55,335 nucleotides of DNA from an uncultured Opitutales bacterium (GCA_944389885.1 CALXNZ010000017.1:1-55335); one strand, 5' to 3'. Positions 1 to 55,335 are shown, numbered from the stretch's first letter. Numbers and translations are program-made. Notes: generated from the sequence alone by a model not told the origin.

Positions 1-632
1 TCGATGTCGCCAAGCTCGTTTGTCCAATCTTCCCAAAGCATCATTTGCGGACTCTGTTCTTTGCCTCCGCCTTGCAGTCCGCGAAGGCCAACAGCCTTTT
101 TAGATGATTCTATCGAGCGGCGTTCTTCGTCCTCGGCTTCTATAGCGGCGGCGTTAGCGGTTTTTAATATATTAAGAAAAGTCTTGAACGGCAAATTGGC
201 AGAAACGTGGGCAACGAAGTCAGACGTTAGTTTTGAGTCTGAAAAGATTTCCTCCGCGCCGTTCCTTATTCCCGCAAGCGAAATAAACTCGCAAATTCGC
301 TCTGATATGATATCCGTTTGTTTTTCTGCAGAGGAAACCTTTGCGATTAGATACTTTGCGGCCTCAATCCAACTATACGCCGTGCTCTTTGAAAGTTGGC
401 CTCCAAGCGTTTCTTTAAGCCACCCGCCGAATTTCCCGTGCCCTATTATCGGCTTTATGGATAGCGCGAGTAACCCAAATCCCACAATAGCCGAAATGTT
501 TGCGCTTTGGATTTTCGCGGTTAGCTCATAGGATTCGCGCATTATTGTTTCAAGCCGGCTTTCATCGGGCTTAAACTGTTTTTGCAGCGCTGTTTCAAGT
601 GTGGTTAGTTGTGTTTTTGAATCTTTCTTCAT
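1..632 (-). CDS. DUF3102-like phage early protein, 3' end cut by the window edge
   Basis: Reading leftward from the ATG at 632 (starts MKKDSKTQLTTLE) the frame stays open to the window edge, about 210 residues. A segment around residues 60-90 reads GHGKFGGWLKETLGG followed by KSTAYSWIEAAKYL. This is the layout of DUF3102-type phage proteins, in which a G-F-W patch precedes a helix-turn-helix-like stretch. Its start lies three bases after the stop of the upstream gene on the same strand, so the two are probably translated from one early leftward transcript. The exact role of the family is unknown; DNA binding in phage early functions is an inference. Confidence 0.65.
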   Translation of the reverse strand, partial: MKKDSKTQLTTLETALQKQFKPDESRLETIMRESYELTAKIQSANISAIVGFGLLALSIKPIIGHGKFGGWLKETLGGQLSKSTAYSWIEAAKYLIAKVSSAEKQTDIISERICEFISLAGIRNGAEEIFSDSKLTSDFVAHVSANLPFKTFLNILKTANAAAIEAEDEERRSIESSKKAVGLRGLQGGGKEQSPQMMLWEDWTNELGDI

Positions 633-635
633 AAG

Positions 636-968
636 TTATTTGCGTTTCAAAGATGCTTTAAGCTCCTCTATAAGCTCCAAACGGGTTGATACGGGAAGTT
701 GTTTTATGAATTCCGTCCTGCGCGGCCCCGTGAGGCGCAAGACTACAAAATTGCGGTACTCTTCAACCGGCACGCGCAACATGCGGCGCGTCTTGCCGTT
801 TGCCCGGCTTCCAGTGTCAATCGCCACAAGTTCTCCCGTATCTATAAGGTTTAGATAGTGCTGAACTGTCCCACCCAACTTCTGGGCAACCTCCCACAAA
901 TAGAGAACCGTTCGCCCTGGGAAGTCGAGGCTATGGAAGAAGTTCGTCTGTTGAGGGTTTTCGGGCAT
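636..968 (-). CDS. Small helix-turn-helix (MerR/excisionase-type) phage protein
   Basis: A 110-residue protein. Residues 20-50 (LYLWEVAQKLGGTVQHYLNL, then a short wing ending near DTGSRANGK) look like the winged helix-turn-helix of excisionase/MerR-like proteins. The rest is basic, ending in LKASLKRK. It is the second gene of the leftward early operon, 13 bases after the 64-residue regulator and three bases before the DUF3102-like gene. Its position just downstream of the early promoter fits a transcription or transposition accessory factor, but no specific family is recognised. Confidence 0.6.
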   Translation of the reverse strand: MPENPQQTNFFHSLDFPGRTVLYLWEVAQKLGGTVQHYLNLIDTGELVAIDTGSRANGKTRRMLRVPVEEYRNFVVLRLTGPRRTEFIKQLPVSTRLELIEELKASLKRK

Positions 969-981
969 TTAGAATGTAGTT

Positions 982-1176
982 TTATTTTGTATGACGTGCT
1001 CTACGTTGAGGTGCTTGTGGTAACTGTAAGATTTTTATTCCGAGGCGGCGTGATTTATATTTACCGTTTGCCAGTCCGCATAGATATCCCCAATGGACTC
1101 CTAAAAGGGGAGCTGCTTTTCTATAACTCCATCCTTTGCGCCTTAATTCTCTTTTTATTGCTGTATCTTGCGGCAT
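982..1176 (-). CDS. Small helix-turn-helix regulator, first gene of the leftward early operon
   Basis: A 64-residue basic protein. Residues 15-45 (GWSYRKAAPLLGVHWGYLCG and following) form a plausible helix-turn-helix of the XRE/Ner type. It is divergent from the repressor gene at 1,265, with only 88 bases between them. In Mu-like phages the gene facing the repressor is Ner or Cro-like and shuts down early transcription, so this is the natural candidate for that role. The assignment rests on position and a weak motif. Confidence 0.55.
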   Translation of the reverse strand: MPQDTAIKRELRRKGWSYRKAAPLLGVHWGYLCGLANGKYKSRRLGIKILQLPQAPQRRARHTK

Positions 1177-1264
1177 ATTTTTTTATTGAGATATATTAAA
1201 TTTTGTTTTTTATATAGTTGTTAAAGCTTTAATATTTACAAATGCAAAACCACGACCGTGAATT
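1177..1264. promoter_or_regulatory. Divergent early/repressor promoter region with palindromic operator
   Basis: This AT-rich 88-base gap separates the repressor from the leftward early operon. It holds a perfect 12-base palindrome, TTAAAGCTTTAA at 1221-1232, inside the near-symmetric 16-mer TGTTAAAGCTTTAATA at 1219-1234. A related 16-mer occurs just after the repressor gene. The site is the likely repressor operator; promoter elements were not assigned with confidence. Confidence 0.55.
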
Positions 1265-1603
1265 ATGCAAGAAAAAAAATGCACAATCGTAAATTTTTCG
1301 TTGAGATTTAAGTCTCTTTGTGAATCGAGCGGAAAAACTCAGAAGGAATTAGCCAAAGCTTTGGAAATTTCCGAATCTGCCCTTGTAAATTATAAAAAAG
1401 ACAGAGTTCCAGAGGCAGATGCACTGCTTAAGATATCTAATTATTTTGCAGTTTCTCTTGAATGGTTACTCACAGGAGAAGAGTCAGAACTCAAATCAGT
1501 TCCAGAACAGAGTGCTTCGGTATGGAAAGTAAGAGCAGAAGAGGCCGAAAAGAAAATTTTAGCAATGAAGGCTGGTCTTCAGGCTTTCATAAAAAAATTT
1601 TAA
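1265..1603 (+). CDS. XRE-family phage repressor
   Basis: A 112-residue protein with an N-terminal XRE/HTH_3 domain at about residues 10-65: KTQKELAKALEISESALVNYKK is split here by the recognition turn, then an ISNYFAVSLEWLLTGEE stretch typical of cI-like and Bacteroides-type phage repressors. The C-terminal 40 residues are helical and acidic/basic, probably for oligomerisation. There is no LexA-like protease domain, so induction would have to work by another route. It lies divergent to the early genes, with near-identical palindromes before and after it. Confidence 0.8.
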   Translation: MQEKKCTIVNFSLRFKSLCESSGKTQKELAKALEISESALVNYKKDRVPEADALLKISNYFAVSLEWLLTGEESELKSVPEQSASVWKVRAEEAEKKILAMKAGLQAFIKKF

Positions 1604-1609
1604 ATTAAA

Positions 1610-1625
1610 TGTTAAAGCTTGAACA
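1610..1625. promoter_or_regulatory. Second putative repressor operator
   Basis: TGTTAAAGCTTGAACA just after the repressor stop shares its first 11 bases, TGTTAAAGCTT, with the 16-mer in the divergent promoter. It is itself symmetric at 14 of 16 positions. It is followed at 1626-1639 by another inverted repeat, CTTAG-AACG-CTAAG. Two copies flanking the repressor suggest that the protein binds both sides of its own gene, controlling the accessory genes downstream as well. Confidence 0.45.
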
Positions 1626-1643
1626 CTTAGAACGCTAAGCAGC

Positions 1644-1684
1644 TAATAATCAACAACCGAAAATTCCAACGATTGGAAATTTGA
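1644..1684 (+). repeat. 41-bp direct repeat, copy 1, leader of the 138-residue gene
   Basis: An exact 41-base copy of the sequence at 2137-2177. Its core, TTCCAACGATTGGAA, is an inverted repeat with six-base arms and a CGA centre. Each copy ends 9 to 12 bases before the ATG of a different small gene, so it is either a shared 5'-UTR hairpin or a protein-binding site. Confidence 0.85.
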
Positions 1685-1696
1685 AAAGGCGAAATA

Positions 1697-2113
1697 ATGG
1701 AAGAATCAAAAAAAACAGAAACGAATAATCCAAAGATGATTGCTGTAACCGTCGTTTTTTTATTAATTGTATTTGGAGCTATATTAGCGGTGCCGATCAT
1801 GCAGAATTTAGAGTCTGCGTCGGGACGAAGGGAAGCCGTTGAGAGATACTTTCAAGATATGGCGCAATACGGATGTAAAATCGAATCAATAAAATTTGAA
1901 GGCAATCAATTTTCAGGTCGCATATCAATGCAAAACGGCTTCGGTGCGTGGACTACCGCAGATTTTTATGGCAGTGCTTATAAGATAGGAGACAAGTGGG
2001 ATATTAGCGGATACGTCCCAAAGATTGAAGACAGAGACTCAAAAATTAGAGAAGCCACTGAAGCGGCTGTTAAAAAACTAAAAGAAGCAGAAAGAGCCTT
2101 GCGCAGCTATTAA
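1697..2113 (+). CDS. Membrane-anchored hypothetical protein of the prophage control region
   Basis: A 138-residue protein with one strongly hydrophobic segment at about residues 14-34 (MIAVTVVFLLIVFGAILAV) after a short charged N-terminus, so it is probably anchored in the inner membrane. The outer part has alternating strand-like segments, and the last 25 residues are a charged helix. It follows the first copy of the 41-bp repeat. The region is AT-rich compared with the late genes. I recognise no family. Being next to the repressor, it could be a lysogeny-expressed accessory gene; that is inference. Confidence 0.6.
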   Translation: MEESKKTETNNPKMIAVTVVFLLIVFGAILAVPIMQNLESASGRREAVERYFQDMAQYGCKIESIKFEGNQFSGRISMQNGFGAWTTADFYGSAYKIGDKWDISGYVPKIEDRDSKIREATEAAVKKLKEAERALRSY

Positions 2114-2136
2114 ATATAAAAATTTCTCACAAATAA

Positions 2137-2177
2137 TAATAATCAACAACCGAAAATTCCAACGATTGGAAATTTGA
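2137..2177 (+). repeat. 41-bp direct repeat, copy 2, leader of the 93-residue gene
   Basis: Identical to 1644-1684, including the TTCCAACGATTGGAA hairpin core. The copy sits 9 bases before the ATG at 2187. Identity stops sharply at both edges, so only the leader was duplicated, or it is held constant by selection. Confidence 0.85.
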
Positions 2178-2186
2178 GAGACCAAA

Positions 2187-2468
2187 ATGTTTAATAAAGA
2201 CAAGGATATACTGGACATAGGGGTACTTTTAAACGAAGACTCTGAACGGCTTGAGGTTATGTACGAGGGATTCGACATGGGCTACTTTATTCTCGGGATG
2301 ATGGATGCCGAAATGCGCGGCCTGAACTCTCCCGAAGCCCTGGAACACCTGCGCGCCCTGTACGGCATGTTCAGTTCGCCCGCGCGCGCCCGCTACGAAA
2401 TCCGCGCCCGCGTCTGGAAAAACCGCTACGCCGCCGCCAACGATAAGGTTTCAAAAGACAAAGAATAG
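2187..2468 (+). CDS. Hypothetical 93-residue acidic/basic phage protein
   Basis: The first 45 residues are acidic and hydrophobic (ILDIGVLLNEDSERLEVMYE). The rest is rich in Ala and Arg (SPARARYEIRARVWKNRYAA). Base composition changes abruptly near 2310: the 5' part is AT-rich like its neighbours and the 3' part is very GC-rich, so the gene may be a chimera. It is preceded by the second copy of the 41-bp leader. I recognise no family. Confidence 0.55.
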   Translation: MFNKDKDILDIGVLLNEDSERLEVMYEGFDMGYFILGMMDAEMRGLNSPEALEHLRALYGMFSSPARARYEIRARVWKNRYAAANDKVSKDKE

Positions 2469-2517
2469 AAAAGCATAATTTAATCTCAAGTTTACAATGA
2501 ACTAAAACCGAATAAAA

Positions 2518-3516
2518 GTGAAGATTATGCCAGAAACAATAACTAATAACAGAATCAAGTATCTTAATGGAAATCCATATATTGAATATAGGCTTTCTCT
2601 GAAATATACAAATAAATACGGAGTTCCTCTTCCCGAAATTGCCGACGGACTTTTAGCTTTGCAAACTCAGGTTGATTTTCTTCCATATTCACTGAATAGG
2701 ACTATAAAATGCAAAGGCATAAGAGGTTTGAAAATAGAAAAATCTATCGTAAAACTTACTAAACTTGAATCCGGTAGTCTTATCGAAGATTTTATTGTAA
2801 TGTTATTTTTTAAAGATAAGAAAAACCTTGAAAGAATTTTAGGCGATGTCAGAGATAAATATAAATTAAATGTTATGACGGAAAAATTTATTATTCCTAT
2901 TCTCATTGGTGCCGTAGCATATTTTTCGTTAAAGTCTTGTTCGACGTCTAAAAATCCGGAAACAACAATCAATATTGATATGAGCAACAATAGTGGAATT
3001 ATAGTTTCCGGATCAGAAGCATATGGATTAAGGCCTGACGAATATAAGAAAATATTGTCGGAAACTTATAAGACAATATCTTCATCCAAGAAAAGGAAAC
3101 TTGAGAATTCGGCACTTGATATTATTCGTCCAATACAAAATAACGTTGGCGACTTGGAAGTAATGGACAATGCATCGCTCACAATAAAAGGCAGCGACAT
3201 ACATAATTTACCAGAGAAAAGTGAAATTAATGACTCCGTAGAAGAATGTCAAGACTACAAAAATGTGCAGATATTTATAAGGGCATTAGATAGAGATAAA
3301 GCTGATCACGGTTGGAGTGCCATTATTCCAATAATATCAGGAGCTCGAGTGAAATTGGTAATAAACTCTAATACAGATCTCTCAGATCTTGCTACGAAGG
3401 AATCATTTTACGGTGATGTGGTTGCGGTATGGACAAAAAAAACATTTAGTAAGAGAAGATTAAAAGAATATATTTTGATATCTGTATATTCGCCACAAGT
3501 TAACGCAGAGAAATAA
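2518..3516 (+). CDS. Unrecognised membrane-associated accessory protein
   Basis: A 332-residue AT-rich gene. The reading opens with GTG at 2518 and an ATG lies three codons later at 2527; either could be the start, as no strong ribosome site is visible. The N-terminal part is a predicted alpha/beta cytoplasmic domain. A hydrophobic segment sits at about residues 124-140 (FIIPILIGAVAYFSL, followed by SCSTSK). The C-terminal 100 residues look strand-rich (GWSAIIPIISGARVKLVIN). A terminator follows directly, so this ends the repressor-side transcript. Genes at this place in prophages are often superinfection-exclusion or defence functions, but nothing here proves that. Confidence 0.6.
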   Translation: MKIMPETITNNRIKYLNGNPYIEYRLSLKYTNKYGVPLPEIADGLLALQTQVDFLPYSLNRTIKCKGIRGLKIEKSIVKLTKLESGSLIEDFIVMLFFKDKKNLERILGDVRDKYKLNVMTEKFIIPILIGAVAYFSLKSCSTSKNPETTINIDMSNNSGIIVSGSEAYGLRPDEYKKILSETYKTISSSKKRKLENSALDIIRPIQNNVGDLEVMDNASLTIKGSDIHNLPEKSEINDSVEECQDYKNVQIFIRALDRDKADHGWSAIIPIISGARVKLVINSNTDLSDLATKESFYGDVVAVWTKKTFSKRRLKEYILISVYSPQVNAEK

Positions 3517-3543
3517 ATTAAGAATAAAAAATTTCAATATACT

Positions 3544-3573
3544 GCCTACTTTTTTCAATGAGTAGGCTTTTTT
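3544..3573 (+). terminator. Rho-independent terminator after the repressor-side genes
   Basis: Stem GCCTAC at 3544-3549 pairs with GTAGGC at 3562-3567, followed by six T. It closes the rightward lysogeny transcript before the late operon. Confidence 0.75.
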
Positions 3574-3597
3574 GTGCCTTTAAGCGTGATTTTATCC

Positions 3598-3648
3598 AAG
3601 AAATTCTCTGCGAACTTGAATTTCTTCGCAACTGAATCAACTGATTCA
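3598..3648. promoter_or_regulatory. Two inverted repeats upstream of the late operon
   Basis: AAGAAATTC at 3598-3606 pairs with GAATTTCTT at 3618-3626, an 11-base gap. Next to it TGAATCA at 3633-3639 pairs with TGATTCA at 3642-3648. They lie about 50 bases before the first late gene (3,696) and after the terminator, where a Mor/C-type late activator would bind in Mu-like phages. No clear -35/-10 pair was found, which fits an activator-dependent promoter. Confidence 0.45.
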
Positions 3649-3695
3649 ACCGAATATTTTGCGGTTTTTGCGTACTGTGATATTCTGCCTGCGTT

Positions 3696-4484
3696 ATGTC
3701 AAACGCAGCACAGGATAGTCAACAAAAAAGCGCCAATCTAAAAGTTTACGCCTTTGAAGTCGATCGCATAAATGCGGCGACTGTATCGCTTAAACTCCGT
3801 ATGCTTGGCGGAGTGTCGTCTATCCGCACAATAGCTGTGTCGGAGTTGCCAAATTGCATTTCGCAAATAGAACAGGCGTTGGCGGATGGCGCCGACGAAG
3901 CGGAAATCAATGTCGGTTCCGGTGTTTGCGCCATATCACCAAAGCTTTTAAAAAATTTAAAGACGAGCCTTTCTTCATATCACGCTGTGTCGGGCGGCAG
4001 TGGCGCGCAAGTCGTCCGCAAAGGCGTTTCAACGCCGCTGAAATCCAAAGCGCCCGCGCGTGCGGCGGCAGTGCCGCATTGCGCGTCAGATTTTAACGAA
4101 GAACGGGATAGGCGTATTGCGAAAGCAAGCGCCGTAAGGGCGGAGCCCTTCAATGGAAGCGGCACTGCCGCCGACGATTTTGAAAATCAACTTGCGCGCA
4201 TTGTCGGCGATGAGCTGCGCAAGGCAGTAATGCCGCTCTTGGCTGAAATAGACGCCATTGCCGCTCTCGTAAAGGAGTGCGTGGCCGAATTGTCGGCTGT
4301 ATCAAAAGATTTTATAACCTGCACGTCCGGCAAACTTGGAGGTCGGAATACGCCGCCTGCGCCGCGCCGCAAAGGCGGAAGAGAGAGTTGTTGCCCGAAG
4401 GCGGGGCGCGTCAACGCCGAGGGCTCCATTTCCACGCGTGGCGGCCGCACGTCGGTTGTGGTTGGCCGCCGCAAGGTATCTTAA
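3696..4484 (+). CDS. Hypothetical first gene of the late operon
   Basis: A 262-residue protein with three parts. An N-terminal 100 residues (KVYAFEVDRINAATVSLKLR...) have beta-alpha character. A middle region is Ala-rich with charged helices (about 140-210). A C-terminal 45 residues are Arg/Gly/Ser-rich and probably disordered (RRKGGRESCCPKAG). I recognise no family. It leads the late operon before the lipoprotein and membrane genes, 13 bases ahead of the lipoprotein ATG. The basic tail could bind nucleic acid; this is a guess from composition. Confidence 0.6.
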   Translation: MSNAAQDSQQKSANLKVYAFEVDRINAATVSLKLRMLGGVSSIRTIAVSELPNCISQIEQALADGADEAEINVGSGVCAISPKLLKNLKTSLSSYHAVSGGSGAQVVRKGVSTPLKSKAPARAAAVPHCASDFNEERDRRIAKASAVRAEPFNGSGTAADDFENQLARIVGDELRKAVMPLLAEIDAIAALVKECVAELSAVSKDFITCTSGKLGGRNTPPAPRRKGGRESCCPKAGRVNAEGSISTRGGRTSVVVGRRKVS

Positions 4485-4497
4485 TCCAAAAAAAACT

Positions 4498-4929
4498 ATG
4501 AAGATAATAGCATCAATATTTGCGCTCCTGCTTTTGGCAGGCTGCGCGTCAACTACAATAACAGAATACGACGATCAAGGAAACGTCATCAAGGTGACTG
4601 AAAGCGACGAAAGCGCAATGGCAATCGCCGCGCAAAGCATAACCACCAAAGACAATATGCTCCATGCAAGTGGTTGGGCCGTGGGCGTGCAGCCAAGCGC
4701 TGGCATATATGGCATTGGCGCATTCGACGTACTTGCGGCCTCTATTGAGGGCGAAAAGGGCGCCGTCAACGCGGCAAGCTACGCCACAATGATAAACGCA
4801 TCTAAGGTATCGCTTGATGTCACGGCAAATGCCGAGGGCATAACAGCAAAGGCGGAAGGCAACTCGAATGCAAATGCGGCTGCAACGCCTGATACAAACG
4901 CAGGCGCAGAAACGGCGGAGGGCAAATAA
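4498..4929 (+). CDS. Phage-encoded lipoprotein
   Basis: A 143-residue protein starting at ATG 4498 (MKIIASIFALLLLAGCAS). The lipobox LAGC puts the lipidated Cys at residue 16. The start was chosen because it gives a perfect signal peptide; the same frame is open further upstream. The mature part is Ala/Asn/Ala-rich and low in complexity towards its C-terminus. In lysis cassettes a small lipoprotein is often the outer-membrane spanin (Rz1-like), but this one is longer than usual, has no Pro-rich segment, and lies before rather than inside an inner-membrane partner gene. Spanin is therefore only one possibility. Confidence 0.7.
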   Translation: MKIIASIFALLLLAGCASTTITEYDDQGNVIKVTESDESAMAIAAQSITTKDNMLHASGWAVGVQPSAGIYGIGAFDVLAASIEGEKGAVNAASYATMINASKVSLDVTANAEGITAKAEGNSNANAAATPDTNAGAETAEGK

Positions 4930-4930
4930 G

Positions 4931-5119
4931 ATGGCTGATACGAACCCCGTTGCACAAACCGGCAAGCAGGCCGTGGGATCCTGGCTTAAGAGCAAAGGCA
5001 CGGCGATTGGCGTTGCCGTTGGAGTGGCTCTAACAAGCTTGGGCGACTACTTATTGGGCGACACAGGCCTTATTGCCTTTGCAATAGGCCTAATAAAACA
5101 GGCGATAGCGTTCTTTTAA
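4931..5119 (+). CDS. Small membrane protein, holin candidate
   Basis: A 62-residue protein from the ATG at 4931, one base after the lipoprotein stop. It has two hydrophobic stretches at about residues 26-40 (TAIGVAVGVALTSLG) and 47-62 (GLIAFAIGLIKQAIAFF), separated by a short GDYLLGD turn. Size, two-membrane-span layout and position next to other membrane genes fit a class II-like holin. No sequence family was recognised. Its stop overlaps the next start in a TAATG junction. Confidence 0.55.
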   Translation: MADTNPVAQTGKQAVGSWLKSKGTAIGVAVGVALTSLGDYLLGDTGLIAFAIGLIKQAIAFF

Positions 5120-5214
5120 TGCGCAAGGTTTGTAAATTACTTTCCCGCGTGTCCGCCGCCATTTGGCGCGGCGCGCGGGGTTTAATCGGGGTAAAATTTA
5201 GGTTCAGGTTTTAG
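5119..5214 (+). CDS. 31-residue highly cationic peptide
   Basis: A tiny frame that exactly fills the gap between its neighbours. Its ATG overlaps the stop of the holin-like gene (TAATG) and its TAG is followed at once by the ATG at 5215. The product has nine Arg/Lys and no acidic residue in 31 positions (MRKVCKLLSRVSAAIWRGAR, then GLIGVKFRFRF). It would form an amphipathic basic helix followed by an alternating basic/aromatic tail. The coupling at both ends argues for real translation. A membrane-active lysis peptide is possible, but there is no family evidence. Confidence 0.5.
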   Translation: MRKVCKLLSRVSAAIWRGARGLIGVKFRFRF

Positions 5215-5640
5215 ATGCTTTTTAGGGAGAGTTTTTCAGGGTTGTGTTTGCTCGCCACCGCATATGCCGAAGTCGAAGCCGGCTGGCTCCAACAGGCGGC
5301 CATATTTATCGCGGCGACGGCGGCCACGCTGTACTACATGCGGGGTGTTTTAAAAAAAGTTCCTCCGGACACGGAGAAATACCGTCATGTGGACGACTGT
5401 GAAAAGCTCTGCAAAAGTAACCTTGCCGAACATGAAAAAATCGACCGCGAAATGAACGAGCGCCTTGCTTCCATGAGCGGGCATTCCGCCGGGAGTCGCA
5501 AGGAAATCTACGCGCGGCTTGCGCACGTTGAAAACGAACTCGCCTCCATAAAAAAGGAAAACGAGTTGCAAACCAAAGAACTTTACCTAATCCGCGAAAT
5601 ACTTTCGCGACAAAACTACAAAAACAATGACTCTTTTTGA
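5215..5640 (+). CDS. Membrane-anchored coiled-coil protein (Rz/spanin-like)
   Basis: A 141-residue protein. The N-terminal 45 residues contain two hydrophobic stretches (GLCLLATAYAEVEAGWLQQ and IFIAATAATLYYMRGVL). The remainder is charged and helical with coiled-coil character (EIYARLAHVENELASIKKEN). One membrane anchor plus a periplasmic coiled coil is the layout of i-spanins and of small coiled-coil proteins found before the packaging genes in Mu-like phages. Its 3' end overlaps the next gene by 14 bases. No catalytic lysis enzyme is visible nearby. Confidence 0.55.
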   Translation: MLFRESFSGLCLLATAYAEVEAGWLQQAAIFIAATAATLYYMRGVLKKVPPDTEKYRHVDDCEKLCKSNLAEHEKIDREMNERLASMSGHSAGSRKEIYARLAHVENELASIKKENELQTKELYLIREILSRQNYKNNDSF

Positions 5641-5890
5641 AAAGGAACAACTGCGCAGCGTGCTGCTGCTGATTTTGGAGGCGGCGCGCCACGGGCTCAC
5701 CCTGCGCGAAATTGCGGACCTTGCCGAACTTCGGGCTTTTAAGAATACCGACACTGAATTTGTCGAGAACCTCGAATGGCTTTGCGCCAAAGGCTATGCG
5801 GAGGAGACGCGAACAGGTATTTCAATGTTGACCCGCGCGTGGCGCATTACGGACTCGGGCATTGAATATCTCGACTTCATAAATGTTTAA
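5627..5890 (+). CDS. Small winged-helix phage protein before the small terminase
   Basis: An 87-residue protein. LRSVLLLILEAARHGLTLRE, a recognition-helix-like segment, and a C-terminal wing (RAWRITDSGIEYLDF) resemble winged helix domains. It occupies the place of Mu gp26, immediately before gp27, and shares an eight-base overlap with the next gene. It is probably a DNA-binding accessory of packaging or late control; the family is not certain. Confidence 0.6.
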   Translation: MTLFEKEQLRSVLLLILEAARHGLTLREIADLAELRAFKNTDTEFVENLEWLCAKGYAEETRTGISMLTRAWRITDSGIEYLDFINV

Positions 5891-6488
5891 AATGGCTCTG
5901 ACGCGCACATGGATAGACTCGAAACTTTCGCGCAGGGAGCGCGCGAGGCTCATGGAATACCTCCTCGAACGGTGGAACAACCCGACGGCGGAGCAGATTC
6001 TTTCAGCAATAGGAGAACTTTTTCCGGAAAAGGAACCGCCCGGAATCCGCTCGATATCCGACTGGAAGGCGAAGGCGTGGGAATTTGAAGTCGGCCTCAC
6101 CGAGATGCGCGCGGAAGGCGAAGCGGCGCGCCGGGTCATTGAAGACGGGAACGACTTTGGAGCAGCCAATAAAAAAAAGCTCGACGAGCTTCTGTGGCGC
6201 AAGTTGCGCGAGCTCAAGGATGGCGACGAAATAGACGGGAATCTGCACGACTTGGTGCTATCCTCCGCGCGGCTTACGGCGCAGGTGCGCGCCAACCGAG
6301 AGTCTGAGGGCAAGATGAAGCTTTTGGAAGCAAAGCTTGCCGAACTCGCCCGAGAAAAGGCCGAGTGGCAGCGCAAGGAAGCAGAGCGCGACGCCGCCAA
6401 GAAAAAAGCAATAGAAGATATACGCAGCGGCGCCGGCCTTTCCGACGAGGCTCTCGCAAAACTTGAAGCGCAAATAGGCAATTTGTAA
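5883..6488 (+). CDS. Mu gp27-like small terminase (DUF3486 type)
   Basis: A 201-residue, highly helical protein. Residues 10-60 hold a helix-turn-helix-like region (LSRRERARLMEYLLERWNNP ... AEQILSAIGELF), followed by a long coiled coil (ESEGKMKLLEAKLAELAREK). This is the DUF3486/gp27 layout, and it lies directly before the large terminase, as in Mu. The start at 5883 overlaps the upstream gene; a second ATG is at 5892. The small subunit recognises phage DNA for headful packaging. Confidence 0.7.
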   Translation: MFKMALTRTWIDSKLSRRERARLMEYLLERWNNPTAEQILSAIGELFPEKEPPGIRSISDWKAKAWEFEVGLTEMRAEGEAARRVIEDGNDFGAANKKKLDELLWRKLRELKDGDEIDGNLHDLVLSSARLTAQVRANRESEGKMKLLEAKLAELAREKAEWQRKEAERDAAKKKAIEDIRSGAGLSDEALAKLEAQIGNL

Positions 6489-6491
6489 TTT

Positions 6492-7898
6492 GTGAAAGAA
6501 ATCCGCACAGTTAAAGCCAAGAACAGGCCCCAGCTCGAGATGGGAATCTTCCTGCCGTACCAATGGAGGTGGATTCAAGACCGTTCGCGCATAAAGCTTG
6601 TCGAGAAGAGCCGCCAGATCGGCTTTTCCTGGGCTACCGCCTACGACATAGTGCGCCAGCAATCGCGCAAGGCGGTAAAGCTCGATTCTTGGATTTCCTC
6701 CCGCGATGAAATCCAGGCTCGGCTATTTTTGCAGGACTGCAGGAAGTTCGCGGGGCTTTTAAATATTGCCGCCTCCGAAATCGGCGAGCGGGTTTATAAG
6801 ATAGACGAAGCGCGCTCCGTCACGGCCTTTGAAATGTCCTTTGCTAACGGCACTGTTACGCACTCAATGTCATCCAATCCCGATGCGCAGGCGGGCAAGC
6901 GCGGCACGCGCGTCTTGGACGAATTTGCGCTGCACCAGAATCCGCAGGTGCTCTACTCCATCGCATTGCCTGGCATTACATGGGGCGGACAGATGGCAAT
7001 AGTCTCCACCCACCGCGGGGCGCATAATTTCTTCAACAAACTTGTCCAGGAAGCGCGCTACGGCGAAAACAAAAAGCGGGTTTCCTTGCACAGGGTAAGC
7101 CTTCAAGACGCGCTCGACGAGGGTTTCCTTTGGACTCTCCAGCAAAAACTGCCCGAAGGCGACGAGCGCCAGGAAATGGACGAGGCGGCCTATTTTGATT
7201 ACGTCAAAGACCAGTGCGCCGACGAGGAGAGCTTCCTTCAAGAGTATATGTGCGAACCTGCGGACGAATCGAGCGTATTTATCACGTCGGATTTGTACGA
7301 CGGCGTGACATACGGCCTTTCAGAAAACTGGCAGAAGCCGCTCTCCGAGTGCGGAGACCTTTATGTGGGCATAGACGTAGGACACAAACACGACCGCACA
7401 ACCTGCTGGGTTTGGGAAAAGTCGGGCAATATTTATTTTCAACGCAGACTGAAAGTCTTGCAAAATATGAAGTTTTCGGCGCAGGAGGAGGAGATTTATC
7501 CAATTCTTGCGCTGCCAAATATGCGCCGCTGTTGCGTTGATTCCACGGGCATCGGTGCGCAGTTCGCCGAACGCATGCAGGAAAGGTTCGGGAAATACCG
7601 CATCGAAGCGGTAACATTTACAAATACCGCCAAGGCCGATATGGCCTACAAGCTGCGCGCCGCTTTTGAAGACCGCAATATACGCATTGCCGACGACAAA
7701 GACACCCGCGCGGATTTCCGCAGCATAAAAAAAGAGGTGACAAGCTCTGGAGCGGTTCGCTTTGACGCGGAGCGCACAGAGGCCCTCGGCCACGGAGACC
7801 GCTTTTGGGGAGCGGCTCTTGGATATTATGCCGGAGCAAAGCCTGCGGAGTCGTATTTCATTCCAATAGTGCGCCGCAGCCAAAGGAGGCTTTTTTAA
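6492..7898 (+). CDS. Mu gp28-like large terminase
   Basis: A 468-residue protein from a GTG start three bases after the gp27-like stop. It has an ATPase domain with a Walker-A-like KSRQIGFSW at about residue 39, a Walker B RVLDEFA near 140, and an STHRG coupling motif. A nuclease domain has acidic residues in GIDVGHKHD (about 295), VDSTGIG and GHGDRFWGA. It packages DNA into the prohead and cuts it. The motifs and place between gp27 and the portal make the call firm. Confidence 0.9.
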   Translation: MKEIRTVKAKNRPQLEMGIFLPYQWRWIQDRSRIKLVEKSRQIGFSWATAYDIVRQQSRKAVKLDSWISSRDEIQARLFLQDCRKFAGLLNIAASEIGERVYKIDEARSVTAFEMSFANGTVTHSMSSNPDAQAGKRGTRVLDEFALHQNPQVLYSIALPGITWGGQMAIVSTHRGAHNFFNKLVQEARYGENKKRVSLHRVSLQDALDEGFLWTLQQKLPEGDERQEMDEAAYFDYVKDQCADEESFLQEYMCEPADESSVFITSDLYDGVTYGLSENWQKPLSECGDLYVGIDVGHKHDRTTCWVWEKSGNIYFQRRLKVLQNMKFSAQEEEIYPILALPNMRRCCVDSTGIGAQFAERMQERFGKYRIEAVTFTNTAKADMAYKLRAAFEDRNIRIADDKDTRADFRSIKKEVTSSGAVRFDAERTEALGHGDRFWGAALGYYAGAKPAESYFIPIVRRSQRRLF

Positions 7899-9356
7899 AT
7901 GAAATCTGAAATCACCGACGAAAGAATTTTATGGGAGAAGCGTTCGCGCTACAACCCTCTTCTGGGCTTGCGGCCGCAGATGTTGCGCGCGGCAAACGAC
8001 GCCTTCAAAACGGGCTATATGTCGAAGGCGGCGCGCATTTGGGAGGAAGTCGAGGAGTGCGACGGTATTGTCTCCACCGTGCGCGCCAAGCGGCGCAAGA
8101 GCGTATCGCGGCTTTCGTGGAACATAGTGCCTTTTGGTAACGCACCCGAAGATACGGCTAAAGAGCACGCCGCCAGGCTTGAGGATTTTTACAACAATGT
8201 GTCCTGGACACACGCGTGCGACAAGCACCGCACGGGCGGGTTTTCGCGCCTTGTAGAGGCCATGCTAGATTGCGTCGGCAAGAAATACTCCGTGCATGAA
8301 ATCGTCTGGAAGCCTAATCCGCAAGAGCGCACACTACGCGCGAATTTTAAGTTTGTGCCTCTTTACTTCTTTGAGGACACCGCGGGCAAATTGCGCCTCT
8401 TGCGCTCGCCCAACGCCGTCTTTGGCGACGAATTGAAACCCGACAAGTGGCTTATAGCTGCAACAGACTCTCCGCTTATGTCGGCCTGCTCGGTTTATTA
8501 TCTAATGAAACAGATGAGTCTTGCCGACTGGCTCGTATTCTCGCGCCGTTTCGGTTCGGCCTTGGCTTGGCTTAAGACGGAAGAGCCCGCGCACTCCGAC
8601 AAATGGGAGGAAATGGCATCCGCCCTTGCAAACATAGACAACGAAACAAGCCTCATAACCGGCAATGGCGACACTCTTGCGCTCTTGCAGGCTTCAGGGC
8701 AGAACGCGCCTTTCAAGGAAATAATAGACCACCTCACGCGCCTTGTAATCACAATGTGGCTTGGCAGCGACCTTGCGACAATGTCCTCGCAGGACGGCGC
8801 GGGGGCCAGCCTGCAGGGGGAGTCGTCGGCAATGCTAGAGGACGACGACTGCCTTTTAATAGAAGAAACTTTGGCGAACACCGTGTCGCGCTTTATAATA
8901 CGCTACTATTTCGGCAACGTCGAGCCCGCCGCATACCTTCAATTCCAGCGCACCGACCGTTCCGACAAAAAGGCCGCGCTTGAAATTCTCGGGATGACGG
9001 CGGACAGGGGCGTGCCCGTATCCCAAAAGGCGTGGCGCGAGGCAAGCGGAGTCGCCGCGCCCGACGAGGGCGAAGCCGTAATCGAGAAATCGCAGGCGCC
9101 GATGCTTCAGGATTCCGCCTTTGGCGCAAACGACGCCGAAAGCGACATAGACGAGCTTTCCCGCGCCATGAGCACCGAAAAGAAACAAGCCCTCCTTGCC
9201 GAGCTCGACCGCATAGAAGCTATGGACGACGCCTCGCAGCGCGCAGACGCCCTCGCCAATTTGCAAAGAAATATTGGCAACTACTTTGACGGCGGCGACG
9301 CCGAAGCGGAGGCCATGATGAAGATTTTAGAGAGGAGAATTTCAAATGAAAAATAA
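7899..9356 (+). CDS. Mu gp29-like portal protein (DUF935)
   Basis: A 485-residue protein. Segments such as VRAKRRKSVSRLSWNIVPFG, an HEIVWK strand, and FSRRFGSALAWLKTEEPAH match the DUF935 portal family of Mu-like phages. The C-terminal part is acidic and helical. The portal forms the DNA entry ring and binds the terminase. It starts right after the terminase stop, and its end overlaps the protease gene by 11 bases. Confidence 0.85.
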   Translation: MKSEITDERILWEKRSRYNPLLGLRPQMLRAANDAFKTGYMSKAARIWEEVEECDGIVSTVRAKRRKSVSRLSWNIVPFGNAPEDTAKEHAARLEDFYNNVSWTHACDKHRTGGFSRLVEAMLDCVGKKYSVHEIVWKPNPQERTLRANFKFVPLYFFEDTAGKLRLLRSPNAVFGDELKPDKWLIAATDSPLMSACSVYYLMKQMSLADWLVFSRRFGSALAWLKTEEPAHSDKWEEMASALANIDNETSLITGNGDTLALLQASGQNAPFKEIIDHLTRLVITMWLGSDLATMSSQDGAGASLQGESSAMLEDDDCLLIEETLANTVSRFIIRYYFGNVEPAAYLQFQRTDRSDKKAALEILGMTADRGVPVSQKAWREASGVAAPDEGEAVIEKSQAPMLQDSAFGANDAESDIDELSRAMSTEKKQALLAELDRIEAMDDASQRADALANLQRNIGNYFDGGDAEAEAMMKILERRISNEK

Positions 9357-10608
9357 ACCAAGCCGAATTTTGGCGTTTTTAGCCCTTAAAATCCGCGGCG
9401 CGGGCAATCGCCCCAAAAATGCAAGAAAACGATTTTGCAACGGCATTCTGGCGTTTTGCAACGGCAATGCTGAGCGCGATCAAAACGATGGGATAGCCAA
9501 TACGAACTTTGGCGTATGGGCGGCGAACGAATCCGAGGAGTGCGAATATGCAATCCAGGACACGGAGTTGATTTGCGCTGCAAATGACGGCGGGGCTTGG
9601 TATCTCGTGGCCCCTTACGGAAACTTTAACCATCGCGTGGGAGTCCAACGCTTCGACGAGCAATCCGCCGACGAGATAATCGACAAGTACAAATCCATTT
9701 GGGCACGCCTGAAACGCGCTGCCGGTTTCGGGACGACAATTCCCGTCCATCTCGGGCATCCAGACGTGGGCGACGATGGCAGGCCAGGCATTTCATCGAA
9801 ACATCTCGATAAGTCCGTGTACGGCAAAGTGGCGGACCTTGCAAAATCTCCGGAAGGCCTGGTGGCAAAGATAGATTGGCAACCGGACTTTGGGCTTTTG
9901 CCGCACGGTTTGCGCTTTTCGCCATTTTGGCTGATGAGACCCCTTTCAAAGGGCGTATATCGCCCGACGTTTCTCGCATCACTTGGTCTAACTCAAACTC
10001 CTAATATTCCGGCAACCGCCGCAGCAAATTCAATCGAGGAAATTTTAACTGAAAATCAAACAAAGGAAAACGAAATGATAAAAGAGTTGCTAAAACTTTT
10101 GGGCTATTCCGACGAAGCTACCCAGAAGTATATTGACAAGTCGGATGGTGCACCTTCCGAAGACGAAATCAAGTCCAAGTTAAAGGCTGTTTTGGACGGG
10201 GCTAAAAATGCCGAAGCCGCGGAAGCTGCACAGGCGGAAGCTGAAAAAAAGCTCGCAGAAGCTAAGGCCGCCGCGGCAAACGACAGGGCCGCAGCTGCTG
10301 AAATTGTGGTAAACGCCGCTATAAAGGCCGGCAAACTCACGGAGGCCGACCGCGCAGCGCGCACGGACAGCTTGAAGAAAGCGACGGATTTTGTCGCCGC
10401 CGCAAATGAAATCGAAGCTCTGCCGGTTGTTGTGGAAACCAAGCCGGAGACGGACGGGCTCAAGCAGGGAGACGCCAAGGCAAGCGCCAAAGCGGCTTTC
10501 AACGGGCTCGTCGCCAAATACGAGGCGGAAGGCATTGACCATTTTGACGCTACCATGCGCGCCAAGCGAGAAATGCCCGAACAGTACAAATTGGCTTTTG
10601 AATCTTAA
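9346..10608 (+). CDS. Mu gpI-like prohead protease with scaffold domain
   Basis: A 420-residue protein. The central part (about 90-225), with HLGHPDVGDDGRPG and FSPFWLMRPL, matches the Mu I protein, the prohead maturation protease. The C-terminal 180 residues are an Ala/Glu/Lys-rich helical scaffold ending with the family-like RAKREMPEQYKLAF tail. Five AAN-type motifs (residues 59-61, 79-80, 227-228, 310-312 and 352-354) recur, two with the same flanks as the N-termini of the decoration and capsid proteins, so they are candidate self-cleavage sites. The N-terminal 55 residues are basic and unusual. Confidence 0.8.
   Translation: MKNKPSRILAFLALKIRGAGNRPKNARKRFCNGILAFCNGNAERDQNDGIANTNFGVWAANESEECEYAIQDTELICAANDGGAWYLVAPYGNFNHRVGVQRFDEQSADEIIDKYKSIWARLKRAAGFGTTIPVHLGHPDVGDDGRPGISSKHLDKSVYGKVADLAKSPEGLVAKIDWQPDFGLLPHGLRFSPFWLMRPLSKGVYRPTFLASLGLTQTPNIPATAAANSIEEILTENQTKENEMIKELLKLLGYSDEATQKYIDKSDGAPSEDEIKSKLKAVLDGAKNAEAAEAAQAEAEKKLAEAKAAAANDRAAAAEIVVNAAIKAGKLTEADRAARTDSLKKATDFVAAANEIEALPVVVETKPETDGLKQGDAKASAKAAFNGLVAKYEAEGIDHFDATMRAKREMPEQYKLAFES
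10075..10608 (+). CDS. Internal in-frame start for a separate scaffold protein
   Basis: Within the protease gene, ATG 10075 (MIKELLKLLGYSDEA) is preceded by AAAGGAAAACGAA, a good ribosome site with suitable spacing. The product would be 177 residues, the helical scaffold domain alone. Mu makes gpZ from gpI in the same way. The site lies exactly at the boundary between protease and scaffold domains. Confidence 0.65.
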   Translation: MIKELLKLLGYSDEATQKYIDKSDGAPSEDEIKSKLKAVLDGAKNAEAAEAAQAEAEKKLAEAKAAAANDRAAAAEIVVNAAIKAGKLTEADRAARTDSLKKATDFVAAANEIEALPVVVETKPETDGLKQGDAKASAKAAFNGLVAKYEAEGIDHFDATMRAKREMPEQYKLAFES

Positions 10609-10631
10609 ACTCAACCAAAGGAACAATCGCA

Positions 10632-11069
10632 ATGAAAAAGATAATTGAAAGAATGCGCCGCCTATTCGCCCATGGAGTCTGGGCGGCAAACGACACGCTC
10701 GTTGGGATTCATCCCGAAGGCGCAATTAACTGCGTGGCGGGCGGAGCAATAGTCCGCAACAGCCTTGTGGCGTTCTCGTCCGGCAAAGTCGTCGCCTGCG
10801 CGGCAAGCAGCCGCCCGCTTGGCTTTGCGCAGGACAGCGCAAGCGAAGGTGAAGGGCTTGCGGTGAGGCTGCTTGGCAACGCCGCGGGAACTACCGTTGG
10901 AATCGCCGCAGAAGCAGTCGCCCAGGGAGACGCGCTTTACGAGGCCGCAAACGGAAAAGTAGGTAAAACCGAGGGCGGGTACTTCATTGGCTACGCCCTG
11001 ACCGCCGCGTCTGCCGATGGCGAGGTGGAAATCCAGCACTGTGTGCCACAAGAGGTTTCGGCTTCCTAA
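10632..11069 (+). CDS. Head decoration protein (DUF2190-like)
   Basis: A 145-residue protein. After about 20 basic residues ending in GVWAANDT, the rest is Ala/Gly/Val-rich and strand-rich with a repeated turn pattern (EAVAQGDALYEAANGKVGKT), as in DUF2190/decoration proteins. It lies between scaffold and major capsid, the usual place. The N-terminal basic segment may be removed, because GVWAAN also occurs in the protease. Function by family and position. Confidence 0.7.
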   Translation: MKKIIERMRRLFAHGVWAANDTLVGIHPEGAINCVAGGAIVRNSLVAFSSGKVVACAASSRPLGFAQDSASEGEGLAVRLLGNAAGTTVGIAAEAVAQGDALYEAANGKVGKTEGGYFIGYALTAASADGEVEIQHCVPQEVSAS

Positions 11070-11091
11070 CAAAACTTAAAAAATCAAAATC

Positions 11092-12036
11092 ATGGAAAAG
11101 ATACACGAACTGACCAATTCCAACCTGAACAGCGGTCTTATCTGCGCGGCCAACGACCGCGTTGCGGACTCGCAGTTTAGCGAGGCACTCACCAACTTCG
11201 CAAGCGGCGTCAGAAGCGAAAAGTATGAGGCTCTGCTCAACTTCATCGCTCCCGCTGTGCGCGCAAACCGACGCTTTGAATTCCGCAAGTCCGGCAAGGG
11301 GGAATTTCTCGCCGACAGCGAGGATATCCGCAATGTGGGCGGCGACTTCAAGCGTCTAGAAGTAAAGGGCGAGATCGTTCAAGAAAAGACGCTAAACAAG
11401 GGGCTCACGATACGAATCGACAACGACGAACGCTATGAAGGCATCGAGGAGGAAAAGACCCAGAGCCTCGTACGCCGCTTAATACGCAACGAATGCGTGC
11501 GGGCGGTGGCAATGCTGCTTTCCGTAGCGGGATCTGCAACCTCCAAATCGTGGGCTACGGGCTCCACAAAGACACAGCCCGACGCCGACTTGCGCGCCCT
11601 TATCGACGCCGTTGGCGACTCGGTAATGCTTGACGCAAACCGCCTGCTCATTGGCTCAAAGGCATGGAGCACCCGCCTGGAAGTTTACGAGAGCTCTACG
11701 GCTCCATATGCGGGAGTAGCCGCAAATTTTGGCGCCCAGCAGCTCGCCGACAAACTTGGCCTTGATGGCGTATTCAAGAGCACTGAAAGGGTCGAAACCA
11801 CCTCTGGAAAGGCAAAGGTTGTAAATAGCGCATATGCAGTTGCGTTTGTGGGCGTTGACGGGGCTACGGATCTGGATCCTTCAACCCTAAAGCGCTTCTG
11901 GAGTCCGTGCGACGGCGGTGAAATGTTCCGCATCTACCGCGACGAAAAGGCGAAGTGGGTGGACATTACTGTCGAGCACTACTCAAACATCGTAAACACG
12001 GTAGCGGGCGGCGCGAAAGCCATATCCGTATCGTAA
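11092..12036 (+). CDS. Major capsid protein (Mu gpT-like)
   Basis: A 314-residue protein. Helices in the first 60 residues, then the FEFRKSGKGEFLADSEDIRN segment and a helix RRLIRNECVRAVAMLLS, fit an HK97-fold capsid of the Mu gpT type. So does the C-terminal strand-rich domain (DITVEHYSNIVNTVAGG). Like its neighbours it carries LICAAND near the N-terminus (residues 16-22). A strong hairpin follows the stop at 12,042. Confidence 0.8.
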   Translation: MEKIHELTNSNLNSGLICAANDRVADSQFSEALTNFASGVRSEKYEALLNFIAPAVRANRRFEFRKSGKGEFLADSEDIRNVGGDFKRLEVKGEIVQEKTLNKGLTIRIDNDERYEGIEEEKTQSLVRRLIRNECVRAVAMLLSVAGSATSKSWATGSTKTQPDADLRALIDAVGDSVMLDANRLLIGSKAWSTRLEVYESSTAPYAGVAANFGAQQLADKLGLDGVFKSTERVETTSGKAKVVNSAYAVAFVGVDGATDLDPSTLKRFWSPCDGGEMFRIYRDEKAKWVDITVEHYSNIVNTVAGGAKAISVS

Positions 12037-12041
12037 TTCAA

Positions 12042-12078
12042 TTCGGAGGCGGGGCATCCCGCTCCGCCTCCGAAATTT
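12042..12078 (+). terminator. Strong stem-loop after the capsid gene
   Basis: TTCGGAGGCGG at 12042-12052 pairs perfectly with CCGCCTCCGAA at 12064-12074, followed by four T. The T-run is short for a full terminator, and the late operon continues, so it may be a partial terminator or an mRNA stabiliser that raises capsid over downstream products. Confidence 0.6.
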
Positions 12079-12090
12079 TCAGATAAAATA

Positions 12091-12912
12091 ATGAATCCAG
12101 TTTTTGCATATCCCGGGGGCAAGCGGCGAATGTTAAAGTACATTCTGCCGGTCATACCCGCGCACGACACCTACATAGAGCCCTTTGCAGGCGGGCTTGC
12201 CGTATTTTTGGCAAAAGAGCGCGTTAAGGTTGAGGTGATAAACGACCTCAACGACGAAGTGTCCGGCTTTTATTTATACGTGCGAGAGCACTTGGACGCA
12301 CTTCTAAGCGAGATGGAGTGGTACTTGCACTCCGTGGAAATTTTTAACCGCCTCCAAGAAAACAAAGGACTTACTGAACTTCAAAAAGTGGCGCGCTGGT
12401 ATCTTTTAAAAGTGTCGTCATTTAGCGGGTTTGGCGACTACTATGCGCGCGATCCGCGCGGATACCGCGGCTTCGACAAGACAAAACATGTGCCCGCAAT
12501 CAAGGAGCTGCATGAGAGGCTCCACGGCGTTTACATCGAAAAGCGCGACTGGCAGCAAGTCGTAAAATTTTACGATAGAGAGTCTGCTTTCATTTACTTT
12601 GATCCTCCCTATTGCACGGGCGACAGCGGCGTCTATGACGCTTGGGAGCCCGCTGACATGGAAATGCTGCGAAACAGTCTCTACACGATAAAAGGAAAAT
12701 GGCTACTTTCCTGCGATGGCAGCGACATTTGCAGGGAAATATTTTCGGATTTTGCGAAAGTTGAAGTGCCTTTTAAATACTCGGCGGGAACGGGCGACAG
12801 AATACGCCCTGAACGTTCCGAAATGATCGTCGCCTGCGACGAGCTTGCAGACGCCCTGCAAAGCAATTTTAACGCCGTTTCAAACAGCGGAAAATTTAAG
12901 GAGGCCGCGTAA
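12091..12912 (+). CDS. Dam-type (D12 class) DNA adenine N6-methyltransferase
   Basis: A 273-residue protein. The N-terminal FAYPGGKRRM and YIEPFAGG are the AdoMet-binding motifs, and FDPPY at about residue 171 is the catalytic motif of D12-class adenine methyltransferases. Length is normal for Dam. There is no matching endonuclease next to it, so it is an orphan enzyme. It could protect phage DNA or affect control by methylation. Its place inside the head gene run is uncommon. It overlaps the next start (TAATG). Confidence 0.9.
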   Translation: MNPVFAYPGGKRRMLKYILPVIPAHDTYIEPFAGGLAVFLAKERVKVEVINDLNDEVSGFYLYVREHLDALLSEMEWYLHSVEIFNRLQENKGLTELQKVARWYLLKVSSFSGFGDYYARDPRGYRGFDKTKHVPAIKELHERLHGVYIEKRDWQQVVKFYDRESAFIYFDPPYCTGDSGVYDAWEPADMEMLRNSLYTIKGKWLLSCDGSDICREIFSDFAKVEVPFKYSAGTGDRIRPERSEMIVACDELADALQSNFNAVSNSGKFKEAA

Positions 12913-13373
12913 TGGGCAGATGGGTAAAGATTAGCATTGAGGATGTTGCGAGCTATCAGGCGGGAGCCCTTGTAAAGGCTTTGGAGAGCAAGGCAAAGTA
13001 TTCGGAAACTCAGGAAAATCCGCTTGAAGCCGCGATAGAGCGCATCACGGCGCGCATAAGAAGCGACGTCAAAAGCGGCGGCTATGCGGTTGATAAAGAC
13101 CAAAGCAAAATCCCTGGCGAGCTTTCAGGCGAAGCTGTTGCGCTCATTGTGGAATTTGCCAAGCCGCGCTTGATGCAAAAGCTGACTGCCGACGAAGTGA
13201 ACCTTGCAAACGCGGCGCGGGCGCGCCTCGACAAAATCGCGGAGGGCAAGATAAGCCCATCTCTTCCCGACGATCCCGAAGCGGCTGCGGAATCCGTGCA
13301 GGCGAGCGGAGGCTGCAAGCTTGTGCGTCCCGCGCGTGGAGTTCCGCAGCGCAGCGATTACAACGGACTTTAA
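12912..13373 (+). CDS. gp36-like head-tail connector (DUF1320 type)
   Basis: A 153-residue protein starting MGRWVKISIEDVASYQAGAL, with helices and a helical pair GEAVALIVEFAKPRLMQKLT. This is the general layout of the Mu gp36/DUF1320 connector that follows the capsid. The C-terminal part (VRPARGVPQRSDYNGL) is a typical flexible end. Weak similarity only; the place in the gene order supports it. Confidence 0.6.
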   Translation: MGRWVKISIEDVASYQAGALVKALESKAKYSETQENPLEAAIERITARIRSDVKSGGYAVDKDQSKIPGELSGEAVALIVEFAKPRLMQKLTADEVNLANAARARLDKIAEGKISPSLPDDPEAAAESVQASGGCKLVRPARGVPQRSDYNGL

Positions 13374-13385
13374 CAATAATTCAAA

Positions 13386-13409
13386 GCGGTTTTCGCGTGA
13401 GTGAACCGC
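13386..13409 (+). other. Intercistronic stem-loop before the head morphogenesis gene
   Basis: GCGGTT at 13386-13391 pairs with AACCGC at 13404-13409, followed by a short pyrimidine run (CCTCTTT). Weak as a terminator, but it is one of three hairpins placed in the few real gaps of this otherwise overlapping operon. Confidence 0.4.
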
Positions 13410-13428
13410 CCTCTTTAAATTTAAAAAG

Positions 13429-14700
13429 ATGCCAAGTGCAGGAGTCAGTCTTTCTTCCGATCCCCAAGCGGTATCGCGCTTTGATAGCCGCAGGGCAACT
13501 CCCAGTAGCCGCACGAGCGCAGAATGGGAGCGCGTGGCGCCGGCTTTGCGCGAGAAGTGCTTTTTCTCCGCCCGCGTAAACGACGCCGAAGTTCTGGGAA
13601 AAATGCGGGAGCTTTTGGGAGAGGCGATAGATTCCTCAAAGAGGGACTCGTCAAAGGCTCTTGTCAGTCAGGACAAGTTCATTTCGGAGATGAAGGATTT
13701 CTTGCGCTCTCGCGGATATACAATGGGCGGAAGCAAGCTTACCGATATTACAAGCCGCCGCAGGCTTGGGCTCATCTACGACATGAACATTCAGGAAGCG
13801 CGCGAATACGCCCGCTATGTGCGCGGGCAGGACGCCGACGTGCTCGACATGTATCCCGCGCAGGAGTTCTTGAGGGTTGAGAGCCGGCGGGTTCCGCGCA
13901 CAGACTGGCCGGCCCGCTGGCGGGCTGCGGGCGGAAAGATAAGAGGCGGCCGCATGGTGGCGTTGAAGTCCGATTCGGTCTGGACTAATCTTTCGCGCTT
14001 TGGGCGTCCGTATCCGCCGTTTGACTACGGCAGCGGCATGGGTGTTGAAGATGTAGACAGAGAGGAAGCCATAGAGCTTGGCTTGCTTCCTGCCGACGAG
14101 CCCTCCGACGAAATTCCTGACTTCGACATTAGGCTGGAAGCGGAAGTCTCCCTCGACCGCATACCGGAAGACATGCTCGACTCTATTATAAAAGAGACTC
14201 CCAACGCGCGCATTGAAAGCGGCAAGCTAAAAATGAGCGACAAAAAGCCACTGCCGACATGGAAAGATACGGGGCTTGAGTCTGCGCGGAGCTGGAAACC
14301 GAGCGTGAGGGAAGTGACCGTTTCAAAATCGGAGGCTGAAAAAAAGCTGAAAGACGGCTTTACCGTGAGCGACCCGACGGGCAACGCCGCAACCTTCTCC
14401 GACGACACCATTCATTGGAGAAAAAATCTGACGGAAAAGGACGCCGCTGACGCCTTCGGACGTCTGATACGCCTACCCATGGCCGAAATGTGCGTCTCCC
14501 GGTCAAAGGAAATCTGGCAGCTTCCCAACGGCATGCGCAACTACGTCTTGGATTATACCAATAGGAACGGAAAACATAAGGGTATTGCTACATCAGTATA
14601 TCCCGACGGAGGAGTTCATACCTACTTTATAGAGGATATAAACGGACTGAACCTTTTTAGAAAGGGAGAATGTATCTACAGAAAAAAGGATGGCGATTAA
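13429..14700 (+). CDS. Phage head morphogenesis protein fused to a nuclease-like C-terminal domain
   Basis: A 423-residue protein. Residues 100-220 match the Mu gp30/SPP1 gp7 minor-head family (LGLIYDMNIQEAREYARY; WPARWRAAGG; RFGRPYPPFDYGSGMGVEDV). The C-terminal 100 residues (IWQLPNGMRNYVLDYTNRNG, then GIATSVYPDGGVHTYF) do not belong to that family. They resemble the Barnase/EndoU/ColE5-type nuclease domains often attached to phage head proteins. The DNA from about 14,540 is more AT-rich, suggesting a later addition. The nuclease reading is by general similarity only. Confidence 0.7.
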   Translation: MPSAGVSLSSDPQAVSRFDSRRATPSSRTSAEWERVAPALREKCFFSARVNDAEVLGKMRELLGEAIDSSKRDSSKALVSQDKFISEMKDFLRSRGYTMGGSKLTDITSRRRLGLIYDMNIQEAREYARYVRGQDADVLDMYPAQEFLRVESRRVPRTDWPARWRAAGGKIRGGRMVALKSDSVWTNLSRFGRPYPPFDYGSGMGVEDVDREEAIELGLLPADEPSDEIPDFDIRLEAEVSLDRIPEDMLDSIIKETPNARIESGKLKMSDKKPLPTWKDTGLESARSWKPSVREVTVSKSEAEKKLKDGFTVSDPTGNAATFSDDTIHWRKNLTEKDAADAFGRLIRLPMAEMCVSRSKEIWQLPNGMRNYVLDYTNRNGKHKGIATSVYPDGGVHTYFIEDINGLNLFRKGECIYRKKDGD

Positions 14701-14809
14701 GGGAAATCTTAACCGCCACTTGATCCCGAGGGAATAGCCACTTCCTGCACCCTCGTTCACTGTCTGATTAAAATATCGGCCAAAACATTCAGAAAATCAA
14801 GAGAAAAAG

Positions 14810-15391
14810 ATGCTTTTAAAATTTACAGTCAAAGCGGCAAAAGGCGCTCAGGTAGAGCAGATTGAAGCTCTGCAGAAAAAGCTTTCGGACGCTAAGGGTC
14901 TCAATACGGCCGTCGGCAAAGCTTTTGAAAAGACTTTGCGCACGCATTTCCGCTTCCTTGACAGGCGTCCGAATAAGCGCGGCTGGAAGAAGAGCCACTT
15001 TTGGCAAAAGATAGCATCGGACACGGTATTTGCTGGAGCCGATGAAAGCAAGGCGGTTGTAGCGATAGGCAACTCGTCTGGAAGCAAATTCGCCGCAAAA
15101 GTATTCGGCGCGAGGATTCGCCCCAAGTCCGGAAAAAAATTTTTGGCGATTCCAGCGATAGAGGCGCGATACGGGATAAGCCCGTCGAGCCTCGATAAAA
15201 ACGAGCTTCAATTCCGCCGGACTCGCAAAGGAGGATTGCTCGGACAAATCCGAGCCGACGGGACAATGCAGGTGCATTATTGGCTCGTCCGCAAGGCCGA
15301 CACGCCGCGCGATCCGCAAGCGTTGCCGAAAAAGGAGACGGTTTTATCCGCCGCAAAAAAAACTATTTCTTTATACATTAAAACAAAATGA
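14810..15391 (+). CDS. Virion morphogenesis / tail completion protein (Mu gpG-like)
   Basis: A 193-residue basic protein. A helical N-terminus (EQIEALQKKLSDAKGLNTAV), then RPNKRGWKKSHFWQKIA and a strand-rich half with KVFGARIRPKSGKKFLAIP, match the phage virion morphogenesis family. In Mu-like phages this protein joins head and tail. A 109-base gap without a frame separates it from the gene before. Its last four bases overlap the next start. Confidence 0.65.
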   Translation: MLLKFTVKAAKGAQVEQIEALQKKLSDAKGLNTAVGKAFEKTLRTHFRFLDRRPNKRGWKKSHFWQKIASDTVFAGADESKAVVAIGNSSGSKFAAKVFGARIRPKSGKKFLAIPAIEARYGISPSSLDKNELQFRRTRKGGLLGQIRADGTMQVHYWLVRKADTPRDPQALPKKETVLSAAKKTISLYIKTK

Positions 15392-15816
15392 GCACATCAA
15401 AACTTTATCAATTTCAAGAGTGGCTTGAAAACAAGGTTTCGGCGGCCTTGCCGGAAGATGTGGAGGTTCTTTGCCGGCGCAAGGGCAATGTGGAAAACGA
15501 CGTTCAAAACGCGCTTTCAACGCTTGGCATTGCGGTTGTAATAGAGCCGCCTCTGCCGCTTGCATGGTCTAAAACTTATCTATTAAAGGCAGAGACCGTC
15601 GAAAGCGAAATACATATTTTGGAAAATGTGCTTCTGCAGACAACTCAGGAAACCGCGTACAGCTTGCTTGAAACTCTGGCAAAGGCCCTGCATGAGGAAC
15701 GCTGCGACGAGCTTGGCGGATCCGTAATAACGCTGGGAAACGTGCGCGACGAATCACCTGCAGACGAACCAATAATCCACTTTGTCTTGCCGTTAACCAA
15801 CGCGCTAAACCTTTAA
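15388..15816 (+). CDS. Tail terminator-like protein
   Basis: A 142-residue protein with an N-terminal helix, FQEWLENKVSAALPEDVEVL, then strands (GIAVVIEPPLPLA; IHILENVLLQTT) and a C-terminal strand. This is the alpha/beta layout of tail terminator and completion proteins. It lies between the completion protein and the tail tube, the usual place. The family match is not certain. Confidence 0.5.
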   Translation: MSTSKLYQFQEWLENKVSAALPEDVEVLCRRKGNVENDVQNALSTLGIAVVIEPPLPLAWSKTYLLKAETVESEIHILENVLLQTTQETAYSLLETLAKALHEERCDELGGSVITLGNVRDESPADEPIIHFVLPLTNALNL

Positions 15817-15842
15817 TTTTAAAACTCAAACAAAGGCAATAA

Positions 15843-16865
15843 ATGAAGCAATATCCGATAGAAGACATAAAGGCGCCGGCGTATCTGTTTGTCGGCGGAA
15901 GCGTCCTTTTTATCAAGGACAACATAAAGGTGCAGAAAACTTCGACGCGCTTGGACGTCGCGACCTCGCACGCGATAAAGGCGGGCGACATCATCACGGA
16001 CCAGGCGATAACAATCAAGGGCTCGCCGGTGGCATTTAGCAACACGGACGCGCTTTTCAAGGAGCTAAAGCTCGTGAAGGGCGCGCGAATCCCGAAGATT
16101 GAAAGCTTTTATATTGTCGCGCGTATCGCCTCCGACAAGTGGATAAAGTGGACATTCCTGCCGGCAATCCACGACACGATAGGCTCGATTACCTTCGGCG
16201 CGAACTTGCCGCTTGGCGAGCACGGCTGGACGGTGTATCCCGATCCGCTCAATCCGACAGCTCCAATGGTGACGAGCACGGAGCTCGAAGAGGCGCCGAC
16301 GATTCCGAGCATGGCGGATGCAGGCAAGTTCATGCTGCGCTGTTTGGGCATATATGGTGAAAGCGCTTCAGCAATAGACTTCGATACCGACGGTGCAAGC
16401 ATTGAAATATCGCTATCGACCGAAGACGCCACAAACGACCGTCTCATCAAGTATGGCAAGAACCTGACCGACATATCGGTATCGGCAAAGTTCAAGCCGC
16501 GCAACATCACTTACGAAGACTGGCAGGCTCTGACCGGCATTTTAACGACCGACACCCTCGGTGAATTTAAGGGCGTGGGATCGTTGCCGGATCTGGTATT
16601 GCGGGGCGCAAAAAGTGGCGATTTCCAATTTACGCTAAAGTCGGCGCGCTGCACCGACCCCGGAGCCACGTTCAGCCCGTCGGAACCCATGATGGACGAG
16701 CTTACTTTTGAGGCCATGGGCGACAATTTGGGCGACAACAAGCTAACCATTGATACGGCGTCGGCGGATTTTCAGTTTGAGTCGGAGGCAAGCCAGGCGT
16801 CAACCCAAAGCTCGGAGCCCGAAGGGGACGACGGGCTTGACGACGAAATCGGAGCCGGAATGTAA
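15843..16865 (+). CDS. Major tail (tube) protein
   Basis: A 340-residue protein rich in beta strands. The last 40 residues are acidic and Ser-rich (SEPEGDDGLDDEIGAGM), probably disordered. The absence of a sheath gene and its position before the chaperones and tape measure make it the best tail tube candidate. Its last codon overlaps the next start (TAATG). No motif was recognised with confidence. Confidence 0.55.
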   Translation: MKQYPIEDIKAPAYLFVGGSVLFIKDNIKVQKTSTRLDVATSHAIKAGDIITDQAITIKGSPVAFSNTDALFKELKLVKGARIPKIESFYIVARIASDKWIKWTFLPAIHDTIGSITFGANLPLGEHGWTVYPDPLNPTAPMVTSTELEEAPTIPSMADAGKFMLRCLGIYGESASAIDFDTDGASIEISLSTEDATNDRLIKYGKNLTDISVSAKFKPRNITYEDWQALTGILTTDTLGEFKGVGSLPDLVLRGAKSGDFQFTLKSARCTDPGATFSPSEPMMDELTFEAMGDNLGDNKLTIDTASADFQFESEASQASTQSSEPEGDDGLDDEIGAGM

Positions 16866-17374
16866 TGTATCTTAAAATCGGCAACTATGTGATCTGCGAT
16901 TCGGAGACCGATGGCGTTACAAAAATGCTGACGGCTCCGACGCCAACGCTGACGAAAGAGAGCGATACCATACAGCCGCTGGGGTCGACTAATCCAATAC
17001 ATATACAACGCAAGGGAGTCTCCCGTGAGATTGTAATCAATGTATTGAGAGAGTTTGACTTTTATCGCGAGGCGGAAGTTTGGGTTGTGGAGCACATGTC
17101 CGCAATGGAACAGTTGCGCGAGTATGGAGATCTTGACTTTGAATCAATGCTCGGCGTGTCGTATTTATACGGAACGGCGGCGTTGAAGAACGTCGATGTT
17201 GTAAGTGCAACGGGCGTCAGCGTTGAAATACAATACAAGTTTAAAGCGGGTCGCGCGATAACATTTTATCTGCCTTTGATAAGTGTCGGGGGCGTCGAAT
17301 ACATACCGTTAATTGGTGATTCAAGCTCATCGCTTATTGCTCCGCTTATACGTGTTTCGAAGGGATCTAAATAA
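16865..17374 (+). CDS. Hypothetical tail protein
   Basis: A 169-residue protein, strand-rich, without hydrophobic segments. FDFYREAEVWVVEHMSAMEQ suggests one amphipathic helix. It overlaps both neighbours by TAATG junctions, so it belongs to the tail operon and is co-translated with them. I recognise no family. Confidence 0.55.
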   Translation: MYLKIGNYVICDSETDGVTKMLTAPTPTLTKESDTIQPLGSTNPIHIQRKGVSREIVINVLREFDFYREAEVWVVEHMSAMEQLREYGDLDFESMLGVSYLYGTAALKNVDVVSATGVSVEIQYKFKAGRAITFYLPLISVGGVEYIPLIGDSSSSLIAPLIRVSKGSK

Positions 17375-17826
17375 TGAGTAATGAAATGAACTATGAAACG
17401 CGCCCGGTTAATGAGATGTCGACCGTAAGCGCAAGTAATACGCGCAAGATTTTGTCGGGCGACGGTCCTATCTTGCTACAAGATATTTTGACACACATAA
17501 ATAATGAGCCGATTTCGCGCATTGAAGCTTTAGAAGATATTTCTCAGCAAAGCGAAGAGTCGATTGGAAAGATCGAAGATGATGTCGATAAGCTCTTGGC
17601 TAAGACCGAAGAAATCTCAACGGAACTCACCTCGTTAACGAATGGCATTTTGAATATAGCAGTGGGCTCTATGGCATTTAACGCTATAAAGTTTTTGTTA
17701 ATTAAAAACGGCTCCGTTTCGGACGAATACGGCTACTTAATAATGAAGAAATCCGACGACGGGAATTTGAAATTTTCGGCCTTAACGCAGGCTGAATATG
17801 ATGAAATCTTTGGTGAGGAAAGTTGA
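17374..17826 (+). CDS. Hypothetical coiled-coil tail protein
   Basis: A 150-residue protein. Residues 45-95 form a coiled coil (IEALEDISQQSEESIGKIED and DVDKLLAKTEEISTELTSL). The C-terminal part is strand-like with charged residues. It is less GC-rich than the head genes, marking the start of the AT-rich island that continues into the secreted cassette. Possibly a tail fibre or trimerisation element; no family recognised. Confidence 0.5.
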   Translation: MSNEMNYETRPVNEMSTVSASNTRKILSGDGPILLQDILTHINNEPISRIEALEDISQQSEESIGKIEDDVDKLLAKTEEISTELTSLTNGILNIAVGSMAFNAIKFLLIKNGSVSDEYGYLIMKKSDDGNLKFSALTQAEYDEIFGEES

Positions 17827-17833
17827 GGAAATA

Positions 17834-18706
17834 ATGAGAATCTTATTTTTAATGATAATGGTTGTGGCGTCAATTTCACAGGGAGCCGACACTGTAATGA
17901 GCGATTCCGAAGGCAATATTGTTGAGCCTGCAAAATCGGTTTTTTTCAAAAAAAATATACAAAGTTTTAGGCAAGACGTGCGCATATTTGTAGATACATC
18001 TCCATCACCCGCAAGTGATTCTATGACATCTGCAAACTACTCTCGTAGTAATCCGTTCTATTATAAGGAAAACGGAAGTACAACCCGCACTGTAAACTCG
18101 TCTGGGATAACAATGGCCACGTTCAGTGACTATTATCAATATTACGACATGTGCTGGTGGAGTGACGGTGAAATCAAGGGAATAGACAAATGGGGAAACC
18201 TTATATATTTCACATCAACAATAGGGCTCAATTTTTCCGAGGTAAAGGCTCTGCATCCGGAGATTACAGATGAGGCGCCCACGATATATTATTGGTCGAC
18301 CTATTACAACTCCACCGGTGGATGTTGGGGAACCAAGAGGCAACTTACTGATTTTACCAGATCGATTGGTTTTTTTAATTCTGCCTACCGTGTAATGGGA
18401 ATTTGGATATATCCGAACTACGATTCTACTCAAGGGCGCGCAGTGCCTGTTTATAAGGGTGCCGGAGTTTTGGATACGACAAATTTTCCAAAAAAGGGGC
18501 TCGGCAACAATTCGAATGAAGCGAACACAAAGGCCGGCTATAGATGGGTTATTTGGGGAGAATACGTCCGAGAGGTATTTTTGAACGAAGAAAACACGAT
18601 ACTTGTTTGGCGGCAGACTACAAACAAGGGCGAGATGGGCAATGGTAATAAATTATGGCGGCCGGTTAGACTTGAACCATATGGTGAATTTAAGGAGGTT
18701 GAATGA
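17834..18706 (+). CDS. Secreted protein in the tail operon, first of three
   Basis: A 290-residue protein from ATG 17834, chosen because TGAGGAAATA lies just before it and because the first 20 residues (MRILFLMIMVVASISQGADT) form a clean signal peptide with cleavage near QGA-DT. The upstream reading to 17798 gives a non-secretory start. The mature protein is rich in Tyr, Trp, Ser and Asn, suggesting a beta-rich extracellular or carbohydrate-facing fold. I recognise no family. A signal peptide is unusual for a virion protein. It overlaps the next gene by four bases. Confidence 0.6.
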   Translation: MRILFLMIMVVASISQGADTVMSDSEGNIVEPAKSVFFKKNIQSFRQDVRIFVDTSPSPASDSMTSANYSRSNPFYYKENGSTTRTVNSSGITMATFSDYYQYYDMCWWSDGEIKGIDKWGNLIYFTSTIGLNFSEVKALHPEITDEAPTIYYWSTYYNSTGGCWGTKRQLTDFTRSIGFFNSAYRVMGIWIYPNYDSTQGRAVPVYKGAGVLDTTNFPKKGLGNNSNEANTKAGYRWVIWGEYVREVFLNEENTILVWRQTTNKGEMGNGNKLWRPVRLEPYGEFKEVE

Positions 18707-18996
18707 AAAAATTAGTATCAATTATTACGATAGCGGTGAGTGCGACGCTTTCAATCGCCGACGATTACTCAGATTTAATTCGGTTGAAGGAATTGTCCGA
18801 TATGGCGCAGAGCGAATCTGAGAGGTATATAGATCTTAGTTTCCAAAAAGTTTTGAACACGTCTCCGGATATATTTATTCGGGCGGCTACATCGGATCCA
18901 AATACATATATGTGGTATCTTTGGAAGGAATTTTCTGAAAGCGACGGTTTTAAAAAACTCGAAGCATTTCAAACCATAGAACAACTAAATAAATAA
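18703..18996 (+). CDS. Small secreted protein in the tail operon, second of three
   Basis: A 97-residue protein with an ATGA overlap to the gene before. The first 20 residues (MKKLVSIITIAVSATLSIAD) are a typical signal peptide. The mature 75 residues are charged and helical (LIRLKELSDMAQSESERYID; WYLWKEFSESDGFKK). No family recognised. The tight coupling indicates that it works with the larger secreted protein. Confidence 0.55.
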   Translation: MKKLVSIITIAVSATLSIADDYSDLIRLKELSDMAQSESERYIDLSFQKVLNTSPDIFIRAATSDPNTYMWYLWKEFSESDGFKKLEAFQTIEQLNK

Positions 18997-18998
18997 AC

Positions 18999-19718
18999 AT
19001 GAAAAAAATAATTATAACAATAATCGCGTGTGCGTTCGGCGTATGCGCTTTTGCAAAAACTCAAAGCGAACTCGTATCGGAATACAGTGCTATTACGGCA
19101 AATGATGAGAGGACGCTAATAGACGCGCAACGGAAGTTTACTGCGGACAACAAAGCGGATTTACTAAATCTGTTTAATTCGTGGAAGGCTACCGATGATG
19201 CCAAACTGAGTTTTGATGAAGTCATAGAAAAGTATAAATCTGACGCTGACGCCTATAAACAGGCATACGCATTGCGTATAATTTTTGCCCGCATGTATGA
19301 TTTGTATTATAGCGAAATGGAAGCTTCGGACTTAGTTTTGTGCCGGCTAAAGTCTGGTTATTTAAAGAACACAAAGTCGCAGAGTTGGTATGACGGCATA
19401 AAGTCTGCGGGTTTTGTTGTCGAGAACGTCAAATTAGACGCAGGAGAGCGTTTTATATTGGCGCACCAGTTTGGCGATAAGGAGTACTTATTGAACATAC
19501 CTGCCTCCGAAGGCATGTTGTCTCCGACGGTGTATCTTGCGTTCATTCTGCCGGAACTGGTGCGAATGGAAGATGTAAGCGCTGCAAAGGAGAAATGTAA
19601 TGAAATAGAGAACCTTCTCATCGAGCGCGGGCAGCTTGGGGCTGAACTTACGAGAGTTCAAGCTGTTTCAAAAGCTCTTACGGCCCGATTGGTCGATGCA
19701 AAAATTCTGGGGAAGTAA
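18999..19718 (+). CDS. Secreted helical protein in the tail operon, third of three
   Basis: A 239-residue protein two bases after the previous stop. The N-terminus MKKIIITIIACAFGVCAFAK is a signal peptide. The mature part is mostly helical and moderately charged (YKSDADAYKQAYALRIIFAR; LGAELTRVQAVSKALTARL). No family recognised. With the two genes before it, it forms a contiguous exported cassette inserted between the tail tube and tail chaperone genes. Confidence 0.55.
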   Translation: MKKIIITIIACAFGVCAFAKTQSELVSEYSAITANDERTLIDAQRKFTADNKADLLNLFNSWKATDDAKLSFDEVIEKYKSDADAYKQAYALRIIFARMYDLYYSEMEASDLVLCRLKSGYLKNTKSQSWYDGIKSAGFVVENVKLDAGERFILAHQFGDKEYLLNIPASEGMLSPTVYLAFILPELVRMEDVSAAKEKCNEIENLLIERGQLGAELTRVQAVSKALTARLVDAKILGK

Positions 19719-19729
19719 ACGAACTAACT

Positions 19730-19757
19730 TTGCAGGCGGATTGAAAACCGCCTGCAA
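19730..19757 (+). other. Strong intercistronic hairpin before the tail chaperone
   Basis: TTGCAGGCGG at 19730-19739 pairs perfectly with CCGCCTGCAA at 19748-19757 (10 bp, 8-base loop). The ribosome site GAGGA follows directly. There is no T-run, so this looks like a processing or stability element separating the secreted cassette from the chaperone genes. Confidence 0.55.
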
Positions 19758-19769
19758 GAGGATTTTATT

Positions 19770-20141
19770 ATGGATGCTGAAAACAATATGGCGGTTCTCC
19801 TCGGCTATGAGGAAGTGGAATTGACGCGGGAAGTCAACGGCAAAAAGTCTGTGAAGGTAAAATGCCTGCCCGTTCGAAAGCTCGCCGAATACGCGGCGCT
19901 CTTTACGCTTGAGCCCGAGCTTATCGGGCTTTGCACCGATTTGAGCCCGGAGGAAATTGACATGCTTCTTGCCGACGATTCCGGCAAGCTATTCAACAAG
20001 GCGCACGATTTAAACTACGGCCCTTTTTCGGCGTGGCTGAAACGGAAGGCGGAAGCCGCGAAACTGCAAGCCCAAATTTACGGGAAAAGCCTTCCGAAGA
20101 ACGAGTCGAAGACCAGTGGAGAGCCGCCTGCAAAAATGTAG
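19770..20141 (+). CDS. Tail assembly chaperone (G-like), upstream frame
   Basis: A 123-residue protein. It has the size, charge and place (immediately before the tape measure) of the G chaperone of long-tailed phages, which coats the tape measure during tail assembly. NNMAVLLGYEEVELTREVNG starts a strand-rich half; the C-terminal helix is FSAWLKRKAEAAKLQAQIYG. A -1 slippery heptamer lies in frame at 20021-20027, and a second open frame (-1) overlaps the last 109 bases. Ribosome site GAGGA precedes the ATG. Confidence 0.7.
   Translation: MDAENNMAVLLGYEEVELTREVNGKKSVKVKCLPVRKLAEYAALFTLEPELIGLCTDLSPEEIDMLLADDSGKLFNKAHDLNYGPFSAWLKRKAEAAKLQAQIYGKSLPKNESKTSGEPPAKM
20021..20027 (+). other. Predicted -1 programmed frameshift site C_CCT_TTT
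   Basis: The heptamer CCCTTTT is read in the chaperone frame as C CCT TTT, exactly the X_XXY_YYZ pattern. Slipping back one base leads into the frame ending at 20338 and gives a fusion of about 189 residues. In lambda-like and many other long-tailed phages the G and G-T chaperones are made this way. A weaker alternative slip, A_AAA_ATG, sits at 20132-20138 just before the zero-frame stop. Confidence 0.6.
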
Positions 20142-20338
20142 CGTGGCTTGTGGCAAACACGGGGCTTACTTGGGACGACGTAATCGACATGCCTCCGCTG
20201 AGGCTTAAGTTCGTCGCCAATGCCGTAAAGCGCCGCAGAGCCTTTGACACCTTGTCGATTTTCGACGCGCAGGCCGCCCTCATAGACGAAAAATCCCTCA
20301 ACCGGATTAACCGCGAATTGAGGGACGCTCAAAAGTAA
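20033..20338 (+). CDS. Tail assembly chaperone T-like domain, read by -1 frameshift
   Basis: The frame is -1 relative to the G-like gene and ends just before the tape measure region. The part after 20,120 (NVAWLVANTGLTWDDVIDMP and RLKFVANAVKRRRAFDTLS) is helical, as in T domains. No convincing ribosome site precedes the GTG at 20033, so it is more likely made as a G-T fusion through the slippery site than as a separate protein. Confidence 0.6.
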   Translation: MAETEGGSRETASPNLREKPSEERVEDQWRAACKNVAWLVANTGLTWDDVIDMPPLRLKFVANAVKRRRAFDTLSIFDAQAALIDEKSLNRINRELRDAQK

Positions 20339-20349
20339 AAGAGAAGTTT

Positions 20350-20505
20350 CTATTCGGATGGAGGAACAAAAACATCAAAGACAGTACACTTGGCATGTTT
20401 GAAAATATAATTCAACAGGCACAAAAAGAATATGAACCCCGCCGTTATAAACAGCCAAAGTATAATGCAAAATATTTGTGACAAAATTGTGGGTTCTTCG
20501 ATCAT
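20350..20505 (-). CDS. 51-residue membrane protein antisense to the late operon
   Basis: On the minus strand an ATG at 20505, with AAAGGAA just upstream, opens 51 codons ending at TAG 20352-20350. The product begins MIEEPTILSQIFCIILWLFI and continues with a hydrophobic TAGFIFFLCLLNYIF, one long membrane segment, then a short polar tail ending VFVPPSE. A possible promoter (TTGATT, 16 bases, GATAAT) lies upstream. Opposite orientation in the late operon, with its own promoter, is typical of a lysogeny-expressed moron gene such as a superinfection-exclusion protein; that role is inference. Confidence 0.55.
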   Translation of the reverse strand: MIEEPTILSQIFCIILWLFITAGFIFFLCLLNYIFKHAKCTVFDVFVPPSE

Positions 20506-20527
20506 TTCCTTTTCTTTTAACAATTAA

Positions 20528-20555
20528 ATTATCGCACAAAAGTTTCACAAATCAA
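20528..20555 (-). promoter_or_regulatory. Putative promoter of the antisense membrane gene
   Basis: Read on the minus strand: TTGATT (20555-20550), 16-base spacer, GATAAT (20533-20528), then AAAGGAA and the ATG at 20505. The elements differ from consensus by two and one bases. Confidence 0.4.
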
Positions 20556-20573
20556 TAAAAATCGGACAAAATA

Positions 20574-23500
20574 ATGGCGGACGAAAAATTTAATATAGAA
20601 GTCGCGGTAAATGCCCAACTTGAATCTCTCAATAAAATCCAAAACGCCATTGGCGATTTAAACCAAAAGTTAAATGGTCTTTCTGAAAGAGCTTCAGATG
20701 TAAACAAGGTTTGGTCGGGCGCCATGTATAACATTGGCGCGAAGATGTCCGACCTTGCACTGAAGTTTCCGAGTTTTGCGACTGCTGCAATACAAGCTTT
20801 CGGGCAACAAGAGGCGGCGGTGCAAAAGCTGGCGGCGGCGATAAGGTCGCAGGGCGGAAACGTGTCAGAAGTTTTGCCGATAATGTCTTCGTTTGCCTCT
20901 GAGATGCAGCGCATAACAACCTACGGCGACGAGCAAGTGCTTGCAATGCAGTCTATGGCGACGGCAATGGGGGTATCGGCGGATCAAATGAACCTGTGCA
21001 TTCAAGGCGCCATCGGCTTGACTAATGTCTATGGCATAGGCCTTAACGAAGCCGTCCGGGCTGCGGCGGCAGTTGTTCAGGGCAAAACTGAAAAGCTAAA
21101 CGAATTAATACCGGCGCTTTCAAAGTGCAAATCTGAGACGGAAAAATATGCGCTTGCGGAAAAGGCGATGAAAGACGGCTTTGCACAGGCAAAGGCAGAG
21201 GCGGAAACTACGGCCGGCAAGCTCAAACAGGCGGCCAACGCGTGGGGAGATTTAGCGGAAGTTGCTGGAGGCACATTCGCGCCGGTGGCTGTCGATGTTG
21301 CAAACGCCCTGAAATTTATTTGCGAACAGCTTTCAAAAAACAGCGAAATTACCCAAATATTTATAGGCGGATTATCATCGCTTGCGGTTGGATTTGCGTT
21401 CAGCAAGATAGGCGGGCTTGCGAGCGTGGCGGCGCTATTTAAAATGGTGGCGTCCGGAATGTCGGTTGCGAAGGCGGCGTCAGACGGCTTAAATGCATCT
21501 TTGAGAGCCAATCCTCTCGGCATCGCAGTAACGGCGGTTTCCGCGTTCGGAATGGTTGTGGCGCACTTGCACTCAAAAGAGAAAGAGAGATACGAGCAAA
21601 ATATCGAGCAGTCGCGCGAGTACCGCGACGGCATAGATGCGGAAATTAACGCAATGAAACAGTGGGGTATTTCAGCCGAGAACAACAAAAAACGGACGGC
21701 GGAAGTCGCGGCCGAAATCGCCAAATTAAAAGCCGAGCAAGCCGAATACGAGCGTGCAAACATAAGGAGCGTAAACACCGGCTCTATGGGCGGAATAGCC
21801 GTATATATAGATCCTGCCGCAAGAGCGCAGCTCGACAATTACCGCGCGAAAATAGAAAAACTTGAAGAACGCCAAAAGGCGGCGGCAAATGCGAAAGAAC
21901 TGGATGCTCTCGCGGCGAAGCGGCACGCCGAAGTAGTAAAGGCCGCCAACGAAATACTCGCTAAGAGTGCGAAGGAAATGAGGGCTGCTAAGTCGGCGAC
22001 AGAGGCTTTGAATGTCACGAGGGAAAAATACGCTTCAACCGAGAAGGAAATTGCCGAGCTTGATAAAGCTCTTAAAAGCGGAAATGTAGCGGACTCTCAG
22101 CGTATTGCAACGGCGGAACGGCTAAGCCAGGCGCGAAAGGAATTACTAGAGCTTGGAAAGAAAGAAATAGAACAGCAACTTGCCATTGCGTCGTCACAAT
22201 ACGACGTCCGAAAAACGGCCGAACTTAAGAAGCAAAACGAGCTTGAATTGCAGCTTGCCGGAGCGCGCCTGCGCGGCGATAAAGATAACGCTAAATCTTT
22301 GGAAAACAATCTTGCCGATGTGAAATTGCAGCAAAAGCGCTTGGATTTAATAAGTTCGTATGTATCCGCGCGGAATGGCGAAATTAAGACTTCCGACGAT
22401 TTAAAGCAGACTCAATCGGATGCAGCGCGCTACGCCAACGCGATTCTGGAATCTGAAAAAGAAAGGGCGGAAACCGAGAAGTGGCTGGCGGCGGAAGTTG
22501 AAGGCAATAAGACTGTTCAGCGCGGGCTTGAGATGGACATTTTGCGGGCGAGGGCGTCGGGGAATGAGGAGCTTGCCAAGGAAATCGAGGGCAAACTCAG
22601 GGTTTCGCAGATTGCGTCGGAAATTTTCGAAACCACGCGCAAGGAAGGCATGAGCCGCAAGGAACTCGAATCCTTGATGGAAACTGCCCGGGGACAGGCG
22701 CAGGAACGATACGAGCTTGAAAAATCGGTAAGCGACGAGCTTGAGCGCCAAAATCTTGCCAAAGACGCGCAGTCCAAAATCGAGGATATCTTGCTTGCAA
22801 ACAAAATCGAGCAGCTTAAAGCCGAGGGCAAGATTACCGAGGCGCGCGAACTCGAGCGCGAGCGCGAAATTAAGCGTACGCTTGCGGGCTTAAAGGGAGT
22901 GTCCGCCGAGGACAAGGAAAAGCTTGCCAATACCATGCGGCAGACAAATTCGTATCGCGCCAAACAAGAAACATCGCGCAAAGAAAGCGCTCCCGGGGCA
23001 ACTACAAAAAATTACGGCGGATCTAAAGGGAGTTCTAATACAATCGGGGAATCCAGTTCGGATATGCTAAGTTCCGGAGGGACGAGCAGACAAACCGGTA
23101 GGCCCGCAACCGTGTCAGCAAAGTCGGCCGCCCTGTATGATGAGTGGAAAGCCGCCGGAGGTTCGAAATCGGGGCAAAGCTGGACGGACTTCAGAAAGTC
23201 CCGCAGCGCCGCCGTCGGGAATAAGGAAGCTCAAGCGCAAGCGCAGGGAATCTTGTCTGCTACCGAAAGTACTGCCAAGAATATAGCGTATAGAAATATA
23301 CCGCAAGTGGGTGGTGTTTTAGGTGGTGTTTTGGGATCGATTTCAGAGTCACGAAAGCAACCCTCTTTAAGTAATAATAATAACCAAAAGTTGGCGGCTA
23401 ACCCCGCATTAAACAACAAACTTGAATCCATGCAGGTCGATTCATCAAAAGAAAACTCGAAAGATTCATCGGCTCAGTCATTGGGGGAAATTGCCGCCGT

Positions 23501-23576
23501 TGTAAAAACTATGGGCGAGGACATTAAAAGCTTAAAAGCTTCCGTAATGGCTCTTACCGAAGGAAAGGACAAATAA
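20574..23576 (+). CDS. Tail tape measure protein
   Basis: A 1,000-residue protein. The N-terminal 230 residues are helical (NIEVAVNAQLESLNKIQNAI). A hydrophobic region lies at about 250-330 (GGLSSLAVGFAFSKIGGLAS; ALFKMVASGMSVAKAAS). A very long coiled coil runs to about 800, rich in Glu/Lys/Ala. A Ser/Gly/Asn-rich C-terminal part (about 800-960) ends with a short helix. This is the tape measure layout, setting tail length, and the place after the G/T chaperones confirms it. Confidence 0.88.
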   Translation: MADEKFNIEVAVNAQLESLNKIQNAIGDLNQKLNGLSERASDVNKVWSGAMYNIGAKMSDLALKFPSFATAAIQAFGQQEAAVQKLAAAIRSQGGNVSEVLPIMSSFASEMQRITTYGDEQVLAMQSMATAMGVSADQMNLCIQGAIGLTNVYGIGLNEAVRAAAAVVQGKTEKLNELIPALSKCKSETEKYALAEKAMKDGFAQAKAEAETTAGKLKQAANAWGDLAEVAGGTFAPVAVDVANALKFICEQLSKNSEITQIFIGGLSSLAVGFAFSKIGGLASVAALFKMVASGMSVAKAASDGLNASLRANPLGIAVTAVSAFGMVVAHLHSKEKERYEQNIEQSREYRDGIDAEINAMKQWGISAENNKKRTAEVAAEIAKLKAEQAEYERANIRSVNTGSMGGIAVYIDPAARAQLDNYRAKIEKLEERQKAAANAKELDALAAKRHAEVVKAANEILAKSAKEMRAAKSATEALNVTREKYASTEKEIAELDKALKSGNVADSQRIATAERLSQARKELLELGKKEIEQQLAIASSQYDVRKTAELKKQNELELQLAGARLRGDKDNAKSLENNLADVKLQQKRLDLISSYVSARNGEIKTSDDLKQTQSDAARYANAILESEKERAETEKWLAAEVEGNKTVQRGLEMDILRARASGNEELAKEIEGKLRVSQIASEIFETTRKEGMSRKELESLMETARGQAQERYELEKSVSDELERQNLAKDAQSKIEDILLANKIEQLKAEGKITEARELEREREIKRTLAGLKGVSAEDKEKLANTMRQTNSYRAKQETSRKESAPGATTKNYGGSKGSSNTIGESSSDMLSSGGTSRQTGRPATVSAKSAALYDEWKAAGGSKSGQSWTDFRKSRSAAVGNKEAQAQAQGILSATESTAKNIAYRNIPQVGGVLGGVLGSISESRKQPSLSNNNNQKLAANPALNNKLESMQVDSSKENSKDSSAQSLGEIAAVVKTMGEDIKSLKASVMALTEGKDK

Positions 23577-24568
23577 TGCTTGATCCATCAAACGACTTTA
23601 ATGCACCGTGTTATGACGACACCTTCCGCCGTAATTTCTACTTCAAAGAATTCAAACGTTTAGATGAGTACTTTATTGAACTCGACTACTGGATTATGCG
23701 CGAGGCATTTTCGTCGCGCATGGGGGCTTATTTAAATTTGAACCAGCGCCATTATGACGATTCTGGTTCGGGCGAGGAGATATTCCGCGATTTGTCCGAA
23801 TCGGAAAGAAAGCTTTTTGAAAGCAGAAACTATTTTGTAGGCGACGAAATTATCGATGTCAGTACTTCTAAATTTGGAGATATTTACCATGTAACGGAGG
23901 TTTATGTATATGCTCCAAAAATAACTTTTACTTCTACCTCTACTGAGGTTGTAAATTTTCCGACACTGGTCGATTTTAATTTCAACTATTCAAAAACGTA
24001 TTCTTTCAACCAAATACAATATCTTTGTGGGCTTGATGAAATCGGTTTCATTTCAAATGACTTAACGCTTGGGGATGAGTTCTACATAGAAAGATTCAAG
24101 CAAGTTATTGGTTATAGAACATATTATGAGTGCCGCTCAAGCATGTTGACAGTTTCTCGTCGGGAAGGTTCATACATATGGGCTAAAGCATCTGGATTTA
24201 CAAATCCATACACCGGCGAGACTTGGACGGCTAAACAGGTTGTCTTTGACCACCGCGATGTAAGCGGCGGAGTTTTATATGTTAAATCGCCGACAAAGAC
24301 TTATCCTACTCGGGCACTCCAGGTTTCCGTCCGCAAAGAGACTACTTTTTATTCATTTTACAAACGCGAACTCTATGAAAAGTTTTTCCCAAAGGATCCA
24401 TCAACAGGAATTGAAGTTGGACAGATAGATTCTGGAACTAATCCTACTTACGTGACATACAAGGTTATGGTTCAAAATGGTAACGAAATCAGACCAAGCC
24501 CTTCAACCGAAACCGAGGTCTTTAAAAATTTGTGGAGGATCGACGATTTTTACACCGTTGCACGCTAA
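23576..24568 (+). CDS. Tail protein after the tape measure, last phage gene
   Basis: A 330-residue protein whose ATG overlaps the tape measure stop (TAATG). It is rich in Tyr, Phe, Thr and strands, with aromatic patches (YFIELDYWIMREAFSSRMG), as in distal tail or hub components. No family recognised. AT-richer than the head genes. It is followed at once by the phage right end, so no separate tip, fibre or receptor-binding gene is seen. Confidence 0.55.
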   Translation: MLDPSNDFNAPCYDDTFRRNFYFKEFKRLDEYFIELDYWIMREAFSSRMGAYLNLNQRHYDDSGSGEEIFRDLSESERKLFESRNYFVGDEIIDVSTSKFGDIYHVTEVYVYAPKITFTSTSTEVVNFPTLVDFNFNYSKTYSFNQIQYLCGLDEIGFISNDLTLGDEFYIERFKQVIGYRTYYECRSSMLTVSRREGSYIWAKASGFTNPYTGETWTAKQVVFDHRDVSGGVLYVKSPTKTYPTRALQVSVRKETTFYSFYKRELYEKFFPKDPSTGIEVGQIDSGTNPTYVTYKVMVQNGNEIRPSPSTETEVFKNLWRIDDFYTVAR

Positions 24569-24618
24569 CTTAAACTACATTGCAAAATCATTGCAACGAT
24601 TCTAAAAACGACAGAATA

Positions 24619-24655
24619 TCCTCAAACGTTCGATTCTTTTCCTCAAACCGTCCGA
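24619..24655. repeat. Direct repeats just inside the inferred phage right end
   Basis: TCCTCAAACGTTCGA at 24619-24633 and TCCTCAAACCGTCCGA at 24640-24655 are near-identical, 21 bases apart. Repeats inside each end are where MuA-like transposases bind. ATTGCAA also occurs twice, at 24579-24585 and 24590-24596. Confidence 0.55.
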
Positions 24656-24669
24656 CGCGATACAGAGAT
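24656..24669. other. Inferred prophage right end and target duplication
   Basis: CGCGATACA at 24656-24664 ends with CA. Read from outside, the phage end would be TGTATCGCG, in agreement with the 5'-TG ends of transposable phages. The next five bases, GAGAT (24665-24669), would be the duplicated target. The left end is outside, so the duplication cannot be confirmed here. Confidence 0.4.
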
Positions 24670-25317
24670 AATCGTAAATCGGAAGATCCATAAAATTGTC
24701 AGCCATGGATATTCTACCCATGCGAACCTCTATATCTCCAAAACGCGTATTCAAAGTTTGGCCCAAATAGAGCTCATAAAACATGGCCCCTCCCGTCACA
24801 TACGACTCCGATACCGTAAAGAAGTTTCCTATCTTCCCCGAAAGATTTGAACCCGCATTATACGCCCCGCTTATTGTAAATTGAGCGCCTTTCCAGCCTA
24901 AAATTTTTCCCAAGTCAAGGTTTGCCCCGTATATCATCTCATGCGTGTAGCATGTTCCCTGCCCGGCCCCGCCGTATGGATTCGAGAGCAAGACCGCATA
25001 ATAGTCGAAAAATATGCCTACTCCCGCATTCTCTTCCAAATAGCTTTGCCCATCGGATATCTCATTGGACAGATAATCCAATCCAAAATTTCCGTACGGC
25101 AAATTATACTGTTCCTGTGCAAAAGAAACAGAATTCAGCGACAGCCAAATAAGCATTACAGGAATATATTTTCTCATATAAAGTCATTTTTTAAGAGAAT
25201 AAATTTTATATTTTATCGGAACTAAATTTATTTTATTTAATAAAAATGTCCATAAAATAAAAAGAAACGGCTATGCCGCACAAGTCGTAAGCCTACAGCG
25301 GAAAAAGGTAAATTCCG

Positions 25318-25899
25318 CTACTTAAGCGCCACATGAAAACGTATCGAAAGAGCGCGCAACAAGAAGATTATCAAAAACGCCAAAATTATATTGGGATAGA
25401 ATGAGAATACCGCAAGCCCTACAATCGACGCCGACGCATAGATTTCGCCCCGGAAGATGAAAGGCTGGCGATTCATGCAGATATCGCGCAACAGACCTCC
25501 GCCGCAGCCTGTAATGACGCCCATTATTATGGACACTTCGGGATTTTGAAGAACAGAATCGGCAATCATATACCCCTGGACGGAAAATAAGCTCAGGCCT
25601 ATTGCGTCAAACCAATTTACAATGTTTTGGCGGTCTTCAATAAAGCGCGAAGCCAAATACACCAATACCGAAGCGGCGATGCAAATATTCAGCGAATACA
25701 GATAGGCGTCGTGCAGCCAAAACACGGGCCTGCCGAGAATGACGTCCCTGAGTGTCCCCCCCCCTATTCCGGTGACGGTGCCGACTATTATATATCCTAT
25801 TATATCGAGATCGCGCTTGAATGCCGCGAGAGCCCCGGAAATTGCGAACGCCAACAGTCCGAGTATTTCGACAAACAACATTAGCTGCTGCTGGTCCAT
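25318..25899 (-). CDS. TRIC/YadS-family membrane channel (UPF0126)
   Basis: A 193-residue membrane protein with about seven hydrophobic segments and two copies of a glycine-rich motif, GTVTGIGGGTLRDVILGRPV and GVITGCGGGLLRDICMNRQP. This is the signature of the TRIC/YadS (UPF0126) family, trimeric intracellular cation channels in which the paired glycine turns line the pore. One base separates it from the acyltransferase upstream, so it is co-transcribed. The ion and physiological role in bacteria are not settled. Confidence 0.85.
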   Translation of the reverse strand: MDQQQLMLFVEILGLLAFAISGALAAFKRDLDIIGYIIVGTVTGIGGGTLRDVILGRPVFWLHDAYLYSLNICIAASVLVYLASRFIEDRQNIVNWFDAIGLSLFSVQGYMIADSVLQNPEVSIIMGVITGCGGGLLRDICMNRQPFIFRGEIYASASIVGLAVFSFYPNIILAFLIIFLLRALSIRFHVALK

Positions 25900-25900
25900 A

Positions 25901-27784
25901 TTATTCGCCGCCTTTTGATGAAGATATATCCGGAGTGGACAACCCGTGAAATTTGCGATAAGCCACGGCTTTTTCGGCGCCCATGTACGACTTGAGAAGC
26001 TTTGGTTCCGTTTTTAAGAGATTAACCATTATAAGGCCGTCTATGCAGCTGCCGAAATCCCTGTCGACATTGAAGGCCAAGAGTTCGCCGTCGAGCTTGA
26101 GATAATGTTTAAGGAGAGTCGGAATTCCCTTGTTGTCGAGCTCTATTTCCGACACGAGGGCCGAAATGTGCTCTATATCCTGGACTCCCGTCAGCAGGGC
26201 TTTTTTATCCGCATTATTTAGGCGCACTTTAGGCGGCTTCTTTGCCTTGACAAATTTTGCGAGTTCTTCGGAGGTTTTTCTTTCGCTCAAAAATTGGATT
26301 ATCAAATCCTTCGATATTTGATTGTACTCCGTGCTTATGCTGACGGGGCCGTAAAGGGTTCTATAATGCGGATGCCGGCTGAGATACTCTCCTATACCTC
26401 GCCATAGTATTGCCAGAGTGGAGCGTTTCTTTTGATACTCGCTTGCGATAAACGAACGCCCCATTTCTAAGGCCGGAGAAATTCTATCTATGAGTTCGGG
26501 TTTTATCTTAAACAAGGTGGAAGCGTAGAGCCCCTGGATTCCAAGCGACTGCAATATTTTATCGGTTCTGCCTATTCTATATGCGCCGACTATGCTCTTG
26601 TTTTCAGAATCCCACATGAACATGTGGAGGTAATACTGGTCGAACTCGTCGCTGTCCACGCTCTTGCCGGTGCCTTCCCCGACTTCCCTAAAAGTCTTTT
26701 CGCGAAGCCTGCCGATTTCCAGCATCGTCCATTTTATCTGCCATGCCTCCGCGCAATAGACGCTAAACTTATCCCCTTTTATCAGACATGCTTCATCTGG
26801 GAGAGCCGCAATTTCGTCGGCCATTTTTTGGGGATCTATCGGAAGTATGAGTTCCTGAAGCTCGCGCTGGCGCAAGGGAAATATTTTACCTATGCTCTTG
26901 TGTATATTCTTTATCTGCCATGCGGAGGCCATTTTATCGGCGCTCTGCCTATAGCTCTTTTCGCCGAGCATATATGAATTAAGGCGCATCCACGACGTCA
27001 ATTCCTCGTCAGTATGGAATTCCTCTATCTGGCGCGGAAGTATGGGCGTGCCAACCCTTATGCGCACGGGAATGCGCTTGCGGGCCCTTAAAAACATTTC
27101 GCGCACCAACAGGGCGGTTCTGAGGCGCGGATGTATAAGTCCGCAAAAATAAAAAAACCAAGAGTTTCTGCCCTCAAAAAACACAGGCAAGACGGTCGCC
27201 CCCGTGCGCTTTATTATCTGGGAAATATTAGTATTCCACTCGGGGTCGCAAATACATCTGTCGGAAATGTTCAGATAAGAAACCGTCCCGGAAGGGAAAG
27301 TGCCTACGCAGCCTCCGGATTTCAGTACTTTTATCATTTCGCGCATAGCCCCTATATTCTCGGCAGTAGCGGAAGCTCCCCCAAAAGGATTAACGGATAT
27401 TGACCATGGCTTTATCTCGTCCATTCGGCAAAGGAGAGAATTGAGGACAAGTTTTGTGTCATCGCGCACAGAGAGCAGCATTGCCCCCATTGCGATTCCG
27501 TCGAGCCCTCCCAAGGGGTGGTTCGAGACTACTACAAGAGGGCCGGAGGTGGGAATTTTTTTAATATCTCTTTCGTCCACCTCATAACTAAAGCCTATTG
27601 CGCAAACGGCGCGATTGAAGAAATTCCCATATTCCGGATGTGCGCGCAAAAACACATAGGCCTTGTTAAGTTCTTCGAGTCCCATAAAGCGCATGAAGGC
27701 GCGCCCGAACAGCGCATATGCCGCGCGCGAGAACCAACCTTTGCACATTGGCTTCAAATCTACAAGCTTTTCGGGCTCTGACAT
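25901..27784 (-). CDS. OlsF-like bifunctional acyltransferase for amino-acid lipids
   Basis: A 627-residue protein. The N-terminal domain (about 60-270) has the PlsC-type motif SNHPLGGLDG at residue 87 and GTFPSGTVSY, a lysolipid O-acyltransferase. The C-terminal domain (about 310-540), with SDEFDQYYLHMFMWDSENKS, and ALEMGRSFIASEYQKKRSTL, is OlsB-like, the GNAT-related N-acyltransferase of ornithine lipid synthesis. Two steps in one chain is the OlsF layout. The head group (ornithine, glycine or other) cannot be read from sequence. It follows cimA by 31 bases. Confidence 0.8.
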   Translation of the reverse strand: MSEPEKLVDLKPMCKGWFSRAAYALFGRAFMRFMGLEELNKAYVFLRAHPEYGNFFNRAVCAIGFSYEVDERDIKKIPTSGPLVVVSNHPLGGLDGIAMGAMLLSVRDDTKLVLNSLLCRMDEIKPWSISVNPFGGASATAENIGAMREMIKVLKSGGCVGTFPSGTVSYLNISDRCICDPEWNTNISQIIKRTGATVLPVFFEGRNSWFFYFCGLIHPRLRTALLVREMFLRARKRIPVRIRVGTPILPRQIEEFHTDEELTSWMRLNSYMLGEKSYRQSADKMASAWQIKNIHKSIGKIFPLRQRELQELILPIDPQKMADEIAALPDEACLIKGDKFSVYCAEAWQIKWTMLEIGRLREKTFREVGEGTGKSVDSDEFDQYYLHMFMWDSENKSIVGAYRIGRTDKILQSLGIQGLYASTLFKIKPELIDRISPALEMGRSFIASEYQKKRSTLAILWRGIGEYLSRHPHYRTLYGPVSISTEYNQISKDLIIQFLSERKTSEELAKFVKAKKPPKVRLNNADKKALLTGVQDIEHISALVSEIELDNKGIPTLLKHYLKLDGELLAFNVDRDFGSCIDGLIMVNLLKTEPKLLKSYMGAEKAVAYRKFHGLSTPDISSSKGGE

Positions 27785-27815
27785 ACTCTTGATAATTTAG
27801 CCCCTATCGAAAAAA

Positions 27816-29408
27816 TCAACCCTTAAAAAACGCGTCGTCTTGGGCCAGTCTAAACTCGAACGCGTCTTTTATGGCCTCCCAGGACGCCACGATAATATTG
27901 TCGGAAGCACCCACAGTTCCCCATGTTTTATTGCCTTCGCGGGTTTCAACCGAAACTCTCGTTATGGCGTTTGTTCCTGCGCCCGAATCTATTATGCGCA
28001 CTTTGAAATCCGTAAGTTCTATATTTTTCAACTGCGGGAAACGCTTTGTGAGGGCTTTGCGGAGGGCCATATCGAGAGCCGCAACCGGACCGTGAGTTTC
28101 GGCGACTGTATGTTCTATGTTTCCGTCAACTTCAAGTTTTACGGTAGCTTCGGATTTTGTAGTTTTTGAAATCTCATCGCATTCCACTATAACGCGGTAG
28201 CCGCGCACCTTAAAATGCTCGGAATTTTTCTTCAGAAAGCGCGAGAGCAACAATTCAAACGACGCGTCCGCGGCCTCGTATTCGTATCCGCGAAATTCAA
28301 GATTTTTAAGCTCGTCGAGAAAAGATTTTATGGCCGGATCTTTTGAATCGACATCCACGCCGAGCTCCCTTGCCTTCATCATGATAGAAGCCCTTCCGGA
28401 CATATCGCTGACAAGCACGCGCGTTTTGTTTCCCACAAGAGCCGGGTCTATGTGCTCATAACTGCGCTTAACTTTGTTTGCGGCGTCGGCATGCACACCT
28501 CCCTTGTGAGCAAAGGACGAAGCTCCCACATAGGGCTGGTGGATATCGCTGCGCAGATTCGCCATTTCGTCCATGAAAAGCGACAAATCGCGGAGTTTTT
28601 TGATATTCGGAGCGCAATTCAAATCATACCCGAGCTTCAAGGACAGATTGGGGATTATCGTGCATAAGTTTGCGTTTCCGTTGCGTTCGCCGAGCCCGTT
28701 CAAAGTTCCTTGGACCATAGTCGCCCCGCAATCCACCCCGAGCATCGACAGCGCCACACCGAGGCCGCAATCATTATGGCAGTGCAATCCAAGCGGGGTA
28801 TCGCCCAATATCGAGGCCGCAGCCTCAACGCCTTTTACAAACTCCGACGGCATAGTTCCGCCGTTAGTATCGCACAACACGACAAACTCCGCACCTCCGC
28901 GCTTGGCGGCCGCGAGGGTTTGCAAGGCGTAATCGGGATTGTCTTTCCAGCCGTCAAAGAAGTGCTCGGCGTCGTATATCACTTTTCTGCCCTTGCCCGA
29001 CAAATACGCGATGCTTTCCTCTATCATTTTGAGGTTTTCTTCCGCGCTTGTCTTAATCACTTTTTCGACATGCAAGAGCCAAGTTTTGCCGAAAATCGTC
29101 ACATAAGGGGTTTCGGCTTCGAGCAGTAGGGTCAGTTGCCCATCGTCCTCAGGGCGTATGCCGGCGCGGCGAGTCGAGCCGAAAGCCGATATTTTTGCAT
29201 GTTTTAGCTTGAGATTCTTGACCTGTTCAAAATAGGCCATATCTCTTGGATTTGACCCGGGAAATCCTCCTTCTATAAAGTCGATGCCGAATATGTCCAT
29301 TTTTTCGGTGAGGCGCAGTTTAGCGCTTGCCGAAAGCGAGACTCCCTCGCACTGGGTGCCGTCGCGCAATGTGGTGTCGTAAACAAATACTTTTTTCATG
29401 CCGTTCAT
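27816..29408 (-). CDS. cimA: Citramalate synthase
   Basis: A 530-residue member of the homocitrate/isopropylmalate synthase family. DTTLRDGTQCEGVSLS at the N-terminus and GLHCHNDCGLG near 200 bind the metal and 2-oxoacid. The C-terminal third is a LeuA-type regulatory dimer domain (GPVAALDMALRKALTKRFPQ). The long insert-free barrel of about 530 residues is that of CimA rather than LeuA. It makes citramalate from pyruvate and acetyl-CoA, a threonine-independent route to isoleucine. The ATG at 29408 is three codons before a second ATG at 29399. It lies downstream of thrC. Confidence 0.85.
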   Translation of the reverse strand: MNGMKKVFVYDTTLRDGTQCEGVSLSASAKLRLTEKMDIFGIDFIEGGFPGSNPRDMAYFEQVKNLKLKHAKISAFGSTRRAGIRPEDDGQLTLLLEAETPYVTIFGKTWLLHVEKVIKTSAEENLKMIEESIAYLSGKGRKVIYDAEHFFDGWKDNPDYALQTLAAAKRGGAEFVVLCDTNGGTMPSEFVKGVEAAASILGDTPLGLHCHNDCGLGVALSMLGVDCGATMVQGTLNGLGERNGNANLCTIIPNLSLKLGYDLNCAPNIKKLRDLSLFMDEMANLRSDIHQPYVGASSFAHKGGVHADAANKVKRSYEHIDPALVGNKTRVLVSDMSGRASIMMKARELGVDVDSKDPAIKSFLDELKNLEFRGYEYEAADASFELLLSRFLKKNSEHFKVRGYRVIVECDEISKTTKSEATVKLEVDGNIEHTVAETHGPVAALDMALRKALTKRFPQLKNIELTDFKVRIIDSGAGTNAITRVSVETREGNKTWGTVGASDNIIVASWEAIKDAFEFRLAQDDAFFKG

Positions 29409-29462
29409 TTTGATTCTATGGTGTGGTTGGCAGTTTCTGCGCCCTTTGACAAAAAATCGTTT

Positions 29463-30824
29463 CTATTTAATGCCGCGGCTTTCTATAAAAGAGCGCACAC
29501 TTTGTGCGTCGGCGTCCATTACGGTCTTTTCAATTTTTCTCGAGAGCAGGGCTTCGAGAGCCGGGCTTACAGGCTTAACTCCGGTTGCTTTTTCTATAAG
29601 TTCCGGGAATTTTGCAGGATGGGCCGTCGCCAATACAACTTTTGAAGAATCTCCGGATAAATCCGCAAAAGCGCAAGCGGTATGGGGATCTATTGTGACG
29701 CCATAGTCGCGCCGGACTTTGGCTATGGTATCGGCGATGCGGGCGTCGTCCATTCTCGACGATGTAAAGTTTTCCGCCTTAAAGTTTTCAAATTTCCAAG
29801 AACCCGTTTTCTTGAAAGTTTCCATGACATTGCGGACGCTGTCCGAATTTCTGTCGAGCAGGAAGTAGATAAAGCGCTCGAAGTTTGAGGCCACTTGTAT
29901 ATCCATAGACGGGGCATAGCTTGGCTCGACCTTGCCGATTTTATAAACTCCGGTGGAGAAGAGTCTAAACAGGATATCGTTTTGGTTTGTGGCCACTTTA
30001 AACCCGCCGGCGGGCATTCCCGACTTCCAAGCGAGCCAGCCGGCGAGGACATTGCCGAAGTTGCCGGTAGGCACTATATAAGTTGCGTTTTCCCGCTCCG
30101 ATTTGGGCAGGCGCAAACTCGCGTAAACATAGTACACGCACTGGGCCAAAATGCGGGCAAGGTTTATGGAATTTACCGCCCCGAGATTCCATTTGGCCTT
30201 AAATTCCAAATCTCCGAACAGTTCTTTCACGATTGCCTGGGCGTCGTCGAAAGTCCCGCGAATGGCAATCGGGAATACATTGTCTGCTCCCGTGCAAGCC
30301 ATTTGACGTTCCTGCAGGGGCGAAATTCTGCCTTCGGGGTACAATATAAATATATTTACCCCGCGTTTGCCGAGCATTCCGTTTATGGCGGCGCTTCCAG
30401 TATCTCCGCTTGTGGCCCCCAACACGTTCATCACGCGAGACGTTTTTGACAAAATATACTCGTTTAGATTCCCGAGAAACTGCAGGGCGAAATCTTTAAA
30501 AGCCAGAGTCGGGCCGTGGAACAGCTCCAGCATATAGAGTTTGTCGGAAAGCTTGCGCAACGGGGCTATTTGGGCATCGTCAAAATTTTTATACGACGCC
30601 GCCACCAATTTTTTAAGGTCGGCTTCCGGCATATCGTCGGCGAAGAGGCGCAGAAATTCAAAGCACAATTCCGGATACGACAGATTTTCCCAAGTCGGAT
30701 AAAGCTTTGAAATATCCGGCATAGACTCCGGCACGAACAGGCCGCCGTCGGGGGCCAAGCCTTCCGAAACTGCCTCTAAAAATCGCGGATTTCCGCCTTT
30801 CCCTCTTGTGCTTACATAACGCAT
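29463..30824 (-). CDS. thrC: Threonine synthase
   Basis: A 453-residue fold-type II PLP enzyme starting MRYVSTRGKGGNPRFLEAVS. HGPTLAFKDFALQF near residue 105 contains the PLP lysine, and NVLGATSGDTGSAAINGMLG binds the cofactor phosphate. PTGNFGNVLAGWLAWKSGMP follows. It converts O-phosphohomoserine to threonine. It lies ten bases after the aspartate kinase gene, so both steps of the aspartate pathway are co-transcribed. Confidence 0.93.
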   Translation of the reverse strand: MRYVSTRGKGGNPRFLEAVSEGLAPDGGLFVPESMPDISKLYPTWENLSYPELCFEFLRLFADDMPEADLKKLVAASYKNFDDAQIAPLRKLSDKLYMLELFHGPTLAFKDFALQFLGNLNEYILSKTSRVMNVLGATSGDTGSAAINGMLGKRGVNIFILYPEGRISPLQERQMACTGADNVFPIAIRGTFDDAQAIVKELFGDLEFKAKWNLGAVNSINLARILAQCVYYVYASLRLPKSERENATYIVPTGNFGNVLAGWLAWKSGMPAGGFKVATNQNDILFRLFSTGVYKIGKVEPSYAPSMDIQVASNFERFIYFLLDRNSDSVRNVMETFKKTGSWKFENFKAENFTSSRMDDARIADTIAKVRRDYGVTIDPHTACAFADLSGDSSKVVLATAHPAKFPELIEKATGVKPVSPALEALLSRKIEKTVMDADAQSVRSFIESRGIK

Positions 30825-30833
30825 GCGCGACGC

Positions 30834-32048
30834 CTACTTATCGAGATCGAATGCCGAATGCAGGGCCGAAGCCGCAAGTTCCGCATCTTCGAGCGATATG
30901 CCAACCGATATTTTAATTTCGCTGGTGGTTATTACTTGAATATTGATGTTGTTGTCGGCAAGAGTTTTGAAGAATTTTGCAGCCACGCCGCTATGCGAGC
31001 GCATACCGGTGCCTATGACGGAAACTTTTGCTATATCTCCGGTGAGCGACACGTTTGCGCCTTTAAGGCCGCTGCACACGCCGCGCAATATGCGTTCGGC
31101 TTTGGAAGCGTCGTCTTTTGATACTGTAAATGTGAGGTTTGCCTTGCCGCCGCGCCCTATGTTTTGAACTATCATATCCACGACGATTCCGCCCTCGCCG
31201 AGTTTTCTAAATATTTCCGCCGCGGTGCCGGGCTTGTCCGGAAGGTCGCTAAGCGTGACTTTCGTTTGGTTTCTATCTACGGCGACGCCGCTGATTACGA
31301 CGTCTTCCAATGAAGGTGCTTCAGATTTCACTATAGTTCCGGGTTCGTTGTTAAAACTTGATCTGACTTCAAATACCACATTATATTTCTGGGCAAATTC
31401 CACGCTGCGCGCCTGCATTACTTTGGAGCCGAGGGACGCCATTTCGAGGAGCTCCTCGTACGACATTTCCGGAATCTTTTTAGCTTTTTTTACTATGCGA
31501 GGATCGGCGGTATAGATGCCATCAACATCTGTGTATATTTGGCAAATATCGGCATTTAGGGTTGCTGCGAGAGCTATGGCTGAGAGGTCGCTGCCGCCGC
31601 GTCCGAGGGTAGTCACGTTTCCGTCATCGTCCACACCCTGGAAGCCCGCCACTATGACTACTTTGCCTTCGTTAAGCAATTTTTGTATATCGCCTCCGGT
31701 AATTTCCACTATGCGGGCGCGAGTATGGGCGAAGTCTGTATGGATACCAGCCTGCGCGCCGGTTCTGGACTCCGCCTTAACGCCGAGAGAATGTAAAGCC
31801 ATAGCGGTAAGGGCTATAGTTTCCTGCTCCCCGACGGCCAAGAGCATATCCATTTCTCTTTCGTCCGGCTCCTTATTGAGTGATTTTGCCCTTTCTATAA
31901 GGGCGTTGGTCACACCGCTGCGAGCGGATACAACTACTACTACCTTATTGCCGTCGTCGACAAAAGTTTTTATACGGCGTGCTACATTCATGATTCTATC
32001 GGTATCCCCTACCGATGTGCCGCCATATTTTTGAACAATGAGTGCCAT
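30834..32048 (-). CDS. lysC: Aspartate kinase
   Basis: A 404-residue protein from ATG 32048 (MALIVQKYGGTSVGD); an upstream frame adds 26 residues with no support. KYGGTSVG is the kinase signature; GRGGSDLSAIALAATLNADI and YTDVDGIYTADPRIV are active-site elements. Two C-terminal ACT domains (about 265-400) bind the feedback amino acids. This first enzyme of the aspartate family pathway heads the lysC-thrC-cimA group. Monofunctional, without homoserine dehydrogenase. Confidence 0.93.
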   Translation of the reverse strand: MALIVQKYGGTSVGDTDRIMNVARRIKTFVDDGNKVVVVVSARSGVTNALIERAKSLNKEPDEREMDMLLAVGEQETIALTAMALHSLGVKAESRTGAQAGIHTDFAHTRARIVEITGGDIQKLLNEGKVVIVAGFQGVDDDGNVTTLGRGGSDLSAIALAATLNADICQIYTDVDGIYTADPRIVKKAKKIPEMSYEELLEMASLGSKVMQARSVEFAQKYNVVFEVRSSFNNEPGTIVKSEAPSLEDVVISGVAVDRNQTKVTLSDLPDKPGTAAEIFRKLGEGGIVVDMIVQNIGRGGKANLTFTVSKDDASKAERILRGVCSGLKGANVSLTGDIAKVSVIGTGMRSHSGVAAKFFKTLADNNINIQVITTSEIKISVGISLEDAELAASALHSAFDLDK

Positions 32049-32176
32049 ATATTTTTTGAGTCGGTTGATTTTGTAGAAGCGGGCATATTCGTCAAGTTTT
32101 ATCGCACTACAAAATAAATCCAACATATAACAAAAAAATGTTGATTTTTTAGGATATTAAACATATAAGTTATTCC

Positions 32177-33082
32177 ATGAAAAAGTATTTCTGCTTTACT
32201 ATATTATTTACCATCTTAGGGACTTGCGTTTCTGCGTTAAATGCCCAAACATGGACCAATATCTGGTCTCTTGATTTATCCCAACTTACTGTCGGAGATA
32301 TTGTTTCCACCGCAAATACGAATCTCGACTACGTAATCCCCATTGAAACCACAAAAAACGTTGTTTACCAAGCGGTAGAGAAGAACGGTAAAATAGGCAT
32401 CACTACCCAAAGATACGGCGACGGTACTTCAAAACTTTATTACGCTAATACCCTGTCCGCAGAACTTGGCGAAGATTTTTATATAAAGCTCGGCGGATAC
32501 GAATACGGCAAAACTGTTTTAAAGATTTCCGGAGACCTTACCACTCTTGACCAGACTAAAGGATCGGATACATGGTTTGGAATGTCGTTCCAACAAAAAG
32601 GTTCCACTTATGATATTTTAACAGACTCCGCCCCGCTAATGCGTTTTACATATAAACATGTTGCAATTCATTCAGGTTTGGGTTCTGCAAATTCTAATTT
32701 CTCAGAAGCAATACCAAACGCAGTTTCAACAGGCAACAATCTTACTTTTGAAATCATATTAGATACTACAAAGCAAAGCACCAATCCGGACGAATGGTTT
32801 TGGTACGAAGTCACTGTAAATAGCGCCGACACCGGGGATAAACTTTTCACAAAAGAAGGTTATATGATGGCTCCCAATGATCCAACTTTACTCGATAATT
32901 TCTGGGCGGAAACATTTAATTTCGGCAATTATTTGTATTATTCGGAAACTATGCCCACTCAAGAAGGAGCAACTTTGTATGCGCTTTCTGTTGACGCATA
33001 CAATATTCCGGAACCTTCGGCGTACGCAGCAATTCTTGGCTTGATATCCCTACCAGCACTACTTTTGCGCAGAAGAAAATAA
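32177..33082 (+). CDS. Secreted PEP-CTERM protein
   Basis: A 301-residue protein. Signal peptide MKKYFCFTILFTILGTCVSA. The middle part is beta-rich and resembles a concanavalin-like jelly-roll (YIKLGGYEYGKTVLKISGDL; LTFEIILDTTKQS). The C-terminus has the PEP-CTERM tail: IPEPS, a hydrophobic stretch, then LLRRRK. Such tails are cleaved by an exosortase for surface anchoring or secretion; none is in the window. Divergent to lysC, with a 128-base gap, and closed by a terminator at 33113. Confidence 0.8.
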   Translation: MKKYFCFTILFTILGTCVSALNAQTWTNIWSLDLSQLTVGDIVSTANTNLDYVIPIETTKNVVYQAVEKNGKIGITTQRYGDGTSKLYYANTLSAELGEDFYIKLGGYEYGKTVLKISGDLTTLDQTKGSDTWFGMSFQQKGSTYDILTDSAPLMRFTYKHVAIHSGLGSANSNFSEAIPNAVSTGNNLTFEIILDTTKQSTNPDEWFWYEVTVNSADTGDKLFTKEGYMMAPNDPTLLDNFWAETFNFGNYLYYSETMPTQEGATLYALSVDAYNIPEPSAYAAILGLISLPALLLRRRK

Positions 33083-33112
33083 ACATCTTACATACTTATA
33101 TTACAAAAAAGA

Positions 33113-33142
33113 GAGGGAAGTCTGCGAGCTTCCCCTTTTTTT
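33113..33142 (+). terminator. Terminator after the PEP-CTERM gene
   Basis: GGGAAG at 33115-33120 pairs with CTTCCC at 33129-33134, followed by a run of seven T. Confidence 0.75.
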
Positions 33143-33166
33143 GTAGATATTATAAATATATAATAA

Positions 33167-33307
33167 AAATATCTATTATTAGGAGCCTTTATACGGATAT
33201 TCGCCGACAAATTCGGGGACAATTATATTATAAGCGACATTAAAAGCTCTTGTGCAAACGGAATAAATGCAAAAAAATATGCTGAAGATATTTTCGAGAA
33301 AGTGTAG
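33167..33307 (+). pseudogene. Possible 3' remnant of a coding sequence
   Basis: An open reading without a start codon covers 46 codons after the stop at 33164-33166. It ends in a protein-like segment (IRIFADKFGDNYIISDIK, then GINAKKYAEDIFEKV) before TAG 33305-33307. It could be the tail of a lost gene, but no parent protein is recognised. The 33083-33404 gap holds otherwise only the two terminators. Confidence 0.3.
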
Positions 33308-33347
33308 TAAAAAAGCCTGAGAAAGATAAGAAAAGAGGGAATAAAAA

Positions 33348-33371
33348 AACCTCCGAGATTTCTCGGAGGTT
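33348..33371. terminator. Bidirectional terminator between remnant and MFS gene
   Basis: AACCTCCGAGA at 33348-33358 and TCTCGGAGGTT at 33361-33371 form a perfect 11 bp stem with a two-base centre. On the minus strand it is followed by seven T, ending the MFS transporter gene. Confidence 0.8.
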
Positions 33372-33404
33372 TTCCTTTTTTATGCGATTGAGGCGGTATC
33401 TTAA

Positions 33405-34661
33405 CTACGCATCTTTTACATCATTCTTGAAGAATATCACAAATACTATCAAGAGGACGAAAGATATTGCAGTTTCAGTAAGAAATACGCTTTTCCAATC
33501 TATCACGCTCACCTGTTCCACTACTGCGTTCACGGCTGAACCGGACTGGGCGACAACCGCATTAGTAGCCTGAGCCACCGTATTGACGTCAATAAGCCAA
33601 GGCGTGAAGTACGAACCCGCAATTTGCGCTACGCCAAAGACCAAGCAGAAGAAAAGGCCCTGGGCTTGAGCTTGCAGTTCTTTGGGAGCTTTTTTAGCCA
33701 TGTACATCTGGGCCGCCACAAAGAAGAAACCGAATATGATACCGTGCACGGCAATGGCGCCCCAATAGAGTCCGGAAACATCGAGGGAAAATGCGCAGAA
33801 GAGATAGCGCAATACCATTGCCAATATTCCCAAAGCCATTGTGAGTTTAAGCCCGCACAACTTGATAGCCAATGGCAACAGGGCTATAAACAACATCTCC
33901 GATACCTGCCCAATGCTCATTGTAGCAGTAATAGACTCTACATTCAAAGCATCTGAAAGGAACTGCGAGAAGAATAACCAATATATTGTGAATGCCAGCA
34001 TCCATACGCAAGAGCACAACATAAATATTAAGGTATTCCTGTCTTTAAGCATGGAAAAAGCGCGCAATCCAAATGCGTCAACCACAGACATCGGCTGTCC
34101 TTTTGCCGCCGGGGGAGTCTTGGGAAGGACAAGGGCGAAAACCGCAGCTACAAGAGTCACAATAGAAGCTATATATAGAGGAGTTGATGTTCCGTCGATT
34201 TTAGTGTCAAAGAAATTAACTCCTACAATTGCGAATACCGCCGCGCATACCCAACCTATGGAACCAAAAACGCGGATGAGAGGGAACGCTTCCGGAGTGC
34301 TATTGACCATAGCTATAGACGACGTCAAACCCCAGGTAGGCATATAGGCGAGCATCGCCACCAGCAGGCAGACGAAAATCACCACAGGATCAGTTGTTGA
34401 AGCCGCTAAGAATAGGAATATTGCAACTATTATGTTAAGTATGAACAATACCCGCTCCCCATTTATGAAACGGTCCGCCAACATGCCAACTATGGGAGAA
34501 AGGATCGCCCCCCACGCCATAGTGGACATAATTGCGGCTATCATATAACTATTCACTTTGAGTTCACCCAGATACGCCGCAAGTTGCGGAAAGAACACCG
34601 CCACAAGCATGAACTGAAGGAACATCATCAGACTCAACTTTATTCTAAGTACTATGGACAT
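33405..34661 (-). CDS. MFS transporter, nucleoside:H+ symporter (NupG-like) family
   Basis: A 418-residue protein with 12 hydrophobic segments. SIVLRIKLSLMMFLQFMLVA at the start and PTWGLTSSIAMVNSTPEAF fit the NupG/XapB nucleoside:H+ symporter family. Residues DRFINGERVLFIL follow TM2, at the typical MFS loop 2-3 (GxxxDRxxxR-like). It sits in the inner membrane. Substrate unknown. It is a stand-alone leftward gene with its own terminator at 33348, 50 bases downstream of the ABM-domain gene. Confidence 0.75.
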   Translation of the reverse strand: MSIVLRIKLSLMMFLQFMLVAVFFPQLAAYLGELKVNSYMIAAIMSTMAWGAILSPIVGMLADRFINGERVLFILNIIVAIFLFLAASTTDPVVIFVCLLVAMLAYMPTWGLTSSIAMVNSTPEAFPLIRVFGSIGWVCAAVFAIVGVNFFDTKIDGTSTPLYIASIVTLVAAVFALVLPKTPPAAKGQPMSVVDAFGLRAFSMLKDRNTLIFMLCSCVWMLAFTIYWLFFSQFLSDALNVESITATMSIGQVSEMLFIALLPLAIKLCGLKLTMALGILAMVLRYLFCAFSLDVSGLYWGAIAVHGIIFGFFFVAAQMYMAKKAPKELQAQAQGLFFCLVFGVAQIAGSYFTPWLIDVNTVAQATNAVVAQSGSAVNAVVEQVSVIDWKSVFLTETAISFVLLIVFVIFFKNDVKDA

Positions 34662-34711
34662 ATTTTAACCTTCTTTTTCTGTTTAACTTACTGAAAACAA
34701 AATTACTAAAA

Positions 34712-35020
34712 CTATCTGCGCGACACCTCTTTCATTATGCGAACGCCCAGAAATTTATCGAGAAAGCCAGCCCTAACCTTCCGAAACTCGTCCATGTACG
34801 GCATGGATCTATGTTTTTGGAAAGCGGAATCGTCTATATATTCCTCGAAAAAATAAAATACACATGGATCCGACGAATCCCGCACGAGATCGTATTTAAG
34901 GCAACCGGATTCGCTTCGCGTGGAATTTATGACAGATTGCGAAGCTTTTATAAAGTCGTCAGCAAGGCCGTCCTTTACTCTAAGTCCGGCCCAAACTATA
35001 ACCGTATCAGAATTGCTCAT
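34712..35020 (-). CDS. Antibiotic biosynthesis monooxygenase (ABM) domain protein
   Basis: A 102-residue ferredoxin-like ABM fold: VIVWAGLRVKDGLADDFIKA; GCLKYDLVRDSSDPCVFYFF; and an EEYIDDSAFQKHRSM helix. Small stand-alone ABM proteins such as YgiN act as quinol monooxygenases or bind aromatic substrates. The stop of the upstream lipoprotein gene follows this gene's start closely (35,022 vs 35,020), so the two are co-transcribed. Confidence 0.8.
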   Translation of the reverse strand: MSNSDTVIVWAGLRVKDGLADDFIKASQSVINSTRSESGCLKYDLVRDSSDPCVFYFFEEYIDDSAFQKHRSMPYMDEFRKVRAGFLDKFLGVRIMKEVSRR

Positions 35021-35021
35021 A

Positions 35022-35480
35022 TCAATTGCGCACGGGTTTCGGCATTCTTTTAAACTCCAATAACACGCGATTGTCGAGCATAAGTTTTAAATTATCGCTT
35101 TTTAATTCGATTTTATTGGCCTTGTTGAGGGCGTCCAAAAATTTCATTTCATACTCGGAATAAGGCCCCATTCTCCTTGTGGAATAGACATTTTGCGCCT
35201 TAAAATCCCCGTTTTCAGATACTTCCGCCTTTCCTCCAAAGAGGTTGTCGCCCGACATTCCGTTAAAGTTGCCGTCTTTATGGAAATCTATAAACACCAC
35301 TTGGCCGTCGCGCTTTGCGTCCGGCATCTGGGCTCCTTCGCGATTTATCAAATAGGTTGGAGTCCAAGCGGTTTCCTCAAGAGAAGCTTTGTTAAATGGC
35401 GTCGTCGCCGCGTTATTAGAAACATCGCAACAACACCCGAACAGCATTGCCGCAATCGACAAAATACACAATATTCTCAT
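35022..35480 (-). CDS. META-domain lipoprotein
   Basis: A 152-residue protein from ATG 35480, chosen because it begins a signal peptide (MRILCILSIAAMLFGCCC). The lipobox cysteines are at about residues 16-18. The mature part has the META/HslJ-type pattern: LEETAWTPTYLI, FHKDGNFNGMSGDNLFGGKA, and MKFLDALNKANKIELKSDNL. META domains bind or stabilise at the envelope; the exact role is unknown. An upstream frame of 21 codons is not supported. Confidence 0.7.
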   Translation of the reverse strand: MRILCILSIAAMLFGCCCDVSNNAATTPFNKASLEETAWTPTYLINREGAQMPDAKRDGQVVFIDFHKDGNFNGMSGDNLFGGKAEVSENGDFKAQNVYSTRRMGPYSEYEMKFLDALNKANKIELKSDNLKLMLDNRVLLEFKRMPKPVRN

Positions 35481-35599
35481 GTTTTTTTTGACCTTTTCCC
35501 GGTTAAAATGTTCAAAACTCTTCTTAAACTCGCCGCACGGCATTGTCTATTATAAACAAACACTTTACAATGATAAAAAAAGGATTTGGATTTTAAGGC

Positions 35600-35884
35600 A
35601 TGAAAAAAATAGAGTTGGACGGTTTTACTTTTACGGGATATTCCATACCCACAACTAACGTGGCAATGCTTGTCATAAGCGCTCCAAAGGGCGGCATGTT
35701 GGCATGCGGATACATCAGCCGGGAGACCGCCGACAAATTCGGAGATGTGCTCGCGACAGTCCGCGGAGTAAATTCTTTCGACGATATGTTGTCCGCGAAC
35801 GTATGCGACGTCTCCCAAGAGGCAAAAAAGCTCGGTATAAGCATTGGAATGACTGGGCGCGAGGCTCTCGCAAAAATGCTTTGA
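35600..35884 (+). CDS. DUF1805 (YunC-like) protein
   Basis: A 94-residue protein. MLVISAPKGGMLACGYISRE and ISIGMTGREALAKML are the conserved ends of the DUF1805 family, a small alpha/beta fold with no known function. It lies alone on the plus strand between two leftward genes. Confidence 0.8.
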   Translation: MKKIELDGFTFTGYSIPTTNVAMLVISAPKGGMLACGYISRETADKFGDVLATVRGVNSFDDMLSANVCDVSQEAKKLGISIGMTGREALAKML

Positions 35885-35925
35885 TGTTGTTGCTTTTTAC
35901 GGAAACGTAAGCATAAGCAGACAAA

Positions 35926-37155
35926 CTATTTAAAAATAGACCCGATTTTGAGATCGTCTATTTTTAAGGAATTGAACGCAACGCTCGCCCTTTTTATGGA
36001 TTCTGAGCCGAATTTGCTTCTGCATTCGTCTATTGCCTTCTGCATATTTCTTTTTTTTCTCAACTCAATTTCTTCATCAAAGAGCAGAGACATCTGTTTT
36101 TGAGAATTTTCTTCGGCGTCCAAGCCAGAGCACGATATCCCCAACATTCTCACTGGGGAATCTATATCCCAAGAAGTAGTTAGGAGCCAATAGGCGGTTT
36201 CAAATAAGTCGTCAGCAAGATTTGTAGGAGACGGTGTGGAAGTCTGCCTTGTAATGACATTAAATTGAGGATCTTTTATCACTATATGCACGGACTTACA
36301 CACAAACCCTCCGCTTCGGAGGCGCCCGGACACTTTTTCTGAAAGCGATAGCAAGGCCTGCCTAAATTCAACGGCTCCAGATATGTCCCGCGGATATGTG
36401 ACGCTGTTGCCAATAGATTTAGCCGGATTATCCGAACAGAAAAACGCGACTTCGTCCTTCCACTCCCCCCTTGCGCACAAACTAAGATAAGTTCCGTGAA
36501 CGCCAAATTTTGAGGTTAAAATTCCGGAATCGGCCGCAGCCAAATCACCTATCGTGAGAATGCCAAGTTTACGGAGTTCCTGCGAAGTTTTTTTCCCGAC
36601 AAAAAGTAGCGAAGACGCCGGAAGCCCGTAAAGGATTTCCTTAAAATTTTCACGCGAGACGAGCGTTGTTGCATCAGGCTTTTTATAATCGCTGCCAAGC
36701 TTTGCAAAAACCTTGTTAAACGAGACTCCCACCGACACAGTCAAGCCGAGCTCATCTTTTATTATAGCGCGGATTTTCTCCGCGATTTCAAAGCCTGAGC
36801 CGAAGAGTTTGTAGGCCCCGCGCACATCGAGCCAGGATTCGTCTATGCCGAAAGGTTCGACTCTGTCGGTAAAGCGGCAGTATATCTCGTTGGCAAGGCG
36901 CGAATAATGGGAGTATTGCCCCCTGCTTGGCGGAACGAGAACTAAATTAGGGCATTTGCGTTTTGCCTGCCATATTGTCTCGGCCGTCACAACTCCGAAT
37001 TTTTTTGCGATTTCGTTTTTTGCCAATATTATGCCGTGCCGCGAGCGGGGATCTCCGGACACCGCCATGGGAACGTCACGCAAAGCGGGATTGAGCTTGC
37101 ATTCAACGGACGCGTAAAATCCGTTCATGTCGCAATGCAGTATTCCCTCATTCAT
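35926..37155 (-). CDS. dinB: DNA polymerase IV (Y family)
   Basis: A 409-residue Y-family polymerase. LHCDMNGFYASVECKLNPAL holds the first catalytic Asp; PFGIDESWLDV at about 102-112 holds the Asp-Glu pair. A helix-hairpin-helix-like segment (LRKLGILTIGDLAAADSGIL) and a little-finger domain follow. It copies past damaged bases. Two bases separate it from the YgjP-like gene. No LexA box was found. Confidence 0.9.
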   Translation of the reverse strand: MNEGILHCDMNGFYASVECKLNPALRDVPMAVSGDPRSRHGIILAKNEIAKKFGVVTAETIWQAKRKCPNLVLVPPSRGQYSHYSRLANEIYCRFTDRVEPFGIDESWLDVRGAYKLFGSGFEIAEKIRAIIKDELGLTVSVGVSFNKVFAKLGSDYKKPDATTLVSRENFKEILYGLPASSLLFVGKKTSQELRKLGILTIGDLAAADSGILTSKFGVHGTYLSLCARGEWKDEVAFFCSDNPAKSIGNSVTYPRDISGAVEFRQALLSLSEKVSGRLRSGGFVCKSVHIVIKDPQFNVITRQTSTPSPTNLADDLFETAYWLLTTSWDIDSPVRMLGISCSGLDAEENSQKQMSLLFDEEIELRKKRNMQKAIDECRSKFGSESIKRASVAFNSLKIDDLKIGSIFK

Positions 37156-37156
37156 A

Positions 37157-37876
37157 TCAATCTCTGGCCAACTTAAAAATTTTCTCGCCCTCTTTGGACA
37201 AACGAGCGTCGAGACGCTTTGCCCCCGGGCACAAACGATTCAAAAATATCCAAAAGCTCTGGGAGTGGTCCATGAACGCCGCATGGCACAACTCATGGCA
37301 AACTATATACTTTTGAAGTTCGTAAGGCAAGAGCGGCAAACGCCAGTTCAAGGATATTAGACCCGACGTAGAACGCGAGCCCCAACGGCTCGATTGGTTC
37401 CGCACCGACACCCCCGAAAATGCCAAGCCGCTCTCATGGGAAAGTTCAAACGCCAACTTTTCCGAATATTCCCGCGAAAATTTTACAAAAACCTTTCTCA
37501 GGGAAATCTCGCCCGCGTATGAAAATACAACTTCCGCCCGTTCCATATCGCTTACAAAAAACTCGCTCCCGCGAGGCCGCAGCCAAACTTTCATTGGCCC
37601 CGATTTTGAGTAAACGGGATTTCTTTCCAACCATTCCCCCAAAGTTTCAGGCCTCTTGAAAGACGCAAGCTGCCCGATAATCCACTCTGAATTGTCATCG
37701 ACAAATTTGAGCGCCTCAGCCTTGGAAACATAGAACGGCTTTGTCACCGATAAAATCCCCGAAGGCGCCAGCCACATTCTCACATTGCGCGCATTCCTGA
37801 GACTTTTCAGCTGCAAAGTGAGCCCCTGCGCGAATTTAGGAGACTTAATCTCAAAAATATCTTTCCGAATAGGCAT
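37157..37876 (-). CDS. YgjP-like zinc metallopeptidase (WLM/SprT-like)
   Basis: A 239-residue protein. CHELCHAAFMDHSQSFW at about 194 is the HExxH zinc site with the third ligand. NQSSRWGSRSTSGLISLNWR just before it is the family's conserved W-G-S segment. Family YgjP/DUF45, a probable intracellular metallopeptidase. It follows mazG closely (one base) and precedes dinB. Confidence 0.8.
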   Translation of the reverse strand: MPIRKDIFEIKSPKFAQGLTLQLKSLRNARNVRMWLAPSGILSVTKPFYVSKAEALKFVDDNSEWIIGQLASFKRPETLGEWLERNPVYSKSGPMKVWLRPRGSEFFVSDMERAEVVFSYAGEISLRKVFVKFSREYSEKLAFELSHESGLAFSGVSVRNQSSRWGSRSTSGLISLNWRLPLLPYELQKYIVCHELCHAAFMDHSQSFWIFLNRLCPGAKRLDARLSKEGEKIFKLARD

Positions 37877-37877
37877 T

Positions 37878-38504
37878 TTACGAATTCTCGTCGGCCTTGC
37901 GCACTAAATTGAGATAATCGCGGAGAGCGGCCTCCGGTTCCAATCCGCGAGATGCGGCCTCCCTTACGAGCTCAAAAAGCCTCCGCCCCATATCCGCAGA
38001 ATCTCCGGCGGATACGGAATTTTTATCCGCCTTCTCAAGTATGCCGTAATCGGCCTTTTTTGCGACGTCATAAGCATATCGCAACGCGGAGAGTTGAGGC
38101 GGTATTCCGTCAAACAGCCCGCCTACGGTGCGAGCTTTCTTTTCTTTGGTTTTTACCTGCTGCCAGATTTTCAATACGTCGTGGCTATCGTATGCCTTTG
38201 CGTCTCCAAAGACATGCGGATGCCTTCGCACAAGCTTGTCGCCCAAATCCGCGGCAACATCGTCAAAGGAAAACAAGCCCTGTTCAGAGGCGATTTCCGC
38301 ATGGAGCATAATATGCATCAACACGTCGCCAAGCTCTTCGCGCATCGAATCAGAATCTTCCCTATCTATAGCCTCCAAAAGTTCGGCGCATTCCTCGACC
38401 AAATGCCCGCGTATCGACATATGCGTTTGTTCCCTGTCCCAAGGGCAGCCGTCGGGGGCGCGGAGACGCTTTATTATTTCAACAAGTCTATCTACAGATT
38501 TCAT
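37878..38504 (-). CDS. mazG: Nucleoside triphosphate pyrophosphohydrolase MazG
   Basis: A 208-residue protein. LRAPDGCPWDREQTHMSIRG is the MazG start signature. EECAELLEAI and EELGDVLMHIMLHAEIA provide the four acidic Mg2+ ligands (ExxE...ExxD). It hydrolyses NTPs to NMP and PPi. Shorter than E. coli MazG (263), with the C-terminal domain reduced. Start of a leftward mazG-ygjP-dinB group. Confidence 0.9.
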   Translation of the reverse strand: MKSVDRLVEIIKRLRAPDGCPWDREQTHMSIRGHLVEECAELLEAIDREDSDSMREELGDVLMHIMLHAEIASEQGLFSFDDVAADLGDKLVRRHPHVFGDAKAYDSHDVLKIWQQVKTKEKKARTVGGLFDGIPPQLSALRYAYDVAKKADYGILEKADKNSVSAGDSADMGRRLFELVREAASRGLEPEAALRDYLNLVRKADENS

Positions 38505-38626
38505 TATTTTGAATAGTCTGCCCGATAGAAACTTCTGTCAACCATTTACAGATATCCGTACAATCGCACTAAAAAACTGTTGCAAGAAAACGCGCGTACC
38601 AATAAAACTTGCGGCAATTTTATTTA

Positions 38627-39475
38627 ATGACCCATAACAACGGACAACTAAGCCCATCTTGCACGGCAAACATATTGCGCGACATATCGCATATTCCGCG
38701 CAAAAAACTCGGCCAAAATTTCCTTGTGGACTCAAATATAGTCCGCAAATCCCTCGAGCTTGCCGATGTAAATCCGAACGATTGTATCGTCGAAATAGGC
38801 CCCGGACTCGGAACCCTTACCGGAGCGTTAATTTCGCGCGGAGCAAGGGTTTGGGCGGTTGAAATAGACCCGGAATTATACGCTTACCTTAGGGACACTT
38901 TCCGCGACGAAGAAAACCTCAATCTTATAAATGCCGACGCCTTGGAATTTCCACTCGCCGGGCTGCCGCCCGATGTGCCTGATTTTAAGATAGTAGCAAA
39001 TCTTCCTTACGCCATAAGCACCCCGTGGCTCGACGGAGTTTTATCCGGAAGGCTTCCCCAAAAAATGGTTTTAATGCTGCAAAAAGAAGCCGCTGAAAGA
39101 TTTTCGGCCTCAAGCTCATCAGGGGATTATACTCCAATATCCGCGATGCTTTCCCAAGCCTATGCGGCAATATCCAAGCACAAAGTTTCGGCATCGTGCT
39201 TTTATCCGCGCCCAAAGGTCGATTCCATACTAATGGCTCTGGAACGCCTGCCAAATCCGCTCATATTCTCTCCCAGGGCAAAAGCCGCCATGAGATTTGC
39301 CTTCTCAATGCGCCGCAAGCAACTCGGAACAATAGCCAAGAATGCCGGGGAATTTTCGCCCCACTTTTTAAAGTGGTTGGAATCCTCTCCGGAAATACGG
39401 GCATCGGATAGGCCGGAAACCGTAGAACCGCATATCTGGAGCCGCTTAAACACAATTATCGAGCAGACAAAGTGA
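38627..39475 (+). CDS. rsmA: 16S rRNA dimethyladenosine transferase
   Basis: A 282-residue protein. RKKLGQNFLVDSNIVRKSL, VEIGPGLGTLTGAL, and NLPYAISTPWL are the RsmA/KsgA family motifs (AdoMet and catalytic NLPY). It dimethylates two adenines in helix 45 of 16S rRNA. The start is ATG 38627 (MTHNNGQL); a TTG further upstream would add six residues. GTGA overlap at its end with the next gene. Confidence 0.9.
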   Translation: MTHNNGQLSPSCTANILRDISHIPRKKLGQNFLVDSNIVRKSLELADVNPNDCIVEIGPGLGTLTGALISRGARVWAVEIDPELYAYLRDTFRDEENLNLINADALEFPLAGLPPDVPDFKIVANLPYAISTPWLDGVLSGRLPQKMVLMLQKEAAERFSASSSSGDYTPISAMLSQAYAAISKHKVSASCFYPRPKVDSILMALERLPNPLIFSPRAKAAMRFAFSMRRKQLGTIAKNAGEFSPHFLKWLESSPEIRASDRPETVEPHIWSRLNTIIEQTK

Positions 39476-40260
39476 AGATTATCATATCCACAATTATAGA
39501 AATTGGCGCACTATACGCCCTGTTTCTCTTATTCGTATACTTTTTCGCGGAAAAGATAATATTCCCCGCGCCTGAGCCCTCGTATGGCGACAATGGAGAA
39601 TTTGACTTCATAGAATTTGATTGCGACGGGAAGCAGCGCGTAGCCGTTTTATATCTCCCGGCCAAAGACTCCGAATACACGCTTATATACTCTCACGGGA
39701 ACGGAGAAGATTTGGGAGAAATACGCCCCGTGCTTGAAAATTTGCGGGCCAGCGGCCTCTCCGTAATAGCGTACGACTATGTCGGATACGGGCTCAGCAA
39801 AGGGAAACCAACTGTAAAGAACCTCTTAGCCGCCGCGGACGCCGTTTGGAAATACGCCGTTGAAGACCGCAAGATTCCGCCGGATAAAATCGCCTTGATG
39901 GGATATTCGCTGGGCAGCGCCCCTACCTCGCACTTGGCGGCCGCGCACGACGGGCAAATCAGAGCCGTAGTATTGTCCGGGGCATTTTCCCACGGAGTAA
40001 ACGCGATAATCCCCGTAAACATAGTCCCCTGGAAAATTCTCGACAACGCCTCGCTGCTAAAGGGGGTAAAAACGCCAATTATGCTCATACACGGCAAAAA
40101 GGACAGAATAGTCCCATTTAGAAATTTTAAAGAGTTGTCGGCCACATGCGCCGCCGGAACAAAAAAAATAATACAGCCTGAATTCGGGCATACAAACATA
40201 TCCCAAAGCCCCGATTATTTCCGCATTATATCAAATTTTGTAAAAAATCCAAAGCAATGA
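39472..40260 (+). CDS. Membrane-anchored alpha/beta hydrolase
   Basis: A 262-residue protein from a GTG overlapping the rsmA stop. Residues 8-25 are hydrophobic (IEIGALYALFLLFVYFF). YSHGNGEDLGE is the oxyanion segment; MGYSLGSAPTSHLA holds the nucleophile serine; HGKKDRIVPF and FGHTNISQ supply Asp and His. This is the ABHD17/BAAT-like serine hydrolase layout. Substrate unknown. Confidence 0.8.
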   Translation: MKIIISTIIEIGALYALFLLFVYFFAEKIIFPAPEPSYGDNGEFDFIEFDCDGKQRVAVLYLPAKDSEYTLIYSHGNGEDLGEIRPVLENLRASGLSVIAYDYVGYGLSKGKPTVKNLLAAADAVWKYAVEDRKIPPDKIALMGYSLGSAPTSHLAAAHDGQIRAVVLSGAFSHGVNAIIPVNIVPWKILDNASLLKGVKTPIMLIHGKKDRIVPFRNFKELSATCAAGTKKIIQPEFGHTNISQSPDYFRIISNFVKNPKQ

Positions 40261-40796
40261 AATCAGTATTGTGCACAATATTTCCGGGCTTCGAGGAAAT
40301 TGAAGCCGTGGCTCCAATAGACATACTTCGCCGCGCAGGAGTGAAAGTGGCTACGGCCTCGTTATCCGGAGACGAGACAGTCGCAGGAAGAAGCGGCATT
40401 AAAATCGTCTGCGACACCACATTGCCGAGGGCGGAAGTTGACTCCTTCGACGCCATTTTTATACCCGGGGGCCCCGGTGTTTACAATAATCTCGATAACG
40501 CCGAACTTCTGAGCCTCGTCAAAAAGTTTCGGGCTGAAAAAAAGCTTATCGCAGCCATATGCGCGGCTCCCTTGATATTGGACAAAGCAAAAGTTTTAGG
40601 CGGCGCGGGAGTGGCAATACACCCGTCTGCTGAGAAATTTCTGGACGCCAAGGCGCAAACTGTCAGGGTGGCGAGCGAAGATTCTATTATAACATCGCGC
40701 GGCGCCGGGACGGCGATAGAATTTGCCCTGAAGATTGTCGAGGAACTTTGCGGAGCGGAGTCCGCAAAAAAGATTGCCGAATCCATTTGTTTTTAA
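40257..40796 (+). CDS. DJ-1/PfpI family protein
   Basis: A 179-residue protein. GFEEIEAVAPIDILRRAG and IAAICAAPLILDKAKVLGG are DJ-1/ThiJ signatures; the Cys in AAICAAP is the reactive residue. SRGAGTAIEFALKIVEEL closes the domain. The family includes glyoxalases, deglycases and chaperones. Overlaps the hydrolase gene by four bases. Confidence 0.88.
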   Translation: MKSVLCTIFPGFEEIEAVAPIDILRRAGVKVATASLSGDETVAGRSGIKIVCDTTLPRAEVDSFDAIFIPGGPGVYNNLDNAELLSLVKKFRAEKKLIAAICAAPLILDKAKVLGGAGVAIHPSAEKFLDAKAQTVRVASEDSIITSRGAGTAIEFALKIVEELCGAESAKKIAESICF

Positions 40797-40821
40797 ATAA
40801 TCGCAGCCAAAAAATTCAGCT

Positions 40822-42261
40822 ATGCTCGAAGAAGAAGTCATAATAAAAACCGAACGAAATAATAACGAGCGCCTGCTATTTGCAAATGTGATATTTTTGC
40901 TCGCCATATCGGCGCTGTTCTTTGGCGGAAATACCGAAGCAATTATAGGTTTGTTAATCGCCATGGGCCTCGTGCCGTTTATAAACGTATTTTCATATAG
41001 ATACAGTTGGATAGACGCAAAACCATTTACTCGCACTTTTTTTATTCTGGCTTTGCTCCCCTACTTTGCGGCGCTCGCAATAACGGCGATAGGCCTGAAA
41101 ACTCCAATCATTTCCATATCAGACTTGGGGAACGGAGAGTTTTGGAGGCTTGATGCCGATAATCCGTCGCTTATAACTTCAGGAGCGCTGAGTCCGATAG
41201 CGGCCCTAACCCCTAATTTATTGGCTATTTCAATAGCGGCAACGGGGCTTTCCGTATATTTTATAACGGAATCGAGGTATGTCATTCGCAGGATATTATT
41301 CTTTGGGGCGATGATAGCTTCAATAATAGCCGTGGGAGGATTCGGTTATGAGTGCATTTGCCTATTGGATACGGGCCACATACTTCCGCGTGTAGGAATA
41401 AATTCCTTTGCCACATTCACCGACACCATGCACTGGAGCACATTCGCCATGATATGGTGCGGAGCGGCTCTCGCCACGGCGATATACACAGCGCAAAGGT
41501 ATCGCATGCTTTCCTTCTCGTACTCTTTTAGGTTTATATCGCTCCTAATTGCGGCAATACTCTTATTTAGCATTCTTTATTGCGGCACCCCTCTACAGAA
41601 AATTCTCACGCTAACAATAACTTGCTTTGCGGGATTTTTTCTCGCCATAGACACATACCCAACCGAGAACAATCTGAAGCGCCACAATGTTTCGAGAAGC
41701 CTTAGGCACAGCAAATCTCCAATAAAATACATGCCTTTCATGTCGTATTTGTGCATTGCCATGGTTTGCATTTTGGGAGCAATCGCCACGGCCATGCCTG
41801 AAGCGGCAGAACAACCTTCAATGCTCATAGTAAATGCCGACAACCCAAATTCAATTTCCATAGACGAAAAGCGGGCCATATTCTTAGATACATTGGAACT
41901 GATTAAACAGCGCCCTGAATTCGGTTGGGGATCGGCTTCATTCCAAAACGTGTTTTCTTTCTTTCAAGGCAGCGATTTGGGAGATTCGTCTTGGCTGACG
42001 CCGTCGTCTGATTTGATGCAAAAGTTGCTGGAAAACGGATATATCGGGCTAATCCTTGCAATAATAACCCCGGCGATATTTCTCTTATTTTGGATAATAA
42101 GGCTCGATTTCAGTTTTTCGGGCATGGTGTTAATGTTGACTATTTTTTCAACTTTAATCTTGTCTTTGACGGATTATCCGTTTGAAAGTCCATGTGTACT
42201 TTTATCATTCTGGATTGTCATGATGTCCGCATTCCGTTGGGATAATGCCGACATACGTTGA
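40822..42261 (+). CDS. O-antigen ligase-like membrane protein
   Basis: A 479-residue protein with about 12 membrane segments. The large loop near 340-400 (RPEFGWGSASFQNVFSFFQG, then LLENGYIGLILAII) resembles Wzy/WaaL family proteins (PF04932), where a conserved G-G/F motif follows the loop. It probably acts in assembly of a surface polysaccharide. The family is diverse, so the substrate is not known. Followed by the tRNA-Leu. Confidence 0.65.
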   Translation: MLEEEVIIKTERNNNERLLFANVIFLLAISALFFGGNTEAIIGLLIAMGLVPFINVFSYRYSWIDAKPFTRTFFILALLPYFAALAITAIGLKTPIISISDLGNGEFWRLDADNPSLITSGALSPIAALTPNLLAISIAATGLSVYFITESRYVIRRILFFGAMIASIIAVGGFGYECICLLDTGHILPRVGINSFATFTDTMHWSTFAMIWCGAALATAIYTAQRYRMLSFSYSFRFISLLIAAILLFSILYCGTPLQKILTLTITCFAGFFLAIDTYPTENNLKRHNVSRSLRHSKSPIKYMPFMSYLCIAMVCILGAIATAMPEAAEQPSMLIVNADNPNSISIDEKRAIFLDTLELIKQRPEFGWGSASFQNVFSFFQGSDLGDSSWLTPSSDLMQKLLENGYIGLILAIITPAIFLLFWIIRLDFSFSGMVLMLTIFSTLILSLTDYPFESPCVLLSFWIVMMSAFRWDNADIR

Positions 42262-42273
42262 TATGACATTTCC

Positions 42274-42357
42274 GCTCGGGTGGCGAAATCGGTAGACGCA
42301 TCGGCTTTAGGTGCCGATATCCGCAAGGATGTAGGGGTTCGAGTCCCCTCCCGAGTA
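42274..42357 (+). tRNA. tRNA-Leu (TAG anticodon)
   Basis: GCTCGGGTGGCGAAATCGGT starts a class II tRNA with a long variable arm (ATATCCGCAAGGATGT). Acceptor GCTCGGG pairs with CCCGAGT (last pair G-U), and TTCGAGT is in the T arm. The anticodon loop TTTAGGT puts TAG at 42308-42310. No CCA is encoded. Located 12 bases after the membrane protein stop. Confidence 0.93.
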
Positions 42358-42493
42358 TTTTTTGCGACAATTTTATCCGCATGCCGGCAAAAGATTTATC
42401 AATACTGCGACTTATTGTGCCTGCTTTTATAATGTCATAATTGCCGGAAAAATATTATTGCAAATCCGTATACTGCAAATATGTTAAATTCTT

Positions 42494-43876
42494 ATGAGAA
42501 GGAAATTATTTACATCTTTTGTTTTATTATTTTGCCACATTGCGCCGCTGTTTGCGGAATCGCAAGTGGTCACTTATCCGGCGCCAAACAGCGAAAAAAT
42601 GCAGACGGGATATAAAGTTTTCGCCAATGGGAAACCCGTTGACATTTACAAAGCCCTATCACAGGAATTTACCGGAGGTGAGTATTACTTCTGCTATTTT
42701 GACTTTGAGGGTCCGGTGGAGGTGAAAGTCGTATCGGCGCATCAATTTAAGGAGAAGCCGGAACTATATCCAGCCCGGGAATTTTCTCAAGACGGCAACT
42801 CGATAGTTTTTAAAGCCGACAAACCATTTACTACATGCCTTTTTAGAAAGCAGAGAGAGAGCCCTCTTATAATATTCGGAAATCCCATAGAAAAAGACAT
42901 TCCAAATAAGGACGACCCAAATGTGGTATATTTTGGCCCAGGAATACATGTGCCGGAGAAACCAATAGAGCTAAAGAGCAATCAGACGCTCTACTTAGCG
43001 GGGGGAGCCTATGTAAAGGGACGTTTAAATGCTTCCGGAGACAACATAACCGTGCGCGGACGCGGCATACTCACTGGCGAACTTTCCGAAAGGTTTTCAT
43101 CGTTTTTCGTCAATTTTGACCGTTGCAACAATCTAACCATAAAGGATATAATTCTCAAGGATACGATGACATGGACGCTCATTCTCAGAGATTGCGACAA
43201 AGTGAATATAGACAATATAAAAATATGCTGCTCGCGCATGCTAAACGACGACGGCATAGATATATGCAACTCGAGCAATGTCACCATACGCAATAGTTTC
43301 GTAAGAGCCCAAGACGATATAATTGCCATAAAGGGAATGCGCGGGAAGAAGGCCTGCGAAAATATACTTGTCGAAGATTCCATACTCTGGACGGATGTCG
43401 CAAATACGTTTAGGATAGGCTATGAATGCGAAGCCGAGGCAATGCGCAATATCGTATGCCGAAATTGCGACATTCCATTTTACAGCATAAATTACCGGGA
43501 CCCAACAGATTACTGGTCGAATACCATAATATGGCTGCAACCCGCAAACGAGATGCCAATACACGATGTACATTTTGAAAATTTGCGCATTCGCAGCGAC
43601 GGCAGCGACATTATAGTTCTGTCCGCAAATCCCCGCGTCACATCTTACAAGGGGAGCAAAACCGCAGGCACTCTCCGCGACTGCACTATAAAAAACCTGT
43701 CGGTCGACGGCAAAAAGGGCAAATTCAGGGGAATTTTATATTTTAAAGGCTTCGATGAAAAACACGACGTCAAAAATATCACCCTTGAAAACATCACATA
43801 TTTCGGAGAGAAGATAAAAGCCGATTCCCCATGTGTTCAGATAGGAGAATTCACGAGCGGCATTACTATAAAATAG
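42494..43876 (+). CDS. Secreted GH28-like polygalacturonase
   Basis: A 460-residue protein. Signal peptide MRRKLFTSFVLLFCHIAPLF, then a linker, then a right-handed beta-helix from about 130. NDDGIDICNSSNVTIRNS at about 252 corresponds to the NxDG motif and AQDDIIAIKG at about 272 to the DD pair of GH28; GRGILTGE matches the upstream G-R-G. These are the catalytic aspartates of pectin-type hydrolases. Substrate is probably galacturonan or a related acidic sugar polymer. Next to an IclR regulator and the dha/lsrF operon. Confidence 0.75.
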   Translation: MRRKLFTSFVLLFCHIAPLFAESQVVTYPAPNSEKMQTGYKVFANGKPVDIYKALSQEFTGGEYYFCYFDFEGPVEVKVVSAHQFKEKPELYPAREFSQDGNSIVFKADKPFTTCLFRKQRESPLIIFGNPIEKDIPNKDDPNVVYFGPGIHVPEKPIELKSNQTLYLAGGAYVKGRLNASGDNITVRGRGILTGELSERFSSFFVNFDRCNNLTIKDIILKDTMTWTLILRDCDKVNIDNIKICCSRMLNDDGIDICNSSNVTIRNSFVRAQDDIIAIKGMRGKKACENILVEDSILWTDVANTFRIGYECEAEAMRNIVCRNCDIPFYSINYRDPTDYWSNTIIWLQPANEMPIHDVHFENLRIRSDGSDIIVLSANPRVTSYKGSKTAGTLRDCTIKNLSVDGKKGKFRGILYFKGFDEKHDVKNITLENITYFGEKIKADSPCVQIGEFTSGITIK

Positions 43877-43897
43877 CTTTCCCGCATGTCATAAAAA

Positions 43898-43927
43898 ACG
43901 GACGCCTTTCCGCGTCCGTTTTTTTTT
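43898..43927. terminator. Bidirectional terminator after the GH28-like gene
   Basis: ACGGACGC at 43898-43905 pairs with GCGTCCGT at 43912-43919, then a run of nine T. A-rich sequence precedes the stem, so it also serves the convergent IclR gene. Confidence 0.85.
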
Positions 43928-43933
43928 AACATT

Positions 43934-44737
43934 TTATATGAGGCCGTACCCGAGCCTTCCGGAAATCACATTGGCGTAGTTCCGCACAATGGTTCCGATT
44001 TTATCGAAGTCGGAAGCCCGCACGCGTTTTCCGGGACCCGTTATCCAAATAGAGGCAACAGGATAGCCGTGGGCGTCAAATACGGGAGCGCCAACACAAT
44101 TCACTCCGTCGATTTCCTCTCCGTTGTCGACGGCATACCCCTTCTCTTTTACTCCCACAAGTTCCCGTAAATAATCCGAAAGGTTGTTTATGGTGTTTTT
44201 ATTGAATTGAACAAATTTCATTCTGGCAAGTTTTGTTTCTTGCTCGTCTTTTGGAAGATATGCCATAATAGCTTTTCCCGGGGCGGAGGCATTCAAACAT
44301 ATGCGCATGCCGACTTCCCCCAAGAACTTAAATGGAAAACGTCCGGGAGCCTGTTCTATAAGAACGCATTCGTCCTCAAGCATAGTTCCCAACATGGCGG
44401 TTTCACCAAGGTTGTCGCGCATCTGGCGGAGTACGTCCATACTTTTCTCGACTATATTCGACTCCCCGAAAGACGCGTATCCCAACGCCGCAAGTTTGCG
44501 CGATATGCGCACAGTGCGGTCGGCATTGCGCTTTATGTATCCGCAGTCCTGCAATGTGCAAATTATGCGAAATATGCTGTTTTTGGAGTATCCAGTAGTA
44601 CTTGCGATTTTAGGCAGCGAAAGCCCGTTAGGATTTTTGGCAAGAAGCTCAAATACTTCAAGGGCTCTCTTTAAATTTGGTATGTGATACCTCTCGTGAG
44701 ATTTTTCCTGTTTGGCTACTGGTTTTTGCTCTGTCAT
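43934..44737 (-). CDS. IclR-family transcriptional regulator
   Basis: A 267-residue protein. An N-terminal winged helix at about 20-80 (LKRALEVFELLAKNPNGLSL; STTGYSKNSIFRIICTLQDC) and an effector domain at about 90-260 with RICLNASAPGKAIMAYLP and a KGYAVDNGEEIDGVNCVGAP signature, the standard IclR layout. Usually controls catabolic genes by binding a small carboxylate or sugar acid. It lies downstream of the dha/lsrF/cupin operon in the same direction, behind a terminator, and convergent with the GH28-like gene, so both are plausible targets. Confidence 0.9.
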   Translation of the reverse strand: MTEQKPVAKQEKSHERYHIPNLKRALEVFELLAKNPNGLSLPKIASTTGYSKNSIFRIICTLQDCGYIKRNADRTVRISRKLAALGYASFGESNIVEKSMDVLRQMRDNLGETAMLGTMLEDECVLIEQAPGRFPFKFLGEVGMRICLNASAPGKAIMAYLPKDEQETKLARMKFVQFNKNTINNLSDYLRELVGVKEKGYAVDNGEEIDGVNCVGAPVFDAHGYPVASIWITGPGKRVRASDFDKIGTIVRNYANVISGRLGYGLI

Positions 44738-44826
44738 ATTTCGGCAATAATTTACATATTAAAAATTCCGCCTAAAATATGGTAAATGACAAATTGAAGG
44801 TCAATAATTATTTAAGAATACAAAAA

Positions 44827-44856
44827 ATGCGCGCATAAAAAATGCGCGCATTTTTA
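44827..44856. terminator. Terminator of the dha/lsrF/cupin operon
   Basis: ATGCGCGCAT occurs at 44827-44836 and again at 44842-44851. Each copy is palindromic, and together they form one long hairpin, with A- and T-runs on the two sides. It ends the leftward operon that finishes at 44879. Confidence 0.75.
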
Positions 44857-44878
44857 TCAACATATATAAATAAATGTT

Positions 44879-45595
44879 TTACTCAAATTTTACGTTTGGA
44901 TTTGTGAAAGCGTTTGCGGCAGTCTCATGGAAGCTGCCGTACTCAGTCACCACGGCGCCCTCCGGGCCGGCTATCTGGGAATGCTTGGCCAATATGCGGT
45001 TAAGCCATACGACATTTCCCTTTTTGGCGTCTGACACCGAAACTTTTGTCGCCGTGACATAAGGTTTTTGGCTCTCAGGTATCTTGAGTTCCGGATATTT
45101 CGAGATATCTTCTCCCGTCTCGCCCAAACAATATGTCTTACCTGCCCTGCAATGCCAGCATTCATACTTGGCGGGTAGTTTGCCGGAAGGCATATGGGCG
45201 TGCTCTATGAGCATCTGATTCGGCAAGAGGAGAATTTCATGACCGAACACTCCATGCTCATTTTCATGGGCCCAAAATATTCCACCCATTCCCACCGCGG
45301 GGAAATCGCCAAGGTTGAAATCGGTGGCCCACATATTCTTGCGCATATTTTCGCTTATGGGGTATCCGAGCTTTTCCATCATGTCGAAATAAGCCTTTTT
45401 GGCAGCTTCTTCGTCGAACTTTCCGTTTTTATAGAACATATCTTTTGTAATTTTTTTTGTATTTGAGTCGTTTTTTGCAAAAGGACATTTTTCGACACCG
45501 GAAGCCGTTCCCGGATTTGAGGCAGAGTTGCAGCCGGCAATAGCCAACCCTGCGGATATCGCAAGCAATGCGAGAGCTAATTTACATAGTTTCAT
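44879..45595 (-). CDS. Cupin lipoprotein, D-lyxose isomerase-like
   Basis: A 238-residue lipoprotein: signal MKLCKLALALLAISAGLAIA and lipobox IAGC, Cys at residue 21. The mature part has cupin features: LIEHAHMP, a histidine-rich first strand, KYECWHCRAG, then HSQIAGPEGAVVTEYGSFHE and FTNPNVKF near the C-terminus. This is like D-lyxose isomerase and related sugar-isomerase cupins, which use metal. A sugar-isomerase-like protein placed on the cell surface or in the periplasm is unusual. It follows the large di-haem protein by 36 bases. Confidence 0.65.
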   Translation of the reverse strand: MKLCKLALALLAISAGLAIAGCNSASNPGTASGVEKCPFAKNDSNTKKITKDMFYKNGKFDEEAAKKAYFDMMEKLGYPISENMRKNMWATDFNLGDFPAVGMGGIFWAHENEHGVFGHEILLLPNQMLIEHAHMPSGKLPAKYECWHCRAGKTYCLGETGEDISKYPELKIPESQKPYVTATKVSVSDAKKGNVVWLNRILAKHSQIAGPEGAVVTEYGSFHETAANAFTNPNVKFE

Positions 45596-45631
45596 ATATA
45601 CTCCTTTTTGTTTTTGTATTTATACTTAAAA

Positions 45632-48600
45632 TTACTTTGGCGGCAAAGTATCCTGGGGAGCCGAACGGCTCACGAGGTTCTTTTCAGGAAGCGGAGCCGC
45701 CTTAGGCAAAACTTTAGCAGCCTCAGCGGCATTGTTCACCACAACGCGGAATCCAACATTGTACACCCTTTGCCACGGACGATAATCGCGCCTTATGGTG
45801 GTGCGAGACCACTTCGGAGTATCGCGCCACGACCCCCCGCGCACCGTCTTGCGGTCTTCGACTTTCTTGCCTCCGAGAGTTTCGGTGTAATCGTCGGCGG
45901 TCCATTCGCTTATATTGCCGTTCATATCATAAAGATTGAATGGGTTTGGCATATACGACCCCGGAACCGCAGTCAGCATGGAACCGTCATCTACGCTATG
46001 GTCGGCGGGGACAAAGGCCTGATACATATTGGGTCTGGGCATGGGTTGCGGATCGACATTGTCCACGGCAAATTTCTTAGTCTGCCAATCCGAAAAGTTT
46101 TCAAACCTCGAGAAATTCTCGCCTACATTCCCAAACCAGAAGTCTTTATCCGATCCCGCCCGCGCGGCCCATTCCCACTGCTTTTCAGTTGGCAGCGACA
46201 CCTGAAGACCAGTTTTCTGCGAAAGCCATTTGCAGAACGCGTCGGCCTGGTTCCACGTCACGCGTATGACGCTCAGGTCGTCTCCGTCGGCCGGGTATCC
46301 GCGATTGACATGGTCTTTGTAATGGCGGTCAATATAGCCGGAATGGTGTGTTTTGTCGAAGGCTCTAAACTGGGCGTTGCTGACTTCGAGCTGGCCCATG
46401 TAGAAAGGTTTCTCGATTTTTTCTATTCTCGCGGGGCCTTCGTCGTAAAATCCGTTGTTAGAGCCCATGACGAAACTGCCTGACGGCACGAGCGCCAAAC
46501 GCATGGAGAGGCCTCCGCCCAAATCTATCAAAAGCTCTTCGGGAAGTTTTTCGGCAGCGATTTTCTCCTTTGCGGCCTTTGCGTCAAACGGGAAGCCATC
46601 AAGTTTTGGAGCGGGCCCCTCATGTTTCTTCTCCGGTCCCGGCTTGACAAATTCCTGTTTGCCGCCGTCATAAATGATTTCATTAGGATCGTTATGGCGG
46701 TTTGCGTACTTGGCCAGAAGTTTCATGCGCATTTTATGCCCATCAAATGGAATTACACCTTTGTTCTTGATGTCTGCGACCTCCTGCCAAGTTCCTATGC
46801 AGGGAACGTTCAAATCCATCCATGTGATGAGAATATCCATAGACTGCTTGTCGAGTTTGACCCCTTTGTGGCCTTTTTTGAGCATTTGCATAAGCGCGCT
46901 GGAATCGACATTGAACTCAAGGGGAGCAAGCATATTCTGGTTGCTCTCAGGCCCCGACCTGCGCACATACCTATGAAGATCCAAATAGGCCTGTGGAAAA
47001 TTGCTCCACACTCTGTCTCCTCTGGCAAAATTTGGACGCCCCGGCTTTGTGCCGTCGTGGCAACCCACACAATATTTGTCGAGAACGGGCTGAACATCCC
47101 GAACGAAAGAATAACCGCGGGCGGGCGCTACAAACTGCTTTATTTCCTGAGGGGCTTTGCGCGCGGCCATAGCGGGCTTAGTGGTGGCGGTCATGCCCTG
47201 CGTCTCATGGCACCCTACGCAACTTTGGGTTTCGCCCGGCATTACCGCGAACCAGCTTCTCATGAGGGCGAGAGCCTTGCCCTCGGCATCGAGAGGCTGT
47301 ATGGCTATGGGTCTATTGGCCGGCACTTTAAAGAATGCCGAACCGTCCTCCAGAACATCGACAGTACCCAATATGCGTTTTACGTCCCATGAGCCTTCGT
47401 AGGCTACGATATCATGGCCGCCCATATTCCAATAACAATAGTCGTACTCAAAAACACGAAGTTTTTTAACTGTACCGCGGGGCACGTCTTTTAATCCATC
47501 CCCTTTATAGATGTCGTTCAAGAACACGAATCCGTAGTCGAGTTCGGGGTTTGTCTTATCCATAATTTCCGGCGGAAGCTTGCGCGGCTGCAACGGAACA
47601 GGTTCCATGAGCCATTTATTGGGAGCATCAGCCAGAAGTGTCATATTGTCAAAGGCGTCTATTAGATATATAGATGTGCGGTACCCGTATCTCAGTTGAA
47701 CCGACGCAACGACGTATTTTTCTGAAAGGGGATATGGATGAAGCATTCGCGGCCAAGAATAATGTACCAGCTCATCGAGAGTTCTGGCCTCATATTTTCT
47801 TCCAAAAGACGGGAAACGGTGCACTCTGCCGCTGTCTTCTTTTGTCCCCTTTGAAATATCAAAGAGATGAAGTTCCCCCTGTCTGGCAACACCATGGTGT
47901 CCTGAAACTATACCCACAAATTTATTTGGATCCCCCGGTATCGGGCGGCAATAAAATATCGAGTTGGGCCAATAGCTTACGGAACCGTAGAATGATGACT
48001 GCGCCGTGCCATCGGGATTCATATGCATTAGAATTCTCGAGAAGTAATGCGAATTATCTGTATATTCCCAACGGGTATATAGAATTCTTCCGTTTTCCAT
48101 TACAACAGGCATCCAATCGGCGTCCTGCTCAAAAGTCAGCTGGCGTATCGAATTGTCCACGGCATTCGCGTCTCCGGCGTCGGGATCAAGGGTGTATAAA
48201 TTTCCCACGGCGTCGCAACCGGACACACAAGGCACCCCCACGTAGCATGCATTGGAGCAAAACAATATTCTCCCGTCTGGCAGATACACGCCGTCATACG
48301 CATCTACCATTTCATAAAGGCGGGGAGAAATCTGACGCGTCTTTCCGCTGTCCACGTCCAACTCGTCGAGTTGGAAAGTCATCCATTTATTTTTTCCCTC
48401 GCCCCATACTGTCGAAAACAATATCTTCTTGCCATCATAAGATACGTCTATGTCGGAAATCGCGTTTGGAGACTGGGGTTTCCAAAGCAATTTTGCCGAG
48501 CCGGGATTTCTAAAGTCGGCCACCCAGAGTTCGTCGTCATACGTATGTTTTGATTCCGGTATCATTCTCCATGGCACATTGAGCAAGGGAGAATTTCCCT

Positions 48601-49879
48601 GCCAATTTTGCGGCAAACCTCTTGAACGCGTTTTTGAATCGCGCTGCACAAATACCCATTTGGGAGATTTTTCCAACAATGGATTTTTCAAAAGTATTTC
48701 AGCGGCAAATTTTCTGAATTCGTCGGCTCTTGCCTCGGCGGATTTGTCACCTTTCAATACTCCGGCTCTTATAGCCGGCAATTCTTTTTCAAATTCATCA
48801 AGCTTATCGTAAACTGAAGGATCAAGCTTTACGCCCATTTTTTCAAGATCGGCAAAAGCCGGGCGGAGATTTTTTGGAGAGTATCCTATTTTCGGTCCCA
48901 AATACGAGCTCTCAGCGAACTTGCAGAGTATGTCTATTCTTGCGATTTCAGAAGCTTCGTCGCTTTTACCGGAGAGAGCCATGTATTGTTTTTCCAATTC
49001 TCCGGCTTCAAACCACGCTTCCTCCGCGCCATGTTTGGGCGTTAATTTTAGGAAATCCTCGTTGGATTTTATAGAAAAAAGCGTTGCCCATGTCGGAATG
49101 CGACTACTCTCAAATTCTCTCCAATCAGGCACTGTCCTTGTTTGTATAGGGAATTGATTGCAAAGTTTTTTCGCCAAAAATACCGAAGCATCGGCATAGG
49201 GAGCGTACATGAAGCGCAAGGGAACTTTCGACCATTTTACATCAAACTCGTAAACGAGAGTATTCTCGCCTTTTTTGAGATCAAGTTCCACAAAATAGGC
49301 GTCTGAATTCATATTAGATGTATAAACTTTTGCGTTTTTTGGAACATTCAGCGATGTATTGACATTCTTTAAAAGTTTGCCATTCAGGTACAAATTCCCC
49401 GAAGACGATGCAAAAGTAAATAGAGCCCGATAGTCCTCTTTAGAATTTATAGTGCAAACCAAATAACATACTGCGTCACTATAGTAATACGGATTTATAA
49501 TCGGATTCAAATCGGACGACTCTCCGACAGATATATTTATCGGCCTCCATATCTTTTCGCCGCTAAACATAAAATTATCGTCTATTTTATTTTTAAGAGG
49601 ATTTATCGCGTCGAGTTGCGGTTTAAAATATCTACTATCTATTGCAAAACTTCCCTTAAAAGGCGACACCGTGAAAATCTTACGACTTTCTGCAAGTTGC
49701 TCTGCCGCCCACTTCGCGTAAATGGGCCGAGTGAGCGCCAGCGTCTCCGAAACCGACGCCCCCGACTTGTAAAGGGAATCAGCCGCCTTTGACGCATCAT
49801 TTTCAGAATTTGAATATCCGAAAGCAGCGGTAAAAGGAATCGCCGCGAATAAGAGTAATAAGAGTTTTTTCATTAGCAA
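45632..49879 (-). CDS. Exported HzsA-like / di-haem / SUMF1 multidomain protein
   Basis: A 1,415-residue protein with signal peptide (MKKLLLLLFAAIPFTAAFG; second Met at 49873). Residues about 50-270 are beta-rich (LYLNGKLLKN). About 420-870 is a propeller-like domain of the HzsA-related type (DIDVSYDGKKILFSTVWGEG). Two c-type haem sites follow: CVGCH at 887-891 and CVGCH at 937-941. The C-terminal domain at about 1,120-1,390 is SUMF1/EgtB-like (VPSGSFVMGSNNG; TVRGGSWRDTP; NVGFRVV). The two cysteines of true formylglycine-generating enzymes are absent (WRDTPKWSRTTIRRDY). It is a periplasmic redox or substrate-binding protein of unknown reaction. Confidence 0.75.
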   Translation of the reverse strand: MLMKKLLLLLFAAIPFTAAFGYSNSENDASKAADSLYKSGASVSETLALTRPIYAKWAAEQLAESRKIFTVSPFKGSFAIDSRYFKPQLDAINPLKNKIDDNFMFSGEKIWRPINISVGESSDLNPIINPYYYSDAVCYLVCTINSKEDYRALFTFASSSGNLYLNGKLLKNVNTSLNVPKNAKVYTSNMNSDAYFVELDLKKGENTLVYEFDVKWSKVPLRFMYAPYADASVFLAKKLCNQFPIQTRTVPDWREFESSRIPTWATLFSIKSNEDFLKLTPKHGAEEAWFEAGELEKQYMALSGKSDEASEIARIDILCKFAESSYLGPKIGYSPKNLRPAFADLEKMGVKLDPSVYDKLDEFEKELPAIRAGVLKGDKSAEARADEFRKFAAEILLKNPLLEKSPKWVFVQRDSKTRSRGLPQNWQGNSPLLNVPWRMIPESKHTYDDELWVADFRNPGSAKLLWKPQSPNAISDIDVSYDGKKILFSTVWGEGKNKWMTFQLDELDVDSGKTRQISPRLYEMVDAYDGVYLPDGRILFCSNACYVGVPCVSGCDAVGNLYTLDPDAGDANAVDNSIRQLTFEQDADWMPVVMENGRILYTRWEYTDNSHYFSRILMHMNPDGTAQSSFYGSVSYWPNSIFYCRPIPGDPNKFVGIVSGHHGVARQGELHLFDISKGTKEDSGRVHRFPSFGRKYEARTLDELVHYSWPRMLHPYPLSEKYVVASVQLRYGYRTSIYLIDAFDNMTLLADAPNKWLMEPVPLQPRKLPPEIMDKTNPELDYGFVFLNDIYKGDGLKDVPRGTVKKLRVFEYDYCYWNMGGHDIVAYEGSWDVKRILGTVDVLEDGSAFFKVPANRPIAIQPLDAEGKALALMRSWFAVMPGETQSCVGCHETQGMTATTKPAMAARKAPQEIKQFVAPARGYSFVRDVQPVLDKYCVGCHDGTKPGRPNFARGDRVWSNFPQAYLDLHRYVRRSGPESNQNMLAPLEFNVDSSALMQMLKKGHKGVKLDKQSMDILITWMDLNVPCIGTWQEVADIKNKGVIPFDGHKMRMKLLAKYANRHNDPNEIIYDGGKQEFVKPGPEKKHEGPAPKLDGFPFDAKAAKEKIAAEKLPEELLIDLGGGLSMRLALVPSGSFVMGSNNGFYDEGPARIEKIEKPFYMGQLEVSNAQFRAFDKTHHSGYIDRHYKDHVNRGYPADGDDLSVIRVTWNQADAFCKWLSQKTGLQVSLPTEKQWEWAARAGSDKDFWFGNVGENFSRFENFSDWQTKKFAVDNVDPQPMPRPNMYQAFVPADHSVDDGSMLTAVPGSYMPNPFNLYDMNGNISEWTADDYTETLGGKKVEDRKTVRGGSWRDTPKWSRTTIRRDYRPWQRVYNVGFRVVVNNAAEAAKVLPKAAPLPEKNLVSRSAPQDTLPPK

Positions 49880-49907
49880 CTACCTCCCTAAATAGATGTT
49901 AAAAGTA

Positions 49908-50783
49908 TCAATCCGCACACAAATCCTTGTACAACTCAAAAGCTTCCGACGGCTTTGCAAACTTGTGGACTACAGCCCTCACGGCTTGAATCATCGCCGC
50001 CGGATTTTCAGCCTGGAATATATTTCTGCCCATGTCCACTCCGCGGGCTCCGCTCTGGACGGCCTTATAGGCGAGTTCAAGAGCCTCGCTCTCGGGGAGT
50101 TTTTTCCCTCCTGCTATAACGATTGGAACCGGACATGCCGCCACCACTTTTTCAAAACCTTCATCGCAATAATAGGTCTTTACAAAATTCGCCCCGTTCT
50201 CAGCGCAAACTCGCGCCGCCAATCCCAAATAGCGGGCGTCGCGCACAAGTTCCCGCCCTACGGCAGTCACACCGAGGGTTGGTATGGAATAACGCGCCGT
50301 AAAATCCGCGCAAGCGGCGAGATTCTTTATAGTGACCGCCTCAAACTCGCCTCCGACGGCAACCATAGGAGCTATAGCGCAAGCGTCCAGTCGTATAGCC
50401 TCCTCTATGCTTAACAGACATTCGTCGTTCAGGCTTGTAAGAACGGTAGTACCCGCGCTAAAGCGCAAAGCCAAAGGTTTGCATGCCATTGGAGGAATTG
50501 TAGAGCGCAAGGCGCCGCGAGTGCACATTATGCAATCGGCATATTCGAGAAGCGGATTTATAGTCAAGTCAATCCGCTCAAGGCCGCTCGTAGGACCCAT
50601 GATGTATCCGTGGTCAAAAGCCAGCATCACGGTATTTCCGCTTTCGCGGTCGAATATTCGGGACAGTCTGTACTTTACTCCCCATCCCGCATTTGCGGAA
50701 CCTTTCATATTAAAGACATCTTGTTTTGCGGCAATGCCTATACCGTAATTGCGCGCGTCAATATTGCCTTCCATGTCTGCCAT
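49908..50783 (-). CDS. LsrF/DhnA-type aldolase
   Basis: A 291-residue class I aldolase of the LsrF/DhnA family. MLAFDHGYIMGPTSGLE is its phosphate-binding start, NFVKTYYCDEGFEKVVAACP carries the Schiff-base Lys, and PIVIAGGKKLPESEALELA follows. LsrF of E. coli cleaves or thiolyses a phosphorylated five-carbon ketose (AI-2 catabolism); here the partner is dhaKL rather than lsrK, so the true substrate is open. Spaced 28 bases before the large di-haem gene and 41 after dhaL. Confidence 0.8.
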   Translation of the reverse strand: MADMEGNIDARNYGIGIAAKQDVFNMKGSANAGWGVKYRLSRIFDRESGNTVMLAFDHGYIMGPTSGLERIDLTINPLLEYADCIMCTRGALRSTIPPMACKPLALRFSAGTTVLTSLNDECLLSIEEAIRLDACAIAPMVAVGGEFEAVTIKNLAACADFTARYSIPTLGVTAVGRELVRDARYLGLAARVCAENGANFVKTYYCDEGFEKVVAACPVPIVIAGGKKLPESEALELAYKAVQSGARGVDMGRNIFQAENPAAMIQAVRAVVHKFAKPSEAFELYKDLCAD

Positions 50784-50824
50784 ATGTAATTCCTTTCAAA
50801 ATTTTATAATTCTACCTAAATCAA

Positions 50825-51448
50825 TCAAGATACAACCCCCGCAAATGCCGAAAAAATTGTCGCCACACTCATTGCGCCGGCGTCCGGAACTCCCTTGCTC
50901 CGTTCTCCAAGATTTCTCGCCCTGCCAAAGCGCGCCTGAAGTTCGACGGTATTCCTCGCCCCAATATTTGCGGCTTCCGCCGCTTTTGCCAGAGATTCCG
51001 CCGCCGACTTGCAAGATTCCATAGCCTTTACAGCGGGAATGAGGGCGTCCATGAGGGTCTTATCGCCCACGTCGGCTTCGGTATTCTCGCGCACAGCCGC
51101 CAAACCCGCGGAAAATGCCGTATATAGGCGATTTGAGTCAAGATCGCTTGCCCCCTCCGGAACTCCGTCGGAAATCCCCATAAAAAGAGAGCCGAAAAGC
51201 GTGCTCGTGGAGCCGTTTGAATCCGACATCGCCGCCATGCCCGCCGACATAAACGCATCTTTTATTGATTGAGCGCTTTTCGCGGACACATTGGCGGCGC
51301 ACATTGCCCCCTTTATCGCCGTTCCGTGGTCTCCGTCGCCGCAGACGCCGTCTATGGCGCACAATTCCTTCTCGCGGGCGGCTATTGCCTTGCTTGCCGC
51401 CGCGAACATAGACTTAATATCAGGTAATTCCAGTTTGTCTTTGGGCAT
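50825..51448 (-). CDS. dhaL: Dihydroxyacetone kinase subunit DhaL-like
   Basis: A 207-residue protein. CAIDGVCGDGDHGTAIKGAM carries the three Mg-ADP aspartates (GDGDHG motif). SDSNGSTSTLFGSLFMG binds the nucleotide, and DAGAMSVATIFSAFAGVV is the family C-terminus. It gives ADP/ATP-binding to the ketose kinase. Start three bases after dhaK. Whether it is ATP- or PTS-linked is not clear; no PTS genes are near. Confidence 0.9.
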   Translation of the reverse strand: MPKDKLELPDIKSMFAAASKAIAAREKELCAIDGVCGDGDHGTAIKGAMCAANVSAKSAQSIKDAFMSAGMAAMSDSNGSTSTLFGSLFMGISDGVPEGASDLDSNRLYTAFSAGLAAVRENTEADVGDKTLMDALIPAVKAMESCKSAAESLAKAAEAANIGARNTVELQARFGRARNLGERSKGVPDAGAMSVATIFSAFAGVVS

Positions 51449-51451
51449 AAA

Positions 51452-52450
51452 CTATCCTAAGCAGGTCCAATAGGGAGCGTTTGAGCGGGCCTTTAAATAT
51501 TTTCGAGAATCGTCGTCGAGTACGCACAACACCATCTGAAATCCCGCCATTTCCTGAACTGTAAGAATTTCGTCCACGATGCCAAACTCTATCTTGGCGC
51601 CAATATTTTCGGCCAGCTTTACGGCAGCCCTATAAACTATTGCCAATTCCATTGGAGTAGTGGCGCCGGAGCCGTTGAGCATCAAGAAAGCCGAATCACC
51701 GAATTTTAAATCCACAGCTTTTGAGAGGGATTCAAACATGATTTTTGCGGTATCATCGGCTGATAGAATTTTAGAGCGCCCTCCGCCGCCCTCGCCGTGT
51801 TGTCCCATGCCTATTTCCATTTCGTCGGCCGGCAATTCGGTAATAGGAAGCCCAGTTTGAGGGTGTGTGCAGCCGCTCATTGCGACCGCAAGAGTGGCCA
51901 TGCGCCCGTTAAACTTTTCCGCAACTGAAAATACTTCCTCAAGCGAAGCCCCCGTTTCTGCGACAGCTCCGGCTACTTTCATCAAGGGTATGCAACCTGC
52001 CAATCCGCGCCTCTCAGATTTGGGCGCGTCTATGCCAGCGCTTATATCCTCAGCCACAAGAATCTTTTTTACTTTTATTCCTTCGCGTTCGGCGAGTTTA
52101 AGAGCCATGTTTGCGCTCATTACGTCGCCGGCATGGTTGAGCACCACCAACAATATCCCCGCGTCCCTCTTGAACTTGCGCAAAGCCGCCAAAACAGACA
52201 TCGCATTGGGAGCGGCGAATATGTCGCCCACAACGCTCGCATCAAGAAGTCCCTCGCCGACAAAGCCGCTTATGGCGGGCTCGTGGCCCGACCCTCCCAT
52301 GCTTATCACAGCCACTTTATCTTGAGATTTCGGAAATGCCCGCACAACCAACTTGCCGTCGTCAAGTTTTATCTTGTCGTTATAGGCCAAAGCTAATCCC
52401 TCGAGAAGCTCGTTTGTAAGATTTTCGGGTTTATTTATGAATTTTTTCAT
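51452..52450 (-). CDS. dhaK: Dihydroxyacetone kinase subunit DhaK-like
   Basis: A 332-residue protein. GGSGHEPAISGFVGEGLLDA holds the His56-like residue, LNHAGDVMSANMALKL the Asp109-like residue, and GMGQHGEGGGGRSK the His218-like residue that binds the ketose, so the active site is complete. It phosphorylates a ketose such as dihydroxyacetone or erythrulose. First gene of the operon. An upstream palindrome is at 52502-52540. Confidence 0.9.
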   Translation of the reverse strand: MKKFINKPENLTNELLEGLALAYNDKIKLDDGKLVVRAFPKSQDKVAVISMGGSGHEPAISGFVGEGLLDASVVGDIFAAPNAMSVLAALRKFKRDAGILLVVLNHAGDVMSANMALKLAEREGIKVKKILVAEDISAGIDAPKSERRGLAGCIPLMKVAGAVAETGASLEEVFSVAEKFNGRMATLAVAMSGCTHPQTGLPITELPADEMEIGMGQHGEGGGGRSKILSADDTAKIMFESLSKAVDLKFGDSAFLMLNGSGATTPMELAIVYRAAVKLAENIGAKIEFGIVDEILTVQEMAGFQMVLCVLDDDSRKYLKARSNAPYWTCLG

Positions 52451-52501
52451 TTCGCCACTGCTTTTAAGGATAAAATCACGCCTCCCACAGATAATTGCAT
52501 T

Positions 52502-52540
52502 ATCGGAAATATTGAAAATTCAACGTGTTTCAGCTGAATC
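52502..52540. promoter_or_regulatory. Candidate operator region upstream of dhaK
   Basis: TTCAGCTGAA at 52529-52538 is a perfect palindrome. TTGAA-AA-TTCAA at 52512-52523 is another. They lie 52-90 bases before the dhaK start, where an IclR-type regulator could bind. No defined IclR consensus is known for this group, so it is only a candidate. Confidence 0.35.
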
Positions 52541-52731
52541 TGTTCAAATTTCGGAATTCGCATTACCCATGAGAACTTTGATTGTTATTTAAAATTATGT
52601 TTATAAAGTCAAATATTTTTTTCAAAATGATGCAATTTGTCTCTGAAGGGAAAACGAAATATGGATATTGGCAATGCGTTAAAAAATATTGACATATAAT
52701 ATTAGTGGGAAATAAATTCTCAGTGAAAGTT

Positions 52732-54312
52732 ATGAAACTGACATCGGTAAAAGCCATCATATTTATCTCCTCGTGCCTTCTGGGAGCAATTTCTGATACA
52801 TACGCCACTTACGAATACGGATTCGTAGGTAAAGTAGATTCCTACTGGAATACCGACGGGAATTGGGTCATAATAGATCAAACCGATTGGACTCGTGAAG
52901 ATTTTGAGGGGATTCCGACTTCCGACGACTTGATAACCCTTGAGCACAGCGTTATCTTAAATTCCGACGTGACAACGCCTACACTGATGACCAGTTATGG
53001 CACCGCTACAACAGTCGTAAACATAGAAGACGGATATGCGTTGACCCTAAATCCCGGAGGTACTGGCTCATCGAACGATGTAATCTCCATGAGAGGCAAC
53101 ACCAAGAATGAAAGTGGCCATAATGAGATATTGGAATTTGAAAGCGGGAACATAAACATAACAAAAATCGGAGCTCCCGGAACTTCTACTCCTAATTCTC
53201 CCACATACATAAGGCTTAATTCCAACGGAGAGGAAGGCACATACACTAAGAATATGATATTTGGAGCAAATGCCACTGTAAATTCAACGGAGGATCTTTC
53301 GTTCGTAGGACTTACGAAGAACAGTTCGATAGTTGATTTCAACGGTGCATTTACCGCCGAATATGAATCGATTGGCCGTTCCGTGACATTTCAAAACATA
53401 ACCTCAAACGTCAACTTTGGGGCAACACTAAATATAGGCAGACTACAACTGATAAGCAGCACGCTTAATATTGATGGAATCCTTAATGTAAACGGAGCAA
53501 ACACTCCAGACGCCGCAAGCGGAAACGCACTGAAAGACGCCACCATGGTAATAAACGCGGCCTCATCAGTACAACTAAACGGCACCTTGAATTTAACCGG
53601 CGCAAAAGATAAGGAAAATATTGTCTTGTATGGCAGTTTCACTATAGGGAAAGATGGCGTATTAAACATGTCAGGTGGCTACGGAACTCTTCAAGTTTTT
53701 GAAGGCGGAGTGCTAACGGTCAATTCCGGGAAGGACACTCTGGAGGTGGAAGGCTGCCTAAGACTCTGGGGAGGCGGCAAAATAATATTTAACAGCACTG
53801 ACGCCTACTACGGAGATTTCAATTCAAACCGTACAAACGGCATATGGATGAGTTCCGATACCGTAAATGAGACTAAAATGGCATACCTCGAAATTAATGC
53901 CGACAACCACCTTGGAGGACTTTGCTTTGGGCTCACTGTTGAAGGTATAAATAAGCCGAAGTTGACGCTCACGCTTGGGGAAACCGAAGGCCTTTTGCTG
54001 GAGCTTGACTATTTGACAGTATCTATGGATACAAACGACGGATATCTCTGCGACAACGCCGTACTCAACATTGAGAATTTCCGCAATTACACAATAAAGT
54101 TGTTGTATGGATTAAGAGATGAAAATTCCCTTGGGGTTAAAGATGACCTCAGTTTGATAACTGCCGACGGTTATGAGAATTTTTACCTTGAGGAAATCGA
54201 AGGCGGCGGATATTGGCTTAATGCACACCCCATACCGGAGCCATCTGCGGCAGTTCTCATATTTGGCATAGCCGCTATTGGGGCGGTGGCAATTCGGCGC
54301 TGCCAGAAATAG
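52732..54312 (+). CDS. Secreted PEP-CTERM beta-helix protein
   Basis: A 526-residue protein from ATG 52732 (MKLTSVKAIIFISSCLLGAI), chosen because it begins the signal peptide; the upstream open frame is not supported. The body is strand-rich, with Gly/Asn/Ser turns in a repeated layout resembling autotransporter passenger repeats (LQLISSTLNIDGILNVNGAN; NGTLNLTGAKD). C-terminus: IPEPS, then AVLIFGIAAIGAVA and RRCQK, a PEP-CTERM sorting tail. Probably a large surface adhesin-like or matrix protein. Divergent from dhaK. Confidence 0.75.
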   Translation: MKLTSVKAIIFISSCLLGAISDTYATYEYGFVGKVDSYWNTDGNWVIIDQTDWTREDFEGIPTSDDLITLEHSVILNSDVTTPTLMTSYGTATTVVNIEDGYALTLNPGGTGSSNDVISMRGNTKNESGHNEILEFESGNINITKIGAPGTSTPNSPTYIRLNSNGEEGTYTKNMIFGANATVNSTEDLSFVGLTKNSSIVDFNGAFTAEYESIGRSVTFQNITSNVNFGATLNIGRLQLISSTLNIDGILNVNGANTPDAASGNALKDATMVINAASSVQLNGTLNLTGAKDKENIVLYGSFTIGKDGVLNMSGGYGTLQVFEGGVLTVNSGKDTLEVEGCLRLWGGGKIIFNSTDAYYGDFNSNRTNGIWMSSDTVNETKMAYLEINADNHLGGLCFGLTVEGINKPKLTLTLGETEGLLLELDYLTVSMDTNDGYLCDNAVLNIENFRNYTIKLLYGLRDENSLGVKDDLSLITADGYENFYLEEIEGGGYWLNAHPIPEPSAAVLIFGIAAIGAVAIRRCQK

Positions 54313-54329
54313 GCTTACAATTAAAAATA

Positions 54330-54369
54330 TAAACGCGGAGGGCTTTAAGTTTTCCGCGTTTATTTTTTT
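54330..54369 (+). terminator. Terminator after the second PEP-CTERM gene
   Basis: TAAACGCGGA at 54330-54339 pairs with TCCGCGTTTA at 54353-54362, followed by seven T. Confidence 0.8.
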
Positions 54370-54469
54370 ACGGGATAGGAAAGAGGGTCGAATATCGTAC
54401 AAAAAATAGTAGATGCAAAAAAAACTTGAATTTCTCAAATCAAAGGGGCATAAAGATAGGCTTTAAAGA

Positions 54470-54546
54470 CGGGGTGTAGCTTAGCCTGGTAGAGCGCTAC
54501 GTTCGGGACGTAGAGGCCGGTGGTTCGAATCCACTCACCCCGACCA
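54470..54546 (+). tRNA. tRNA-Pro (CGG anticodon)
   Basis: CGGGGTGTAGCTTAGCCTGG begins a 77-base tRNA. Acceptor CGGGGTG pairs with CACCCCG. The anticodon loop TTCGGGA gives CGG at 54504-54506. GGTTCGAATCC is the T arm. A CCA end is encoded (54544-54546), unlike the tRNA-Leu in this window. Confidence 0.95.
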
Positions 54547-54830
54547 TTTCTGAAGCCGCAATTTGATTTGGCTCAAAAGATTAGAGAAGTCGCCGAAAGT
54601 CGCTAAAACAGGAAGGTTTAGTAGGGTTAGGACTTTCGTAATTGATTTGAAGGGAAAAACATCGCGCGCGTGGGACATTTCAAAAAATCCATTCGCAAGA
54701 AGAAACGGGTCTGCCGAACGTCCCTGCCGTACTTGGGAAGTTAATAGATTCCTTATAGCCCCCCGGTTGCCTTTTAGCAACGGAGTTGAGGCGGTTTTAA
54801 GATAGGAGAAAAACTAAAAAACATTTCGGG
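54547..54830. other. Gap between tRNA-Pro and the IS element; no gene recognised
   Basis: About 280 bases follow the tRNA. Both strands have open stretches of about 80 codons, but neither has a good start context or any recognisable product, so I call no gene. It may be left-over sequence of an integrated element beside the tRNA, or a spacer. Confidence 0.4.
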
Positions 54831-54852
54831 TCAACACCAAAGAGAGTGGATT

Positions 54853-55335
54853 TTAATGAAAGACGCCGCATAGAACCAAGACCCTCAATCTGTAATTTTG
54901 GAAGTTTTTATAACCGTAAGCCATTCGTTGTATCAGTTTCATTTTCCTGTGGAAGCCTTCGGTTATTCCGTTGTTTTTTGTAAATCTCCACATTCGGATT
55001 ATCGGCGCAAACCAGTCGCTTATCGTTTCCGCAAGTTTCCCAAACTCTGTCGGCGCTTCGTATCTCATCACTTTCATCATTCCCTTTAACTTCCTTATGT
55101 TATTCTTGCATTGCTTTGCCGTCTGACTCTTCTTGTTTAGCAGCTCGCATAGCTTCTCTTTAAATTCGTACGCAAGCTCTATCGCAGGGTTTTCTTTAAA
55201 GAAGTTTTTAAATCGCTCCCGCTCATGCGGCTTTAACCTTTCCTTCCTTTTCCGCAATGGATAAGTAAGCGATCTCTCCCACTTCACTTCTTCCTGCGCA
55301 CTCTTGCAAAATTCCATAAAGTGATAAAGCACTAG
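54853..55335 (-). CDS. ISL3-family transposase, C-terminal part, cut by the window edge
   Basis: About 160 residues, open to the right edge. KNNGITEGFHRKMKLIQRMA, followed by YGYKNFQNYRLRVLVLCG, is the conserved C-terminal signature of ISL3-family (IS204/IS1165) transposases, which carry the last catalytic Glu. LKPHERERFKNFFKENPAIE matches the family's middle region. The catalytic Asp residues lie beyond the window. It ends at 54853; a short GTCAACACCAAAGAGAG segment at 54829-54846, next to the stop, may be part of the element's end. Confidence 0.8.
   Translation of the reverse strand, partial: LVLYHFMEFCKSAQEEVKWERSLTYPLRKRKERLKPHERERFKNFFKENPAIELAYEFKEKLCELLNKKSQTAKQCKNNIRKLKGMMKVMRYEAPTEFGKLAETISDWFAPIIRMWRFTKNNGITEGFHRKMKLIQRMAYGYKNFQNYRLRVLVLCGVFH

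Follow-up and report, generated by a model that had tools for sequence, protein, structure and literature searches.

A short motif ending in asparagine and typified by AAN recurs in the protease-scaffold, cement and major capsid proteins encoded by the Mu-like prophage described here, and its copies probably (at roughly 0.82) serve as sites recognised by the head maturation protease that positions 9346-10608 encode. The copies are found where several protein parts have flexible borders, and they are kept across divergent Mu-like elements, both of Verrucomicrobiota and on environmental viral contigs. They are best explained by a recognition consensus [I/V]-x-[A/L/F]-[A/S/C]-N, deduced from the protein sequences, with Ile or Val at position -4, a small or hydrophobic residue at -2, Ala, Ser or Cys at -1 and Asn at position 0. 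The first-pass annotation had put AAN forward as a common recognition sequence of the prohead protease, and this proposal is now supported by conservation in homologues, by the location of the motifs at predicted borders between disordered and folded parts and by the predicted maturation-protease fold.

Head-gene locus, protease fold and motif copies

The window, i.e. the whole 55,335-nucleotide stretch that was analysed, is contig 17 of a 2.2 Mb genome with kinship to Puniceicoccaceae bacterium Marseille-Q1082; a single-sequence scan of genome contigs led to one near-identical locus, hosted by the latter bacterium. The element itself is a Mu-like prophage, carried by a Puniceicoccaceae-type gut bacterium. 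Its genes at 6492-12036 are arranged in the order terminase, Mu-type portal, 420-aa protease-scaffold fusion, cement protein and HK97-fold capsid protein, and the protease-scaffold, cement and capsid features mapped below are all on the plus strand. The Mu-type head maturation protease fused to a scaffold (9346..10608) was assigned by PF10123 (E 2e-6; 27.9 bits against a cut-off of 25.2), phrog_328 (E 1.2e-11) and an AF2 model, and its gene is placed between those of the portal and the capsid, an arrangement expected of the Mu type. The 145-aa cement (decoration) protein (10632..11069) matches PF09956 (E 4.5e-9) and phrog_673, while the 314-aa major capsid protein (11092..12036) matches phrog_1005. 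The AF2 model of the latter (pLDDT 87) has its best PDB matches in 3bjq (TM 0.67), HK97-type phage capsids and encapsulins, placing it within the HK97 fold; the confidence is low at the start (54 for residues 1-10 and 74 for residues 11-20), and a firm fold sets in at about residue 30. A search with the capsid query against named phages gave zero matches at the sensitivity used. Directly 3' of the capsid gene, at 12091-12912, lies a DNA adenine methylase-like gene, the start of which is near-identical to that of a gene in another prophage of the same genome (L006, 10817-11638), suggesting recent exchange between prophages of one genome.

According to the AF2 model, residues 1-80 of the protease (9346..9585) form a disordered propeptide with a mean pLDDT of ~40-57, folding begins at about residue 84, and the protease domain (residues 84-216, 9595..9993) is followed by a weaker linker leading to a scaffold helix at residues 230-251. 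H138 (9757-9759), S192 (9919-9921) and S212 are invariant in 54 sequences, the first two being the likely catalytic residues. Structural comparison of the model by VIA-align retrieved the varicella-zoster virus protease (VZV, 1vzv) with a Z of 9.4 (106 residues aligned, 2.9 A), T4 gp21 (5jbl) with a Z of 8.8 and also the PRV and HCMV proteases, herpesvirus enzymes occupying almost every one of the first 31 ranks. For the same model, Foldseek E-values are weak on their own, and a PDB sequence search with the protease profile returned chance matches only. As modelled, the protease shares the fold of the herpesvirus assemblin and T4 gp21 maturation proteases. Nearly all herpesvirus matches extend from residues 80-85 to 228, that is, between two of the candidate cuts, N80 and N228.

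The two cross-protein identities noticed at the outset are present exactly as described. GVWAAN begins at residue 56 of the protease (9511..9528, N61), where it represents the first candidate propeptide site, and at residue 15 of the cement protein (10674..10691, N20). LICAAND begins at residue 75 of the protease (9568..9588, N80), as the second candidate propeptide site at the border to the folded domain, and at residue 16 of the capsid protein (11137..11157, N21). The DNA does differ between the copies of these stretches, and all differences are at synonymous positions. Three further copies had been listed for the junction and scaffold near residues 227, 310 and 352; all three exist, although they start at residues 225, 309 and 351. 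They comprise a candidate protease/scaffold release site AAANS (N228, 10018..10032) in the lower-pLDDT linker before the first scaffold helix, a candidate internal scaffold site AAAND (N312, 10270..10284) and a candidate late scaffold site AAANE (N354, 10396..10410) before the conserved C-terminal domain. In 20,000 shuffles, a 6-mer common to protease and cement protein arose 222 times, a 7-mer common to protease and capsid 17 times, and both together 0 times. AAN occurs twice in the propeptide (0.21 expected), three times in the junction and scaffold (0.44), twice in the capsid (0.19) and twice in the cement protein (0.17), with a count of 0 in the protease domain. The within-protein test of motif multiplicity was not significant for the window protease (p=0.56), because this protein is Ala-rich; the scaffold copies of the window alone are weak evidence for the same reason, and the case therefore rests on the relatives.

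Two FCN copies in the propeptide (N32 and N39, 9436..9462), which had not been listed before, resemble the cement site AFCN-IAEG of relatives, and an FCN...FCN arrangement is also found in L004, L006, L062 and L078. The portal carries AAND at residue 31 and GAND at residue 410, the former being absent from both portal relatives compared.

Conservation and enrichment in relatives

Of 133 related genomes searched with the capsid, 66 gave matches. Some 57 loci were read, with 44 further loci on IMG/VR viral contigs serving as a held-out set. Asn was counted by site in 44 representative loci with capsids less than 65% identical; these counts are alignment-based, and one must bear in mind that aligners can pull Asn into one column. 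At the capsid site, Asn is present in 41/43 sequences, preceded by Ala in 40/43 and by Ile or Val at -4 in 36/43, and the leaders, which range from ~5 to 45 residues and vary in composition, yet end in [IV]xxAN-E-x-RF. Asn is found at the cement site in 31/34 sequences, the preceding residue being Ala in 21, Ser in 5 and Cys in 2; leaders of variable length and sequence end here in [FLA][ASC]N-x-A-x-GTH. Among aligned long proteases, the first propeptide site retains Asn in 24/26, the second in 25/29 and the release site in all 30, where relatives show IANE, IANQ, LANE, VANA or AANS after the protease domain (GLTNxPNIPG). Proteases with a propeptide carry the motif once or, commonly, twice, the second copy immediately preceding the initial strand of the protease domain. 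The scaffold copies are only partly conserved: N312 is retained in 16/30 aligned sequences, with LANERxARI recurring in relatives, and the late site corresponds to a recurrent [LA][ASC]N..P..T, a column which does not align cleanly and the conservation of which was judged by eye from the relatives' sequences. Capsids of L067, L070, L079, L083, L057 and L097 are devoid of the Asn, and the short proteases of one lineage have no junction motif, although the corresponding capsid and cement proteins keep theirs. The expectation that homologues would keep the AAN motifs was thus borne out at five distinct sites, located in protein parts that are not homologous to one another, as well as by the held-out viral contigs.

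The residue before Asn is mostly Ala, Ser or Cys, whereas the one after it varies between site classes (E, D, S, A, I or V), and Asn is therefore the fixed element. A T4-type A-X-E reading of "ANE" was rejected on the same grounds. The likeness of AAND to the tmRNA tag was set aside as coincidence; no tmRNA gene was found in the window.

Enrichment of AN[EDSQ] reaches 9.8-fold at the junction, against 8.3-fold for capsid leaders and 3.3-fold for scaffolds, whereas capsid bodies contain a quarter of the expected number (5 against 20.4). In the held-out set, AN was found in 13 of 14 protease propeptides (5.1 expected), where it is the top dipeptide, in 22 of 24 capsid leaders (9.3 expected), in 8 of 13 junctions (2.9 expected) and in 8 of 12 cement leaders (2.7 expected), ranking among the top three dipeptides in both of the latter; the capsid body had no excess (18/26 against 19.7 expected). 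Common descent within a site class is not taken into account by these shuffle tests; the weight of the enrichment evidence lies in the agreement between unrelated proteins.

Two peculiarities were observed along the way. L006, L062 and L069 represent a third element type, in which the cement leader is absent and the capsid motif, LANS or FANS, has a LANS counterpart in the scaffold; this suggests that capsid and scaffold change jointly at the residues following Asn. The cement leaders of L048, L059, L065, L071, L072 and L073 are hydrophobic and membrane-anchor-like, often with basic residues following before the Asn motif, possibly reflecting membrane-bound assembly with release by cleavage.

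Proposed processing and alternative explanations

In the proposed scheme, the protease would assemble in the prohead as a precursor, remove its own disordered propeptide in cis at sites near N61 and N80 and free itself, likewise in cis, from the scaffold at N228. Cuts at N312 and N354 would allow the scaffold to leave, and the N-termini of the capsid and cement proteins would be trimmed in trans by about 20 residues. A cut on the C-terminal side of Asn, comparable to the post-Glu cleavage of T4 and phiKZ, is slightly favoured over one on its N-terminal side, comparable to the A|S cleavage of herpesviruses. One point against the scheme is that, if the cement protein is added to the outer face of the shell, a protease inside would have to reach it before or during assembly.

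The most serious alternative, though an unlikely one, is that the motif is itself uncut and acts as a docking or capsid-targeting peptide gathering protease, scaffold, capsid and cement proteins in the prohead. A sequence common to several co-assembling proteins would fit such a role, and T4 has short N-terminal capsid targeting sequences; these, however, are cleaved (PMC5694885), so that the T4 precedent couples targeting to cleavage. Moreover, docking does not call for sites at the protease/scaffold junction, at the border between disorder and fold, or twice in the propeptide. Considerably less credible is ordinary structural conservation of the capsid N-arm and the cement N-terminus, with the likeness across proteins arising from Ala-rich composition. 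Such an explanation is in line with an AAN multiplicity within the window protease that is not beyond chance and with the conservation of E-x-R-F after the Asn of the capsid, but it does not account for the recurrence of this Asn across unrelated proteins and the junction, the shared 6- and 7-mers, the held-out enrichment or the depletion in the folded capsid body. Finally, it is very improbable that a host enzyme such as signal peptidase, or Asn self-cyclisation of the kind that exists in nodavirus-like Asn self-cleavage, makes the cuts in place of the phage protease: the hydrophobic cement leaders of L048, L059, L071 and L072 and the small residues at -1 would suit signal peptidase, but positive charges follow those leaders, the leaders of capsid and protease, being acidic or polar, do not resemble signal peptides, and the motif occurs in the propeptide and junction of the phage protease itself, where Mu-type phages use other residues.

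Comparison with known systems and an extra head-gene cluster

The proposed recognition by the head maturation protease has partial parallels in phage Mu. Mu gpI also is a protease-scaffold fusion (PF10123) encoded before the capsid gene, with Z starting inside gene I, and likewise repeats a short motif, both ahead of the protease domain and within the scaffold. In gpI (L137, 2557-3639), [VIT]A[ASV]L[SN]A occurs in six copies against 0.06 expected, one just before the protease domain and five in the scaffold, a pattern which was found after the fact. Unlike the AAN motif, it is absent from the capsid protein gpT, and Mu has no cement gene between I and T. The Mu record notes that the start of gpT was confirmed by amino acid sequencing, and the gpT N-terminus is therefore probably not trimmed. 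Similar repeats made of other residues were found in Pasteurella Pmp9, Vibrio ZX4290, Shewanella MuM16-1, HS6 and Mannheimia phages; JBD25 and JBD26 did not pass the repeat test, nor did any of 44 capsid controls. An analogous motif recurs at equivalent positions in Mu and its relatives, suggesting lineage-specific specificities. It seems somewhat likely that in Mu-type head-protease precursors generally, the propeptide, junction and scaffold repeat a cleavage code which is specific to the lineage and coevolves with the enzyme (AALSA in Mu, AALTA, VALSD, [phi]xxAN), and that the capsid and cement proteins of Verrucomicrobiota elements adopted this code too. The searched papers, which covered few subscription journals, describe neither the six-copy gpI motif nor a cleavage code for Mu-type head proteases.

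In JBD30, which has a Mu-like head and a cement-like minor capsid protein, the protease is said to cleave the scaffold, and the capsid protein is described from residue 2 onward (PMC11445458). In contrast to the processing proposed here, there is no sign of N-terminal capsid trimming in that phage, and the trimming of capsid and cement proteins may therefore be special to the Verrucomicrobiota lineage. A Z-like scaffold with an internal start, as in Mu, is plausible here as well: a candidate ATG preceded by aaagga would encode it at 10075..10608, and relatives repeatedly have a Met ahead of the first scaffold helix, with an SD-like 4-mer upstream in 13/33 cases compared with 48/285 internal ATGs.

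In T4, phiKZ and SPN3US, one motif marks the leaders of many head proteins and the cut follows Glu, within A-X-E in SPN3US (PMC5694885). The predicted fold (T4 gp21) and the use of one short motif at N-terminal leaders of the capsid and other head proteins are common to these phages and the present element; Glu at P1 is not, the fixed residue here being Asn. Herpesvirus UL26 has a release site separating the protease from the scaffold, a late site ahead of its capsid-binding end and a shorter overlapping scaffold (PMC12474303). With these R and M sites, its assemblin resembles the present protein in predicted fold, in the fusion of protease and scaffold and in the candidate junction and late scaffold sites. 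Herpesvirus cleavage sites are of the A|S type, whereas Asn is the kept residue here, and a propeptide before the protease and cuts in the capsid and cement proteins are proposed for this element. If the scheme is true, it provides a predicted cleavage code for Mu-type head proteases, that of phage Mu included, makes mature N-termini predictable in uncultured Verrucomicrobiota elements, offers a natural series for the joint change in specificity of a viral protease and its many substrates, and links the protease-scaffold architectures of phages and herpesviruses.

Most genomes of the genus also contain, once each, an extra head-gene cluster (portal, short protease, cement, capsid and connectors) with no adjacent terminase: L005 (G000:C2:178000-195000), L037, L039, L044, L045, L047, L050, L053, L057, L085 and L090. 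In at least eight genomes it lies beside the same UDP-sugar pyrophosphorylase-like gene, and single copies are found in several 0.8-1.1 Mb genomes of the order as well. A lone terminase gene is located on another contig (L145, G000:C9, 2947-4299) and has counterparts, 60-71% identical, in nearly all members of the genus. The cluster looks like a vertically inherited, gene-transfer-agent-like element.
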